A stretch of 64,000 nt of DNA from an uncultured Glaciecola sp. (lineage in GTDB: Bacteria; Pseudomonadota; Gammaproteobacteria; Enterobacterales; Alteromonadaceae). Below are positions 1 through 64,000 of the stretch, piece after piece. The stretch lies in assembly GCA_905479945.1 (NCBI GenBank), contig CAJQOP010000007.1, positions 1-64,000 of the forward strand, written 5' to 3'. A model generated the notes under the pieces. The model did no database searches and was not told the DNA's origin. It saw nothing but the letters and a program-made list of their open reading frames with translations. Each line of letters opens with the position of its first letter. The first letter of the stretch is position 1. The position numbers were made by a program, and so were the translations under genes.

Positions 1-1791
1 GATCGCTTAAGGTGAGGTGTTGTTCGCGTGTCGCTTCACCAACTACAGCAAATGGCGCACGTTCGCGTTTACAAATGGCTTCAAATATAGCTAAGTTTTC
101 AGGAGCAACAGACATCACATAACGTTCTTGCGATTCATTACACCAAATTTCTAAAGGTGACATTCCAGGTTCATCGTTCGGCACATTGCGAAGTTCGAAT
201 ACGCCACCACGTTCAGCATCATTAACTAATTCAGGAAAGGCATTTGATAGTCCTCCAGCACCAACATCATGGATGAACTGAAGAGGGTTTTCCTTACCTA
301 ACTGCCAGCATTTATCAATCTCTTCTTGACAGCGCCGCTCCATTTCAGGGTTTTCACGCTGTACTGAAGCGAAATCTAGATCTGCATTACTTTCGCCTGA
401 AGCTACTGACGACGCTGCGCTGCCTCCCAAACCAATATTCATAGCAGGGCCGCCAAGGGCGATAAGTTTAGCACCGACTGTGATTTCGCCTTTCTGAATA
501 TGGTCCTTTTTGATGTTACCCAAACCACCGGCTAACATAATCGGTTTGTGATAACCTCGGACCTCTACACCATTGAAACTATCGACTTTTTGTTCGAATG
601 TTCTGAAATACCCTAAAATGTTTGGTCGACCAAATTCGTTGTTAAACGCAGCGCCACCCAATGGCCCTTCGAGCATTATATCCAATGCATTGACTATGCG
701 ATCTGGTTTGCCATAGTCGATTTCCCATGGTTGCTGCAAACTCGGTATATTTAAATTGGAAACAGTAAAGCCAACTAAGCCCGCTTTAGGTTTAGAACCT
801 CTGCCAGTTGCCCCTTCATCTCGAATTTCACCACCGGACCCTGTCGCCGCGCCAGCAAATGGAGATATTGCCGTCGGATGGTTGTGGGTTTCAACCTTCA
901 TCAAAATGTCGATATCTTGATGATGATAATCATATACTTGGGTTTTAGCGTCTGGATAAAAGCGCCCCGCCTTCCACCCTTCCATAACAGCCGCATTATC
1001 TTTGTAGGCGCTGTGCACAAAGTCACTCGACACTTCATAGGTGTTTTTAATCATTTTAAATAGTGACTTGGGCTGGACTTCGCCATCGATAGCCCAGTCA
1101 GCATTAAAAATTTTGTGGCGACAATGCTCACTATTTGCTTGAGCAAACATGTAGAGCTCAATATCGTTAGGGTTACGACCTAACTCAGTAAAGCTATCGA
1201 ACAAGTAGTCTACTTCATCATCCGCCAAGGCTAATCCAAGCGTTTGATTGGCTTTTGATAGCGCGTCTTTACCTTCCTCTAAAATTGGAACTGAGTTAAC
1301 TGGTTTAGCATCCGTTTGAGAGAACAATACGCTAGCCTGAGACAGCTCGGTGAATACGGATTGCGTCATGCGATCATGAAGCAGCGTCGCTACACTCGCA
1401 AAATTAGCAGCGTCAATTTTCTGCTCATCACTCGATTCAACATGCCATTCGACATAATACGCTACACCACGCTCAATGCGGTGTATTTGCGACAGTCCTG
1501 AATTTTTCGCTATATCTGTTGCCTTTGAAGCCCAGGGTGAAATTGTTCCTGGACGCGGCGTAACCACAATGAGATGACCAGAAGCAGATATGCGTTCACT
1601 TGAGGGCCCATAGTTTAATAACTGTTCAAGCACTGACATGTCTTTTTTATTTAAGTCGTTGTGACTATCCACAAAATGGACATATTGCGCTTGAATGCTC
1701 TTTACCTTTAAATTTTGGGCAGTAAACTGCGCCAGAAGTTTTTCTTGTTTGAATGAAGATAGAGCAGATGAACCGCGAAGAATTAACATAG
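1..1791 (-). CDS. purL: Phosphoribosylformylglycinamidine synthase (PurL), 3' part beyond the window and frameshifted near the start
   Basis: PurL makes formylglycinamidine ribonucleotide from FGAR, ATP and glutamine, in the fourth step of cytoplasmic purine synthesis. Read on the minus strand from the ATG at 1791, the first residues [17 protein letters not shown] match the PurL N-terminus. The frame then meets a stop shortly after the seven-base run at 1739-1745. From 1738 down to position 2 a different frame is open without interruption and is clearly PurL, with the motifs [20 protein letters not shown] and [18 protein letters not shown]. One base added to the run, or two removed, joins the frames; removing two gives the ungapped family alignment EKLLAQF. 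The glutaminase half lies left of the window. The gene diverges from mltF, a conserved arrangement. Identity is certain; whether the frameshift is real is not. Confidence 0.93.
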
Positions 1792-1935
1792 TTTTTATAC
1801 CAATTTGAGGCTGCAATTTGAATTTTTGCAAGCAAAGACTAAGGTCAGCAATTGGCGGGAGATTATAGAGTAAAACTAGTCGATTGATAAGCCACCATCA
1901 CACTAGTTTTTACTTTTTTTATAATAACTTACTGG

Positions 1936-3579
1936 ATGCTTTGCACAAATTTAGTCACAATGGGGCTTATGAAATCAAAAATACTCTTATCGATGATGGA
2001 TATCTCTACGAGCTCAAAGCGAGCTTGGGGTGAAATATCGAATAAAATCAATACGGTAGCCCCTACCTTTGCCGGGGTTTTGATGTTTTTGTTGCTTGGT
2101 AGTTGCGCACAACAACAGCCACCTTCGTCCCTGACCTCTGTTCTAGAGTCTGGCGTGCTGAAAGTTGGCTCTGTTTATGGCAGAACTACCTACTACAACG
2201 GTTCAAACTCCCCAGAGGGCTTTGAATACGAATTAGCGCAAGGCTTTGCAGACTATTTGGGCGTGCGTTTGGAAGTATATCCTTATTATTCTTATAGGGA
2301 GTTGCTGCCAACCTTGGACAATAATCAAATTGATTTAATTGCTGCAAACATTACGATGACCGAGCAACGAAAACAAAACTATCGTTTTGGTCCTGCTTAT
2401 CAGTCAGTAAATTTCGAACTTGTTTACAAGAAAGGCGAAGATCGTCCGCGCGATATTGAGCAATTAGAAGGCAACTTAACAATAGTAGCAAATGATTTAT
2501 ACAGAGAACCTTTAGCATCATTGCTCGGGGAAGACGATGCTATGTTTTGGCGCGAGACTGATGAAAAGGATATCGAAGAACTGCTAGAAATGGTCTCTAA
2601 CGATGATTTAGACTATACCATTTCGGATTCTAATATTTTAGCCGTTGCTCGACGACGCTACCCAAATTTAGGCATTGGTTTTTCAGTTACAGATACCTTG
2701 CAGATAGGTTGGCTGCTTAATAAAAATACTGACGATTCTTTGCGTGCTGGACTTATCGAGTATTTTGGCAGTATTCAGTCCAATGGCCAACTCAGCGCAC
2801 TCGAAGATAAATATTTTGGCCACGTTCAATCCTTTGACTTTGTCGATACCCGCGCTTTTATGCGTTCTGTCAATAAAACACTACCTACCTATAAAGACTT
2901 ATTTAAGGCTTATGCAGGCGACACCGACTGGCGCTTACTTGCCGCAATGAGCTACCAAGAAAGCCATTGGGATCCTTTAGCTAAGTCGCCTACCGGTGTG
3001 CGTGGTTTAATGATGCTAACGCTAGGTACCGCAAAAGATATGAAAGTTACATCGCGCCTCGATCCTGAACAAAGTATTAGTGGCGGTGCTAGGTACTTTA
3101 GTAGTTTACTTCGCAGAATACCCGCACGGATCCAATCACCTGATAGAATATGGATGGCAATGGCGTCTTATAATATAGGGCTAGGCCACATGCATGATGC
3201 TAGAAAAATCACTGAACAACAAGGCTACAACCCCGACTTATGGGTAGACGTAAGAAAGCACTTACCCTTGTTGCGCCAGAAGAAATTTTATAAGGCGACT
3301 CGATATGGATACGCTCGTGGTAACGAAGCAGTAAACTATGTCGACAACATCCGCCGTTATTATGACACTTTAGTTTGGCTTGAAGATCAAACCGAAATGC
3401 CACCTGACGATTTAGCACCGCCTGTTGATTTAGCACCGCCTGTTGATTTAGCACCACCTGCCGATATGGCGCCGTCGGTCCTTGAACAGGAAATACTAGA
3501 CGAGACTGTAGGTCCTAGTCCTGAAAACGTTGATAAACCTAGCTCTGATAGCATTGTTAAACCTAGCACAAGCAATTAA
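1936..3579 (+). CDS. mltF: Membrane-bound lytic murein transglycosylase F (MltF)
   Basis: MltF cleaves the MurNAc-GlcNAc bond of peptidoglycan with formation of 1,6-anhydroMurNAc, at the outer membrane. A periplasmic solute-binding-like domain (about residues 65-300, starting near GVLKVGSVYGRTTYYNG) precedes a C-terminal SLT domain containing SYQESHWDPLAKSPTGVRG; the catalytic Glu is about residue 342. A hydrophobic stretch ending in LLLGSC is a lipobox, so the protein is probably a lipoprotein. The C-terminus carries four imperfect copies of the six-residue unit DLAPPV, encoded by 18-bp repeats at 3409-3480, then an acidic Ser/Pro-rich tail. The start is uncertain: the ATG at 1969 (weak GGGG upstream) would be 11 codons shorter. 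The position beside purL and tadA supports the call. Confidence 0.93.
   Translation: MLCTNLVTMGLMKSKILLSMMDISTSSKRAWGEISNKINTVAPTFAGVLMFLLLGSCAQQQPPSSLTSVLESGVLKVGSVYGRTTYYNGSNSPEGFEYELAQGFADYLGVRLEVYPYYSYRELLPTLDNNQIDLIAANITMTEQRKQNYRFGPAYQSVNFELVYKKGEDRPRDIEQLEGNLTIVANDLYREPLASLLGEDDAMFWRETDEKDIEELLEMVSNDDLDYTISDSNILAVARRRYPNLGIGFSVTDTLQIGWLLNKNTDDSLRAGLIEYFGSIQSNGQLSALEDKYFGHVQSFDFVDTRAFMRSVNKTLPTYKDLFKAYAGDTDWRLLAAMSYQESHWDPLAKSPTGVRGLMMLTLGTAKDMKVTSRLDPEQSISGGARYFSSLLRRIPARIQSPDRIWMAMASYNIGLGHMHDARKITEQQGYNPDLWVDVRKHLPLLRQKKFYKATRYGYARGNEAVNYVDNIRRYYDTLVWLEDQTEMPPDDLAPPVDLAPPVDLAPPADMAPSVLEQEILDETVGPSPENVDKPSSDSIVKPSTSN
3409..3480 (+). repeat. Four 18-bp tandem repeats inside mltF
   Basis: Consecutive 18-base units encode DLAPPV, DLAPPV, DLAPPA and DMAPSV. 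The first two are identical and the last two have drifted. The unit length is a multiple of three, so copy number can change without breaking the frame. The repeats lie after the SLT domain in a probably disordered tail. Confidence 0.85.
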
Positions 3580-3890
3580 CTCCGCATAAATTATCGTTCT
3601 TCGTAAGCAAATTGTCATTTATCTATCATAAAAACATCATCAAGTTGGACTCATAATTGCAGAGTAATTTATGAGTTACGTATAAGGTAATTCACACTGT
3701 TTATCGGCAGCTGATGAAAACGAATTTAGTTGTTAGATAGAAGCGCGGAAACATTTCCTAACAGTATGATTATATTTATGTTTAATGTTTAATGAAACAA
3801 TTTGGTATACTAATCGTTCTATTAGACTAGTGCATGTTGAACTTTAATAGAAAGGCCTCATCTAATGGTGAGTAAATAAAAGAGGATTAT
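3580..3890. other. Intergenic region between mltF and the 50-residue protein gene
   Basis: This AT-rich stretch of 311 bases has no credible reading frame. TATACT at 3806-3811 is a possible -10 box for the small gene starting at 3891, though no good -35 box lies 17 bases upstream. AGAGGA at 3881-3886 is a suitable ribosome binding site for that gene. No terminator hairpin for mltF is obvious. Confidence 0.4.
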
Positions 3891-4043
3891 ATGAAAAGAA
3901 ACAAAAATTTTACCGCTGCTCGTCGATTAAAAGCAAACAATCAACGCCGAAGCATGCTCAAAAGAATGCATCAAAAAGTACTCGCTCGCCGCAAGCAATT
4001 CGCGGTAACAGAACTATCTGAAGAATGGAGCCAAGCCTGCTAG
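3891..4043 (+). CDS. Small strongly basic protein, 50 residues, unknown function
   Basis: The frame is ATG to TAG, preceded by AGAGGA five bases before the start. The product (MKRNKNFTAARRLKANNQRR...) has about fifteen Lys/Arg, mostly in residues 2-37, then an acidic ELSEEW segment near the C-terminus. It has no signal peptide or membrane segment. Such a composition suits nucleic acid or ribosome binding, but this is inference only. It stops just before the convergent end of tadA at 4045. The good ribosome binding site and the composition argue for a real gene; I do not recognise the family. Confidence 0.6.
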   Translation: MKRNKNFTAARRLKANNQRRSMLKRMHQKVLARRKQFAVTELSEEWSQAC

Positions 4044-4044
4044 T

Positions 4045-4581
4045 CTAGCCTTGTTTCCTCTGTTTTCTCCTTAATTTGAAAAAATCCGAAATTTGCGCAC
4101 TACATTCAATCTGCAAACAGCCGCTTGTTACTTCAACCTTGTGATTCAAAGAGTTATGCTGTAACAGATTCATTGTGGTTCCTGCCGCACCTGTTTTATG
4201 ATCATAAGCACCAAAAACTACTCTCGTTACTCTACCGTGAACTAAGGCTCCTGCGCACATCGGGCAAGGCTCCAAAGTAACGTAAAGTGTGGCATCAATA
4301 ACTCGGTAATTTTGTACGTTTTGGGCCGCTTCTCTAAGCGCTATCATTTCAGCGTGTGCGGTTGGGTCATTGAGCGTAATGCATTGATTAAAACCTTGGC
4401 CAATAACAACGCCGTCAATGACAATAATGGCGCCTACGGGAACTTCTCCAGCGTCTTGCGCTTTTTTTGCTAAAGACATTGCTTGATGCATAAAAAATTC
4501 ATCAGTTTGATTATCTAGATCTACTTGTCCAGCATTTGATTTTTCAACAAAGGTAGCTCTATTACTTGTATCTTCAATCAT
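4045..4581 (-). CDS. tadA: tRNA-specific adenosine deaminase (TadA)
   Basis: TadA deaminates A34 to inosine at the wobble position of tRNA-Arg(ACG), a zinc-dependent cytoplasmic reaction. The deaminase fold carries HAE at residues 76-78 (zinc ligand His and proton-shuttling Glu) and PCPMC with Cys106 and Cys109 as the other zinc ligands. The core begins near residue 30 (FMHQAMSLAKKAQDAGEVPVGA). The roughly 25 residues before it are not conserved, so a later start is possible. The gene is convergent with the small basic protein gene and close to mltF and purL, as in other gammaproteobacteria. Confidence 0.95.
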   Translation of the reverse strand: MIEDTSNRATFVEKSNAGQVDLDNQTDEFFMHQAMSLAKKAQDAGEVPVGAIIVIDGVVIGQGFNQCITLNDPTAHAEMIALREAAQNVQNYRVIDATLYVTLEPCPMCAGALVHGRVTRVVFGAYDHKTGAAGTTMNLLQHNSLNHKVEVTSGCLQIECSAQISDFFKLRRKQRKQG

Positions 4582-5091
4582 GTGTCGCAGTCCGGATCGT
4601 TTTGATTAATATGATCTTATTAACTCGCTTTTATTGAAAGGCTTTTATTAAAAGGCTCTTATAAATAAGCACTTATTACTAGCCTTTTGTTAATAAGTTT
4701 TGGGTTCCATTATTCTATTCTAAATTAATTCAGCGGAGTTGTATGGTCAAATTGGCTGACATTTAGTCTAATTTCCTAAAAAAGGACAATCAATGACTAA
4801 ACGTAAAACCATAAGCATATGATTTATATTATAAAATTAAGTTGGCAAAGGATTTGCTATAAATGATTAAGAGCTAAATGGCAGCTGGGAAAATCAGTAA
4901 ATGCATAATAAATGTCTTATGAAGGCTTAGTCAGCCGCTTGTACAGACTTTATAAATGAGTTTTCGACGCTTGGAATATGAGTTGTAGACACTTTAAGTA
5001 ACATAAAAAGCAGAATTAACAGCACTAAAGGCTTTATTAACGAGTAGGAAATACCTACTATTAATTAAAATATTAAAACGGGAGAGTTAGG
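4582..5091. other. 510-base AT-rich intergenic region with a sigma-54-like promoter
   Basis: No credible gene is visible. Short repeats of the type AAAGGCT(T/C)TTAT occur at about 4637-4665. The notable signal is the sigma-54-like site at 4842-4858, listed separately. A good ribosome binding site, GGGAGAG, lies near the right end, about eight bases before the gene at 5092. Confidence 0.5.
4842..4858 (+). promoter_or_regulatory. Candidate sigma-54 promoter
   Basis: TTGGCA at 4842-4847 and TTTGCT at 4853-4858 place GG and GC exactly ten bases apart, as the -24/-12 elements require (consensus TGGCAC-N5-TTGC, one mismatch). Transcription would start near 4869, leaving an untranslated leader of about 220 bases before the PspB-like gene. 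The psp operon of Escherichia coli is sigma-54 dependent, which makes the position suggestive. A match of this length can be expected by chance about once per window. Confidence 0.35.
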
Positions 5092-5319
5092 ATGAACTTA
5101 ACAGCAATAATTATAGTCGCGATTTGTGTAGCCGGAATCACTAGTATTATATCTACACTTAGCGGTAAGAAAGGAAAGCGTGCAAATGAATTCAATACGC
5201 AAGAGCACAATGATATGCTTAAGCATATTCAGCAAATGAACGAACGCATTGAAACATTAGAACGCATTGTGACTGATGAAAAATATTCACTAAATAAAGA
5301 AATCGAAAACTTAAGTTAA
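5092..5319 (+). CDS. PspB-like small membrane protein
   Basis: This 75-residue protein has one N-terminal membrane segment (about residues 3-23), a basic patch (KKGKR) and a C-terminal amphipathic coiled coil ending in NERIETLERIVTDEK. That layout and the RI-TLERI pattern resemble PspB, which together with PspC relays membrane stress to PspA and PspF. No pspA, pspC or pspF lies nearby, so the role is inferred. A ribosome binding site (GGGAGAG) precedes the ATG. It is followed after 16 bases by the M14 peptidase gene, probably in one transcript. It could equally be an unrelated small coiled-coil membrane protein. Confidence 0.6.
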   Translation: MNLTAIIIVAICVAGITSIISTLSGKKGKRANEFNTQEHNDMLKHIQQMNERIETLERIVTDEKYSLNKEIENLS

Positions 5320-5335
5320 GGGTCCAGTAGCATAA

Positions 5336-6265
5336 ATGACTAATACATACTCAGATTATCCAATTGGTACACCAGGCAAAGCCTGGGGAAAGGAAGAAAA
5401 AAAGCGCTGGTTGGCGGCACAGGTAAAGCACCGCAGTTACTTTGACGACGTTGTGGTTTCGTTAGAAAAACTTAGCCATGAAGAGTATGAAGTTAAACAA
5501 TATGGTCAGTTGAAATATGAGCAACTAGGCTATTCAGATTACCCTGTTTTTTATGTCAAAGTAGGTGAATTTGATCCAAACCGAGCAAGCGTTTTAGTTA
5601 CTGGCGGAGTCCATGGATACGAAACCAGCGGTATACACGGTGCACTAGATTTTATTAAAACCGCGTCCAAAGGCTATGCCGATAAAGTAAATATAGTTGT
5701 ATTGCCTTGCATCAGTCCATGGGGTTATGAAACCATTAATCGTTGGAACCCTTTCGCCATCGATCCGAATCGTTCATTTCAAAATGAAGGCCCAACCCAC
5801 GAAGCCAATTTAGCTATGAAGTGTGTTGAAGAGTTAAAATTGGATGTTCTAATGCATATAGACTTGCATGAAACTACCGATACCGACAACTCAGAATTTC
5901 GTCCTGCGCTATCATCTAGAGACGCTATTCATCAGGCGCTTTGGGACATACCGGATGGATTCTATACCGTAGGCGATAGCTCTCGTCCGCAGCCAGAATT
6001 TCAAACAGCCATTATTGATTCAGTAAAACAAGTAACACATATAGCTGCAGCCGATGAGGCAGGCAAGATTATTGGCGCTGATGTAAAGTATCCTGGTGTA
6101 ATCCACTATGATAAAAAACCATTGTTTTTATGCGGCGGATTTACTGCTGCTAAGTTTGTTAGCACAACAGAAGTATACCCTGATAGCCCTAACGCCACCC
6201 CAGAAGTTTGCATCACAGCACAGGTTGCTGCCATCTGTGGTGGATTAAATTACGTGTTATCTTAA
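5336..6265 (+). CDS. M14-family metallopeptidase (zinc carboxypeptidase-like)
   Basis: The 309-residue protein has the zinc ligand pair His93 and Glu96 in GGVHGYETSG, a substrate-binding type motif NRWNPFAIDPNRSF (residues 135-148), and a third zinc ligand His178 in HIDLHETTD. A glutamate in STTEVYPDSP could be the catalytic base. No signal peptide is visible, so it is probably cytoplasmic. M14 enzymes remove C-terminal residues from peptides or deacylate amino acids; the substrate here cannot be told. It lies directly after the PspB-like gene. Confidence 0.85.
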   Translation: MTNTYSDYPIGTPGKAWGKEEKKRWLAAQVKHRSYFDDVVVSLEKLSHEEYEVKQYGQLKYEQLGYSDYPVFYVKVGEFDPNRASVLVTGGVHGYETSGIHGALDFIKTASKGYADKVNIVVLPCISPWGYETINRWNPFAIDPNRSFQNEGPTHEANLAMKCVEELKLDVLMHIDLHETTDTDNSEFRPALSSRDAIHQALWDIPDGFYTVGDSSRPQPEFQTAIIDSVKQVTHIAAADEAGKIIGADVKYPGVIHYDKKPLFLCGGFTAAKFVSTTEVYPDSPNATPEVCITAQVAAICGGLNYVLS

Positions 6266-6300
6266 CTTGGGCCAGGTCAGTTTACAAAAGAAATGAAGCG

Positions 6301-7302
6301 CTACTTGCGCTTCTTCATTCTCTCACTTTGAGCAACTCGCTTTTCTTCACGTTTTTCTTTTCTATCTTTCTTATCAGGCGTTAATGAACCGTCTTTAAAT
6401 TGCTGTTTTCGTTTTTCTTTATCAGCTACTTTCTTAGCTGCAGTTTCAGCCATTTCGATTTTTTCTTGAATCAACATCTCTGGCGTTTCAAGGGTTATGC
6501 GGCCCAATTTACCTGAACGTAGCTCATTAATTAACACTTCGCATATTTTATGTAAATTAACCCTCCCCCCAGCCTTTAAAGCACCGCGCTGTGACGCAGC
6601 CAGTTCTAAAAATGCTAGCTCAGTGTCAGGTACGTAATCCAATTTAAAGCGATCTTTCATTAAATCAGGGTAGGCTTTTATTAAATAATCGGCGGCATAA
6701 AAACCAACGTCATCATATTCCATAGCTGTGTCTTTTACAGCACCTGATGCGGCAAGACGATAACCTGTATTTGGGTTTTCAAGCTTCGGCCAAAGCACGC
6801 CTGGTGTATCAAATAATACGATACCACTGCCTAAGTTAATGCGTTGCTGGTTTTTAGTTACCGCTGGTTCATTGCCAGTTTTGGCAATAACACGATCAGC
6901 CAAAATATTGATTAAGGTCGACTTACCAACATTTGGAATGCCCATGATCATGGCATTAATGGTTTTTACTGACGCATCTTTTTGCGCGCAAGTTTTGCGA
7001 ATAAGCTCAATAATTTGTTTGCTTTTTGCTGTATTGTCAGTAGAAGTTGTGAAGGTTTTTACGCCGCGCTCAGACTCTAAGTGTGCTTGCCATTGGGCCG
7101 TAATCTCAGGATCGGCTAAGTCTGATTTATTGAGTATTTTTAAACAGGGTTTATCACCCCGAATTTTAGCTATTTCTGGGTTTTCGCTCGAATAAGGAAT
7201 GCGAGCATCTAACACTTCAATTAAGATATCTACCTGACTGAGAGATTCTTTTATTTCTTTTAGGGCCTTATGCATATGCCCTGGGAACCAATGAACCGCC
7301 AC
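6301..7302 (-). CDS. rbgA: Ribosome biogenesis GTPase RbgA/YlqF
   Basis: This is a circularly permuted GTPase: the G4 motif NKSD (residues 58-61) precedes G1 GIPNVGKST (121-129) and G3 DTPG (165-168). The N-terminus MAVHWFPGHMHKA is the family signature. Members act in late assembly of the large ribosomal subunit. The C-terminal 60 residues are very rich in Lys, Arg and Glu, suiting rRNA contact. Translation starts at a GTG. The gene is convergent with the M14 gene; a short inverted repeat GAAGCG/CGCTTC around 6295-6312 overlaps its 3' end. Confidence 0.93.
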   Translation of the reverse strand: MAVHWFPGHMHKALKEIKESLSQVDILIEVLDARIPYSSENPEIAKIRGDKPCLKILNKSDLADPEITAQWQAHLESERGVKTFTTSTDNTAKSKQIIELIRKTCAQKDASVKTINAMIMGIPNVGKSTLINILADRVIAKTGNEPAVTKNQQRINLGSGIVLFDTPGVLWPKLENPNTGYRLAASGAVKDTAMEYDDVGFYAADYLIKAYPDLMKDRFKLDYVPDTELAFLELAASQRGALKAGGRVNLHKICEVLINELRSGKLGRITLETPEMLIQEKIEMAETAAKKVADKEKRKQQFKDGSLTPDKKDRKEKREEKRVAQSERMKKRK

Positions 7303-7480
7303 TTCAACTATCCTAATGAATTATTAATTGCCGCTATTTTACTTCATTTAGTTGGCTTTGATGTACTTATTTTAGTGTAATTATATGTCCCCCTCACTTC
7401 CATAATGATTCTCGTCAGCTCTATTTCTCAAGCTTGTGTAAAAATTTCAATGACAAATTGTATAATTAAGCATCTCTTAT

Positions 7481-9454
7481 TTAATTTCCATACAGTAAGA
7501 AATGTTCTATACGCTCTACTCTTCTTGGCTTACCAGAAATAACTAGAACATCATTGGCCAAAATACGTGTTTCCGCATCGGGCTCCTCTATTTCCTTATT
7601 TTCACGTCGTAAACCCGTTACTTTCACTCGACGGCGCTCTATATCAAGCTCCGTTATTGTCTTATTGACAGCAAATGCACCTTCACTAATAACCACTGCA
7701 TGCATAAATTCTAATTTATCTTTGGTTCCATAGGTAATCTCTGTCGTTTCACCCGGATAGAAACCGTGCATATGTTGGTAGCCTTTCTTACGCTCATTGC
7801 GCACGCGCTTTAAAATTCGTGACATTGGCACGCCTGCGTAATGCAGAACTTGAGAAACTAACATTAGACTCCCTTCTTGAATCTCAGGAATCACTTGAGA
7901 TGCACCAGCAGAATAGAAATCACTTGATTGATAGTCCTTTAGTGTTCTCACTACCACCGGCAGTTCAGGTCTTAGCCCATTGATGACATTAACAACCTTT
8001 AGCGCTTTATCATGATGATCAAATGTGATTAACGCTAATTGTGCGTTAACAATACCAGCAGACTTTAGGAGGTCGCGTTGAGACACATCACCAAATAGCA
8101 CATTTTCACCTGCAGCTCTGCTTTCATGTACACGTATGGGATCAACATCTAGTGCAACATATTGAATACCCTCTAATTTAAGCATTCTTGCTACCGATTG
8201 ACCAACACGACCAAAACCCAGAATTAAAACATGATTTCTTAGGTTTTTTGTATCAGGCTGAGACAGTTGCGCTTTTAGTGCCTCAGTTGCTTTGTTGGGT
8301 GAAATCCATTGCGCAAAAGCGCCGCTATAATTTATTAGCCAAGGCGTTAGTGCCATGCTTAATAAGCCGATACTTATTACTAACGAGGATTGTTGTGAGG
8401 TAATCACCTTGTTTTGCGCTGCAAGTGCTGCAATAACGAAACTAAACTCCCCCATTTGAGCTAACTTCATACCTGCTGCCCATGCATCTTGTTTGTTTTG
8501 ATTAAAGATAAATGCACTCAATCTAACCATTAGCGTTTTTATAACAATCATGCCCAAAAGGCCTAACAATACCCAATGAAAATCAAAAATTAATACATTG
8601 AGTTCGAGCTTCATTCCCACCGTAATAAAAAACAGGCCCATTAGAATATCGCGAAAAGGCCTTATATCGGCTTCAAGTTGATGACGATATTGTGACTCAC
8701 TTAACATCATACCGGCTAAGAATGCACCTAGTGCCATAGATAAACCAAACGCATAGGTTGTGCCCGCAGCGAGCAGTGCGACTAGTATGGTGGTTAATAC
8801 GAAGAGTTCATCTGTTCTTGTTCGGGCCACTTCATTAAAAATGCGAGGTAATAGCCAACGCCCAACGGAGAGCAGAAGTACCACCACAATCACACCTTTA
8901 AATAGCGCCATCAACAACGCAAACCCGACACTTTGTTCTGAAGAAGAAGCAAGTAAGGGAATGGCTATCAAAAAAGGCACAACGGCGATGTCTTGAAACA
9001 ATAAAATACTGACGGCCATCTGTGAGCGTGGTGTGTTGAGGCGTCCTGCATCGTCTATTTGTTTAATAACGATAGCGGTAGAAGATAGAGCCGCCATACC
9101 ACCGATAATAATCGACGTACTCATTGGTTGTCCATACAGAAAGGCGATACCTGCAAATAAGCTAGTGGTAAAGAGCATCTGCCCTGCCCCCACGCCAAAA
9201 ACCAAATTGCGCATGGCAACTAATTTTGGCAATGAAAACTCAAGCCCGAGCGAAAACAGCAAAAATACGATGCCTACTTCCGCCAATAAATGCATTTGGT
9301 CGGGGTCAGAATAAAGCGACAACACTTCAGGCCCAGCCACTACGCCAACAAAAAGGTAAGCTAAAATGGCTGGCAATCCCGCGCGTTTAAAGCACCATAC
9401 AAAGAAAACAGAAAGCCCCATTAATGCAACGATGCTAATAAAAGTTTGGTTCAA
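7481..9454 (-). CDS. Kef-type monovalent cation:proton antiporter with TrkA domains
   Basis: This CPA2-family transporter has about twelve membrane segments in residues 1-390 (starting ISIVALMGLSVFFVW), a TrkA-N Rossmann domain beginning at LILGFGRVGQ (about residues 405-415) and a C-terminal TrkA-C domain. Such proteins exchange K+ or Na+ for protons under nucleotide control. The frame is open up to 9523, but the start is most likely the TTG at 9454. It has AGGGGAGT just upstream and gives MNQTFISIV, without the charged extension, for 657 residues. No partner such as KefF or KefG is adjacent, so KefB, KefC and YbaL-like types cannot be separated. Confidence 0.9.
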   Translation of the reverse strand: MNQTFISIVALMGLSVFFVWCFKRAGLPAILAYLFVGVVAGPEVLSLYSDPDQMHLLAEVGIVFLLFSLGLEFSLPKLVAMRNLVFGVGAGQMLFTTSLFAGIAFLYGQPMSTSIIIGGMAALSSTAIVIKQIDDAGRLNTPRSQMAVSILLFQDIAVVPFLIAIPLLASSSEQSVGFALLMALFKGVIVVVLLLSVGRWLLPRIFNEVARTRTDELFVLTTILVALLAAGTTYAFGLSMALGAFLAGMMLSESQYRHQLEADIRPFRDILMGLFFITVGMKLELNVLIFDFHWVLLGLLGMIVIKTLMVRLSAFIFNQNKQDAWAAGMKLAQMGEFSFVIAALAAQNKVITSQQSSLVISIGLLSMALTPWLINYSGAFAQWISPNKATEALKAQLSQPDTKNLRNHVLILGFGRVGQSVARMLKLEGIQYVALDVDPIRVHESRAAGENVLFGDVSQRDLLKSAGIVNAQLALITFDHHDKALKVVNVINGLRPELPVVVRTLKDYQSSDFYSAGASQVIPEIQEGSLMLVSQVLHYAGVPMSRILKRVRNERKKGYQHMHGFYPGETTEITYGTKDKLEFMHAVVISEGAFAVNKTITELDIERRRVKVTGLRRENKEIEEPDAETRILANDVLVISGKPRRVERIEHFLLYGN

Positions 9455-9712
9455 AACACTCCCCTGATAGAAAAATTTAAAATAGGCATGAGAATTGCTT
9501 TCCACTAAACAATAATAGACCAAAGGCTAGGTTTTTGGTTGAAGCGTCATTTTTTTGTTCGATTTATAATTGATATTCGCACAGTTTACTCTTGCAACAA
9601 ACTATTTAAATCAATGAACTGCTTAATAAAACGACAAAAATTAAATTGATTACGCATTAATAAAACAAAAAAGTGAAGGCAATGGTCACTAAAAATCTAT
9701 TTGGAGTTAATA

Positions 9713-10648
9713 ATGGATATGCTTGCAGTAAACGAAGTTACCGAAAGAACGGATAACCCTTTACCCGAGAAAACAGCGGTTGAAACATTTGAATATGACG
9801 AAAAGCAAGCAGACACAATGCTGTCAATTAGTGAATCGTCCACAATTATGCGCCGCATGTTGCAAACTATTGAGCTAGAAGAACTTGCAAAAAGCTACTT
9901 TGAATTACTTAGCGTAAAACTACCCTGTACATCTATAAAAATAAGTTTTGCTGAACAAAATATTTTCTTCGGCAACTCGACACAAAACGCACGTAGTATG
10001 AAGATAGCACTCGACTACGGTCACCCTTTCGGTGCTCCTCAGCATGCCCAATTAACATATGTATTTTCAAAGGTGTTGTCGCCCGGTCAGCGCAAATTAT
10101 TGTCGGAAATACACGCAATCTATGCTTTGGGACTAAAACATGCTTTGGAGTACTACCGAATTCGCCAAATGGCAACCAAAGATATGCTGACAGGCTTGTA
10201 TAATCGCTCTCATTTTAGCGATAGCCTGCATAAGCTAATCAGTATGAGCTTGCGTAATGAACACAGCTTCGGCCTTTTGATATTAGATTTGGATAACTTC
10301 AAACAAGTTAACGATAAGCACGGTCATCAACAGGGCGACGAAGTGCTCATTGAATTTGCTAATTTGCTAAAGTCTTCATTGCGTGACTCCGATCATGCGT
10401 TTAGGTTTGGTGGTGACGAATTTTGTTGTCTATTGATAGACAGTGATCATGAAGCCAATGAACGAGTTGCAAAGCGCATACAAACTGCAACGGCTCAGCA
10501 TCCTCTATTTCTCAAATATCAGGTTTCAACTAGTGTTGGTGCAACAACATTCAATACAGATGACACACAGCACACCATGTTTAAACGAGCTGACATGGCG
10601 CTGTATGAGGCCAAAGATTCGGGCAAGAACTTATTCAAAGCTGCTTAG
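9713..10648 (+). CDS. Diguanylate cyclase (GGDEF)
   Basis: The enzyme makes cyclic di-GMP from two GTP. The C-terminal GGDEF domain (about residues 150-311) holds the intact active-site motif GGDEF at 233-237 and an inhibitory site RDSD at 224-227, five residues before it, so feedback inhibition by product is expected. The N-terminal 150 residues lack membrane segments and show no sensor domain I recognise. The ATG at 9713 follows GGAG at 9703-9706 with good spacing and is preferred over the in-frame TTG at 9701. It is a single gene, convergent with tilS. Confidence 0.93.
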   Translation: MDMLAVNEVTERTDNPLPEKTAVETFEYDEKQADTMLSISESSTIMRRMLQTIELEELAKSYFELLSVKLPCTSIKISFAEQNIFFGNSTQNARSMKIALDYGHPFGAPQHAQLTYVFSKVLSPGQRKLLSEIHAIYALGLKHALEYYRIRQMATKDMLTGLYNRSHFSDSLHKLISMSLRNEHSFGLLILDLDNFKQVNDKHGHQQGDEVLIEFANLLKSSLRDSDHAFRFGGDEFCCLLIDSDHEANERVAKRIQTATAQHPLFLKYQVSTSVGATTFNTDDTQHTMFKRADMALYEAKDSGKNLFKAA

Positions 10649-10828
10649 TGTTTAGCTGAGACGGTTCAAGAGCTTGCTTTAAAGCTTAGTTATAGTTGCG
10701 GTTGCGGCTGCGGCTACAAATACGCTTATTATGTAATGAGAACAGGATAGATCTGGCCGTTAATTAAGGGTGTCTGGCAAAGGTTTGCCATTTATACTAA
10801 TCAGTAATCGAAATACTTGACCCGATAC

Positions 10829-12223
10829 TTATATCAGACTAATAGCCAGCTTTAGAGGGTGTGGATAAGCTTCACTCTCTTTATATAAATAGCAAATATT
10901 GATAGTTTCTTCAGTAACTATTGCAAACACTTCATCGTTAATCATTAATATTGGCACAGCCATCCTTCGCCATGGTTTAATTTTCCATTCCTTCATCCAC
11001 GCTTTAATGGTCTTAGTTGGCCGTTTTCCATACATTTTGACTTTGCGCTGTAAATCACCAAAGGTCACGTTGATATCATGTACTTCAGCTGCAATTGTCA
11101 AAACGCAATCGCTTTGCTCAGCTTCCTTGGCGCTAGGATTTAACAAGCCAATAGTCAGGTTCTCGCGAGTGATGCCGCCTTCGTCTAGTTCCTTGACGTC
11201 TATTTTAAAAGACTGATATGGCTTTGTGACCACAGAGCTATTCTCGACCCAATACAAATACTGATTGAAACAACGACATTGCCAGCCTCTTATTTGCACA
11301 ACACCGACTTGGTCGGCTTTGGCTTCGCAAAGTTTTTGAATTTCATTAAGCTGGGCAAGCGATGGAGTTAGGCTGCTTTGGATTGTAGTCCACATTCTAA
11401 GCACTTCGGCGGCTAATGAATGCGGCAGAGCCTGTAGACCAATAATCGATAAACTGCCTGCGGCGTCAATTATCTTGTGCAAAGCTTCTTTTGCCAAAGA
11501 TTCAACTAATTCGTTTTGAATTGCACATAAATTTGCACTACGGCTGATAGTTTTAGTAATTTGTGGCCATTTACCTTTTAGTATAGGGAGCACTTCATTG
11601 CGCAAGAAATTACGCTCAAATGCTTGGTCATTATTTGACTCGTCTTCAACCCAAGTCAGTTGATGCTGTTGCGCATAATCCAATACATCTTGTTTGCCTA
11701 TCCCTGCCGCTATCCAAGGTCGCGCATATTCAACAGACGAGGATTTTGTAAACTGTCTCGCCATACCACTAAGGCCTTTTGGCCCGGCACCGCGTTTCAG
11801 CTGCAACAAAACGGTTTCAGCTTGGTCATCTTCGTGCTGAGCTACCAAAACCAATGAGTCGGGGCTAGCTAATTCATCGATAGCAGCATATCTTGCATTT
11901 CGGGCTAATTCTTCTAAACTTTTTCTCGACTGTTGATTTACGCCGACTTTGAGAAACGTAAATTCAACCTCATGCTTTTCACACAAGTCTTTGCAGAACG
12001 CTAACCAGTTATCAGCATTTGGACTTAGACCATGATGAATGTGAACAGCTTTGACTGTGAAACTAACGCTTTGAATTTGCGCCATCATTTGCGCTCTTAA
12101 CTGAACACAGGCATGCAACATCACGACAGAATCAACACCACCACTTAGCGCAACTGTCACTGATTGATATTTGGGGGAAACACAGCTCTGAATGCTTTGA
12201 ATGAGCTGGTTATTGACTGACAT
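10829..12223 (-). CDS. tilS: tRNA(Ile)-lysidine synthase (TilS)
   Basis: TilS adds lysine to C34 of tRNA-Ile(CAU), changing its decoding from AUG to AUA. The N-terminal PP-loop ATPase motif SGGVDS lies at residues 27-32, and VHIHHGLS follows at about residue 62. A substrate-binding domain and a C-terminal TilS domain (GDLQRKVKMYGKRPTKTIK) complete the 464 residues, the usual gammaproteobacterial length. It follows accA on the same strand after a hairpin at 12246-12271. Confidence 0.95.
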   Translation of the reverse strand: MSVNNQLIQSIQSCVSPKYQSVTVALSGGVDSVVMLHACVQLRAQMMAQIQSVSFTVKAVHIHHGLSPNADNWLAFCKDLCEKHEVEFTFLKVGVNQQSRKSLEELARNARYAAIDELASPDSLVLVAQHEDDQAETVLLQLKRGAGPKGLSGMARQFTKSSSVEYARPWIAAGIGKQDVLDYAQQHQLTWVEDESNNDQAFERNFLRNEVLPILKGKWPQITKTISRSANLCAIQNELVESLAKEALHKIIDAAGSLSIIGLQALPHSLAAEVLRMWTTIQSSLTPSLAQLNEIQKLCEAKADQVGVVQIRGWQCRCFNQYLYWVENSSVVTKPYQSFKIDVKELDEGGITRENLTIGLLNPSAKEAEQSDCVLTIAAEVHDINVTFGDLQRKVKMYGKRPTKTIKAWMKEWKIKPWRRMAVPILMINDEVFAIVTEETINICYLYKESEAYPHPLKLAISLI

Positions 12224-12245
12224 GTGAGTCCCTTATACTTACACA

Positions 12246-12271
12246 AAAGGCAGGCTGAGGTGCCTGCCTTT
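12246..12271 (-). terminator. Hairpin between accA and tilS
   Basis: The nine-base arms 12246-12254 and 12263-12271 (AAAGGCAGG and its complement) enclose an eight-base loop. Read on the minus strand, the stem ends in a short T-run (TTTT). It probably ends or attenuates transcription from accA before tilS. Confidence 0.7.
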
Positions 12272-12354
12272 CATACATTCAACATTGGTCGTAATGCTCA
12301 CTTGTCATAATGAATGCTTATAACAATATGTGCGAATATTAATTACCGCTTAGA

Positions 12355-13311
12355 TTAGCAATAACCAAATGACATTAAACGTTCATATCTTTCTTCGAGC
12401 AAGGTTTCCGTTGGTAGCGTTTGCAATTGAGAAAGTTGCTGCTTGAGCACTGCTTTCAAATTTGCCGCCATACTATCATAATCGCGATGGGCTGCTCCCA
12501 ATGGCTCTTCAACAATATTATTTATCAACCCAAGCTCTTTGATTTGTGGTGCCGTAACGCCCATCGCTTCTGCAGCTATAGGTGCCTTATCAGCGCTCTT
12601 CCATAGAATTGATGCACAACCTTCAGGAGAGATGACCGAGTATGTACTAAATTGCAACATATTTACTCTATCGCCAACACCAATGGCTAATGCGCCACCC
12701 GAGCCTCCTTCGCCAATAACCGTACAAATTATCGGCACAGTAAGCTCTGCCATTACTTTAAGGTTCATTGCGATAGCTTCACTTTGCCCGCGTTCTTCAG
12801 CGCCAACTCCAGGATAAGCGCCAGGAGTGTCAATAAAAGTGATAATTGGTAGCTTAAATCGCTCAGCCATACGCATTAAACGTAAAGCTTTACGATAACC
12901 TTCAGGCTTTGGCATGCCAAAGTTACGTTTGATTTTTTCCTGTGTATCACGGCCTTTCTGGTGGCCAATGATCATAACAGGAATATCATCAAGCATAGCT
13001 AATCCGCCAATAATAGCTTTGTCGTCAGCATAAGCGCGATCGCCAGCTAGCTCGTCAAAATCAGTCAGTATTCTATCAATATAATCTTGGGTATAAGGTC
13101 GCATAGGATGGCGAGCAATTTGTGAAATTTGCCAAGCCCCTAAATTGGAAAAAACCTTTTTTGTTTGCTCAGAACATTTTTCTCTAAGCTTACCAATAGC
13201 TTCTTCAATACTCACATCGAACTCACCGCCTTGATTGACGATACGTAGTTCTGCAATTTTGGCTTCTAACTCAGCAATCGGCTGCTCGAAATCCAAAAAA
13301 TGTCCATTCAT
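12355..13311 (-). CDS. accA: Acetyl-CoA carboxylase carboxyltransferase subunit alpha
   Basis: AccA with AccD transfers the carboxyl group from biotin to acetyl-CoA, the committed step of fatty acid synthesis. The 318 residues match the family length (319 in E. coli). Conserved segments include [12 protein letters not shown], the carboxyltransferase core [16 protein letters not shown], and [20 protein letters not shown] with the oxyanion-forming [10 protein letters not shown]. It is the last gene of the fabZ-lpxA-lpxB-rnhB-dnaE-accA run, 44 bases after dnaE. Confidence 0.97.
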
Positions 13312-13355
13312 GTTATATCCTAACTATTTGTAAAACCTAATATTCCAATAGATTT

Positions 13356-16300
13356 TTAATTAAATTCTAAGTTAACTTGCTCAGCGCCTAAAATATGGCG
13401 TAGCTCAACTAATAATTGTTCTTCTGGCTCAATACACCATTGTGCTCCTGAAGCAATCGTTACTTCAGCATCTTCATGTTCAATATGAAGATGCAATGGG
13501 CATGTGCCATTTTTGTATTCTTGCAATATACCCTGCACTTTAGCGACTGTTGACAAAGTACACAACTTTTCTGGGATACTTATTCTTAATTGCTTAACGT
13601 ATTTTGATCTTGCTTGAACAATAGTTAACACATCTTTAGCGTTTATTGTATTGCCACCAGAGAAATCATCAAAGCTGACCTGTCCTTTTACCCATAATAA
13701 ATTATCAGCAACTAACACAGATTCAAACTGTTCGTACATATCAGGGTAAAATCTAACATCCATTCTGGCAGACTTATCATCTAATGTCACAATTCCCCAA
13801 CGTCGGCCTTTTTTATTGGTCATAACGCGCACACCAATGACTAAGCCAACAGTGCTTACAAACTGGTCACGGTTAGTCGGAATCAAGTCGGCTAGCCTAC
13901 CGTCTGTATACTGCTTTATTTCTCTCAAATACTGATTAATCGGGTGACCCGTTAAATAGAGGCCTAAGGTTTCTTTTTCACCATCGAGCCAAACTTTTTC
14001 AGACCACTCGGGAACATTAGCAAAGGCATTGGTGACGTCATCTTCAGATTCAATTTGTACACCAAACAAATCAGCTTGTCCGGCTAGTTCTGCTTTTGCA
14101 TGTTGAGTCGCTGCATTTAAGGCATCTTTAATCGTCGCCATTACGGCAGCTCGATGCGGCCCCAGATTATCCATTGCCCCGCTAAGAACCAATTTTTCAA
14201 GAACGCGTTTGTTAACTCGTTTGATATCAACTTTAGCACAAAAATCAAACAAATCTTTGAAAGTACCTTGTTGTTCTCTTGCCTCAATAATGGCTTCAAC
14301 AGGGCCCTCTCCCACCCCTTTTATAGCGCCAATACCATAAACAATTTGGCCGTCATTATTCACTGTGAACTTGTATTGCCCCGCGTTTAAATCCGGCGGT
14401 AGTATATCAATACCCATATTGCCGCACTCATCGACCAGAGTAACTATTTTGTCGGTGTTATCCATATCTGCAGACATTACAGCTGCCATAAACTCAGCAG
14501 GATAGTGTGTTTTCAGCCACAATGTTTGATAAGAAACTAATGCATATGCCGCGGAGTGAGATTTGTTAAAGCCGTAACCAGCAAACTTTTCAACTAAATC
14601 GAATATCTTTATCGAGAGAGTTGCGTCAATGTTATTGTCGGCCGCACCTTGCTCAAATGAGGCTCGTTGTTTTGCCATTTCTTCTGCGTTTTTCTTACCC
14701 ATTGCACGACGCAACAGATCAGCACCGCCTAAGGAATAACCAGACATTACCTGAGCAATTTGCATAACTTGCTCTTGGTATAAAATAATGCCGTACGTTG
14801 GCTCCAGTATTTCTTGTAAACACTCATGCTGGTATTCAGCATCCGGATAAGAAATCGCTTCGCGACCCAACTTTCTGTCAATGAAATTATCAACCATACC
14901 TGACTGCAATGGGCCAGGCCTAAATAATGCTACAAGTGCAATAATATCTTCAAAACAGTCGGGCTTAAGTCGGCTAATAAGATCTTTCATACCGCGTGAT
15001 TCAAGTTGGAAAACCGCGGTAGTTTCTGCTTTCTGAAGCAATCTAAAGCATTTTTCATCAACCAAAGGAATCTGCGTTATATCGATTTCTTTACCTTGGA
15101 CTTCTTTGATCATATCCGTTGTCCATTGAATAATGGTCAATGTACGCAATCCCAAGAAATCAAACTTAACTAAACCTGCGGTTTCAACATCATTTTTATC
15201 AAACTGAGTAACTGGGTTCGAACCCGTGTCATCACAATATAACGGCGAGAAATCGGTAATGGTGGTTGGCGAGATAACCACGCCACCGGCATGCTTACCT
15301 GCATTTCGGGTTACCCCTTCAAGGATCCTTGCAGTGTCGATAAGCTCTTTTACGTCGTCATCTTGTTCATATAATTCAGGCAGTCTAGGCTCTACCGCAA
15401 AGGCTTTTTCTAGAGTCATACCTGGGTCTGCGGGCACTAATTTAGAAATACGATCAACAAAACCATACGGGTGGCTAAGCACACGACCTACATCGCGAAT
15501 AACTGCTTTTGCCGCCAATGTACCAAAAGTAATAATTTGCGATACGGCGTCACGGCCATAAATTTCAGCTACGTGATCAATAACTTCATCGCGTCTATCC
15601 ATGCAAAAGTCGATATCAAAATCCGGCATTGATACCCGTTCCGGATTCAAAAATCGCTCAAAAAGCAGATCAAACTCAAGCGGATCTAAATCCGTTATAT
15701 CTAATGCATAAGCGACTAAAGATCCGGCACCCGACCCACGTCCAGGTCCAACAGGAATATTATTGTCCTTACTCCATTGGATAAATTCCATGACGATAAG
15801 GAAGTAGCCCGGAAATCCCATTTGATTGATAACCTTGAGTTCTATCTCAAGACGTTCATCATAGCCGACACGCTTCTCTTGCCGCTCTTGTTCAGTGGTG
15901 AAAAGCTTTGCGAGTCTTCGTTCCAAACCGTCTTGAGACACCTTAACCAAAAAGTCATCAGTGGTCATTTCGCCAGTAGGAAATTGAGGTAAAAAATATT
16001 CCCCTAATGTCATTTCAACATTGCAGCGCTTTGCAATTTCAATTGTATTTGCAGTGGCTGACGGAATATCGCTAAATAACTCCGTCATCTCTTCTGCTGT
16101 GCGCAAATACTGTTGTTCACTGTGTTTTTTAGGTCGGCGTTTATCGTTTAAAGTATAGCCTTCACTTATGCATACTCTTACTTCATGCGGCGCAAAGCCT
16201 TCCCTATCTATAAAACACACTTCATTAGTGGCAACTACCGGCAACTGATGTTCCGATGCCCACTCAACTGCTCGATGAATATAATCCTCTTCACCATCAC

Positions 16301-16820
16301 GGCCAGTGCGGTTCAATTCAACATAAAAGTTATCATGAAAGTGTTTTTGGAAAAACGCCGTAATGTTACGTGCGATTTCTGGATTATTTCTTGTAAGAGC
16401 AAAGCCTAAATGTCCCGACAATGCGCCTGACAAAACAATGACGCCTTCAGCATACTCACTTAACCATTCCTCTCGAACGACAACCTTGTGCTGAACATGG
16501 CCTTGTTTATAGGCTTTAGAAATAATCTCAGTAATATTTTTATAGCCTTTGAGATTTTTAGCTAACAGCGTCAATCGCGTAAATTCATCTGGAAAATGTG
16601 ATGAAAGCAACCAAATGTCACAGCCTATAATAGGTTTAACACCCATATTGAATGCAGCGGTATAGAACTTTACCAAACCACACATATTCATCAGATCAGT
16701 GAGTGCGATTGCTGGCATATTCATCGATTTGGTTTTTGCTAAGATTGGTTTTACTTTATTCAAACCATCTTGCATTGAGTAATCGCTATGCACTCTTAAG
16801 TGCACAAAAGTGGCTGACAC
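13356..16820 (-). CDS. dnaE: DNA polymerase III alpha subunit
   Basis: The replicative polymerase subunit has 1154 residues, close to the 1160 of E. coli. It begins with a PHP domain ([15 protein letters not shown]). The palm has [14 protein letters not shown] and [15 protein letters not shown], with catalytic aspartates near residue 401, and a third Asp in [12 protein letters not shown] helix-hairpin-helix region, an OB domain and a C-terminal tau-binding region follow. The start codon directly abuts the rnhB stop, so the two are co-translated. Neighbours match the standard lpxB-rnhB-dnaE-accA order. Confidence 0.98.
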
Positions 16821-17477
16821 TTATCTTACCTCATCCTGTAACTCGCCTTGCCACAGAGCCAAAACGCTCTGTACAGGCTTAAAACTCTGTCGGTAGCATG
16901 ACAATGGGCCATGCTCATGTAATGCAGCAAGGTGCGCTTTGGTTGGATAACCTTTGTGCGCTGCAAAGCCATATTGTGGGTAATCTCTATCTAGCTCTAT
17001 CATTTCAGCATCTCGTGCTACTTTAGCAATAATTGAAGCCGCAGATATTGCCGGAAATAATGCGTCACCTTTAATCACTGAATGACAGCTATATTGCCAT
17101 TCTGGACAACGGTTACCGTCGACCAAAACATGTTCTGGTTGAACATCTAAACCTTCTACAGCGCGTTTCATTGCTAGCATAGTTGCATGCAGGATATTGA
17201 GCTTATCAATCTCTACAACTTCGGCGCGGCCTAGGCTCCATGATAACGCGTTTTGCTTTATCAATGCGGACAATTCGTTGCGTTTTTTTTCCGATAGTTT
17301 TTTAGAGTCCGCTAGCCCTTGTATAGGTTTTGTAGGGTCTAAAATAACCGCAGCGGTAACAACAGCTCCAACCAGTGGTCCTCGCCCTACTTCATCAACG
17401 CCGGCGATAAGGCTGAATTGTTGTACTTCTTGTTCAATTTTTAGATGGCTGACAGCCCATTGTGCTTGCTTATCCAT
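16821..17477 (-). CDS. rnhB: Ribonuclease HII
   Basis: RNase HII cuts RNA in RNA-DNA hybrids, including single ribonucleotides in DNA. The motif [15 protein letters not shown] (about residues 26-40) supplies the first Asp-Glu pair of the active site, and VLVDGNRCP supplies a further Asp. [13 protein letters not shown] and [14 protein letters not shown] are family signatures. The 218 residues are of usual length. It lies between lpxB and dnaE. Confidence 0.96.
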
Positions 17478-17516
17478 AAATGCCTATTTGCACATATTTG
17501 GCCATTACATGTTTAA

Positions 17517-18683
17517 TCATACTGGCGAGTTACTGATGTTAAGTGTCAATAGAGCTTCAATTGCCTTTGCAGCTTGTTCATCTGCATTGAGTTGCAGTGA
17601 TTTGTGCAATACGGTGAAACGTTCAATTAGTTCGTTAGCTTGACCTTGCAGCATCGGCTTGAGTTGGTCAGCCATGTTTTGCGGATTAACATCTTCTTGC
17701 AGTAATTCAGGAACAAGTTCTTCATTCGCAAGAATATTCGGCAGTGAAAAGAAGTCTGGCTTGTATAGGCGTTTCATTATCATGTACGTCATTTTCGACA
17801 TCTTGTAAGCGACCACCATTGGCTTTTTACACAGCATCGCCTCTAATGTCGCAGTTCCTGACGCAAGTAATACCGCGTCAGAGGCTATCATGATATCGCG
17901 AGCTGAACTCTGAGTTACCTGAGTTTCAAGGCTTGGTTTAAGATCTTTCAATAGGAGCTTAATCTGAATTTCCCGAGCGTTACTCGCAGCAGGAATTAGG
18001 ACTTTTAGCTCAGGTATGCTTTTGGATAAAAGTTCTGCGGTTTTAATGAAATCAGGTAGTAAGGTATCGACTTCTCGTGCTCTGCTGCCCGGCAACAAAG
18101 CCAGTACTTTATCTTGAATTTGCAGGCCAAATAACTGTCTCTTGGCAGCTTGATCTGGCACAAGGTCAATGCTGTCTGCCATAGTGTGGCCGACATAATG
18201 ATAGGGAACATTGTGCTTTTCGTAAATAGGTGATTCGAATGGAAAAATTCCAAGCACCAAATCAGTTGCTTTAGCAATTTTATGAATTCGTGATTCACGC
18301 CATGCCCAGACTGTTGGACTCACATAATGCACGGTTTTAATACCCGCTTTTTTAAGCTTAGTTTCAACTGCAAGGTTGAAGTCAGGAGCATCAACACCAA
18401 TAAATATGTCAGGGGGATTATCGAGAAAGTGTTGCACCACGTTTTTACGGATATGTAACAAACGCGGCAAATGTTTGAGAACTTCAACTAAGCCCATTAC
18501 AGAGAGCTCTTCCATATCGAACAAAGAATGCAAACCAAGTGCGGTAAGGTGTTTACCACCAATACCTTCAAATATAGCATTAGGATATCGTTTTCTAAGT
18601 ACAGATACAAAACCAGCGGCAAGAATGTCACCAGACGCCTCTCCTGCCACTATACCAATTCGAAGCGCTTGGGTATTAATCAT
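17517..18683 (-). CDS. lpxB: Lipid-A-disaccharide synthase
   Basis: LpxB, a GT19 glycosyltransferase of the inner membrane surface, condenses UDP-2,3-diacylglucosamine with lipid X. The N-terminus RIGIVAGEASGDILAA is the family signature. GVDAPDFNLAVE, YVSPTVWAWR and LLPGSRAREV are also characteristic. The length of 388 residues is normal. It starts five bases after lpxA, so coupled translation is likely. Confidence 0.97.
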   Translation of the reverse strand: MINTQALRIGIVAGEASGDILAAGFVSVLRKRYPNAIFEGIGGKHLTALGLHSLFDMEELSVMGLVEVLKHLPRLLHIRKNVVQHFLDNPPDIFIGVDAPDFNLAVETKLKKAGIKTVHYVSPTVWAWRESRIHKIAKATDLVLGIFPFESPIYEKHNVPYHYVGHTMADSIDLVPDQAAKRQLFGLQIQDKVLALLPGSRAREVDTLLPDFIKTAELLSKSIPELKVLIPAASNAREIQIKLLLKDLKPSLETQVTQSSARDIMIASDAVLLASGTATLEAMLCKKPMVVAYKMSKMTYMIMKRLYKPDFFSLPNILANEELVPELLQEDVNPQNMADQLKPMLQGQANELIERFTVLHKSLQLNADEQAAKAIEALLTLNISNSPV

Positions 18684-18688
18684 CCGAT

Positions 18689-19459
18689 TTAGCGAACAAT
18701 TCCACGTTTAGATGACGCTAGAAAGTCAGCTAATGCTTTTACAACAGGCTCAGTCTGAGCCATTTCGTTTAACAGCTCAACAGCTTGAGAAATTGTATTA
18801 CCGTTACGATAAATTACTTTGTAAGCACGCTTTATTGCCATTATAGCCGCAGGTTCAAAACCTCTGCGCTTTAGTCCTTCACTGTTTATGCCTTGTGGAA
18901 TATGTTTAATACCACTGATCATTACGAAAGGTGGAACATCCTTTAATATAATTGCACCGCCGCCCGTAAATGAGTTAGAACCTATATGACAAAACTGATG
19001 CACCGCCGTCATACCGCCAAGAATAACTTGGTTTGCGACGTGAACATGCCCGGCTATAGTGCAGTTATTAGCAAAAACGTTGTCGTTACCTAACATACAA
19101 TCATGCGCTATATGAGTATTCACCATAAATAAATTACGACTGCCAATACGCGTTAAACACTGATCTTGAATAGTGCCGCGATGAATTGTACAAGATTCAC
19201 GAAATACATTGTCATCGCCAATTTCAAGATAAGTATCTTCGCCCGCATATTTTTTATCTTGGCAATCTTCACCGATAGAGCAAAATTGAAAAAATACATT
19301 ATTTTTGCCAATTTTCGAATGTCCTTGAATAACGACATGCGAACTCAGAACGCAGTTATCACCAATCTCGACATTTTCACCAATCACACAAAAAGGACCA
19401 ATTTTTACGTTAGCGCCAATTTTTGCTGACTGCGCTATTACAGATGAAGAATGAATCAT
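18689..19459 (-). CDS. lpxA: UDP-N-acetylglucosamine acyltransferase
   Basis: LpxA performs the first step of lipid A synthesis, moving a hydroxyacyl chain from ACP to the 3-OH of UDP-GlcNAc. Hexapeptide repeats forming a left-handed beta-helix fill residues 1-190 (for example [22 protein letters not shown]). The segment around HIAHDC and HQFCHIG contains the conserved histidines. The helical C-terminus has SEGLKRRGF. The length is 256 residues. It follows fabZ after one base. Confidence 0.97.
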
Positions 19460-19460
19460 A

Positions 19461-19907
19461 TTACATATCTCTCATTGCACACATGAATTCAGAAGTGCAA
19501 ACCTCAGCTCCATCTACAGTAGCTACTCCAGAAAACTTCCAAATACCACGACGTTTTTTTATCAACTCAACCGAGTACTCTAGCTTGTCACCAGGCACAC
19601 ATGGGCGCTTAAAACGAGCCTTGTCGATACCGGCATATAAATAAAGTTGATCGCTATTACCCATGGTTTTAAATCCAAGAACACCAGCCGCTTGCGCTAA
19701 GCCTTCTAGTATCATGACACCTGGGAATATAGGCTGACCTGGAAAATGACCAGTAAAACAAGGCTCATTGTAGGTAATGTTCTTGTACCCTTTAATCGAT
19801 TTGCCAAGTTCGTAGTCGGTAATTCTATCGACTAATAAAAATGGATATCTGTGAGGAAGCAATTCCATTATTTCTTTGATGTCGATTGTGTTTAGTGAGT
19901 TTGCCAA
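19461..19907 (-). CDS. fabZ: 3-hydroxyacyl-[ACP] dehydratase FabZ
   Basis: FabZ removes water from 3-hydroxyacyl-ACP in fatty acid elongation and competes with LpxA for that substrate. The hot-dog fold has [13 protein letters not shown] and the catalytic [19 protein letters not shown], with His and Glu of the active site. The length is 148 residues. The upstream neighbour is skp rather than lpxD, which is unusual. A terminator at about 20007-20044 separates it from skp, so it probably has its own promoter. Confidence 0.97.
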
Positions 19908-20006
19908 AATATCTCCTTTGCGGCCTAAAATGCAGTATTGTCATCTTAGACTATCACTCTATTATTCTTGCTTTACAAATTGGTGCATAAGATACGCGTT
20001 TGAGGA

Positions 20007-20044
20007 GCAAAAACAAATCAGACCAACCGATTGGTTGGCCTGAT
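20007..20044 (-). terminator. Terminator after skp
   Basis: Positions 20017-20044 form a long inverted repeat, ATCAGACCAACC pairing with GGTTGGCCTGAT with one mismatch, around a four-base loop. On the minus strand it is followed by a T-rich run (TTGTTTTT). It would end the bamA-skp transcript and lies where lpxD is usually found. Confidence 0.75.
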
Positions 20045-20104
20045 ATTCGCCAGTGTTGTTGCATATTCCAATCAGAATAACTGACCGGCGAGCTGTATTT
20101 TAGA

Positions 20105-20623
20105 TTATTGCGCTTTAGTCACTTGTTCTAAAACTTCTTGGGATATATCAAATTCAGGCTTAACAAAAGGTGTTGTGCTTCTATTTAGAACAACATCATA
20201 TTTACTGTCAGCTGCAATTTTTTCGACAGCTTGCATAACCAAACCAAGCAGTTTTCTTTGCTCTTCTTGCTCACGACGCTGCATATTTTGTTGAAGTGGA
20301 CCCGTCTTTTCTTGTAGAGTTTTCTGCAAAGCAATGATTTGCTCTTCTAATTCCGTCTTACCATCAGGGCTCATAGTCGCACTTTCGCGCTGAAGCTTTT
20401 GGATTAAGAAATTGTACTCTTCGCTTTGCGTATTAACTTCTTGGATTTGGTCCTTGAATTCACCTGTCACAGTTTGTGCTATTTCAGCAAACTGCGGCAA
20501 TGAACGTACGATACCTTGTACATCGACAACCCCGATCTTTTGATCTGCTGCTTGCGCTGCTGTGGTCAACAATGCAGAGCTAAGCATAGCGCCTGCGATT
20601 AGTGTTTTAGTAAATGTCTTCAA
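20105..20623 (-). CDS. skp: Periplasmic chaperone Skp/OmpH
   Basis: Skp carries unfolded outer membrane proteins across the periplasm to BamA. The protein starts with a signal peptide cleaved at TAAQA-AD (about residue 25). A long coiled-coil tentacle region rich in Gln and Glu follows (residues 55-145), and the C-terminus reverts to the core (YDVVLNRSTTPFV). The length of 172 residues is normal. It lies 97 bases after bamA. Confidence 0.94.
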   Translation of the reverse strand: MKTFTKTLIAGAMLSSALLTTAAQAADQKIGVVDVQGIVRSLPQFAEIAQTVTGEFKDQIQEVNTQSEEYNFLIQKLQRESATMSPDGKTELEEQIIALQKTLQEKTGPLQQNMQRREQEEQRKLLGLVMQAVEKIAADSKYDVVLNRSTTPFVKPEFDISQEVLEQVTKAQ

Positions 20624-20720
20624 TGGAAACTCCTTTAATCTGTTCCGTTTTATGACGAGCGTCTTCGCACTCGGTCTATAATAATTGTGTATGTGTTTAT
20701 GATACTACGTTAACAAGGCT

Positions 20721-23207
20721 TTAGAAAGTTGAGCCAATGTTAAAGGTAAAGAATTTTGGATTATCGCCGTCTCGTGAATTAATCTCTTTAGAGAAACTAA
20801 ATACCAGTGGACCCATTGGTGAAATCCACTGCACTGACAAACCAGCTGAACTTCTAAATTGACTCCAATCACTATAATCACCAATTGCGGTAGGTTGGCC
20901 TTCACCATCCCGACCAATGAACCTTAGATTTTTATACTCATCGAAATCAAACTCAGTATCCCACACGTTACCAATATCAAAGAAGATAGAGGTACGTACT
21001 GAACTATCAAACTCCGTTTCAACAAATGGAGTTGGCACGATCAATTCTAGCCCCCCAATTGCCATCGCATTTCCGCCTAAGCTCCGCGATGATGTAATCA
21101 CACTGTCGTTATCCGGATCACCGAAAATAGGTGTACCAGAAGGGGTTGTTCCAACTTGAGCAGACGAGCGCTGCACGCCTCGCGGACCTACAGTGTTATC
21201 TTCAAAGCCACGTAATGTATCAGCGCCACCAGCGGTGAAGTTTTCGGTAAATGGTAATATTTGGTCAGTACCATTTTTGTTACCATAGCCATTACCGTAG
21301 CCTAGACGCATTCTTGCCAATAACGACCAACGTTGATTTCTGCTAAGAGGCATATAAAATTTGGTGTCAGCTATAAATTTGAAATAGTTAACATCTGAAT
21401 TTGGCGTTGTGATACTGAAAGTTGCTCGCTGTGAAGAACCGTCCGTAGGGAATAAACCTCGGTTCAAAGTAGATCTTGTCCAACTCGTTGAAGCCAAGAA
21501 ACTCTGATATTTAATAGCAGAATCAGGATCATCCAAGGATCTAAATTGATCATAGAAACGAGAGGTTTGTTCAAATTGAGTGTTGTCACTGGAAAGCTCT
21601 ACGTTTGCATATGTTAAACCAAAATTAATTCGATTAACTTCATTGATCGGATAACCGATGTTTACACCTATTTGATAACGTTCACTGTCGTATTGAACAA
21701 CACCAAAATCACCACCATCAAACTTACTATAGCCCATATTACCACCCAAGCTAATGCCATCGATAGTGAAGTAAGGGTCGGTATAGCTTAATTGAATGGA
21801 CTGCTGATATGAGACTGTTGACACGTTAAGCCCAATTCGCTTACCTGTACCTAAGAAGTTATCTTGTTGAATACCTGCATTGAGGCTTAGTTTGGTGTTG
21901 TCACCATAACCGATACCCGCTTGGAATGAACCTGAAGCTTGCTCTTTGACTTTAAACTCAACATCAACCTTGTCGTCTTCACCCGGAACACGAACAGTTT
22001 CGAAATCAACCGTTTCCATATAGGTTAATCGTGACAATGAGTTTTTAGAGCCTTGTAATAGCGAATCAGACAACCATGTTCCTTCCAGCTGACTTAAGTT
22101 TTGACGCAACACTTCATCCGAGGTTATGACGTTCCCTTGGAAGTTGATTCTTCTAACGTAAATTCGTTTACCTGGGTCAACCGACAGTGATAATTTAACG
22201 GTCTTTTCTTCATCATCTATTTCAGGAATGGTGGTAACCGTTGGATAGGCATATCCAAAACGGCCTAAATATTTACTAATAAATTCTTCTGTATACGTTA
22301 CTGTAGCTTGGTTATACAACTCACCAGCCGATAGCGGAAGCACTTGATTTAAGAAACCTTCAAAGCCCAACATGTCGCCCACTAATTCGACTTCAGAAAT
22401 AGTGTAAAGCTCCCCTTCAGAAACGTTCATTCCAATATAAATGCCGTCTTTTTCTGGCGTCATAGATACTTGCGTGCTTGATACTTCAAAACGAAGGTAA
22501 CCACGGTCTTTATAATAGCTTGTTAGGTTTTCTAAATCGCCTGACAATGTTTGCTGCTGATAGCGAGTTTCGGAAGTAAAGTCCCACCAAGGCGTGTCAA
22601 ACTTCAATTCCATCACATTGAACAATAATTCATTATCGAAAATTTCATTGCCGACAATATTTATCTGTTTAATTTTAGCCGAGTCACCTTCTTCAAAAAG
22701 CAGCTTAAGATCGACTCGGTTTCTAGGTAGAGGCGTTACAATAGCTGAAACGTCAGCGTTGTATTTACCAATACTATAGAAAAAGTCCTTTAAGCCATTT
22801 TCAATCGAAGTAAGAACCGTTCTATCAAGAGGCTCGCCGATACGCAGGTTAGAGTTATCTAAGCTTTCCTGGAGTTGCTCATCCTTAATATCATCATTGC
22901 CTTCAAACACAATGTTACTAATCGTTGGACGTTCCGAAACGCGAATAAGTAACACACCACCTTCGCGCAGTATCTCTACTTTTTCGAAGTGAGTGGAGGA
23001 GTATAAAGAACGTATTAATTGACTAACACGAAAGGCATTTAACTTGTCACCAACCTGAACAGGGAGGTAAGTCAATGCTGCACCCAGTGCGACTCGTTGC
23101 AAACCCTCAACGCGAATATCTTCAACTACAAATTCAGAATTACTCTGTGCAAAAGATAACGACGAAAATGCCATTAAGGCGATAAGAACTAACTGTTTAC
23201 ACTTCAT
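20721..23207 (-). CDS. bamA: Outer membrane protein assembly factor BamA
   Basis: BamA inserts beta-barrel proteins in the outer membrane. A signal peptide (MKCKQLVLIALMAFSSLSFA) precedes five POTRA domains (about residues 22-420; VEDIRVEGLQRVALGAALTY opens the first). A C-terminal 16-strand barrel contains the TLRGFEDNTVGPRG loop motif and ends in a terminal Phe (FNIGSTF). The length is 828 residues. It follows rseP by 42 bases. Confidence 0.97.
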   Translation of the reverse strand: MKCKQLVLIALMAFSSLSFAQSNSEFVVEDIRVEGLQRVALGAALTYLPVQVGDKLNAFRVSQLIRSLYSSTHFEKVEILREGGVLLIRVSERPTISNIVFEGNDDIKDEQLQESLDNSNLRIGEPLDRTVLTSIENGLKDFFYSIGKYNADVSAIVTPLPRNRVDLKLLFEEGDSAKIKQINIVGNEIFDNELLFNVMELKFDTPWWDFTSETRYQQQTLSGDLENLTSYYKDRGYLRFEVSSTQVSMTPEKDGIYIGMNVSEGELYTISEVELVGDMLGFEGFLNQVLPLSAGELYNQATVTYTEEFISKYLGRFGYAYPTVTTIPEIDDEEKTVKLSLSVDPGKRIYVRRINFQGNVITSDEVLRQNLSQLEGTWLSDSLLQGSKNSLSRLTYMETVDFETVRVPGEDDKVDVEFKVKEQASGSFQAGIGYGDNTKLSLNAGIQQDNFLGTGKRIGLNVSTVSYQQSIQLSYTDPYFTIDGISLGGNMGYSKFDGGDFGVVQYDSERYQIGVNIGYPINEVNRINFGLTYANVELSSDNTQFEQTSRFYDQFRSLDDPDSAIKYQSFLASTSWTRSTLNRGLFPTDGSSQRATFSITTPNSDVNYFKFIADTKFYMPLSRNQRWSLLARMRLGYGNGYGNKNGTDQILPFTENFTAGGADTLRGFEDNTVGPRGVQRSSAQVGTTPSGTPIFGDPDNDSVITSSRSLGGNAMAIGGLELIVPTPFVETEFDSSVRTSIFFDIGNVWDTEFDFDEYKNLRFIGRDGEGQPTAIGDYSDWSQFRSSAGLSVQWISPMGPLVFSFSKEINSRDGDNPKFFTFNIGSTF

Positions 23208-23249
23208 TAACTATTATTCTTCCAAAACAAGTTTTTTATAAAACTATTA

Positions 23250-24602
23250 TTATGTGATGCGCAAGATGTCGTTGAAGATGGCCGTTGCCATCAGCATGAA
23301 TAACAACACGCCGCCTATCTTAAATCCAATTTCCTGCACTGCATCAGGAACAGGTTTACCTGTTATCCATTCCGCCGTGAAGTACATTAAATGTCCACCG
23401 TCAAGCATTGGTAGTGGTAACAAATTTATAATGCCAAGATTAACACTGATTAGCGCTAAAAACCCTAAAAATGCAATAATTCCGTAACTGGCATGAATTC
23501 CTGCTCCCTGGGCAATAGAAATCGGGCCACTCAAATTTTTAACCGACACGTCTCCAGTAATAAATTTGCCTAACATTTCTACAGTAAAGGTCATTAATCG
23601 CCATGTTTCTTGCGTTCCTTTAACTAAAGCCTCAAAAGGACCTGACTGGTTATTGAAATAATAGGCTTCAGGATATGCCTCATATTCATTGTATATACCC
23701 AGCAAACCTTTGCTGCCAGTAGGTGTTTGAGTTTCACCCAAGGTAACAGAAAAGACCCTTGACTCACCATCCCGCAGCACTTCAACTTCTACAGTTTCAT
23801 TTGCTCTAGGTTCAATGTAGTCCACTATTTGTCCCCATTCAGTCATGAAGGTTCCATTTAGTTTCACTATTTCGTCTTTTTCTTGTAAGCCAGCGAGTGC
23901 CGATGGGCCTCCAACTGCAACTACTGCTATGATTTTCTTAGGTTTAGTGCGAAATACATCAAAGCCAATGGAATCAAACATATTGTCAATTTCTGGATCG
24001 AACTGCCAATTTGGCATGTTCATTGTGTAAGTAACTTCACGACCGTTGGGCTTCTCAACTGTTAGTGGGATCTTGTCGGCGCCAATATAAGATATCAACT
24101 CAATGTTGACCGCTTTCCACGACTCTGTTTGATTGCTGCCCACTTTTACAATTTTATCACCAACTTCAGCACCTGTTAAAGCGATATAAGAATCTGAAAT
24201 TATTGCTCCGATGTAAGGCTTCGCGGTGTTTTGTCCTATCATAAACACGGCCATTGAAATAAAAATTGCAAAGAGGAAGTTAATACCTGGTCCAGCTGCA
24301 ACGATGGCAAAGCGTTGCCAAACCGGCTTTTGATCAAACGAATTGGTTTCATCCTCAGGAGCAACCATATCTACTCTGCCATCTAGCATCCTTACATAAC
24401 CACCTAAGGGGACCGCGGCAATAACAAACTCCATACCCGTTGACGTAATTCGCTTATACAAAGGTTTGCCAAAGCCAATTGAAAAACGCAATACTTTAAC
24501 TCCACATTTGCGAGCAACAATAAAGTGCCCCCACTCATGCACTGCAACAAGGATGCCCAATGCCACGATAAAGGCGCCTAGGTTTCTAATTATTTCAAAC
24601 AC
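23250..24602 (-). CDS. rseP: RIP zinc metalloprotease RseP
   Basis: RseP cuts anti-sigma factor RseA within the inner membrane and clears signal peptides. The zinc motif HEWGH is at residues 22-26 in the first membrane segment, and the third ligand lies in LLPLPMLDGGHLM near the C-terminus. Two PDZ domains lie between (about residues 120-310). The length is 450 residues. The GTG start overlaps the dxr stop (TAGTG), implying coupled translation. Confidence 0.96.
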   Translation of the reverse strand: MFEIIRNLGAFIVALGILVAVHEWGHFIVARKCGVKVLRFSIGFGKPLYKRITSTGMEFVIAAVPLGGYVRMLDGRVDMVAPEDETNSFDQKPVWQRFAIVAAGPGINFLFAIFISMAVFMIGQNTAKPYIGAIISDSYIALTGAEVGDKIVKVGSNQTESWKAVNIELISYIGADKIPLTVEKPNGREVTYTMNMPNWQFDPEIDNMFDSIGFDVFRTKPKKIIAVVAVGGPSALAGLQEKDEIVKLNGTFMTEWGQIVDYIEPRANETVEVEVLRDGESRVFSVTLGETQTPTGSKGLLGIYNEYEAYPEAYYFNNQSGPFEALVKGTQETWRLMTFTVEMLGKFITGDVSVKNLSGPISIAQGAGIHASYGIIAFLGFLALISVNLGIINLLPLPMLDGGHLMYFTAEWITGKPVPDAVQEIGFKIGGVLLFMLMATAIFNDILRIT

Positions 24603-25783
24603 TAATTCAGTTTCCTAAGTATAGTTTTTGCCAATGATCTGGCTTGTTCGTCATGTTCTAAGACTTGCGCGATAGACGTGAGTTCAATTGAATCGGATTT
24701 TTGTAATACTTGTTCGTTAATATTTGCGATATCAGTAAACTTAATTCTACCATTCAAAAACGCATCCACAGCGACTTCATTTGCCGCATTAATCGCGGTA
24801 GTAGCAGACTGACCTTGTTTACAGGCTTCAATAGCTAAGTATAAATTAGGATAGCGACTTTTACTTGGCTTAGAGAACGTAAAATCCGCAAGCGATGGAA
24901 AATCAAGCGCCTCAACACCAGAAGAAATCCTCTGAGGATAACTTAAACCGTAGGAAATTGGTGTTCGCATATCAGGATTGCCTAATTGAGCAATGACAGA
25001 ACCGTCGATATATTGAACCATTGAATGAATAGTACTTTGTGGATGCAAGACCACTTCAATATCATTTTCGTGCAAACCGAATAGCCATTTAGCTTCAATA
25101 AACTCCAAGCCTTTATTCATCATAGAAGCTGAATCGACTGAGATTTTTCTGCCCATTGTCCAATTTGGATGTGCACAGGCTTGGTCTGGCGTTATGCTAT
25201 CAAAAGATGACTCAGGTAAGCTTCTAAAAGGCCCACCGGAGCCTGTCAGTAATATTTTGGTAATCCCCGACTTTTCCAAGTTGCCATATTCAAAATCACG
25301 CGGTAAACATTGAAAGATAGCATTATGTTCACTGTCTATAGGCAATAATTCTGCTTTGTGTTCGCGCACGGCATTCATGAAAAGTTGCCCTGACATCACC
25401 AATGATTCTTTATTGGCTAACAGCACACGCTTGCCTGCTCGAACTGCTGATAAAGTGGGTAATAAACCGGCAGCGCCTACGATGGCAGACATGACAGTAT
25501 CTACTTCAGGTGCACTACAAACATCATCTAGGGCTTGCGCGCCGACTAATATTTCAGAATGACAATTTGCTGCTTGCATCAAGCTTTTGAAGTCTTGATA
25601 AGTATCTGGATCGGACAATACCACGTATCGCGCAGAGCATTGAACAGCCAATTTTACTAGTGCATCCAATTTAGAATGCCCTGTAATAGCAAATACACGA
25701 AATTCATTTGGATGACGAGAAATTACGTCAATGGTATTTTGACCAATAGAGCCTGTGGCCCCCAGGACAGTTATGGTTCTCAC
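24602..25783 (-). CDS. dxr: 1-deoxy-D-xylulose 5-phosphate reductoisomerase
   Basis: Dxr converts DXP to 2-C-methyl-D-erythritol 4-phosphate with NADPH in the MEP isoprenoid pathway. The N-terminal Rossmann motif is LGATGSIGQNTIDVI; ANKESLVMSG, LLPIDSEHNAIFQ and the GSGGPFR loop are diagnostic. The length is 393 residues. The start appears to be GTG without a clear ribosome binding site. It lies between cdsA and rseP, as in E. coli. Confidence 0.97.
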   Translation of the reverse strand: MRTITVLGATGSIGQNTIDVISRHPNEFRVFAITGHSKLDALVKLAVQCSARYVVLSDPDTYQDFKSLMQAANCHSEILVGAQALDDVCSAPEVDTVMSAIVGAAGLLPTLSAVRAGKRVLLANKESLVMSGQLFMNAVREHKAELLPIDSEHNAIFQCLPRDFEYGNLEKSGITKILLTGSGGPFRSLPESSFDSITPDQACAHPNWTMGRKISVDSASMMNKGLEFIEAKWLFGLHENDIEVVLHPQSTIHSMVQYIDGSVIAQLGNPDMRTPISYGLSYPQRISSGVEALDFPSLADFTFSKPSKSRYPNLYLAIEACKQGQSATTAINAANEVAVDAFLNGRIKFTDIANINEQVLQKSDSIELTSIAQVLEHDEQARSLAKTILRKLN

Positions 25784-25850
25784 AATATCTGACCGGCCTT
25801 ATTTAACTGAAGTTAAGTTGAAAAAAAATGAAAAAGGTATTAACACTGCC

Positions 25851-26714
25851 CTACGCCATCCAAACAACATAGCAAAACGCGAAAACCGGAAAAGCAGCTG
25901 TCAAACTATCTATTCGGTCCATAATACCACCATGACCTGGCAGCAGTTTTCCACTATCTTTTAAGCCAGCGCAGCGTTTAAACATGCTTTCATTTAAATC
26001 ACCCAGGGCAGAAACGGCAACAGTAATGATGCCAATTAATAAATGTAAACCAATGCGACTAGCGTCGAAGTTGTAATGCAGAGCTGCAAAAGCAATGATG
26101 GCAAGTGACGCCATCACTCCACCCAAAAGGCCCTCAATACTTTTACCTGGCGATACGTTTGGACGTAGCTTATGCTTACCAAATTTTACGCCAACGAAAA
26201 ATGCACCTATATCCGCAGCCCAGACTATACCGAGTACATAAAAAATAAGTGACGCACCATAAAACGGGTCCACTTCATACAGATTGGTTCGCAAACTAAT
26301 AATAGCGACCCAAGTTGGTATGAGTGTCAGGATGCCGAATGCGGCTCTAATAGGAATGTTTTCAGTCCAAGCCGAGCTATACTTCGGATAAGTTAAGATC
26401 ATACCTAACGATACGGCCCACCAAACTGCAGCAATACCAAGTATCGCCTTATAAAGGCCGTTTAACTCGCCTTGGTACCATACTGACTGACCATCAACAG
26501 CAAAAATCAAGATGCCGCAGATAATTAGAATAAGTGCCATAAATGTTGCTTTTGAAACACGTCCATTGATACCAGACATGTTCGCCCATTCGTAAGCACC
26601 TAAAGCCACGACAGCTGCTACCACAATTTTGAACTGTTCGACCGGTAAAAATAAAATGGCTAAAAGTGCCAAAGGCGCAAGAATGAGAGCTGTTATTATT
26701 CGTTGTTTTAGCAT
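25851..26714 (-). CDS. cdsA: Phosphatidate cytidylyltransferase
   Basis: CdsA makes CDP-diacylglycerol from phosphatidate and CTP in the inner membrane. About eight membrane segments are visible. The C-terminal signature SALGDLNESMFKRCAGLKD...LLPGHGGIMDRID is complete. The length is 287 residues. Its ATG overlaps the uppS stop codon (TAATG), so the two are translationally coupled. Confidence 0.96.
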   Translation of the reverse strand: MLKQRIITALILAPLALLAILFLPVEQFKIVVAAVVALGAYEWANMSGINGRVSKATFMALILIICGILIFAVDGQSVWYQGELNGLYKAILGIAAVWWAVSLGMILTYPKYSSAWTENIPIRAAFGILTLIPTWVAIISLRTNLYEVDPFYGASLIFYVLGIVWAADIGAFFVGVKFGKHKLRPNVSPGKSIEGLLGGVMASLAIIAFAALHYNFDASRIGLHLLIGIITVAVSALGDLNESMFKRCAGLKDSGKLLPGHGGIMDRIDSLTAAFPVFAFCYVVWMA

Positions 26715-27520
26715 TAGCCTTGACCTTGGTTTTCTGGACTTACTTGTTCACCTGTTTGTCCAAATCTTCTTTGTCTTTGACAAAAATCTAGAATTGCATC
26801 GTTAAATTTTTGTTCATCGAAATCGGGCCAGAGTGTCTCACAAAAATAGAATTCTGCATATGCGCATTGCCACAATAAAAAGTTACTTACACGGTGATCA
26901 CCACCTGTACGTATCATCAAATCTAGTGGCGGCAAATCCGACATACATGTATATGCACCAAAACTATCTTCGCTGATATCCTCTATGTTAACGAGGCCTT
27001 GCTTGGCGTCTTCAGCAATTTTCTTAGCTGCATTTACAATATCCCATCGGCCACCGTAATTCGCAGCGATGTTGAGCGTTAGCGCAGTATTATTTTTGGT
27101 AAGGTCTTCGGCTTTGCGAATTTTACTGACTAGTTTTTGTTCAAAAGCCGATAAGTCGCCAATGACGTTAAGACGTATATTATTCTTATTCAACTTTTTG
27201 ACTTCACTGGATAGCACCAGATTAAAAAGTTGCATTAGGATTTTCACTTCGTCTTTAGGCCGCTTCCAATTTTCACTACTAAAGGCAAATAATGTAAGGG
27301 CTTTAATGCCCTTTTTACGCGCATACCTGACAGACGAGCGAACCGCATCAACACCTGCTTTGTGGCCAAAAGTCCTTAACTTTCCTTGTTTTTGAGCCCA
27401 ACGACCGTTGCCATCCATAATGATGGCAACGTGCTGAGGCAGGGAAGCTTCTGTTAAAGAGGCTTCTGATAAAGAATCTTCAATTGCAGAAGTTCCCCTC
27501 ATCGAACTTTTGATGGCCAA
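26714..27520 (-). CDS. uppS: Undecaprenyl diphosphate synthase
   Basis: UppS extends FPP with eight isopentenyl units to C55-PP, the lipid carrier for peptidoglycan and O-antigen. [14 protein letters not shown] (about residues 30-43) holds the catalytic Asp; SSENWKRP and [19 protein letters not shown] are family motifs. An N-terminal extension contains a short duplication ([14 protein letters not shown]). The start is probably the TTG at 27520, preceded by GGAAGTG. The ATG six codons later has no ribosome binding site. Confidence 0.95.
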
Positions 27521-27524
27521 AAGA

Positions 27525-28082
27525 TTACACTTCCATCAATTCTTTTTCTTTATCGGCAAGAATAACATCAATGTTTTTAATGAATTCATTGGTTAAGGTT
27601 TGAATATTTTCTTCACCTACACGACTCTGATCTTCACTCGCTTCTTTCTCTTTCAGCAACTCTTTAATATCACTGTTGGCGTCGCGGCGAATATTCCGAA
27701 CCGCAACACGGGCTTGTTCCGCTTCATTACGCACAACTTTAATTAAGTCTTTTCTACGTTCTTCGGTAAGCGCCGGCATTGGGATACGAATCGTAGTACC
27801 CGCACTCATTGGGTTCAAACCTAGATTCGATTGCATAATTGCTTTTTCAACAGCTTGAATAATACTTTTATCGAAGACTGATAATGCAAGTGTGCGATTA
27901 TCTTCAGCAACAACGTTTGCAACCTGTTTCAATGGCGTGTTTGAGCCATAATATGGCACCATGATGCTGTCCAATAAACTTGGGTGGGCACGGCCCGTTC
28001 TGATCTTGCTTAGCTGGCCTTTTAATGCAACAACACTTTTTTCCATGCGTTGCTGGGCATCTAATTCGATTTCATCAATCAC
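27525..28082 (-). CDS. frr: Ribosome recycling factor
   Basis: RRF with EF-G splits the post-termination ribosome. The 185-residue protein is of standard length, with [26 protein letters not shown] and [20 protein letters not shown], the helical-bundle signatures. The start is GTG with an upstream AAGGA. It follows pyrH by 10 bases and precedes uppS by 4. Confidence 0.97.
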
Positions 28083-28092
28083 AACAAAGTCC

Positions 28093-28836
28093 TTATTTTT
28101 CTATTTTTTCTGGATGACAAATAATCGTACCGTCGTCTTCACCTAGCACAACGCGCTTTAAACAACCCGGTGTATTCATATTGAATACACGAATCGGAAT
28201 GTTATGGTCACGAGCCAAAGTGAAAGCAGATAGATCCATTACTTTCAGTTCTTTTTCTAGTACTTCTTGATAACTGATGCGTTTAAGCAAAACAGCATCA
28301 GGATTTTTTACTGGGTCGGAGCTGTAAACACCATCTACTTTGGTCGCTTTAAGCACCGCGTCAGCTTCAATTTCAATTCCGCGTAAACAAGCTGCAGAGT
28401 CGGTAGTAAAGAAAGGATTACCAGTACCTGCTGAGAATATCACAACTCTACCTGATTTTAGAAAACTTATAGCATCGGCCCAATTATAAGGGTCGCAAAC
28501 GCCATTCAATGGAATAGCTGACATTAATCGGGCGTTTACAAAAGCTCGGTGCAAGGCATCACGCATAGCAAGACCATTCATAACTGTGGCAAGCATCCCC
28601 ATATGGTCGCCAACAACACGATTCATACCAGCTTTAGCTAAACCTTCGCCGCGGAATAAATTACCACCACCGATAACCAAGCCCACTTCGACGCCAAGTT
28701 CTACTATTTCTTTTATTTCCAATGCCATGCGGTCTAAAACTTTGGCATCAATTCCAAAATTTTCTTCACCCATAAGGGCTTCGCCGCTTAGTTTTAATAA
28801 TATTCGTCTATATGCAGATTTAGGTGTGGTACTCAT
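28093..28836 (-). CDS. pyrH: UMP kinase
   Basis: PyrH phosphorylates UMP with ATP. The amino acid kinase fold shows [24 protein letters not shown] (phosphate binding) and [13 protein letters not shown]. The length of 247 residues is normal. AAGGA lies just before the ATG. It is the first gene of the pyrH-frr-uppS-cdsA-dxr-rseP-bamA-skp run; 391 noncoding bases separate it from tsf. Confidence 0.97.
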
Positions 28837-28896
28837 TATTTGTCCTTAACGGTGGTGTAATTCGATGTAGATAACCATGCAATGCATCGGAGAAGC

Positions 28897-29016
28897 GGTA
28901 ACAGCTTCCAGTCTTCCCCCTAATAAAAGACGCTTCAAGCCCATCCTTGGTTCGCTTGGCATTCGGCGTCCTGCCGAATGACACTTTTATTAGGGGGAAG
29001 ACTGCAAGCTTTTACC
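28897..29016. repeat. Inverted-repeat element with 33-bp arms (MITE-like)
   Basis: The arms 28897-28929 and 28984-29016 are complementary over 33 bases with two mismatches and enclose 54 bases. The core of each arm reads AGTCTTCCCCCTAATAAAAG or its complement. Within the spacer a second hairpin lies at about 28961-28979 (ATTCGGC, five-base loop, GCCGAAT). There is no reading frame and no clear target-site duplication. The shape suits a miniature transposable element or a large structured RNA. It is not followed by a T-run, so a simple terminator is unlikely. Confidence 0.75.
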
Positions 29017-29152
29017 CACCAATCATGCACAGCATGGTTCCAACTCTAATTTTGTAAGTTCAAGCTTTATTATTTCGTTCGCTAAGCTGAGGCCAAATTC
29101 AGCGACCCATCAGTATCAATTAGCTCTTTTTATTTGGAAAGAGGAGTAAAAC

Positions 29153-29182
29153 CCATAAAAAAGCACCTCAATTGAGGTGCTT
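29153..29182 (-). terminator. Terminator after tsf
   Basis: The perfect palindrome at 29161-29182 (AAGCACCTCAATTGAGGTGCTT) is followed on the minus strand by a T-run of about six. It lies 46 bases past the tsf stop and should end the rpsB-tsf transcript. Confidence 0.9.
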
Positions 29183-29227
29183 CGTATATTATCCGAGAAT
29201 CGGTGATTGCAAAAGCAATCGAAGCAC

Positions 29228-30100
29228 TTATTTCTTAGCCGCTTCCAATTGTGCAGCAACTTCTGCAGCAAAATCTTCAGATTTCTTCTCTATACCTTCA
29301 CCCACTTCAAAGCGGATAAAGTTAACGACATCAGCATTCTTAGATTTCAAAAGCGCTTCAACAGTTAATGAAGGGTCTTTAACGAAACTTTGGCCAGTTA
29401 AACTGATTTCGCCAGTGAATTTCTTCATGCGACCAACAACCATTTTCTCAGCGATTTCTGGCTTTTTACCAGACTGAATAGCGATTTCGATTTGGATTTC
29501 TTTTTCTTTTGCTACAACTTCATCAGAAACATCGCTTGGTTTAACGAATTGTGGGTTAGCTGCTGCAACATGCATTGCGATGTCTTTTGCCAACTCTTCA
29601 TCACCACCTTCCAAAATAGCGATAACACCAATACGACCACCGTGCACATATGCACCAAGGTTTGAACCTTCAACAGTGATAACACGACGAGGGCTGATTT
29701 TCTCACCAATTTTTGAAACTAAAGTGTCGCGAACAACAGCAACAGTTGAACCGTCCAGTTCAGCAGCATCTAGTGCTTCTATATCACTAATGCCGTTTGC
29801 CGCTGCAACATCAATTAACTTGTTGCCGAACGCTAGGAAACCTTCGTCACGTGCCACGAAATCAGTTTCACAGTTAACTTCCATCATAGTAGCTTTGCCA
29901 CTAGCGATTTTAGTTAATATAACGCCTTCAGCTGCAATACGACCAGCTTTTTTAGCTGCCTTTGCTTGACCTGATTTGCGCATATTCTCGATTGCTAGTT
30001 CAATATCACCATCGGCTTCAACCAATGCGTTTTTACAATCTAACATCCCCGCGGCGGTACGCTCGCGTAATTCTTTAACCAGTGCTGCAGTCACTGCCAT
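29228..30100 (-). CDS. tsf: Elongation factor Ts
   Basis: EF-Ts exchanges GDP for GTP on EF-Tu. The N-terminal UBA-like part and core are visible as [19 protein letters not shown] and [16 protein letters not shown], with [10 protein letters not shown] later. The ATG at 30098-30100 has GAGGA upstream and gives the conserved start MAVTAALV (290 residues; 283 in E. coli). The frame is open 14 codons further upstream but that segment is not conserved. It follows rpsB. Confidence 0.97.
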
Positions 30101-30130
30101 TTTCTTGTCCTCAAAAATATCTATATTCAG

Positions 30131-30154
30131 AAAAGGGGGCAAACGCCCCCCTTT
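30131..30154 (-). promoter_or_regulatory. Intercistronic hairpin between rpsB and tsf
   Basis: A G5-C run at 30135-30140 pairs with a GC6 run at 30145-30151, flanked by A4 and T3 runs, around an AAAC loop. On the minus strand the stem is followed by TTTT. It resembles the leaky terminator or processing structure that lowers tsf relative to rpsB in other bacteria. Confidence 0.65.
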
Positions 30155-30173
30155 GATAATCTACTTGTAAAAC

Positions 30174-30908
30174 TTACTCTGCGGCTTCGACGAAGTCGTC
30201 TTTCTCAGCGGCAACCGCTACTACATCTTGATTACGACCTTCGTTGATCGCATCAGCAGCAGCATTGGTGTAAAGATTAACCGCACGGATTGCATCGTCA
30301 TTACCTGGGATAATGAAATCAACGCCATCTGGATTAGAGTTAGTATCTACTACACCCACAACTGGGATACCCAAGTTACGAGCTTCAGTTACTGCAATGT
30401 GCTCATGATCAGCATCGATAACAAAGATAACGTCTGGAAGACCACCCATGTTCTTGATACCACCTAAGCTACCTTCTAACTTAGTCATTTCGCGCTTACA
30501 CATTAGTACTTCTTTCTTCGTCAACTTCTCGAAAGTACCGTCAGCAGATTGAGCTTCAAGATCTTTAAGACGCTTGATTGATTGACGAACTGTTTTCCAG
30601 TTAGTCAACATGCCGCCCAACCAACGCTTGTTCACGTAGAATTGACCAGATTTTTCAGCTGCTTCTTTAACTGCTTCACTTGCCGCACGTTTAGTACCAA
30701 CAAACAAAATTTTACCTTTCTTGTGTGAAACACCTGAAAGATAACTCAACGCTTCGTTGAATAAAGGAACAGTCTTTTCTAAATTGATGATGTGAACTCT
30801 GTTACGAGCGCCAAAAATGAATTGAGCCATTTTTGGGTTCCAGTAACGAGTTTGGTGACCGAAATGTACGCCGGCTTGCAGCATGTCACGCATTGATACG
30901 TTTGCCAT
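30174..30908 (-). CDS. rpsB: 30S ribosomal protein S2
   Basis: S2 binds late to the small subunit and helps seat S1. [47 protein letters not shown] and [15 protein letters not shown] are signatures. The length is 244 residues, with an acidic C-terminus. A leader with a conserved-looking hairpin precedes it. Confidence 0.98.
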
Positions 30909-31455
30909 TTTATTATTTTCCTATTGTAGGGGTTAGGCCTCCACATACCCCTTTCTCTCGATCCAAAACGCTGTATAAACAATGTTTCAGACACCCCGAG
31001 ATCAGTGTCGGTATGTGTGTGTTTTTAGTTAATTTGTACTGTATATTTTCAGGTTGTTTTACGACAATCCCAAAACAGCGCGCGAAATATATCATTCTAC
31101 CACCCAACATTCAACTTTTTCGGCTATTAAAGTAGATACTATTTACGCTTTAAAAGGCCCCTCAAAAACCGTTTTAAAATAAGAGAAGCCCTTCCAGAGC
31201 ATCTATTTAACACTGAGTTCTTCGAAACCGACCTATCAAGCAGTTTCTTACCTTAGAAAAAGAGGTTTTTGTGCGAAAATTATTACATATATACAAGAGG
31301 TCGTAGTTTAGGTGATTTGTTCTTGATATACTCTTGGGTAATGGACTAAGTGTTAATTATCGTCTTTGCCGTTCTATATTAGCGACTAATACAGAGTATG
31401 AAGGAAAGAAGACTTGTTTAAAAAATTAGCTTAATTAAATTCGAAGAGGTTTGTC
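30909..31455. other. Divergent control region between rpsB and map
   Basis: The 547 bases hold the rpsB leader hairpin (30928-30952) near the left end and the map ribosome binding site GAAGAGG (31443-31449) at the right end. No gene longer than 30 codons with a ribosome binding site was found. The promoters for both directions must lie here but I could not assign them with confidence. Confidence 0.6.
30928..30952 (-). promoter_or_regulatory. Candidate rpsB leader hairpin
   Basis: AGGGGT at 30928-30933 pairs with ACCCCT at 30947-30952 around a 13-base loop that includes the palindrome AGGCCT. It lies in the untranslated leader 20 bases before the rpsB start. In E. coli S2 represses its own operon through the rpsB leader; this hairpin is a candidate for that site, by position only. 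Confidence 0.5.
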
Positions 31456-32247
31456 TTGGCTGTAACAATTAAAACACCAGAAGAAATGGAAAAAATGCGC
31501 GTTGCTGGGAAGCTAGCTTCGGAAGTATTAATGATGATTGGCGAGCATGTCAAAAAAGGCGTGACCACTGACGAATTGGATAAAATTTGTCATAATTACA
31601 TTGTCGATGTTCAAAAGGCTATTCCAGCGCCATTGAACTATGGTAATCCTCCATTTCCAAAGTCAGTTTGCACCTCAGTTAATCACGTGATTTGTCATGG
31701 TATTCCGAGTGATAAAAAACTCAAGGATGGCGATATTGTTAACATTGATGTGACCGTAATTAAAGATGGTTACCACGGCGACACTTCAAAGATGTTCGTT
31801 GTCGGCAAGCCGTCTATTCTTGCTGAGCGATTAATTAAAGTCACACAAGAGTGTTTGTACAATGCCATTAAAATAGTTAAGCCAGGCATGCACCTTGGCG
31901 ATATTGGGCATGCGTGTCAGCAGCATGCCGAATCCCACAGTTATTCAATTGTACGAGAGTATTGCGGACACGGTATTGGTGCTGTTTTCCATGAAGAACC
32001 ACAAGTAGTGCATTACGGTAAACCAGGCACGGGTGAACTGATCAAAGCAGGCATGTGCTTTACTATAGAGCCTATGGTAAATGCCGGTAAGCGATATTCA
32101 AAAATTTTACCCGACGACTGGACCGTAGTGACAAAAGACCGCAGTTTAAGTGCACAGTGGGAGCATACCTTGCTAGTCACTGAAACTGGCGTTGAAATTC
32201 TGACATTGCGTGACGACGAAGAAATAGACAGGATCATCAATCACTAA
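31456..32247 (+). CDS. map: Methionine aminopeptidase, type I
   Basis: Map removes the N-terminal methionine from nascent proteins. The five metal ligands are in DIDVTV, GDTSKMF, EYCGHGIG, TIEPMV and WEHTLLV. The length is 263 residues (264 in E. coli). The start is TTG at 31456, preceded by GAAGAGG, and yields the conserved MAVTIKTPEEMEKMR. It is divergent from rpsB, the usual arrangement. Confidence 0.97.
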   Translation: MAVTIKTPEEMEKMRVAGKLASEVLMMIGEHVKKGVTTDELDKICHNYIVDVQKAIPAPLNYGNPPFPKSVCTSVNHVICHGIPSDKKLKDGDIVNIDVTVIKDGYHGDTSKMFVVGKPSILAERLIKVTQECLYNAIKIVKPGMHLGDIGHACQQHAESHSYSIVREYCGHGIGAVFHEEPQVVHYGKPGTGELIKAGMCFTIEPMVNAGKRYSKILPDDWTVVTKDRSLSAQWEHTLLVTETGVEILTLRDDEEIDRIINH

Positions 32248-32316
32248 TTAAGAGCAGTATTGACGACCGAATCAGTTCTCAATTAGGGCCCCTACTTACG
32301 ATGCCAAGGAGTTACA

Positions 32317-34950
32317 TTGTCGATCCAAGACCAAATAAAAAATCTGCAAGGTATAACTGATATCAATGATATCGTCGCATTTAAAAGCGCGGTATCAACT
32401 AATCATGATTGGTTAGCGTCAGAATTTCATAACCAACTAGTCGATAATTTAGTTATTGCACGCACCGATTTCACCGATGCATTATTGTGCCACGCTTGGA
32501 AATTATTGGGCTTAGATAAAGAGGCTGCGATTTCCTTATGTGCCGTAGGCGGCTATGGCAGAGGCCAATTACAACCTTTCTCTGATATTGACTTACTTAT
32601 TTTGTCCGAAAAGAAAGCTAGCCCTAGCGTTGAAGAAAAAATCGGCAGCTTTATTACCCTTTTGTGGGACGTAAAACTAGAGGTTGGTCAATCTGTACGA
32701 ACAGTAAAAGAAACAATAAAAATAGCTAAGTCAGACATCACCATTGCGACAAACCTCGTAGAAGCACGCATATTATTTGGATGCAGCAAAACCTTCAACT
32801 CACTAATTGATAAAGTGAACAGCCCAAAATTGTGGTCCAGCAAAGATTTCTTTTTAGCAAAATTAGAAGAGCAGCAAAACCGGCATCACAAGTTCAATGA
32901 CACTTCATACAATTTAGAACCTAACGTTAAGGAAAACCCGGGTTGCTTAAGAGATATTCAATCAATTGGATGGGTCGCTAAAAAACATTTCCAAGAATAT
33001 GATGGAATGACACTGATTGGGCATGGTTACTTTACTGAAATTGAACATGCCGAACTCATTGAATGTCGCTCACATTTATGGAAAATTAGGTTTGCGTTGC
33101 ACCTAACATCCGGTCGCAGCGAAAATAGATTGTTGTTCGATTATCAAACTGATGTTGCAGAGTTATTAGGTTATGGCGGTGGCAAGGCTGCCGTAGAACA
33201 AATGATGAAAGCCTTTTTTAGAATAGTACGTCGTGTTTCTGAACTAAATAGCATGTTATTACTTAGATTCAAAGATGATGTTCTGGACCATAAGATTAAA
33301 ACAGTCGTTAATCTTAATAGTAAATTCGAATTAAAAGATGGACTTATATCCCCTATCCAAGCCGACACCTTTAATTCTCCGGCTGATATTTTCGACTTCT
33401 TGAGCTTAGTCAGCGAACAAGACAATATTCAAGGTTTGGATGCCGACTGCATTAGACAACTGCGCAATGCTCGCCGGCGTTTTCAGCACGAATATTACCA
33501 TGAGCGAAATGATTGCCGAAAGCGCTTCATTGCACTAATGAAACAACCTGAGTTTTTCAAACTAGGTTGGGACATTATGTATAAATACGGGATATTACAG
33601 TCGTACCTTCCCGAGTGGGATAAGATTGTTGGCATGATGCAATTTGATTTATTTCATGCATATACGGTAGATGAGCACACACATCGCTTAGTCAAGCATG
33701 TATACGGCTTCTATCACAATGAAAAGAAATTTCCGCGTTGTCATCGCATTGTTCACAATTTAGATAAACCCGAAATTATATTCATTGCCGCTATTTTCCA
33801 CGATATTGCAAAAGGGCGTGGCGGCGACCACTCTGCTTTAGGTGCAGTTGATGTCCTCAAGTTTTGTGAACTGCATGAGATATCAAAAACTGATGCCGAT
33901 ACGATCGCTTGGTTGGTAGAAAATCACTTACTTATGTCAACAGTGGCACAGCGCCGCGATATTTATGATGCTGAGGTAATAAACCAGTTTTCGAGCAGCG
34001 TAAAAAGTCATGATCATTTAGATCTTTTGTATGCTTTAACCTTAGCCGATATTCGCGCCACCAATGACAATTTATGGAATGATTGGAAAGCATCATTATT
34101 ACGGGAGCTCTATTTATTAACACAACAAGCTTTCGACAATGGTTTAGAGTGCCAGGTAACGTTGGATGAGCGTATTGCTGAACATAAAAAAGAGGCGATG
34201 GCACTGCTAACAAATAAGGGAATTAGTGAGCAGCAAGCCATGTTGTTTTGGCAAGCAATGGGCAAGGACTATTTCGCCCGGTTTAAGCCAATTCAAATTG
34301 CATGGCACACTGAGACAATTATTTTGGCTGGGCAACTTAATCACGACCAAATCCTCGTGAGTGCAAGTAATGAAACGTCCAAGGCAGGCACGGAATTGTT
34401 TATTTATTGCAGTGACAGACCGGCACTATTTGCTCAAATAGCGTCTGTGCTAGACAGTCGGAATTGCTCTATTCACGATGCGCAAATTACCGTAACTGAG
34501 CAAGGCAATGTGTTCGATAGCATGATTATCCTTGATCAAGATGGGAAGCGAATAGATTCGGACTTTCATATTAAAAATTTAATTAACGCGGTGCGTTCAC
34601 AATTAATGAAACCGGGGCGTTCACATGCAAATAAGCGAAAAATGTCGCGTCAAATGAAACAGCTTGACGTGAAAACTAAGGTTCGCTTTTATTCTTCAAC
34701 AGAAGATGCAACGCTTGTTGAATTAGAAGCCTTAGACGCCCCCGGCCTGCTCGCCAAAATTGGCCACTTGTTCGTCGACCTAAACTTAACGTTGAAGCTT
34801 GCGAAAATTTCAACCATTGGTGAGCGCGCTGAAGATATCTTCATTATTTCAAATGAAGCAGGCAAAGCACTGACCCAAGATCAAGAAATCACCCTTAAAA
34901 AACAAATTACGTTAAAACTAGACCAACCAGAAGTGAACCCAGTAATATGA
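32317..34950 (+). CDS. glnD: [Protein-PII] uridylyltransferase / uridylyl-removing enzyme
   Basis: GlnD senses glutamine and modifies PII proteins to control nitrogen metabolism. The nucleotidyltransferase motif [19 protein letters not shown] (about residues 75-93), a PII-uridylyl domain, an HD domain ([22 protein letters not shown]) and two C-terminal ACT domains occur in order. The length is 877 residues. The start is TTG with AAGGAG five bases upstream. It overlaps dapD by four bases (ATGA). The map-glnD-dapD order is conserved. Confidence 0.97.
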
Positions 34951-35771
34951 ACAATTTACAAGCCATTATAGAAAACGCATTTGATACTCGTGATACTTTC
35001 ACTGCACAAACAGTCAATGCTGAAATAAAAACAGCAGTTATAGATGCAGTAGAATCACTCAACTCTGGTAAGGCAAGGGTTGCTGAGAAAATAGACGGCG
35101 AATGGCAAGTCAATGAATGGCTTAAAAAGGCTGTTTTACTGTACTTCAAACTGCACGACAACAAGCTTGTTGAAGGTGCTGAAACTAACTATTACGACAA
35201 AGTGCCTTTAAAATTTACAGACTATACCGCTGAACGTTTTGCTGAAGAAGGAATGCGCGTTGTGCCACCGGCAGCCGTTCGTACAGGCTCATTTATTGGC
35301 CGTAACGTGGTTGTTATGCCTTCATACGTAAACATTGGTGCCTTTGTAGATGAAGGAACAATGGTAGACACATGGGTAACAGTAGGTTCGTGTGCTCAAA
35401 TTGGTAAAAATGTTCATCTGTCAGGTGGTGTCGGTATTGGTGGTGTTTTGGAGCCATTGCAAGCTAATCCAACGATTATTGAAGACAACTGTTTTATTGG
35501 CGCTCGTTCGGAAGTAGTTGAAGGTGTTATTGTTGAAGAAGGCTGCGTTATTTCAATGGGTGTTTATATTAGTCAAAGTACTCGTATTTACGACCGTGAA
35601 ACAGGGGAAACTACTTACGGCCGTGTTCCTGCAGGTTCAGTAGTCGTATCAGGCAGTTTGCCTAGTGCATGTGGAACGCACAGCTTATACGCCGCAATAA
35701 TTGTCAAAAAGGTAGATGCTAAAACGAAAGCAAAAGTAGGCATAAACGAAATTTTACGTGGCGCTGAGTAA
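34947..35771 (+). CDS. dapD: 2,3,4,5-tetrahydropyridine-2,6-dicarboxylate N-succinyltransferase
   Basis: DapD succinylates tetrahydrodipicolinate in lysine and diaminopimelate synthesis. An N-terminal helical domain is followed by left-handed beta-helix hexapeptides ([54 protein letters not shown]). The length is 274 residues, as in E. coli. Its ATG overlaps the glnD stop codon. Confidence 0.97.
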
Positions 35772-35826
35772 GGTTTTAGTTGTCACCGCATGAATGAAAG
35801 CGAATTAATGAAAAGCGCATGAATGA

Positions 35827-35855
35827 AAAAGGCATAGATTAACTCTATGCCTTTT
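35827..35855 (+). terminator. Bidirectional terminator between dapD and yqcA
   Basis: Eleven-base arms (AAAAGGCATAG at 35827-35837 and its complement at 35845-35855) enclose a seven-base loop. A-rich and T-rich ends let it work in both directions, ending dapD on the plus strand and yqcA on the minus strand. Confidence 0.85.
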
Positions 35856-35927
35856 GCGTTTAAAGCGAGGTGATTGACTATGCCATGTTTAGCGAGGCCC
35901 TTTGTAACAAAGCTCTATGCAACTATA

Positions 35928-35969
35928 TGACTTATTACAAGTGACTTATTGCAAGTGACTTATTAAAAG
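35928..35969. repeat. Three 14-bp tandem repeats at the end of yqcA
   Basis: The units TGACTTATTACAAG, TGACTTATTGCAAG and TGACTTATTAAAAG follow one another without gaps. They stop directly at the yqcA stop codon. They are noncoding; function is unknown and slippage-driven duplication is likely. Confidence 0.8.
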
Positions 35970-36422
35970 CTACGCTTCGGTTAACGATTCAACCAATCCT
36001 TCCAACCATGGAACAACTTCGTCTTCCGCTGCGAGCGTTTCAATGGCGTCAACTTCTAACATATCGGCAACTGGCTTGCCTTGAAGTTCAATCAACAATT
36101 CTTGGAAATGTCTACCACCACCGCAAAAACTATCGCTATAACTACTGTCGCCTAATGCAGCAACGGCGAATGGTTTGGCGTTCATTAACGGAAACTCATC
36201 ACGTAAATCGCTGTGGAATAGTTCTAAATTTGGCGGTACATCGCCCTGACCTGTTGTAGAGGTAATTACGACCACAGCCTCTGCATCTGAAAAATCGGAA
36301 GTTTCCGGGTCAGTGAACACCTCACATTCAACTCCTTTGCTTTCAAACATTGCTTTTGCTTCTTCTGCCACATGTTGGGCATTACCATATACAGAACCTG
36401 CGAAAATACTCACACTGCGCAT
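35970..36422 (-). CDS. yqcA: Short-chain flavodoxin YqcA
   Basis: This FMN-binding electron carrier has 150 residues. The phosphate loop GSVYGNAQ (residues 9-16), STTGQGDVP and ALGDSSYSDSFCGGG contact FMN. It matches YqcA better than MioC in the middle of the protein. The ATG has AGGAGA upstream. In E. coli yqcA is next to truC and in the same neighbourhood as syd; here about 8.3 kb of other genes separate it from truC. Confidence 0.88.
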   Translation of the reverse strand: MRSVSIFAGSVYGNAQHVAEEAKAMFESKGVECEVFTDPETSDFSDAEAVVVITSTTGQGDVPPNLELFHSDLRDEFPLMNAKPFAVAALGDSSYSDSFCGGGRHFQELLIELQGKPVADMLEVDAIETLAAEDEVVPWLEGLVESLTEA

Positions 36423-36664
36423 ACTAGCTTGTCTCCTGTTGACTGATGAACGCTATTCAATTCAGCTCATTAAACTATAAATTACTAAGGCTTAGCAAGA
36501 TTATACACGTAACTTGCTCTTATGGACTACTACCCCAGTCAAAAAAGCGGAGAGATAGCGAACGCAATTCATGGATGTAAAATATTTGTAAAAACAAGTA
36601 ATCAATGTTATCTGTAGAAAAACAAAAAGTAATTTTCCTTGCGCATAGCAAGAGGTAAATCAAA

Positions 36665-37294
36665 TTGAGTATCCACCAAAATAAAAATGATAATAAATTG
36701 CTGGATGAAGCCTTGTCGATATTCATGCGTGAATCTAAAACAAGTTTACTCAATTTTTTGAGCAAACTTATTAGCAATGGCGAAGCAGAAGAAATAGCCC
36801 AAGAGGCTTATCTAAAACTTTATCTATTGGTAAAGGACAAACCCAATAATCACAATTATGTAGATTTACTGCAAAGTTTAAGACCTATGCTAACCGTTAT
36901 TGCGAAAAATTTAGCATTGAGTGCGCTACGCCACAAAAAAGTGGAAGGTAAATACGCTGAGTCACAACTAACCCTGCATAGCCAAGTAGCTACTACTGGT
37001 TTTCGGAACGAGCATAACACAGAATATCAGGTAATTGCTGACGACGAAAACTTGCAATTAATTGCTGCAATAAACCGCCTTCCACCTATCTGTAGGCAAG
37101 TATTTGTTCAGCGAAAACTGCATGCTAAATCACATCAGCAAATTGCGGATATGCTTAACATTTCCACGAAAACAGTTGAAAACCACCTTACCAAAGGCTT
37201 AGTATTGTGTCGTAAATATATGCTTGAACAAAGGTCTAGCTATCAAGGTAAACATGCAATGCCACCTAAACGAATGAGTAAGGCCGCACATTGA
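36665..37294 (+). CDS. ECF-type sigma-70 factor (FecI-like)
   Basis: The 209-residue protein has sigma region 2 (GEAEEIAQEAYLKLYLL, about residues 40-56) and region 4 with helix-turn-helix (HQQIADMLNISTKTVENHLTKGL, about residues 157-179). It lacks regions 1 and 3, as ECF factors do. The start is TTG at 36665 with AGAGG upstream. It overlaps the FecR-like gene by four bases (TTGA), so the pair are coupled. Its likely target is the TonB receptor operon immediately downstream. Confidence 0.88.
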   Translation: MSIHQNKNDNKLLDEALSIFMRESKTSLLNFLSKLISNGEAEEIAQEAYLKLYLLVKDKPNNHNYVDLLQSLRPMLTVIAKNLALSALRHKKVEGKYAESQLTLHSQVATTGFRNEHNTEYQVIADDENLQLIAAINRLPPICRQVFVQRKLHAKSHQQIADMLNISTKTVENHLTKGLVLCRKYMLEQRSSYQGKHAMPPKRMSKAAH

Positions 37295-37707
37295 ATATCG
37301 AAGAGTGGTCAGGCTATGAAGTATCTAATAAAGTGCTAGAACAAGCAGCGCTATGGATTGCGGCGCTCGATTCTAACCAAGTGCATGGCTCTGCTGATAT
37401 GTCAGGCGCTAATGAAGATACTCACACTCGCTTTTTTGATTGGCTGCAGGCCGACCCGTCTCATCAGCAAGCGTATTTTGAATTATCTGAACTGTGGGCT
37501 CGTACTGCCTGCACTAAGTCTATGTCCGACATGATTGAAAAGTCGGTTGTATTGCCCTTTCCTACTCATCCCGATAGCCCGCCTCACGATCTATTACTAG
37601 AGCCAAATTTTGGCGAGCAAACGGCTAGTTCATCTTGGGTATATACATTGGCGATCGGCATTATTTTCTGCGGTCTAGCCGTTCCAGCCCTGCAGTTTCT
37701 TTTCTAA
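37291..37707 (+). CDS. Short FecR-like anti-sigma protein without a periplasmic domain
   Basis: The 138-residue protein begins with a DUF4880-type cytoplasmic segment (AALWIAALDS... FFDWLQADPSHQQAYFELSELW), typical of FecR N-termini that hold the sigma factor. It ends right after one membrane segment (WVYTLAIGIIFCGLAVPAL). Typical FecR proteins have about 320 residues with a periplasmic sensor domain, which is absent here. The bases after the stop show no continuation in other frames. The start is the TTG overlapping the sigma stop codon. Confidence 0.75.
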   Translation: MNIEEWSGYEVSNKVLEQAALWIAALDSNQVHGSADMSGANEDTHTRFFDWLQADPSHQQAYFELSELWARTACTKSMSDMIEKSVVLPFPTHPDSPPHDLLLEPNFGEQTASSSWVYTLAIGIIFCGLAVPALQFLF

Positions 37708-37818
37708 ATTTCAGTCATTTTTTTAAATATCCATTGTTTTTTAATTTTTTAGTAGGGGTTTTGTGCCACCTGCGCGTTAATAAAATGTTAACTAAAAATA
37801 AAAACAACGGGAACATCC

Positions 37819-40800
37819 ATGAAGAAACCTTCTCAGCACAACAAACTAAATGCTTTCACACCCAAGTTACTGTCATTAACCATTGCGTCAGCTTTGTCGA
37901 TGTCAGCTTTGTCCATGTCAGCTTTTGCACAAGAAGCAGAAGTCGATAAAGACGATAAAGACATCGAAAAAATACAAGTTATTGGTTCACATATTCGTGG
38001 TGGTCAAGTAGCTGAAGCCCTAGCGGTAACCGTAATTGATTCAGAAAGCATTGGCGAACTCGGTATTGACTCCTTGGATGATTTATTGCAACTCATACCT
38101 GAGAACGGACAAAACTTCTTCAGTGAAGCTGAGAATATCTCGGGCGGTGTCAACGCCGCACGCGGCGATATTGGTACCTATAACCTAAGAAACTTAGGTA
38201 CCGGTAACACACTAGTATTACTAAATGGTCGCAGAATGGTAAATTCTGCGTCTTATCAAACTGAAGAGGTCGGTGGCAGCTTCGTTCCGGTCAACTCGGT
38301 GAACGTAAATACTATTCCGATAAAAGCTTAAGCAGAGTAGAGGTACTTAGAGATGGTGCCTCAGCGATTTATGGTGCCGACGCAGTAGCAGGTGTTGTTA
38401 ATCATGTATTGAAATCCAATTTCGTGGGTTTCACAGTATCTGGCCGCTGGGCTGAATATGATGAAATACCGCGTGATACACAAACATTAAACGTAGAATG
38501 GGGTAAAGACTTCAATGATGGCCGCACCAACGTAAGTGCGTTTGTTAACTATTATTCACGTGACAGAGTTAATTCACAAGACGATGAAAGATGGGCAAAT
38601 TCAGATTTCAGAGATCGCGTACCTGAAGACTCTCCGTGGTTTGGCGATACTGCATTTAGAAACGATTCGGCTAACTCTTTATTTGGACAATTTGACTTAC
38701 GAAGCAGTGCTAGTGGAGCCGGTGTCAGAGATATTTTTACCGATGCTGCAGGTGAATTTGAAACCTACCCTCTTGGCGACCCACGCTGCCAATATACACT
38801 TAACGCAACAACTTGCGGCGCCATTGATGGGCAAGGTACTAATAGACTTAATTTGAATGCCGATCGTGACTTGAGTTCTGAACTACAGCGCTCTAGTCTC
38901 TTTGTTTTTGTTAACCATGAATTTGAAAATGGCACTGAAAGTTTTACTGAAATGTCATTCTATAAGTCGGAGACAAACTTACGTCGTCACGCAACCGCTT
39001 CGTTTTCTACATCCAGATTACGTGTTGGTGCTGAAAACTACTATAACCCGTTTGGCCCCTGTGGCTCGCCCAATAGGCTCGACGATGCCTTGATACCCGA
39101 TGTACCTTTCAGCGGTTTAGAACTAACTATCGATAACTATCGCTATGCAGAACTGCCACGCATAATCGATAATGACGGTGATACTTATCGATTCGTGCAG
39201 GGCTTTAGAGGCTCATTTAGTGACTGGGATTGGGAAGCTGCATTCGTGCACTCAAAAGCCACAAAAACAGATACAACCAAAAACCGTGTATCAAATATCT
39301 TAATCACAGAAGCGTTATTTGATCCAACTGAAGCAGCTTATAATCCATTTAGCGGCGGTTTGAATTCTAATATTGAACGCGCCTTAATTGATGTTGTGCG
39401 TGAAAATGAAACTGAACTCACTATGCTTGATGCGAAGTTCGCAAATGCTGATCTGTTTGAACTTCCTGCTGGCCCCTTAGGGTTTGTGATCGGTTTCGAA
39501 TATCGTGAAGAATCGTTTATAGATGATCGTGACGACAGACTTGACGGTACTATCGCATTCACTGATTTTGAAGGCGACACATATCCCTTTGTTTCAGATG
39601 TTGTGAACTCAAGCCCTACCCCCGATAACAGTGGCGAAAGAGATGTAGCGTCGGTATTTGTTGAATTACAAATTCCAGTATTTGAAAACTTTGATATGCA
39701 GGCGGCAATTCGCTACGAAGACTTTTCTGATGTTGGTAACACCACAGTTGGAAAGCTAGCTTTCGGTTATCGTCCAATAGAATCTTTACTTTTAAGAGGT
39801 TCTTGGTCGGAAGCATTCAGAGCGCCAAACCTGGTTACAATAAACGAAAGTATCGTTGCTCGTAACAACACCCGCACAGATTATGCGTGCTTATACGCTG
39901 CTGAAAATGGCGGCGACATAGACCAAAATACGCTTGATTGCCGAAATTCAATACAGCGTATTGCCCAAGGCAGCGTTTTACTTGAGCCTGAAGAGTCTAT
40001 CAACACATCATTGGGCTTTGTTTTTACGCCAAATGAAGACTTCACTTTAACCTTCGATTACTGGTCAATCGAGAAAGAAAATACGATTGGTTTATTTGGT
40101 GAAGAAAACCATACCTTGTTAGACCTGTTCTTTAGACTAGAAAATGGAACTGCTAATTGCGATGCAAGCCAATTCAACCCTGCAGTGACGCGCACCGACG
40201 CAAGCGCTGATGAAGCAGCTATTTATGCTGCAGCAGGAATATGCCCTGCTGGTGATATTCGCTTTATTGACGATCAATATGCGAATCTTGATAATCGTAA
40301 TTTGGCGGGTTACGACATTGGTGCTTACTACGATTTAGACACCAGTATCGGTAAATTTAAATTTAGCTACAATGGTTCATTTATTGAGGAATTTGAACAA
40401 GAGGCAGGAGGTGACGCCGCAATTTTAGTGCAAGCACAAGAAAGCGGCCAGATACCCACTAGCTTCCCAGTGGCTGGTTTTGACGACTTGATTGGTCAAG
40501 ATGGAAATCAAGAAAAACGTCAGTCTGCAAGAGTATCTTGGAGAAAAGACGCTTTTGGAGCTTCGTTAAGTGGTAATAAAATTGGTAGCTTCTATCAAAG
40601 TTCATTAACACTTGATGATGGTACTCGTTATGTTATTCCTTCCATGACTACCTACAATGCGACCTTTGATTATCGCCTTGACATTAATGATGTCGACACC
40701 AGAATTCGTATTGGTATTCGTAATTTAACTAACGAGCGAGCGCCACTAGCAGATCGCTTCTTTGGCTACTTTGCTGATGCACATCGCGATTTTGGTCGTA

Positions 40801-40832
40801 GTTATTACCTAGATGTAAGAGCTAAGTTCTAG
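37819..40832 (+). pseudogene. TonB-dependent receptor, split by a one-base frameshift
   Basis: Two adjacent frames, 37819-38331 and one ending at 40832, together form a receptor of about 1004 residues. The first carries a signal peptide ending AFAQ, a TonB-box-like segment DIEKIQVIGSHIR and most of the plug (NTLVLLNGRRMV). The second resumes with RVEVLRDGASAIYGADAVAGVVN and continues through the barrel to a terminal Phe (LDVRAKF). Adding one A to the run at 38322-38325 restores the frame. No N-terminal STN signalling domain is present. The signal peptide contains a short duplication (LSMSALSMSA). It imports an unknown ligand across the outer membrane. Whether it is truly broken depends on whether the frameshift is real. 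Confidence 0.88.
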
Positions 40833-40843
40833 CACTTTTGTTG

Positions 40844-40880
40844 GCAGGCTATCTATAAATAGACGCCTGCCTACTCTTTC
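40844..40880 (+). terminator. Hairpin after the TonB receptor gene
   Basis: GGCAGGC at 40844-40850 pairs with GCCTGCC at 40866-40872, with an inner short stem (TCTAT/ATAGA). The following sequence is pyrimidine-rich but has no long T-run. It separates the receptor from the transporter operon. Confidence 0.6.
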
Positions 40881-40958
40881 TCTATGTTCCCATTATGTAT
40901 TTCTCATTTGATTTAAGACATTACGTATTTTCCAATTCGACTTAAAAAAGGTATAGGA

Positions 40959-42440
40959 ATGAGCACTAGCTTGCCTGAAATGACAGATTTAAATCGCGCA
41001 CGATATCAAGATATAGGGCTGTTACTTGGGCCCCTTATTTTTCTCATCATGATGTTGCTTGGTAATTCACAAACCACTATGGAGCCTGCTGCTTGGCGAG
41101 TTGCTGCGGTCGGCATGTGGATGGCAACTTGGTGGGCTTCCGAGGCCGTGCCCGTTCCAGTCACTGCGTTTTTGCCTATTATCACCTTCCCTTTTTTAGG
41201 TATAAGTACTTTAGCAGAGGCAACATCGTCTTATGCACACCCAATAATTTATTTGTTTCTTGGCGCATTTATACTGGCCTTAGCAGTTGAGCGCTGGGAT
41301 TTACACAGGCGTATTGCGCTGGTAATACTAAGTTACACAGGCACCGACGGACGGCGCTTGATCGGCGGCTTTATGGTCGTCGCTGCCTTATTGTCAATGT
41401 GGATGACAAACACCTCTACCACGATGATGCTGATGCCTATAGCATTGTCAGTTGCCAAAGTTATTGCCGACAACAACTCTCACCTCGATGCTAAACAAAC
41501 TAAATCCTTTCAAGCTGCAATGTTATTGGGGCTTGCTTATGCTGCAACCATTGGCGGCTTGGCTACACTTGTTGGCACTCCCCCTAATGCCTTGCTTGCT
41601 GCCTTCTTAACTGAAAATTACGATATTCAAATTACCTTTGCTAGTTGGATGCTTGTGGGTGTGCCAGTCACCCTATGTATGCTTCCTCTTGCTTGGTATT
41701 CACTAACGCGCTGGAGCTTCAATATTGATATTCCAGCTAATCCTGCGGTTAATCAACATTTAGCAAAGCTGCACAATGAGCTTGGCGAGATGACTAAGGC
41801 TGAGAAGCGAGTTGCCGTTGTATTCTCTCTAGTGGTTTTATTTTGGATTGCGCGACGCCCTATATCGGCACTTTTAGGCATCGACTTTTTGTCTGATACG
41901 GGTATCGTGATGACGGCAGCACTACTACTCTTTTTGTTACCCAGCGGCGATAAATCACAGCCCCAAATAATGATTTGGCACGATGTAAACCGTCTGCCTT
42001 GGGGCGTACTCATATTATTTGGTGGCGGCTTAGCTTTGGCTGCGGCAGTCTCCTCAACAGGCCTAGCTACTTGGTTGGGTGGGCATTTAACCTACCTTGA
42101 CGTTTTTGGAATTTTCGCCTTAGTTATTGCTGCAACCGGTTTAGTAATATTCTTGACCGAGCTTACTAGTAACGTCGCTACAGCCGCTACCTTTTTACCT
42201 GTGGTCGCTGCGGTCGCTCTTGAGCTGGGTGTTTCGCCGCTTCTTTTATGCGTGCCCATTACCTTAGCAGCAAGTTGCGCATTTATGCTGCCTGTGGCAA
42301 CACCGCCCAACGCAATTGTTTTTGCCTCGGGTGTACTAAATATTCCACAAATGATCAGAGCAGGCTTGATTTTGAATATTATTGGTATGGTATTACTTAG
42401 CATAGTGGCTGTGTGGTGGGCTCCTTGGGTGTTCTCGTGA
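40959..42440 (+). CDS. DASS/SLC13-family sodium-coupled anion symporter
   Basis: The 493-residue inner membrane protein has about eleven membrane segments. It has the two inverted-repeat signatures of the family: MWMTNTSTTMMLMPIAL (about residue 147) and ELTSNVATAATFLPVVAA (about residue 400). Members take up dicarboxylates, citrate or sulfate with Na+. The substrate here cannot be told from sequence. It is the first gene of a three-gene operon with the DUF4886 and M14 genes. Confidence 0.9.
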   Translation: MSTSLPEMTDLNRARYQDIGLLLGPLIFLIMMLLGNSQTTMEPAAWRVAAVGMWMATWWASEAVPVPVTAFLPIITFPFLGISTLAEATSSYAHPIIYLFLGAFILALAVERWDLHRRIALVILSYTGTDGRRLIGGFMVVAALLSMWMTNTSTTMMLMPIALSVAKVIADNNSHLDAKQTKSFQAAMLLGLAYAATIGGLATLVGTPPNALLAAFLTENYDIQITFASWMLVGVPVTLCMLPLAWYSLTRWSFNIDIPANPAVNQHLAKLHNELGEMTKAEKRVAVVFSLVVLFWIARRPISALLGIDFLSDTGIVMTAALLLFLLPSGDKSQPQIMIWHDVNRLPWGVLILFGGGLALAAAVSSTGLATWLGGHLTYLDVFGIFALVIAATGLVIFLTELTSNVATAATFLPVVAAVALELGVSPLLLCVPITLAASCAFMLPVATPPNAIVFASGVLNIPQMIRAGLILNIIGMVLLSIVAVWWAPWVFS

Positions 42441-43375
42441 GCGCTGCCTTGAATGCTGTCTTGAGTGCTTTCTTTGCTGCCTTCTTGCGCGATGTCGTGG
42501 GAGATGCCTTGAAGGGTCTTTTGAGAACCAAGCTAAGTAAATCACGCTATACCTTTATGGTATGTATCTCGCTATGTAGTCTACTTTTTTTAGGCTCCGC
42601 TCAAGCAGAGAAACCCAGCTTAATTCAAGCCACAGTCAAGCCTACTGGAGATGTAAAAAAAGCACTGTTTCTTGGGAATAGTTTTAGTTTCTACAATAAT
42701 GGTGTTCACAATCAGCTTGGCAGCTTAGTTAGAGCCAGCGGTGAGTGGCAAGCGGGTGAAAATAGACTGCGCTTATCCACTCTGTCAGGCGGCCATATTT
42801 ATGAGCATTTGGACGACTTGGATTTTTTATTGGAGAAGCCTAAAGGAACATGGCAAGCCGTTGTTCTGCAGGGTCATAGTAATGAGCCAATTAGCGCAAA
42901 AAAACAGGCACGTTTTAAAAAATCAGTAAAACAGGCAGCTAAACGCATTAAAGCAAAAAAATTACAGCCTATTCTGTTGATGACCTGGGGCTATAAAGGG
43001 CAATCAGACATGAGCATCCAACTCGCAAATGCGTATACCTCCCTAGCTAACGAATTGGATATATTAGTCGTGCCTGTCGGTGTAGCGTTTTGGGTAGCTG
43101 AGCAAAAACTGCCAAATATCGACTTATTTGTACCTGATGTTTTAAGGGCTATGAAAAACCAAGATGGAGAGGCAAGCATACGCTATAAGAAAGATCTTAA
43201 GCATCCAAGCGATGCAGGAACCTACCTAATGGCTTGCGTGCTGTATGCGAGCTTTTATCAAAAGTCTCCGGAAGGTAATATCTTCACATCAGGGCTTGAT
43301 CCAAGGCTTGCACTTCAATTGCAAAAATTAAGCTGGTTAGTGACTCAAGGCTTTTATAAAGAAAGCAAAGGATAA
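42437..43375 (+). CDS. Secreted DUF4886/SGNH-like protein
   Basis: The conserved core starts at ALFLGNSFSFYNNG, typical of DUF4886, and includes VVLQGHSNEP and a C-terminal HPSDAGTYL carrying the likely catalytic Asp and His of an SGNH-type esterase fold. The start is uncertain. The GTG at 42437 overlaps the transporter stop (GTGA), giving 312 residues, but an open frame also exists from 42413. The ATG at 42557 gives a clean signal peptide (MVCISLCSLLFLGSAQA) and 272 residues. The protein is probably periplasmic. The substrate is unknown. Confidence 0.75.
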   Translation: MSAALNAVLSAFFAAFLRDVVGDALKGLLRTKLSKSRYTFMVCISLCSLLFLGSAQAEKPSLIQATVKPTGDVKKALFLGNSFSFYNNGVHNQLGSLVRASGEWQAGENRLRLSTLSGGHIYEHLDDLDFLLEKPKGTWQAVVLQGHSNEPISAKKQARFKKSVKQAAKRIKAKKLQPILLMTWGYKGQSDMSIQLANAYTSLANELDILVVPVGVAFWVAEQKLPNIDLFVPDVLRAMKNQDGEASIRYKKDLKHPSDAGTYLMACVLYASFYQKSPEGNIFTSGLDPRLALQLQKLSWLVTQGFYKESKG

Positions 43376-43391
43376 GTAGGATAAGCAGAAT

Positions 43392-44672
43392 ATGAAGAAT
43401 ATGCAGCATGCAAATTACAAATTATCAAACGCACTAATAAGAAAAAGTCCTTCGCTTTTACTGGCCTTATTTTTACTAACGTTTAGCACCTCAAATTATG
43501 CATGTGAATTCAAAGATGTACATTTTACGGCTGACTTCGAAACCGGAAAGTTAGATGCTTGCAAACAGTTAGCAAATGATAAATTGGGTAATGAGCAATT
43601 TGAATTACTTAGCAAACCTGAAAATCGCCCTATCAACCCAAGTCCTTGGTATGCGTTTAAAATAATAAATAAGACGCCTGCTGAAATTCAACATGTCACG
43701 CTAATAATAAAAAGTGAAAAAGCCAAAGCGCGCTACTTACCTAAAATAAGTATCGATGGCAAACACTGGCAACCAATTCCCTTTGAAATAATCGACGAAG
43801 CCATTCATATTAAGCTCATGCTTGATACAAAAGATATTTATATTGCAGGCCAAGAGATAGTCGATAACGCGTTTTACGCGCAGTGGATGCCTAGCATTGC
43901 AGAAACGTCAGCATTCACTTTGAGCAAATTAGGTTTGTCTACTGAGGGAAGAAATATAGATGCCCTTGTGTATTCAAAGCCCGAAAATAATGAGTGGTTT
44001 TTAATTATAGGTCGTCAACATCCACCTGAAGTTACAGGGGCCTTGGCTCTTGTTTCTTTCGTTGAACAATTATCAAAAGACCAACAATTAAATCGTGATT
44101 TTTTAGAGCGTTTCAACGTCATGATCATCCCAAACTTGAATCCAGATGGTGTTGCTAATGGAAATTGGCGTCACAATACCAAGGGCATCGATTTAAACCG
44201 AGATTGGGGCAAGTTTACTCAAACAGAAACACAACAGGTTCAAGCTTGGCTTGATGAGACCTTAATTGAACAGCAAAGGCTCGTTTTTGCGCTCGACTTT
44301 CATTCAACGCAACAAGATATTTTTTATACTATGCCGCCTGATTATGCGGTAGCGCCACAACACTTTTCTGAAAACTGGCTGAAGAAATTAAAAGACGCAA
44401 CATTGTCCTCGTTCGTCGTGCGTCAAAGGCCTGGTTCAAGTCCTGGCAGAGGCGTGCTTAAACAGTACCTCGCTGATGAATATAATATCCACTCAATTAC
44501 ATATGAAATGGGTGACAATACTGAACGTGAACTCATTGAGCATGTTGCACAAGAAGCAGTAAAAACCCTCATGCAACAAATGATTGATACATCGCCAGCA
44601 AGTTTTTTATACAAACCTGCAATAGTTGAATCATCGTTATCAGAAACTGCGTCGAAAGAACTTCAAGATTAG
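43392..44672 (+). CDS. Secreted M14 zinc carboxypeptidase
   Basis: A signal peptide ends near STSNYA-CEF. An N-terminal beta domain (about residues 40-170) precedes the M14 catalytic domain. The zinc ligands are His210 and Glu213 (RQHPPEVTG) and His304 (DFHST). NWRHNTKGIDLNRDW provides substrate-binding Arg and Asn. Glu372 in TYEMGD is the catalytic glutamate. The layout resembles the cytosolic carboxypeptidase (CCP/AGBL) branch, but it is exported. It starts 16 bases after the DUF4886 gene. It probably trims peptides in the periplasm. Confidence 0.88.
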   Translation: MKNMQHANYKLSNALIRKSPSLLLALFLLTFSTSNYACEFKDVHFTADFETGKLDACKQLANDKLGNEQFELLSKPENRPINPSPWYAFKIINKTPAEIQHVTLIIKSEKAKARYLPKISIDGKHWQPIPFEIIDEAIHIKLMLDTKDIYIAGQEIVDNAFYAQWMPSIAETSAFTLSKLGLSTEGRNIDALVYSKPENNEWFLIIGRQHPPEVTGALALVSFVEQLSKDQQLNRDFLERFNVMIIPNLNPDGVANGNWRHNTKGIDLNRDWGKFTQTETQQVQAWLDETLIEQQRLVFALDFHSTQQDIFYTMPPDYAVAPQHFSENWLKKLKDATLSSFVVRQRPGSSPGRGVLKQYLADEYNIHSITYEMGDNTERELIEHVAQEAVKTLMQQMIDTSPASFLYKPAIVESSLSETASKELQD

Positions 44673-44700
44673 TTTTTATAAAACACAGCAAACATTAATT

Positions 44701-45414
44701 TTACGAAACATCAAACCGCTTAATTAATGCCTGAAAATCATCCTCGAATGAGGTCTCGCAAGTTATTGGTTTCTGCGTAACTGGATGCAAAAAGTGTAGT
44801 TTAGTTGCGCAAAGTGCTAACTTGCTGAACGCTAAGTGATCTCGCGCAAATCGATTTTGCTTACCGTCTCCATGCGTTGTATCGCCAATAATCGGGTGTC
44901 TAATATGCGCCATATGCCTGCGTAATTGGTGTTTTCGGCCAGTTTTTGGCATTAATTTCACCAACGAAAACCTTGCACCTGGGTATATTCCAACGGGAAT
45001 AGGTAATGACAACTCACCCAATTTTTTCATTTCAGTTAAGGCCTCTTGCGCTTCCTTATCTTTTTTTGCCTTTTTATCCGCGATTGGATCCAACTTCTCT
45101 TTCAGCGCATAGTCAATCGTTGCATGCTCGGGTGCAAAACCACGAACCACTGCATGGTATTCTTTGCTGATCGTATGGGCTTCAAACTGCTGTGCTAATG
45201 CTCGAGCGATGTCAGAAGATAATGCAAATAAAATGACGCCCGATGTTGGTTTGTCTAAACGATGCACTGGGTAGACATATTGCCCGATTTGATCTCGTAA
45301 TATCTTCATCAAAAATACGGTTTCATGACGATCAATCATACTTTTATGAACCAACATATTAGCTGGTTTGTGCACGACTACTAGGTCTGCGTCTTGGAAT
45401 AATATGGTAAGCAA
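44701..45414 (-). CDS. truC: tRNA pseudouridine(65) synthase TruC
   Basis: TruC makes pseudouridine 65 in tRNA-Ile and tRNA-Asp. The catalytic Asp is in VYPVHRLDKPTSGV, and PKTGRKHQLRRHMAHIRHPIIGD is typical of the RluA family. VHKPANMLVHKS and DRHETVFLMKILRDQIGQ follow TruC closely. The frame is open up to 45501, but the upstream part is not conserved. The TTG at 45414 gives MLTILFQDADL, aligning with the start of E. coli TruC (237 residues). It is divergent from the DUF3549 gene. Confidence 0.92.
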   Translation of the reverse strand: MLTILFQDADLVVVHKPANMLVHKSMIDRHETVFLMKILRDQIGQYVYPVHRLDKPTSGVILFALSSDIARALAQQFEAHTISKEYHAVVRGFAPEHATIDYALKEKLDPIADKKAKKDKEAQEALTEMKKLGELSLPIPVGIYPGARFSLVKLMPKTGRKHQLRRHMAHIRHPIIGDTTHGDGKQNRFARDHLAFSKLALCATKLHFLHPVTQKPITCETSFEDDFQALIKRFDVS

Positions 45415-45686
45415 AATGCGAAACTCATGTTGTAGGTAAGTGAAAACTAATTGTATTAAGACGTGTTGACCTTTTTTATGCGCTCCATTTGAACTCAGCA
45501 AGAAAAGTCAGCGCTGCGAAGTGTAACATGGGTCTTCTTTTATACCTTCGCTTGTCGATAATTAATACAAGAAACATACGACATCTACGTTCTTTTAAAT
45601 TTATTCAATTGCTTTTCAATTTCATACGTTGGTACATCTTAGGTATCTTGATACACTAGCCGCCAAAGACAAAATCTATACGACAA

Positions 45687-46733
45687 ATGACTGCACACAC
45701 AATTAATACAATCAGTGAATTTATGCTGCATGCTGGAACCCAATATCGCATTTATGATATGGGCCGTGGCATCGAGTTGATTGACTCGCAGAAGTTCAAT
45801 GACATAGAAAGCAATCTTATTCCAGTACCTCGTCCTCGCGCAGGTTTTGCTTGGTTTGGCATTGTTTTCTGGAATGCACAGTTGAGTCACGAGCAGTATA
45901 TTTGGTTTGTTAAGCTGCCAATCGATGAAAGGTCGCTGATAGTTCAAGCTGCTCGCAATCAATTTTTAGAAACGGTTATTACAGCGCTGGGAAGTGAACT
46001 GGAAAAAAGCGCTGAGAAAGGCGGCCAGTTGCCTGAAAATCCGTTTGTTTTCGTCCCATCACAACAACAGCTTGCCGACATCAATGCAATGATTAGACGC
46101 GACTTGATATTGCCGGCGCGACTAGGTTTAGATAAAGCTATCGCATACCTCAAAAACCCAAAAACAACTAACTGGCAAGATTTAGCGCTACAAGATATTT
46201 CAGATTTAGCCGCTCATATTGAGCGCAAAGACATCGCTCATGCGGTAAACAAAAATCTCGCCGTGCTTCCGGTTCAAGTGTTAACTGCTCTTTGCAGTAG
46301 TTTTGAAAATAGTGGTTATGGTCAAAAGCTTACCAGCAGCTTAATTCAATTATATCAATCCGCTGCGTACGCCGAAATACAACATATGGTGCTGCGTGGA
46401 CTAAAAGGAAGTGACTGCAAAGAGCAAGTTCGTGGGTTTTTGTTTGACTTACTCCAAGCTGGGCAGCCTGATGTTGAATGCTTAGTAGTTATCGCGGGCC
46501 GTCATTTCAGCTTGCTCAATGACGAGCGCTTACTAGTAGTTTATTTAACAAAACTGATAGAATTAGACGCAAGCTATCAATTATTCAAAGGTGTTTATAC
46601 TGATCTTGTACAAGTACCTGAAACTAGAATAGGACTATTAACCTTAATGCACAAATCAGATTTACCCAAACCAATCGCACGCGGGTTTGCCAGCTTGTAT
46701 CAGCAAGTATCACCTTCAATGAGTGCAAGTTAA
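45687..46733 (+). CDS. DUF3549 family protein
   Basis: The 348-residue soluble protein has the family-typical N-terminus (ISEFMLHAGTQYRIYDMGRG) and a helical C-terminal half. The function is unknown. It is adjacent to truC and a DUF3301 gene, a grouping seen in Shewanella-type genomes. Its stop overlaps the ATG of the next gene (TAATG). Confidence 0.85.
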   Translation: MTAHTINTISEFMLHAGTQYRIYDMGRGIELIDSQKFNDIESNLIPVPRPRAGFAWFGIVFWNAQLSHEQYIWFVKLPIDERSLIVQAARNQFLETVITALGSELEKSAEKGGQLPENPFVFVPSQQQLADINAMIRRDLILPARLGLDKAIAYLKNPKTTNWQDLALQDISDLAAHIERKDIAHAVNKNLAVLPVQVLTALCSSFENSGYGQKLTSSLIQLYQSAAYAEIQHMVLRGLKGSDCKEQVRGFLFDLLQAGQPDVECLVVIAGRHFSLLNDERLLVVYLTKLIELDASYQLFKGVYTDLVQVPETRIGLLTLMHKSDLPKPIARGFASLYQQVSPSMSAS

Positions 46734-47038
46734 TGACATTAGGTTCCTTGGTAATACTGATAACTATTAGCTTGATTGCGTTTCAATTTTGGCGCTTACG
46801 TGGTATTTCAGAATTCAGCATTAAATATGCAAATAACTACTGTAAACAACAAAATTTACAATTTCTCTCATTAGCTAGGCGAGCAACTCGCATATCTGCC
46901 TATCGCGGTAAACTAGATTGGAAAATAGTTTATCAATTGGAATTTAGCAGCAGCGGCGAAGAAGCCTATATAGGAACTATGACTAGCTTTGGCAGTAATG
47001 TTATTGAGATGAACCTGCCTGCTTACAAAATAAACTGA
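46733..47038 (+). CDS. DUF3301 family membrane protein
   Basis: The 101-residue protein has one N-terminal membrane segment (about residues 4-20). The conserved QFWRLRGISEFSIKYANNYCKQQNLQFLSLARR and a short beta-rich C-terminal region follow. The function is unknown. It is translationally coupled to the DUF3549 gene. Confidence 0.87.
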   Translation: MTLGSLVILITISLIAFQFWRLRGISEFSIKYANNYCKQQNLQFLSLARRATRISAYRGKLDWKIVYQLEFSSSGEEAYIGTMTSFGSNVIEMNLPAYKIN

Positions 47039-47140
47039 TAAGATTGTTCCAAAGTACCCTATAGAGTCTTTGTTTACATTAGCATTATTCTAATTTTCTG
47101 CGTGTTTCACGTTAACTTGATATGCTTTTCCCACACAAAT

Positions 47141-47470
47141 AAAAAAGGCAGAAACGTTCTGTTTCTGCCTTTCCCATGAATTTTGAGCATCCCTCTCAGC
47201 TTTCCGTTGCTAGTAGATCATCCATATGAAATCCCTTACACCCCTTTCCTTTTTTTCCCACTCTTCCTAAGCAGGCAACACTCCATGTGTCGGTCCCTTT
47301 TCCGTTATTTCCTTGTTTAATGCAATTCCATCCTGCATTAATTCTTCATCCTGAAGTTGTCCTATTATTCCGTACCCTGTGAGTTTCGTCCTGAAACCTT
47401 CCTTTACCTTTAACACTTTCGTCCTGAAGATGTTTCCCTTAGGTTAAGTAATAATAGCAAGGGGGATGAT
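47141..47470 (-). ncRNA. csrB: CsrB-type regulatory RNA
   Basis: Read on the minus strand, positions 47437 to 47172 hold 21 GGA motifs, several as CAGGA(C/T)GAA or CAGGATG, the CsrA-binding sequence. The RNA ends in a strong terminator at 47144-47172. CsrB RNAs sequester the translational regulator CsrA; E. coli CsrB has a similar number of motifs. In E. coli csrB lies near syd and yqcC, and here it lies between the truC-DUF3549-DUF3301 group and syd. The 5' end is uncertain: no strong promoter is visible, though TATATC (minus strand, 47480-47475) would start transcription near 47468. No protein gene fits this stretch. Confidence 0.87.
47144..47172 (-). terminator. Terminator of the CsrB-type RNA
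   Basis: Perfect twelve-base arms (47144-47155 and 47161-47172, AAAGGCAGAAAC and its complement) enclose a five-base loop. On the minus strand the stem is followed by a T6 run. It also lies about 105 bases past the DUF3301 gene and could stop plus-strand transcription. Confidence 0.93.
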
Positions 47471-47479
47471 TTTTGATAT

Positions 47480-47499
47480 ACATTAAAAACTTTTAATGT
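47480..47499. promoter_or_regulatory. Palindrome upstream of the CsrB-type RNA
   Basis: ACATTAAAA and TTTTAATGT face each other with two bases between. It lies just upstream of the presumed CsrB promoter, where the UvrY/GacA response regulator would act. The sequence does not match the enterobacterial UvrY site, so its role is open. Confidence 0.35.
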
Positions 47500-47649
47500 T
47501 TGCTAGTGCGATGGCTTTTTGATCAAATGGAATCTAACATTGTTGTTTTCATTAAACTTTCTAAAAAAAAGGTATAATAGTCGCCTGAACCTAGCCACAT
47601 TTACTCACACGCACGTACGAAACCTCTTACAAGAAATATAGACTTTTAC

Positions 47650-48291
47650 CTATAAGGCTTTTTTTCTAAACATAACTTTGCCAGTTACATTCCCGACTTC
47701 TAGCTCTTTTAGCAATTCAAATTGATTATCCACAAAGAAAGAACTGTGCTTTGGTTCAGTGACAAATACACCTACGCCCTCTGTTTTATTGTCTTCTTGC
47801 AGCAAGCCCACAATACCACTCATTAAAATATGACCTAAACCAAGGTCTTGATAATCTGGGTGCACACCAATGAATGACAACATGTGATAATCTTTGGCGA
47901 GAATTGACTCACGTACCTTTTCCTCTTTGGCTATCATTTGCTTGGTACCAAAGAAGCCTGCGGTTAACAACATTTTTAGTCGCCAGTGCCAGTAACGTCC
48001 AGAACCAAATGCAGCATCAGGACTTATCAAACATGCGACCGCGAGCAGTCGACCTTGGTCAAATAAGCCTATCATCGGCTGTTTTGCATCCCAAAACGCA
48101 TTCAACTCTTCACGAATAGCAGAACGTAATCGAATGTCATAATTTTCTCTTTCTAGATCAAAAATATCATTAAAAAGCGGATCGTTATAATAGGCATTGT
48201 AGAGAATAGAAGCGGCTACTTTTAAGTCATCAGCACTCAAGTATACGGCTCTGATGTCTTCGATATTAGGTTGGTGAATTGATGTATTCAT
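47650..48291 (-). CDS. GNAT-family N-acetyltransferase
   Basis: The 213-residue protein has the acetyl-CoA-binding core LSFIGVHPDYQDLGLGHILMSGIVGLL (motif A, Q/R-x-x-G-x-G/A type) and a preceding strand LAVACLISP. The substrate is unknown. The ATG at 48289-48291 has GAGGGAAG upstream and is preferred over the in-frame start 10 codons earlier. It is monocistronic. Confidence 0.85.
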   Translation of the reverse strand: MNTSIHQPNIEDIRAVYLSADDLKVAASILYNAYYNDPLFNDIFDLERENYDIRLRSAIREELNAFWDAKQPMIGLFDQGRLLAVACLISPDAAFGSGRYWHWRLKMLLTAGFFGTKQMIAKEEKVRESILAKDYHMLSFIGVHPDYQDLGLGHILMSGIVGLLQEDNKTEGVGVFVTEPKHSSFFVDNQFELLKELEVGNVTGKVMFRKKAL

Positions 48292-48400
48292 AAGTCTTCC
48301 CTCATTATTACCTGCACACAATAAAACATTCTCAGGAATACGCTAACATTTTTTACCAAAGCCCCTTTGATCTACCCCAAAAAATGCGCACAAAAGCATA

Positions 48401-48435
48401 AAAAAGCCCTAACTACGTTAATTATAGTTAAGGCT
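48401..48435 (-). terminator. Terminator after the DUF3192 gene
   Basis: AGCCCTAACTA and TAGTTAAGGCT form an imperfect stem. On the minus strand it ends in a T6 run. It lies about 90 bases past the DUF3192 stop. Confidence 0.8.
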
Positions 48436-48525
48436 AGATATCGTGCATGATTAAAACGCAAAAATCATAAACGCGCTTGTTAGCGCTTTAATTAGGTGCA
48501 TTTATCAATGCCTTTATAAATGCCG

Positions 48526-48918
48526 TTATAAATACTTTGTGAGCGACAACTCACCCCAGCCTACCAACTTATTGTTAATAAAAACAAGAGGAGTACATTC
48601 ATTTTTAGTTGTTACGCCATCGTCGTCTACGCGCTGTGTTCTGTAGTATAAAACCTGAACTGCATCACCGTCATTGCTTACCAATTCATTGAAGTCAGCT
48701 GCGCCAAGTTTATCACTAATCGTTGTTTTTGAAGCACCTGGGCTCAGCTCGGAAATATACTTTCTATTGTTTGACTCACGGTCCTGCCAATCTGCACCAG
48801 AAGATACGTGATAACCGTCTTCATAATCATCATCAATCGAGATAACGCAGCCGCTAAGTAAGACTGTGCTAGCCAAAAGCCCGCTAGCTAGGAGTTTGCT
48901 TAAAAGTATTGCTTTCAT
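48526..48918 (-). CDS. DUF3192 lipoprotein
   Basis: The 130-residue protein has a lipoprotein signal peptide (MKAILLSKLLASGLLASTVLLSGC). A short acidic linker is followed by a SmpA/BamE-like core (SELSPGASKTTISDKLGAADF) and FINNKLVGWGELSLTKYL. The ATG at 48918 has AAGGA upstream; an in-frame start 14 codons earlier is less likely. The function is unknown. It probably sits in the envelope. Confidence 0.88.
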   Translation of the reverse strand: MKAILLSKLLASGLLASTVLLSGCVISIDDDYEDGYHVSSGADWQDRESNNRKYISELSPGASKTTISDKLGAADFNELVSNDGDAVQVLYYRTQRVDDDGVTTKNECTPLVFINNKLVGWGELSLTKYL

Positions 48919-49142
48919 TTTTATTCCTTGAAAATAGAGTTGAGTGTTTAAAATTAGCAATTTATGATTGCATTATATGATTGTATTTAATGCTGATTAC
49001 AAGTTTCAGACCACAAGTAAAATAATCAGCAATATCATAAGCTTATCTTACCAAAGCTGAATTAAGCCTGAATGAAGGCTTTCTATCCTCCTAAAACATG
49101 GTCAAAATGACGAATAAATAAGTTTTTAATAAAAAAGCTTTA

Positions 49143-49202
49143 TAAATAAATATGAGGCTAGGTAAATAAATATGAAGCTAGGTAGACGAATATGAAACCC
49201 GA
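49143..49202. repeat. Three 20-bp tandem repeats at the start of the 103-residue protein gene
   Basis: The units TAAATAAATATGAGGCTAGG and TAAATAAATATGAAGCTAGG differ at one base. A third degenerate copy (49183-49202) includes the ATG of the gene at 49192. The arrangement leaves that gene without a normal ribosome binding site. Confidence 0.8.
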
Positions 49203-49503
49203 GTATCAACAGGTCGTAAATGCCTGCATTGAACTGCAAAATCTAGGAAAGAAGCCAAGTGTTGGCATGATAAAGGCAAAGCTATTATCGCCCTTACCTA
49301 TTCCAATTATCATCAAAGGTCTGAGTTATTGGAAGGAGTATAAGCATACCCTTAAAATAGATGCGCTACCGCAACTGGCAGTGCCCATTGTTTCAACTCA
49401 CGATGTTTTAAGCGAGCGCGTTACGCAATTGGAAAGTGACCTTGTGTTGTTGCGATCAGAACTTAAAGCCTTGCAACGGCGTCTCGAGGACGAAGGGCCT
49501 TAA
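49192..49503 (+). CDS. Small protein with predicted helix-turn-helix and coiled coil
   Basis: The 103-residue protein has an N-terminal helical region (VVNACIELQNLGKKPSVGMIKAKL) resembling a winged-helix or KfrA-type DNA-binding start. Its C-terminal heptad-rich helix includes LSERVTQLESDLVLLRSELKALQRRL. I do not recognise the family. Its 3' end overlaps the convergent syd gene by 41 bases. The ribosome binding site is poor because tandem repeats run into the start codon. Confidence 0.65.
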   Translation: MKPEYQQVVNACIELQNLGKKPSVGMIKAKLLSPLPIPIIIKGLSYWKEYKHTLKIDALPQLAVPIVSTHDVLSERVTQLESDLVLLRSELKALQRRLEDEGP

Positions 49504-50044
49504 TAAAGCTAGCCAAATCACTGGCCAAGACTTCCGTTGGTATTTTACCCACTTGCTCCAGCATCACATTGCCTGAGGCCACTTCAAGACTGATAATAAA
49601 ATCATCTTGATCGGTAGTTGCAAAAAATAAGGTTTCAGGCTGTTTTAGTCGACGCTTCATCAAAACATGGGAAATTAAGTTTTTTTGTAGTCGTTCGAAA
49701 TCATCTTTATTCCAAGCTTGCAATATATCGAGTTCACCGCGATCAGTTTGGGCTGGTAAATCATGGCTGTAATACCTGCAAAATAGAGCTTCTAACTGCG
49801 GATCAATGTCGACTTCGAGCGCTTTTGCCAAATCACCTAAATGTGTGTTTTTTGGCTGCAAGCTCGGCGCCCAATAAACCTCAGTTCCATCATCAATGCT
49901 CGAAAGCTCAGCTTCAGATACTTGTATGCATGGTGATAACCAGTCGGCATCAAACTCAGTTACCATCTGCCTGTTGTCATTGCCTACGAGGTCGATATAA
50001 GAATTAATGAAGTTATCTAAATTATCAACAAGTTGATTTGTCAT
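49463..50044 (-). CDS. syd: SecY-interacting protein Syd
   Basis: Syd binds SecY on the cytoplasmic face and is thought to check assembly of the SecYEG channel. The 193 residues match the family: EVYWAPSLQ, LQAWNKDDFERLQKNLISHVLMKRRLKQPETLFFATTD. It is divergent from queF, as in E. coli, where syd and queF are neighbours. Confidence 0.93.
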   Translation of the reverse strand: MTNQLVDNLDNFINSYIDLVGNDNRQMVTEFDADWLSPCIQVSEAELSSIDDGTEVYWAPSLQPKNTHLGDLAKALEVDIDPQLEALFCRYYSHDLPAQTDRGELDILQAWNKDDFERLQKNLISHVLMKRRLKQPETLFFATTDQDDFIISLEVASGNVMLEQVGKIPTEVLASDLASFIKALRPRDAVARL

Positions 50045-50233
50045 GAAGTGTATTGGCCTTAATAGCGTATTGAGTTAGTCATAATTCGGCTTGAAAACAA
50101 ACAATCAAAAAATTAATTCGTATGTTGATCCCGACATTTAGCAAAACATGATAAATTAGCAGCTCATCTAAGTATAGCTTTGATGGTAACACCTTTTCTT
50201 TATTGTTATTTTTGATGCCTACAGGAGACATCT

Positions 50234-51097
50234 TTGGACCATTTATCACTGGGTAAAATAGTTGAATATGCCCAAGAATACGACAACAGCTTATTACAGC
50301 GTGTTCCGCGCGCGTTAAGTCGCGACGCCATCAAGCTGCCTTCTAAGCTGCCCTTCCACGGGCACGATATTTGGAATGGCTATGAGTTATCTTGGCTGAA
50401 CCCCAAAGGCAAACCGCAAGTTGCTATATTGCGTTGTGAAGTCCCTGTAACATCGCCAAATTTAATAGAATCTAAATCGTTTAAATTGTATTTAAATAGC
50501 TTTAATCAAAGTAAATTTAGCTCTGTCGATGAAGTAAGTCATACACTGCAAGCGGATCTTAGCGTTTGTGCCGGTGAGCCAGTGACTGTAACCGTAATAC
50601 CTTCATCAGCATTCGATGCGATACGTTTTGGCACTTTTGAAGGAACCTGCATTGATGGTATGGATATCGAAATTGATGACTTTGATATAACACCCGCCCT
50701 GCTTCTGGAAAGCGGTCATAGTCAAAACAGCAGCACATCCGACAGCGCTGAATCAAAATCACCAACAGCTGATGTGGTATCGGAAACCTTAGTAAGCCAC
50801 TTGCTGAAATCGAATTGCTTAATTACGAATCAGCCTGATTGGGGTAGCATTCTAATTAAATATAGCGGTAAGCCGATATCCCATGAAGGCTTATTACGCT
50901 ATTTAATTTCTTTCAGGCAACACAACGAATTTCATGAGCAATGTGTTGAACGTATTTTTTATGACATATTGCAGCAATGCAAACCAGAGAAATTGACCGT
51001 TTACGCAAGGTATACGCGTCGTGGTGGATTGGACATTAATCCCTTTCGTTCAAATTTTGAAGCTCCATATGAAGATGCTCGCTTAGCTCGGCAATAA
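50234..51097 (+). CDS. queF: NADPH-dependent 7-cyano-7-deazaguanine reductase
   Basis: QueF reduces preQ0 to preQ1 in queuosine synthesis. This is the long bimodular type (287 residues). The first half has [14 protein letters not shown]. The second half has the active-site Cys195 in [34 protein letters not shown] and [14 protein letters not shown]. The start is TTG with AGGAGA upstream. Confidence 0.97.
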
Positions 51098-51265
51098 GTG
51101 CAATAGCCAAAAATCTAAATTAGCTATATTCTTATGAACACACAGACGGAACTTGCGTTAAAAGCATTGCTAGATAAAGCATTTGAGAAAGTAGATTTGA
51201 TCCTACATAAAGCAGAATAATTAGGGTGGGATCAGACATTATTTAAAGAGATTTAAGGAAACTAG

Positions 51266-52627
51266 ATGACAACAGTGCAACTAAACCCAGTCGGTTGGAT
51301 GAGTCAATTATCCCAGCTTGAAGTCAGCCTCTTACAGCAATCAACGCAAAGCGATTTGTACGGTATTTTCAGAAATTGTTGCCTTGCGGTTCTAAATAGC
51401 GGCGTTGAAGAAGATAACTACCATAATCTATTCGCCCCTTATGATGACTTCGATGTACGTTTAGTTAGGCGTGAACGCGGAGTCAAAATTGAACTGATCA
51501 ATCCACCGGAAGTGGCATTTGTTGATGGAAAGTTAATTACAGGCGTGCATGAACACTTGTTCGCTGTATTGCGTGACATGCTTTACATGGGAACAAAACA
51601 CAGTACTAATTTTGAAAAACTCATTGAAGCACCAAGTCAGCTCACCACGCATGTGGTTTTTGACATGTTGCGCCATGCTAACGCGATATCACAAGACCAA
51701 GCTATCAACATGATAGTGTGTTGGGGCGGCCACTCAATTCGCGAAGAAGAATACAAATACACCAAGTCGGTTGGGTACGAATTAGGCTTGCGTGGCTTTA
51801 ATATTTGTACTGGCTGTGGCCCAGGCGCAATGAAAGGGCCAATGAAAGGCGCAACTATTGGCCACGCTAAGCAACGGATCAAGAATGGCCGTTATTTAGG
51901 TATTTCTGAACCAAGCATTATTGCTGCAGAGCCGCCTAACGCAATTGTAAATGAACTCATTATCATGCCTGACATCGAAAAGCGTCTAGAAGCCTTTGTA
52001 CGAATTTCTCATGCTATTGTGATTTTCCCAGGTGGTGCAGGCACCGCAGAAGAGCTACTTTACCTACTTGGCTTGCTTATGGATGAAGAGAATAAAGATC
52101 AGAAAATTCCATTGATATTAACGGGCCCTGAAAACAGTAAGGCTTATTTTGAAGCTATCGACAAATTTATAGGCGCGACCTTAGGTGCGCAAGCCCAGTC
52201 TAAATACACCATTGTGGTTGGTGATCCAGCTAAAGCCGCTAGATTTATGGCGCAGCAAAAAGAGGCTGTTGAGCAGACCCGACGGGACACTGGAAATTCG
52301 CTAAACTTCAATTGGACATTGAATATATCTGAAGACTTTCAAACCCCTTTCTTTCCAAGCCATGCAAATATGAGCGGGTTAGATTTACGCTTAGATCAGC
52401 CCAAGAGTTCATTAGCAGCCACTCTGCGCAAATGCTTCTCCGGCATTGTTGCGGGCAATGTGAAAGCTGAAGGTATCGAAGAAATCAAGAAACACGGTCC
52501 ATACGAGTTAACCGGTGACCTTGAATTGATGCAAGAGATGGATGTGTTACTTAACTCTTTTGTTGATCAAGGACGCATGAAACTTCCAGGTAGCCGTTAC
52601 GAACCTTGTTATAAAGTAAAAATTTAG
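51266..52627 (+). CDS. ppnN: Pyrimidine/purine nucleotide 5'-monophosphate nucleosidase
   Basis: PpnN (YgdH) hydrolyses nucleotide monophosphates to base and ribose 5-phosphate and in E. coli responds to (p)ppGpp. The LOG-type core shows CWGGHSIREEEYKY, GCGPGAMKGPMKGA and FPGGAGTAEELLYLLG. The length is 453 residues (454 in E. coli), with the N- and C-terminal regulatory regions. It follows queF, a conserved pairing. Confidence 0.95.
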   Translation: MTTVQLNPVGWMSQLSQLEVSLLQQSTQSDLYGIFRNCCLAVLNSGVEEDNYHNLFAPYDDFDVRLVRRERGVKIELINPPEVAFVDGKLITGVHEHLFAVLRDMLYMGTKHSTNFEKLIEAPSQLTTHVVFDMLRHANAISQDQAINMIVCWGGHSIREEEYKYTKSVGYELGLRGFNICTGCGPGAMKGPMKGATIGHAKQRIKNGRYLGISEPSIIAAEPPNAIVNELIIMPDIEKRLEAFVRISHAIVIFPGGAGTAEELLYLLGLLMDEENKDQKIPLILTGPENSKAYFEAIDKFIGATLGAQAQSKYTIVVGDPAKAARFMAQQKEAVEQTRRDTGNSLNFNWTLNISEDFQTPFFPSHANMSGLDLRLDQPKSSLAATLRKCFSGIVAGNVKAEGIEEIKKHGPYELTGDLELMQEMDVLLNSFVDQGRMKLPGSRYEPCYKVKI

Positions 52628-52790
52628 CCTTACGTTTTATTGTTTAGCTTGAGCTATATAAGTTACGTGAATGTTGATGATAGAGCCTATCACTCACCTA
52701 GTGCATGGGGTAAAATGCGCGTCATGAAACGCGCGCATCACTAATTAACTTATATTCACTTACATACTACACAATATTGGAGTGCTCTTG

Positions 52791-53858
52791 ATGATCAACG
52801 ATCAGAAGACAAATGAATTGGCAACGCCAGAAGAAACTAAGCAAGAGTCGGGCGAAAAGCGACACATTACCATTATTCGCGGCGATGGTATCGGCCCTGA
52901 CATTATTGATTCAGCAATACAGGTACTCGACAAAGTAGGCTGCAACTTCGCTTACGATTATGCCGATGCAGGCTTAATGGCACTTGAAAACCACGGCGAG
53001 CTTTTACCACAAGAAACTCTCGAGCTAATTGCTAAAAACAAAGTCACCTTGAAAGGCCCACTAACAACGCCAGTGGGTGAAGGATTCACTTCAATAAATG
53101 TGAGTTTGCGTAAACAATTTAAATTATATGCCAACCTTCGCCCGGTAGTCTCGTTTAAAGGCACCAAAGCGCGCTATGAAGACATTGATATCATTACCGT
53201 GCGAGAGAACACGCAAGGAATGTACTCAGGCTTAGGACAAGTGGTTTCAGCCGATGGTAGCGAAGCGGAAGCGGTCAGTAAAATTACGCGTGAAGGCGCT
53301 GAAAAAATTGTGGTGTTCGCTTATGAACTAGCTCGCAGAGAAGGCCGCAAGAAGATAACCGCGGTGCATAAAGCAAACATCTTGAAGTCGACATCCGGTT
53401 TATTCCTAAAAGTGGCTAGAGAAGTAGCCCAGCGCTACCCTGACATTCAATCCGAAGAAATGATTGTTGATAACTGCTGCATGCAACTCGTAATGAACCC
53501 ACATCAGTTTGACATGATTGTGACCACTAATTTATTCGGCGATATTTTGTCGGACCTATGCGCAGGCTTAGTTGGCGGTTTAGGTATGGCGCCGGGCGCA
53601 AACATAGGTGAAGACTGTGCCATTTTTGAAGCAGTGCACGGCTCTGCTCCTGATATTGCAGGCATGAATTTAGCCAATCCTACTTCGGTCATCTTAGCGT
53701 CGATTCAAATGCTAGGGTATTTGAACATGCCCGATAAAGCCGAGCGTATTCGGACTGCACTTGCTGATGTGATTGAGTCGGGTGATCGCACTACGCGTGA
53801 TTTAGGCGGTGAGCACGGAACCAATGAGTTTACTCAGGCCTTATTGGAGCGCTTGTAA
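52791..53858 (+). CDS. NAD-dependent isocitrate dehydrogenase
   Basis: This beta-decarboxylating dehydrogenase has 355 residues. IIRGDGIGPDI opens the fold. TITVRENTQGMYSG-type substrate residues, AVHKANILKSTSGLF and FEAVHGSAPDIAG follow. The short length and NADIDH-like sequence favour the homodimeric NAD-dependent enzyme over the NADP-type Icd or LeuB. The ATG at 52791 follows GGAG at 52779-52782; an in-frame GTG nine bases earlier overlaps that site. A strong terminator follows. Confidence 0.87.
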   Translation: MINDQKTNELATPEETKQESGEKRHITIIRGDGIGPDIIDSAIQVLDKVGCNFAYDYADAGLMALENHGELLPQETLELIAKNKVTLKGPLTTPVGEGFTSINVSLRKQFKLYANLRPVVSFKGTKARYEDIDIITVRENTQGMYSGLGQVVSADGSEAEAVSKITREGAEKIVVFAYELARREGRKKITAVHKANILKSTSGLFLKVAREVAQRYPDIQSEEMIVDNCCMQLVMNPHQFDMIVTTNLFGDILSDLCAGLVGGLGMAPGANIGEDCAIFEAVHGSAPDIAGMNLANPTSVILASIQMLGYLNMPDKAERIRTALADVIESGDRTTRDLGGEHGTNEFTQALLERL

Positions 53859-54191
53859 GCACCCCGGTTATCTGGCGGTTATCTCCCGGTAATCCCCAAC
53901 TCAAATTCGATGACAAAATCGAACTGAATTAATTACTATAGGAGAGCTTCGGCTCTCCTTTTTTATTCCTAATGCGCATCAGGTGTTACAGCCTCTTTTA
54001 TGAGAACTAGTCATGATGACAGTATCAAGGGTGTTTCATTACTTTTAAGATTATATCGTGTCTTTGCGCATTATTCTGGTGACTCATTGCAATCAGCCTA
54101 GCGATTTTCGTTTGATTAAATCATTGAATGCCACGTTCTTTGCTGTGCAAAAACATACATAAAAACTTAACAAACTTAAAAGGAATTAATC
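53859..54191. other. Intergenic region between the isocitrate dehydrogenase and ComEA-like genes
   Basis: The 333 bases contain the terminator at 53940-53964. The promoter region of the ComEA-like gene must lie between about 53965 and 54180. AAAGGA at 54179-54184 is its ribosome binding site. Nothing else was recognised. Confidence 0.5.
53940..53964 (+). terminator. Terminator after isocitrate dehydrogenase
   Basis: GGAGAGC and GCTCTCC enclose a TTCG tetraloop and are followed by T6. This is a textbook rho-independent terminator about 80 bases past the stop. Confidence 0.95.
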
Positions 54192-54515
54192 ATGAAAAAG
54201 CTCAATTACTTATTACTAAGCACCGCAATTTTAGCAGCATGCGCTGTTATGCCAACTCAAGCTGCTTCAACAGCCCTCACTGCAAATACAGCAACGAAAG
54301 CATCTATGAGTCAGGCTGTAGACGCCAAAATTGACATTAACAAAGCAGATGCTGGACAACTAACAGCACTGCCTGGCGTTGGTGTTAAAAAAGCAGAAGA
54401 AATCGTGAAATACCGTGAATTAAACGGTAATTTCAATAGCGTTGACGAACTCGTTAATGTCAAAGGGATTGGGGTGAAGATGGTGGCTAAGATTATTGAT
54501 TTGGTGAAGGTGTAA
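54192..54515 (+). CDS. ComEA-like helix-hairpin-helix protein
   Basis: The 107-residue secreted protein has a signal peptide ending near MPTQAA. A helix-hairpin-helix pair follows: IDINKADAGQLTALPGVGVKKAEEIV and FNSVDELVNVKGIGVKMVAKII. ComEA-type proteins bind DNA in the periplasm during natural transformation; short versions like this are common in gammaproteobacteria. A good ribosome binding site precedes the ATG. Confidence 0.88.
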   Translation: MKKLNYLLLSTAILAACAVMPTQAASTALTANTATKASMSQAVDAKIDINKADAGQLTALPGVGVKKAEEIVKYRELNGNFNSVDELVNVKGIGVKMVAKIIDLVKV

Positions 54516-54540
54516 ATAAAATTGCGCTTGAACTAAAAAA

Positions 54541-54568
54541 AAATAACCGAGCTATTGCTCGGTTATTT
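54541..54568. terminator. Bidirectional terminator between comEA-like gene and manC
   Basis: Twelve-base arms (AAATAACCGAGC at 54541-54552 and its complement at 54557-54568) surround a TATT loop, with A-rich upstream sequence and T-rich downstream sequence. It serves both convergent genes. Confidence 0.92.
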
Positions 54569-54597
54569 ACTATTTTTAAACTGCAAAATCAATCAAG

Positions 54598-56010
54598 TTA
54601 TTTTGGAATTCGACCATATCGATCAGAAAAACGCACAATGTCATCTTCACCTAGGTAGCTTCCTGATTGCACTTCAATCAGTTCCAAAAGGACCTTCCCG
54701 GGGTTCTCTAAAGCATGAACTTCGCCTATGGGAATATAAACTGATTGATTTTCTGCAACTAATGACGTGTTCTCACCGATAGTTACAGATGCTGTTCCAG
54801 AGACAACAATCCAATGTTCGGCTCTATGATGATGCATTTGAACACTTAATTTCTCTCCCGGCTTCACTGTAATTCTTTTAACTTGATAGCGTTCACCAGT
54901 ATCTATTGAATCATAGCAACCCCATGGTCTCAATACTTCACGATGAAATTCAAATTCAGGCCGTTTTTCCTGTTTTAATTGATTTACAACACTTTTAATA
55001 TTCTGCACTTTGTCTTTTGCAGCTACTAGAATAGCGTCTTTAGTTTCAACAACGATAACGTCATCAAGTCCAATTACAGCAATTAATCGTTGTTCTGAAT
55101 TTACGTAACTGTTGTTTACACCCGTTAATATAACGTCGCCCAATACCACATTATTATTGGCGTCTTTATTTTTAGCCGTTTCCCACAATGAGGTCCAACT
55201 GCCAACATCATTCCAACCGGCATCAAGCGTTACCATGCACGCTTTTTCAGTTTTTTCCATAACCGCATAGTCGATTGAATCATCAGGGCAAGCAGAAAAA
55301 GATATTTCATCTACCCGAAGAAAGTCTAAATCACTCTGGGAATTTTCTAATGACTTCTCACAAGCATTTACTATTTCTGGACTTAAGGCTCTTAGCTCTT
55401 CAAGGTAAACACTTGCCTTAAACATGAACATTCCGCTATTCCAAAAGTGCTTTTTACCATCCAAGTATATTTGTGCCGTTTCTATATCCGGTTTCTCGAC
55501 AAATTTCTTTACTTTGAAACCCTCATTATCAAGCGCATCACCAGCTTCAATGTAACCATAACCAATATGTGCTTCAGTAGGGTTAATACCGAATGTTACT
55601 AATTTATCTGCTTGTGCCAATACTGTCGCTTTTTTGATTGCTTCATGAAAAGCAGCTTGGTCTTCAATTAGATGATCAGCGGAAAGAATAAGCAGGATAG
55701 GATCATTGCCTTTCTTTATCTCATTTAACGCAGCTAGCGCAATAGCTGGGGCTGTATTTCGACCTACTGGCTCTAAGATAATTTGGTCAAAAGTTATATC
55801 TGCAGTTCTTAGCTGCTCAGCGGCGAGGAAACGATGGTCTTCGTTACAGATTAATAAAGCGTCCTCAACGTCTTGTTTAGGTAAACGCAATAAAGTCTCT
55901 TGCAGCATAGTGTGTTCAGATGTAAGCGCGAGAAATTGTTTTGGTAAAGCTGCTCGGGATTTTGGCCACAAGCGACTGCCTGTTCCACCGGCTAAGACTA
56001 CAGGTTTCAT
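54598..56010 (-). CDS. manC: Mannose-1-phosphate guanylyltransferase / mannose-6-phosphate isomerase
   Basis: The bifunctional type II enzyme makes GDP-mannose and isomerises fructose-6-P to mannose-6-P. The N-terminal nucleotidyltransferase has LAGGTGSRLWPKSR and FVEKP. The C-terminal cupin has RPWGCYDSIDTGERYQVKRI and VQMHHHRAEHWIVVSG with metal-binding histidines. The length is 470 residues. GDP-mannose feeds gmd further along the window. No manB is present here. Confidence 0.95.
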   Translation of the reverse strand: MKPVVLAGGTGSRLWPKSRAALPKQFLALTSEHTMLQETLLRLPKQDVEDALLICNEDHRFLAAEQLRTADITFDQIILEPVGRNTAPAIALAALNEIKKGNDPILLILSADHLIEDQAAFHEAIKKATVLAQADKLVTFGINPTEAHIGYGYIEAGDALDNEGFKVKKFVEKPDIETAQIYLDGKKHFWNSGMFMFKASVYLEELRALSPEIVNACEKSLENSQSDLDFLRVDEISFSACPDDSIDYAVMEKTEKACMVTLDAGWNDVGSWTSLWETAKNKDANNNVVLGDVILTGVNNSYVNSEQRLIAVIGLDDVIVVETKDAILVAAKDKVQNIKSVVNQLKQEKRPEFEFHREVLRPWGCYDSIDTGERYQVKRITVKPGEKLSVQMHHHRAEHWIVVSGTASVTIGENTSLVAENQSVYIPIGEVHALENPGKVLLELIEVQSGSYLGEDDIVRFSDRYGRIPK

Positions 56011-56165
56011 TATTGTCCTTTGTTATGAATTTCAGGTGTAAATGGTAGATAAAACTGAGGGTTAATTCAATAAGATAAAAGAGGTTACGATGAATTAAAT
56101 CAAATAACGCAAATTAAACACCAACCTCTCAATAAAACCTTATATAAATCACTTAACCATGTCGA

Positions 56166-57053
56166 CTACAGTGTTTTCAAATACGCCTTAAATTCTTCAC
56201 CTAACTCAGGGTGGCGCATTGCATATTCAACGTTGGCTTTCATATAGCCAAGTTTACTGCCGCAATCATGGCTTTTACCTTTCATGTAATATGCATCAAC
56301 TTGTTCGTGTTCCATAAGCGCATCGATAGCGTCGGTCAACTGAATTTCGTCGCCCGCACCAGGAGGTGTTTTAGCCAGCAAATCCCATGTTTTTGCAGAT
56401 AACACATAACGACCCACTACAGCTAAGTCAGATGGTGCGTCTTCCAAATCTGGTTTTTCAATCATTCTGTGCATCTTGCAAGATTCGCCAGGGGCAAGTT
56501 CCTTGCCTTCTAAATCAACGATACCGAATTTAGATACATCTTTTTGTGCGACTTTTTCAACCATTACTTGGCTAACGCGGCTAGTGTTAAATTTAGCAAC
56601 CATATCAGCAAGGTTGTCTTTTTTAAGGTTGCTCGCCACATCGTCAATAATCACGTCGGGTAACACAACTGCAAAAGGCTCATCACCAATCATCGGGTAG
56701 GCACACATAATAGCGTGACCTAAGCCACTTGCTACGCCTTGACGCACATGCATTATGGTGACGCCTTTTGGGCAAATAGCTTTAACTGCATCAAGCAACT
56801 GACGTTTAACACGTTTCTCTAGCGTTGCTTCCAATTCAAACGATGTATCAAAGTGGTTTTCAATGCTGTTTTTACTCGCATGAGTCACCAACACGATTTG
56901 CTTTATGCCGGCTTGCACGCACTCATTCACTACATACTGAATTAGAGGTTTATCGACTACCGGTAGCATTTCCTTTGGGATTGCTTTGGTGGCCGGTAAC
57001 ATTCTCGTTCCCAAACCGGCTACGGGTATTACTGCCTTTGTAACTTGACTCAT
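56166..57053 (-). CDS. galU: UTP-glucose-1-phosphate uridylyltransferase
   Basis: GalU makes UDP-glucose. [33 protein letters not shown] is the family N-terminus (shown as motif [11 protein letters not shown]). VLPDVIIDD and [21 protein letters not shown] follow. The length is 295 residues. It is upstream of manC on the same strand and downstream of ugd, which uses its product. Confidence 0.96.
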
Positions 57054-57194
57054 AGTTCAATTAATCCTTATTTACTTTTTTAATCATGCTACATAGTGTC
57101 TTAAACTTTCATCGCGCTGCATCAATGAGCTATATCAATATACTATATCAATGCACTAAATCCACTAACTCAATCAACCAACTATAAAAGCCGG

Positions 57195-58535
57195 TTACGA
57201 TGCTTTAACAGATAAGCCTCTGCCGATGGCATAGTAATGCAATTCGTATTCCGAAATTAAGCTTGGCTCAAATAAGTTTCGACCATCAAAAATAACATCA
57301 TCTGTAATTTGAGCTTTTATCAAATCAAAGTCCGGTGCTCTGAACGCTTGCCACTCTGTACAAATAACCAAGCAGCTTGCGCCTAGCAATGTGGCTTCTT
57401 TGGTGCCCATAAGTTTAAGATCAGCACGCGAACCATAAATGCGTTGGGTTTCTTCCATCGCTTCTGGATCATAGGCCTGCACTGTTGCGCCCTGCTCCCA
57501 AAGTTTTTCCATTAACACCCGAGATGAAGCATCACGCATGTCATCGGTATTAGGCTTGAATGATAAACCCCATAAAGCAATGGTCTTGCCTTTAACATCA
57601 CCTTTGTAGTGAGTCATGATGTAATCAAATAATTTCTCTTTTTGACGGTAATTTACCGTTTCAACCGCCTCGAGAATTTTAGCGGTATAACCCACGCCAG
57701 TTGCACTACGAATAAGCGCTTGCACATCTTTGGGGAAACAAGAACCGCCATAACCACAACCAGGGTAAATAAATTGATAACCAATGCGAGGATCACTACC
57801 GATGCCTTTACGCACATTTTCGATATCGGCGCCAAATAGCTCTGCTAAGTTAGCCATTTCATTCATAAAGCTTATTTTGGTAGCTAACATGCAGTTAGCT
57901 GCATATTTGGTTAGCTCTGCGCTTCGCACATCCATTACAATAATCTTGTCACGGTTACGATTAAATGGGCTGTACAGCTCTCTTAACTTCTTCTCAGCAA
58001 ACTCGCTGTCAGTACCAAGAATAATGCGGTCAGGGCGCATACAGTCGTTAACTGCCGCTCCTTCTTTTAGGAATTCAGGATTAGATACCACATCAAAAGT
58101 CACTTCTTTGTTCAATGACGTGAGTGTGTCCAGCACAGTTGCAATAACTTTATCGCCTGTACCTACCGGCACTGTCGACTTGTTGATAATAATTTTATGC
58201 GCTTGCATGTAGGTAGCAATCGTTTTTGCTACTGCCTGCACATATTTAAGGTCGGCAGAGCCATCTTCATCTGGCGGCGTACCCACAGCAATAAATATCA
58301 CTTCACCATGGTTAACACCAAGCTCAGCATCAGTGGTGAATTTCACTCGGCCTTGCTCAAAGTTTGAAGTAACTAAAGGTGTTAAACCAGGTTCGTAGAT
58401 TGGGATAATGCCTTTTTTAAGGTTATCTACTTTGTTTTGGTCTACATCAACGCAAACTACGTCGTGGCCAACTTCTGCTAGTACGGCGGCTTGTACAAGG
58501 CCTACATAGCCGATGCCGAAGACAGTTACTTTCAT
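57195..58535 (-). CDS. ugd: UDP-glucose 6-dehydrogenase
   Basis: Ugd oxidises UDP-glucose to UDP-glucuronate with two NAD+. The Rossmann motif is VFGIGYVGLVQAAVLA. The catalytic Cys is in YPGCGYGGSCFPKDVQAL. NPEFLKEGAAV and LSFKPNTDDMRDASS are also typical. The length is 446 residues. It lies next to galU, its substrate supplier. Confidence 0.96.
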   Translation of the reverse strand: MKVTVFGIGYVGLVQAAVLAEVGHDVVCVDVDQNKVDNLKKGIIPIYEPGLTPLVTSNFEQGRVKFTTDAELGVNHGEVIFIAVGTPPDEDGSADLKYVQAVAKTIATYMQAHKIIINKSTVPVGTGDKVIATVLDTLTSLNKEVTFDVVSNPEFLKEGAAVNDCMRPDRIILGTDSEFAEKKLRELYSPFNRNRDKIIVMDVRSAELTKYAANCMLATKISFMNEMANLAELFGADIENVRKGIGSDPRIGYQFIYPGCGYGGSCFPKDVQALIRSATGVGYTAKILEAVETVNYRQKEKLFDYIMTHYKGDVKGKTIALWGLSFKPNTDDMRDASSRVLMEKLWEQGATVQAYDPEAMEETQRIYGSRADLKLMGTKEATLLGASCLVICTEWQAFRAPDFDLIKAQITDDVIFDGRNLFEPSLISEYELHYYAIGRGLSVKAS

Positions 58536-58616
58536 TTTTTCGCCTTTATATATTTGTAAGTCATAAAATTAAAGAGGTCGTTGTGACAATCAAATTAATA
58601 AATGAAATATAAAATT

Positions 58617-59675
58617 TCATTTAACTAAAAAACGCTTAATATGCCGCGAATATTTCCAGATATGCAAAAACATATGGTCGTAAACACAAAAAAGAATAAG
58701 AAAGCTCATTAGCATTATAATTTCAGGCACTTTATAGTATTCCCCCATTAAACCGATGGAACTAAAAATGCACGATAATAGCACTATTACAGAGAGGGCT
58801 TTTTTGTGACCTAACCCAAGTCGCAACATAATGTGATGCAAATGGTCTCTGTCAGCCATCAATGGTGAACGGCCTTTCTTGATTCTCCGGTGCATTACTG
58901 CAAACATATCAATTAAAGGAATAGCAATTATCCACAATGCAGCAACCGGTCTAAATCCATGCTCACTTTGAGTTCCAAGCACTAATAACCAGATGACTGA
59001 TAACCCTAACAACATGCTACCTGCATCGCCCATAAACACTCTTCCAAACGCTCTTCTAAGTCCACCTAAATTAAACAATAAAAATGCACTTAACGCTGCA
59101 ACAAATGCCGTCGATACCGCAAACAATTCAGTATTTCCAGTCCAATACGTCAATAAACTTAAGCTACTAAATGCAACAATACCTAAACAACCGACCAGTC
59201 CATCTATACCATCTGTCATATTAAACGCATTTATTGCAGTTGGAACTGCAAGTAAGGTAAATGGAATACTAAATAACCCGAGTTCAACAACTCCTAAACT
59301 AAATAGATTCCCTAAATTGGATAGGGAGAAGTCAGCACCAAATACCAAAATAGTCGCGATAAAAAACTGAGCTAGCAACCTCACCTTTGCATTTAAGTCA
59401 TAGAAATCATCCAGAGCTCCAATAAAGACCATAAAAGAACATGATATTAAGTACAAAGTTAATAATTGTGAATCAGGAACAATAAGTTTTACTACAAATA
59501 GAACTGATATATATATAGCGACTCCTCCAACGAGAGGAACTTCACCCATATGTTTTTTTCGACCGTTTGGTCTATCTACTAAACCTATATTTTGTGCAAC
59601 TGGTCTGAGACCAACAACAGCAACAAGTGTTACAAAGAACGCAGAAGCGAATAAAAAAGTCATTAAATAAACCAA
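58617..59675 (-). CDS. wecA: Undecaprenyl-phosphate N-acetylglucosaminyl 1-phosphate transferase (WecA-type)
   Basis: The 352-residue polytopic protein starts lipid-linked glycan synthesis by moving GlcNAc-1-P to undecaprenyl phosphate. About eleven membrane segments are visible. ALDDFYDL (Mg-binding Asp pair), NAFNMTDGIDGLVG and DRDHLHHIMLRLG (sugar-recognition histidines) are conserved. The WecG-type gene at the right edge would add the next sugar. Related transferases with other sugar specificity cannot be excluded. Confidence 0.9.
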   Translation of the reverse strand: MVYLMTFLFASAFFVTLVAVVGLRPVAQNIGLVDRPNGRKKHMGEVPLVGGVAIYISVLFVVKLIVPDSQLLTLYLISCSFMVFIGALDDFYDLNAKVRLLAQFFIATILVFGADFSLSNLGNLFSLGVVELGLFSIPFTLLAVPTAINAFNMTDGIDGLVGCLGIVAFSSLSLLTYWTGNTELFAVSTAFVAALSAFLLFNLGGLRRAFGRVFMGDAGSMLLGLSVIWLLVLGTQSEHGFRPVAALWIIAIPLIDMFAVMHRRIKKGRSPLMADRDHLHHIMLRLGLGHKKALSVIVLLSCIFSSIGLMGEYYKVPEIIMLMSFLILFCVYDHMFLHIWKYSRHIKRFLVK

Positions 59676-59810
59676 ATTAGTTATAGATTAATAGTGGAAA
59701 ATAGAGCAGGAAGCAAAAAATCATTTTAAAACGAAAGGCAGCCGTAGCCTAGTAATTACCTAACTCAACAAATAAATTATACCATTATTATAAACTAACA
59801 AAGTGCCTTT

Positions 59811-59835
59811 AAAAAGCCCCAAGAAAAAAGAGGCT
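59811..59835 (-). terminator. Terminator at the end of the colitose cluster
   Basis: Forward AGCCCC (59815-59820) pairs with GAGGCT (59830-59835), including one G-T pair, around a nine-base loop. On the minus strand TTTT follows. It lies 140 bases past gmm and would end the colD-gmm transcript before wecA. Confidence 0.6.
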
Positions 59836-59974
59836 GTTTAATCAACTTTTTAGCTTTTGGTCGTACTTTATCTCGGCTAATACAAAACATGCATAATTTT
59901 TCAAATATGCCTTTTAAAATATATTAAAGTCGTATAAGGAGCTGCTAGATGAAAAGACGAGTTCCTCTCTAGCC

Positions 59975-60436
59975 TCAATTAAGTGTTTTAATGTAGTTTT
60001 TAGTGTATTCGTGGCAATCATTATCACAACTTAGGTCTGATTTTGTTTTCCATTGATAAGCCAAATGTTGTTCTTTAAGAGGAAGAAAGATAAATTCACT
60101 AGAAATTTGAATATGATAAGCAAGCGCTACATAATGGGTAGAAATGGAATTATCAAACATACTATCTTTGTAGAAGTGCTCGAAAACACCCAAAAATTTC
60201 GAATCTTGTAAAGTAACGTCCTCTCCTAGTTCGCTCAATGCAATTCTTAGAAAACCTTCCTCAAGTGATTCTCCTTTCATCACTCGTCCTCCTGGCACAA
60301 ACCAATAGCCCTGAGCAGGCTTATTTATTCGTTTACCTAACAAAAATTGTGACTTCATATTTTCAACCACTAGGTCAATAGAAACTAAAGGCACATTCTC
60401 TACTACGCTTTTAAAAATTTCTTTTTTTAAGAACAT
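59975..60436 (-). CDS. gmm: GDP-mannose mannosyl hydrolase (Nudix)
   Basis: Gmm splits GDP-mannose to GDP and mannose and is commonly found in GDP-fucose and colitose clusters. The 153-residue protein matches Gmm through GKRINKPAQGYWFVPGGRV. As in that enzyme, the Nudix box is altered (GGRVMKGESLEEGFLRIALSELG), lacking the usual Glu pair. It lies three bases after colD. Confidence 0.92.
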   Translation of the reverse strand: MFLKKEIFKSVVENVPLVSIDLVVENMKSQFLLGKRINKPAQGYWFVPGGRVMKGESLEEGFLRIALSELGEDVTLQDSKFLGVFEHFYKDSMFDNSISTHYVALAYHIQISSEFIFLPLKEQHLAYQWKTKSDLSCDNDCHEYTKNYIKTLN

Positions 60437-60439
60437 TAA

Positions 60440-61666
60440 TTATATAGACCTCTGCTCAGTATTTAAAAGAATTGGATTAGAGCTAGTAATCTGCTTGAGA
60501 ACAGAGTCCAAATAACTGATTTGTTCAGTTAAGTCGTTTTGATGATTGCCAACGAAAAGGCCATTTTTATCAAGATATTCTGAGTGCTCCAAACTACCAG
60601 CTATCTCATAGTCAAAATACTCAAGGACTTCTTTATTTTTTAAAAAATTACCTGTAACAATTGGTCTGCATTCAATGTCAGATGCTTGCAAAATTGAAAT
60701 TAAATCTGAACGATTAAAAGAAGCATCCTCTTTGACTATCATTGAAAAACCAAACCAACTGCTACATCCTGTTTCTTTTTGTATCAATATGTCAGGGTGA
60801 TTTTTCATCATATTAATGAAATAGCTTGCATTACGCCTTCTAATTTCAATAAATGTAGGTAGCTTTTTTAATTGTTGAGTTCCGAGTGCTCCACTCATTT
60901 CTAAAGGCCTGACGTTGTAACCAGGTAAAACAAACTTAAATGATTCTTCAAAAATGTCGTCGCTTTTCTCGCCAGTTACTTGATTAAATTTTGGCAAATT
61001 TCTTGTCCACCCATGCGCTCTGATACAAAGAAGAATATGATATATTTCCTCGTCATCGGTAACAATACAGCCTCCTTCCATTGTCGCTATATGATGAGAG
61101 AAGAATGAACTAAATGTCCCCATCAAACCAAAGGTACCAGCCTGTTTTCCATCAAGCGTAGCTCCCATAGATTCACAGTTATCCTCAATAACAAACATAT
61201 TCCGATCTTCAATTATTGCTTGAATTGCATTAAAATCATTCGGATTCCCGAGTAGGTTAACGGCTAATATCGCCCTTGTATTATCGGTGATAGCATTCTC
61301 GAGCTTAGTTAGATCCATATTGAGTGTGTTCAAATCTATATCTACAAATTTCACTTTCAACCCGTACTGTTGTAGCGGAAAGTAGGTCGTCGACCAAGAA
61401 ACAGCAGGTACTATAATTTCATCTCCACGTTTCAGCCTATACTTCTCATTTTTTGTAAAAAATAGTGAAGCTATCATGAGTAAATTTGCTGTTGAACCAG
61501 AACTAACCATTAATGCATATTTGGACCCAAAGTAACTTGCGAATTCTTGCTCATAATTAGCTACTTTTTTTCCCATAGTAAACATATCAGAATCTATAAC
61601 CTCCTGAATTGCATCATATTCATTAGTGTCCCAAGTGCTACTTGCTAGGCTATATTTACTTGTCAT
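60440..61666 (-). CDS. colD: GDP-4-keto-6-deoxy-D-mannose 3-dehydratase (ColD)
   Basis: ColD removes the 3-OH of GDP-4-keto-6-deoxymannose using PLP or PMP. It has the aminotransferase fold but a His where aminotransferases have the PLP-binding Lys. Here the segment SSFFSHHIATMEGG places His191/His192 at that position. The N-terminus (SLASSTWDTNEYDAIQ) and HGWTRNLP...FKFVLPGYNVRPLEMSGA closely resemble enterobacterial ColD. The ATG at 61666 overlaps the colC stop by 11 bases and is preferred over the frame opening 12 codons upstream. The length is 408 residues. Confidence 0.87.
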   Translation of the reverse strand: MTSKYSLASSTWDTNEYDAIQEVIDSDMFTMGKKVANYEQEFASYFGSKYALMVSSGSTANLLMIASLFFTKNEKYRLKRGDEIIVPAVSWSTTYFPLQQYGLKVKFVDIDLNTLNMDLTKLENAITDNTRAILAVNLLGNPNDFNAIQAIIEDRNMFVIEDNCESMGATLDGKQAGTFGLMGTFSSFFSHHIATMEGGCIVTDDEEIYHILLCIRAHGWTRNLPKFNQVTGEKSDDIFEESFKFVLPGYNVRPLEMSGALGTQQLKKLPTFIEIRRRNASYFINMMKNHPDILIQKETGCSSWFGFSMIVKEDASFNRSDLISILQASDIECRPIVTGNFLKNKEVLEYFDYEIAGSLEHSEYLDKNGLFVGNHQNDLTEQISYLDSVLKQITSSNPILLNTEQRSI

Positions 61667-62585
61667 TATACTCACTTTTATAGTAGTTAAATGTTTCCTC
61701 AATTCCCTTTTCTAAACTGGTTTTAGCTCTCCAATTTATTTCTTCCAAGAAAGTCACATCCATAAGTTTTCTTTTCATTCCAACAGGCTTGGTTAAGTCG
61801 TGTTCAAACCTGCCATCGTATCCAATTACTTTCGCAATCGTTTGATAATATTCGTTAATTGAGTAATCCAAACCTAATCCAACATTAGTATTTTGTGCCA
61901 ACTGTTCAAAATTTTCGCAGGCGAATAATATGAAATCAGATAAGTCTCCAGCATACATAAACTCTCTTCTTGCTTCGCCGTCACCCCAAATATCCACAGC
62001 CACTTTACTATCTCTAATAGCATCATCAATCTTTCGTATTACAGCAGGTATCATATGGGAGTTTTGCACAGAAAATTTGTCATACCTACCATATAGATTA
62101 CATGGAATTATAGTTTTAAATTTATCATTTCCATCTTCTGTGTTGATATATTCGCATAATCTCGTACATAAAATTTTTGCTAAAGCGTAACCTTCATTGG
62201 TAGGCTCTAATTGACCTGTTAAAATCAGGTCCTCAGTCAACTTGCTATTTATATCTTTAGGATACATACAAGAACTGCTTAAATTGAGAAAGAATTTAAC
62301 CCCCTCTTGCCTAGCACAATTGATTATATTTAAGCCCATACTTGTATTTTTGGATAAAAAATCAACAGGACGGGCAATATTCGCCTGAATACCACCAACT
62401 AAGCCTGCTGCATGAATTACCGCCTCAGGTTTATTCTTATCGAAATAGTCAATGACACTATGCTCTTTTGTCAAATCTAGATCGCTACTACTTGGTGTGA
62501 GCAGCTCATACTGACTGTTCGAAAAGCTTTCCAAAATATTGCGACCAACCATACCTCTTGCGCCAGTTAATAAAACTTTCATCAT
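61656..62585 (-). CDS. colC: GDP-L-colitose synthase (ColC) or GDP-fucose synthase-like epimerase/reductase
   Basis: The 309-residue SDR-family enzyme has LLTGARGMVGRNI (NADPH binding), LNLSSSCMYP and YALAKILCTRLCEY (Tyr-x-x-x-Lys catalytic pair). Fcl has the same fold, but the adjacent colD and features such as HAAGLVGGIQANI and EARREFMYAGDLSDF fit ColC, which epimerises C5 and reduces C4 to give GDP-L-colitose. A GDP-L-fucose synthase is the alternative. It overlaps colD by 11 bases. Confidence 0.75.
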   Translation of the reverse strand: MMKVLLTGARGMVGRNILESFSNSQYELLTPSSSDLDLTKEHSVIDYFDKNKPEAVIHAAGLVGGIQANIARPVDFLSKNTSMGLNIINCARQEGVKFFLNLSSSCMYPKDINSKLTEDLILTGQLEPTNEGYALAKILCTRLCEYINTEDGNDKFKTIIPCNLYGRYDKFSVQNSHMIPAVIRKIDDAIRDSKVAVDIWGDGEARREFMYAGDLSDFILFACENFEQLAQNTNVGLGLDYSINEYYQTIAKVIGYDGRFEHDLTKPVGMKRKLMDVTFLEEINWRAKTSLEKGIEETFNYYKSEYNDK

Positions 62586-62594
62586 GGTACCTAC

Positions 62595-63710
62595 TTATTC
62601 CACGCACACGACACTTTCGAATCCATGCTGTTTTAATAATGCATGCTGTTGAGCTATCTTAAGATCAGATATAACCATCTCGGCACACATTTGCTCCACA
62701 GTAATCTCTGGCTCCCAACCCAAAACCTTTTTAGCTTTTGACGGGTCGCCTAGTAAAGTCTCAACTTCGGCGGGTCTAAAGTAACGCGTATCTACTTTAA
62801 CTATTACATCGCCTACATTCACAGCAGGTGCATTATCACCCGCAATTTTTTCCACAGTCGCAACTTCATTAACACCATCACCCGAAAAAGCTAGAGTTAG
62901 TCCTAGATTTTTTGCTGCCAATCTTACAAATTCTCTAACGGAAATCTGTTTTCCGGTTGCTATCACGAAGTCATCAGGCTGATCTTGCTGAAGCATCATC
63001 CACTGCATACGCACATAGTCTTTTGCGTGCCCCCAATCTCTCAAGGCATCCATATTACCTAGATATAAGCATGCCTCTATACCTTGAGATATATTAGCTA
63101 AACCTCTAGTTATCTTTCGCGTTACGAAAGTTTCCCCTCGACGTGGTGACTCATGATTAAAAAGAATGCCATTGCATGCATACATACCATAAGATTCACG
63201 ATAGTTTACAGTTATCCAATACGCATACATTTTAGCAACAGCATATGGAGAACGAGGGTGAAAAGGAGTTGTCTCCTTTTGCGGAATTTCCTGAACTAAA
63301 CCATATAATTCGGACGTTGATGCCTGGTAAAATCGGGTTTTCTTTTCTAAACCAAGAAATCTGATGGCTTCCAGCAGCCGGAGACTACCTAATGCATCAA
63401 CGTCAGCAGTATATTCGGGAGCTTCAAACGAAACAGCAACATGTGATTGTGCCCCTAAATTGTATATTTCATCTGGCTCTATGTCTTTTATTATTCTAGT
63501 AAGGTTTGACGAATCACTCAAATCTCCATAATGTAAATAAAAGTTCTGATTTTCCTCATGATTATCTTGAAATATATGATCTACTCTCTGAGTATTCAAA
63601 GACGAGGATCTTCGTTTTATTCCATGAACTTCATATCCTTTTTCTAACAAAAATTCAGCAAGGTATGAACCATCTTGGCCTGTTACACCAGTTATTAATG
63701 CTTTTTTCAA
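62595..63710 (-). CDS. gmd: GDP-mannose 4,6-dehydratase
   Basis: Gmd converts GDP-mannose to GDP-4-keto-6-deoxymannose. The NADP-binding motif [20 protein letters not shown] is at residues 8-27. The catalytic segment is ASTSELYG...[12 protein letters not shown] (Thr/Glu and Tyr-x-x-x-Lys). [16 protein letters not shown] is diagnostic. The length is 371 residues. It provides the shared precursor for colD. Confidence 0.96.
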
Positions 63711-63714
63711 TTCT

Positions 63715-64000
63715 TTAACCCTTTCTCGAACTATTTCTATCTATAACTTTAAGTAAGGTCAAATCTTTGAACATAAACCTAAAGCAGCCTATTAATGAAT
63801 ATTTCACAAAACTCATCAAACTTCTTATAACACGGGGTATCATTCGGGGCTCCCGCAATAATCTTGGCAACCATTCTAACCCTATTCTTTGAAAAAACTT
63901 TGAACTTCTAACCACGTTACCCGATTCAAAATCTATAGAAGCTCCTACTCCGATAATAGATAGTTCAGCAAACTTTTCACGAATTTTATGCGCTATAAAT
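63715..64000 (-). CDS. WecG/TagA/CpsF-family glycosyltransferase, C-terminal end
   Basis: The frame is open through the right edge. The visible part reads [20 protein letters not shown], then SIDFESGN, then [19 protein letters not shown], which is the C-terminus of the WecG/TagA/CpsF family (IGVGAxxDFxSG...RxGLEWxxRLxxEP). These enzymes transfer the second sugar (ManNAcA or ManNAc) onto GlcNAc-PP-undecaprenol, consistent with the wecA-type gene nearby. The N-terminal two thirds lie beyond the window. A 40-residue basic tail follows the usual end. Confidence 0.88.

Follow-up and report, generated by a model that had tools for sequence, protein, structure and literature searches.

A predicted csrB-type small RNA gene between truC and syd in an uncultured Glaciecola species

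Described Csr RNAs and the Glaciecola locus

CsrB is a well-known small RNA that sequesters the regulator CsrA, and it belongs to a global switch in many Gammaproteobacteria. In Escherichia coli K-12, the gene order is truC, yqcC, csrB, syd, queF, and ppnN, and csrB shares its strand with truC and syd. The genus considered here, Glaciecola, lies near Alteromonas. Upstream of E. coli csrB, a UvrY inverted repeat (TGTGAGAGATCTCTTACA) is reported to have its centre at -183/-182; a further, partly conserved sequence lies 5 bp downstream of the repeat, and a putative IHF consensus lies between the two UvrY sites (PMC4682653).

Related RNAs have been described in several related genera. In Shewanella oneidensis MR-1, CsrB1 and CsrB2 are reported from experiments as UvrY-dependent RNAs of about 420 nt, encoded in two copies with a transposase gene between them (PMC3171408). 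The Aln1a-c RNAs of Alteromonas macleodii Te101 are described as A(N)GGA-rich and very highly transcribed, with three starts within a 404-bp region, and are proposed to sequester CsrA (PMC5864184). Pseudoalteromonas fuliginea is reported to have three CsrB-family RNAs per genome, Pf1 to Pf3, with 25, 21, and 9 GGA motifs, respectively; CsrA binding of Pf2 and Pf3 was tested by EMSA (PMC11882849).

The window analysed here is a 64-kb stretch of DNA (64,000 nucleotides) from an uncultured Glaciecola sp. A GGA-rich region on its minus strand is very probably the csrB gene of this organism, that is, a UvrY-activated RNA of about 304 nt that sequesters CsrA. It would be a csrB ortholog of the ordinary kind and, as far as the searches show, new as an annotated member; no report of csrB in Glaciecola was found in the open-access library searched. 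The computations found an excess of GGA motifs, hairpins in the 3' half, a terminator, an upstream box, and conserved synteny, as well as csrA and uvrY in the same genome. The candidate resembles E. coli CsrB (RF00018) in its place and strand, its number of GGA motifs (21, as against 22), its UvrY repeat at about -180, and its full-length match to the family model. It differs in length (about 304 nt, as against 369 nt) and in scoring 38.5 bits, under the 71 bits set by Rfam. With the reported Shewanella RNAs it has in common AGGA/ARGGA motifs and a TGTAAG-N6-CTTACA box, whereas only one copy was found here. The likeness to Aln1a-c is one of RNA type (A(N)GGA-rich); in contrast to the three RNAs of P. 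fuliginea, one was found in this genome.

In the proposed mechanism, phosphorylated UvrY would bind the inverted repeat, some 180 bases upstream, and activate the promoter, giving an RNA of about 304 nt that ends at the terminator hairpin. This RNA would bind several CsrA dimers through its numerous GGA motifs, a fair share of which lie in hairpin loops, and CsrA held in this way would be kept off its mRNA targets. Transcription, UvrY dependence, and CsrA binding are expected here from what is known of the family.

The original prediction placed this RNA near syd and truC, in parallel with E. coli. The order and the strands agree, and the distances are greater, with truC 1.6 kb and syd 2.0 kb from the RNA. 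The order in the window is truC, DUF3549, DUF3301, the RNA, GNAT, DUF3192, a hypothetical gene, syd, queF, and ppnN, and the relative strands of the RNA, truC, syd, queF, and ppnN are those of E. coli K-12 (Table 1). The RNA thus lies where a csrB ortholog is expected, between truC and syd-queF-ppnN and in the same orientation as truC and syd. Unlike the E. coli locus, this one has five other genes (DUF3549, DUF3301, GNAT, DUF3192, and the hypothetical gene), and the yqcC family has no match among the window genes scanned. The close relatives found for the neighbouring DUF3549 protein come from four Glaciecola loci (67-72% identity). In 12 of 14 related loci, truC, DUF3549, DUF3301, a GGA-rich RNA, GNAT, DUF3192, and syd follow in this order. 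At the other two, the RNA, GNAT, DUF3192, syd, and queF are present, and no match to truC, DUF3549, or DUF3301 was found within the stretch read. The locus of G. pallidula (L002), a cultured species, shows synteny as well.

Table 1. Features of the predicted csrB locus and its neighbours in the window
Feature	Position	Strand	Basis
csrB-type small RNA (predicted), ~304 nt, 21 GGA	47141..47444	-	RF00018 match, GGA excess, synteny; start inferred from -10
Conserved 3' domain, covarying GGA hairpins	47136..47297	-	lineage model R1, 181.8 bits (the window is itself among the nine sequences used to build R1); covariation, 24 sequences
Rho-independent terminator: 12-bp stem, 5-nt loop, U-run	47141..47172	-	RNA fold; stem covaries in relatives
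-10 element TATTAT (putative)	47451..47456	-	by eye; transcription start inferred ~47444
UvrY/GacA-type inverted repeat TGTAAGAGGTTTCGTACG (predicted site)	47614..47631	-	sole 18-mer of the window with at least 15/18 matches
DUF3301 protein, neighbour	46733..47038	+	PF11743, E 6.1e-24
GNAT-type acetyltransferase, neighbour	47650..48321	-	PF00583, 20.7 bits, at cut-off
truC-type pseudouridine synthase, synteny anchor	44701..45501	-	PF00849; 51% identity to E. coli truC
syd, synteny anchor	49463..50044	-	PF07348, E 4.8e-58
queF, synteny anchor	50234..51097	+	PF14819 and PF14489
ppnN, synteny anchor	51266..52627	+	PF11892, PF14793 and PF03641

Family match and distribution

A search with the Rfam CsrB covariance model had been proposed as a check. 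With the threshold lifted, RF00018 matches over its full length (1-356 of 356) at 47449-47137, with E 6.3e-9. The gathering cut-off, which the score does not reach, is a curators' threshold and not a biological feature. A gathering-level Rfam scan of the whole window reports no CsrB; its single match lies elsewhere and is a t44 RNA (RF00127) at 30932-31039 on the minus strand, with 67.2 bits against a cut-off of 44. MicC and other weak Rfam matches were rejected, being far under their cut-offs and either overlapping the terminator hairpin or lying upstream.

The expectation that such an RNA would escape gene finders fits these results, since it lies below the Rfam cut-off here and in all 98 sampled genomes of the bacterial family, 28 of which have a match at E 0.01 or better. 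In a second set of 40 genomes, this one included, the cut-off is passed in none of the 24 from the family and in five of the 16 from the wider order. The E. coli control passes it in both surveys. Within the genus set, two of 13 genomes (G002 and G005) have no RF00018 match at E 1. In one genome of the order, five above-cut-off RF00018 matches stand in a row at a spacing of about 700 bases (G031:C1:4533806-4536939, partly in L008).

The lineage model, R1, was built from nine 3' halves and matches 30 of the 98 family genomes. Of these matches, 29 are plausible; the one in G085 (L062, E 2.3e-5) is probably false, with only two GGA nearby. Fifty of the 98 genomes have neither an RF00018 match at E 0.01 nor an R1 match, a count that reflects stricter filters and is not evidence of absence: G018 and G023, which are among the 50, were matched by RF00018 in the 40-genome survey (E 2.2e-6 and 1.3e-4, respectively). 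One of the 12 fully syntenic loci, that of G014, has an RNA with a different 3' half, which R1 scores at 21.7 bits. R1 also matches the CsrB of other groups weakly, and the RNA of this lineage therefore looks like a diverged branch of the CsrB family rather than a new family. Together with the conserved gene order, R1 offers a simple way to find csrB in part of the bacterial family.

The score below the Rfam cut-off could also be read as the mark of a Csr-family RNA that is a separate sibling, CsrC- or Rsm-like, and that merely happens to sit at this place. Movement of such genes has a precedent, in that vibrio csrB copies are reported to have arisen by duplication and moved (PMC6262261). However, the position and strand between truC and syd are those of E. 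coli and of the 12 syntenic loci. Moreover, both RF00018 and R1 match this genome (132 contigs, 90.5% complete) at a single place, and R1 matches E. coli CsrB, albeit weakly (14.5 bits, E 0.021), at its 3' end. Such a sibling is thus very improbable, and an ortholog of csrB remains the preferred reading. A second, diverged csrC may exist elsewhere in this genome.

Motifs, hairpins, and upstream box

The motif count given in the original prediction is upheld: the minus strand of 47141-47470 contains 21 GGA, and the plus strand of the same interval contains one. In 2000 dinucleotide-preserving shuffles the mean is 12.9 (sd 2.2), and a single shuffle reaches a count as high. CAGGAYG occurs four times in this interval, against a shuffle mean of 0.05 and with none of the 2000 shuffles as high. 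The GGA-richest 330-base stretch of the window, 47108-47437, overlaps the RNA and has 22 GGA, while the runner-up has 12. Many GGA above chance, a feature of CsrB-type RNAs, are thus present. The protein-free gap, given as 330 bases, is real but wider (47039-47649), and the first 25 or so bases of the 330 would be promoter, with the RNA itself at 47444-47141. The longest open reading frame within the RNA has 49 aa. The RNA is predicted to be non-coding and to end at an intrinsic terminator, as is typical of the CsrB type. The terminator of the original prediction is found in the RNA fold; a simple promoter and terminator scanner reported neither this hairpin nor the TATTAT promoter. That element places the start near 47444 and the length at about 304 nt. 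Similar elements, also recognised by eye, precede the RNA in several relatives.

Folded as a single sequence, the RNA is moderately better than shuffles (z -2.6). In its minimum free energy (MFE) fold, 11 of the 21 GGA are fully unpaired, and seven of these 11 fall in hairpin loops; the MFE fold of E. coli CsrB leaves 16 of 22 unpaired, with nine in hairpin loops. Given the moderate z-score, the structural case rests on covariation and concerns the 3' half. The sequences compared were the 20 best of the 30 R1 matches, the window among them, and four further genus sequences, with the ten weaker R1 matches left out. The set was gathered with a model made from nine sequences, eight of them in the set, which favours alikeness but not compensatory changes.

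RNAalifold on these 24 sequences gives GGA hairpins and the terminator, whose stem covaries, and 20 of 26 pairs show a change at both positions in one sequence or more. The five named GGA hairpins of the 3' half, all recovered by RNAalifold except a short one at columns 99-109, have 12 of 20 pairs changed on both sides. Their double-changed cells number 63, against 19.5 in shuffles, which ignore relatedness. Paired cells make up 94.1%, against 82.7% in shuffles and at most 44% in slid versions, and the covariation score is 0.417, against 0.195. Four of the five hairpins have at least one pair changed on both sides, and the fifth is invariant and uninformative either way. The original prediction had named the absence of GGA from hairpin loops as one finding that would count against it. 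Presentation of GGA in loops is seen in the 3' half across the 24 sequences; the 5' half was covered by the single-sequence fold, with the loop counts for the whole RNA given above.

The 3' half is conserved; the 5' half differs among loci in both length and content. That of G003 (L012 1700-1849) contains 5.8 copies of a 26-base unit, each with one CTTCAGGACGAAG that, by eye, is able to form one GGA hairpin. This suggests that csrB lengthens by tandem copying.

A UvrY/GacA-type box far upstream of the promoter is a further feature of CsrB-type genes, and a predicted site of this kind is present. The box, TGTAAGAGGTTTCGTACG, has 15 of 18 matches and is centred at about -179/-178 from the inferred start, with a half-site, TGTGAG, 4 bp downstream. 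A full IHF consensus was not found between the box and the promoter, the best match being 11/13. Upstream of the R1 matches, a box of at least 15/18 occurs in 22 of 30 cases (window included), compared with six of 302 control windows; at 14/18 or better the counts are 25 of 30 and nine of 302. The remaining eight of the 30 loci showed no upstream box at the 15/18 level. The box, being palindromic, matches again on the opposite strand and was therefore masked in the control. The stop codon of the GNAT-type gene lies about 20 bases from the box.

In view of its modest fold z-score, the region might instead be an extended untranslated region (leader or trailer), or a purine-rich spacer in which GGA happens to be overrepresented. 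The compensatory changes in the GGA hairpins, the terminator, the box at a known distance, and the conserved place in the gene order all speak against this. Furthermore, the DUF3301 gene is oppositely oriented, and the GNAT gene already stops upstream of the box. An explanation of this kind can be regarded as extremely unlikely, and a csrB-type RNA accounts better for the locus.

The response regulator and its possible kinase

One csrA was found in the genome; it encodes 65 aa and adjoins alaS. Among 59 matches to the UvrY model, one lies above the curated cut-off (321 vs 280 bits), and the next best has 143 bits. This uvrY has a reading frame that is open from the start to its own stop, and it adjoins uvrC. 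The adjoining UvrC (L026 2-1498, G000:C66, outside the window; TIGR00194 from residue 77) carries, ahead of its conserved part, a six-residue repeat (APHNAD and variants) in eleven copies.

A less ordinary part than the csrB ortholog itself, and so far a lead, concerns the input to UvrY. The proposal is that this input has changed in the lineage of Glaciecola: the canonical BarA, with its sCache_4 sensor and its place beside rlmD, would have been lost, and UvrY would be fed by a parC-adjacent tripartite kinase in which a BarA/GacS-type core is combined with a LadS/RetS-type 7TMR-DISM sensor, while CsrB has its own conserved 3' domain in much of the lineage. This proposal is about as likely as not to be true. 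If it holds, a global regulatory circuit would have acquired a new input while keeping its output RNA in place. In Pseudomonas, LadS and RetS are reported to carry the 7TMR-DISMED2 sensor and to act through GacS (PMC7695008); one protein would here do what takes LadS plus GacS there. Among the literature matches listed, none describes a 7TMR-DISM kinase of BarA type acting on UvrY.

The sCache_4 domain was not found in this genome or in any of the 13 genus genomes, and it is present in nine of 30 genomes searched. The best match to the BarA model here is a protein of 1046 aa, with 533 bits over positions 257-890 against a cut-off of 890. It carries 7TMR-DISMED2, 7TMR-DISM_7TM, HisKA, HATPase, receiver, and Hpt domains and may feed UvrY. 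The gene lies outside the window, at L065 1399-4539 (G000:C2). A kinase of this type occurs in all 13 genus genomes, with at least 38% identity over nearly the full length.

Across the 98 family genomes, the two kinds are almost mutually exclusive. The 7TMR-DISM kinase is found in 36 (E 1e-120 or better) and sCache_4 in 55 (E 0.001; 54 over its cut-off), with both in one genome (G078) and neither in eight. The sCache_4 match of G078 has 23.4 bits within a frame of 207 aa and is therefore probably not a kinase. Three of the 36 kinase matches are partial, and the one in G080, which runs from residue 327, covers only the end of the 7TM part. All 30 genomes with an R1 match fall within the 43 without sCache_4, and 27 of the 30 have the 7TMR-DISM kinase. 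The sampled genomes are related; these counts are therefore not independent observations, and a single event could account for them. The three R1 genomes with neither kind are G017, G085, and G115, and R1 found no match in nine of the 36 genomes with the 7TMR-DISM kinase.

A tree of 21 kinase cores places the seven 7TMR-DISM cores included in one group (100/100), which, together with ten BarA-type cores, is separate from four other hybrid kinases (100/98). The 7TMR-DISM cores join the eight sCache_4 cores ahead of those of G026 and G029, but without firm support (88/87); because the four other kinases have long branches, this placing is provisional. The gene neighbours of the two kinds also differ. 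The sCache_4 kinase adjoins rlmD in all eight loci fetched, one of them (G031) with a match just under the model cut-off, and in G026, where sCache_4 has no match, rlmD adjoins the BarA-like gene; in G029, the one neighbour scanned was not rlmD. The 7TMR-DISM kinase adjoins parC in six of six loci scanned, all of them other than the locus of this genome.
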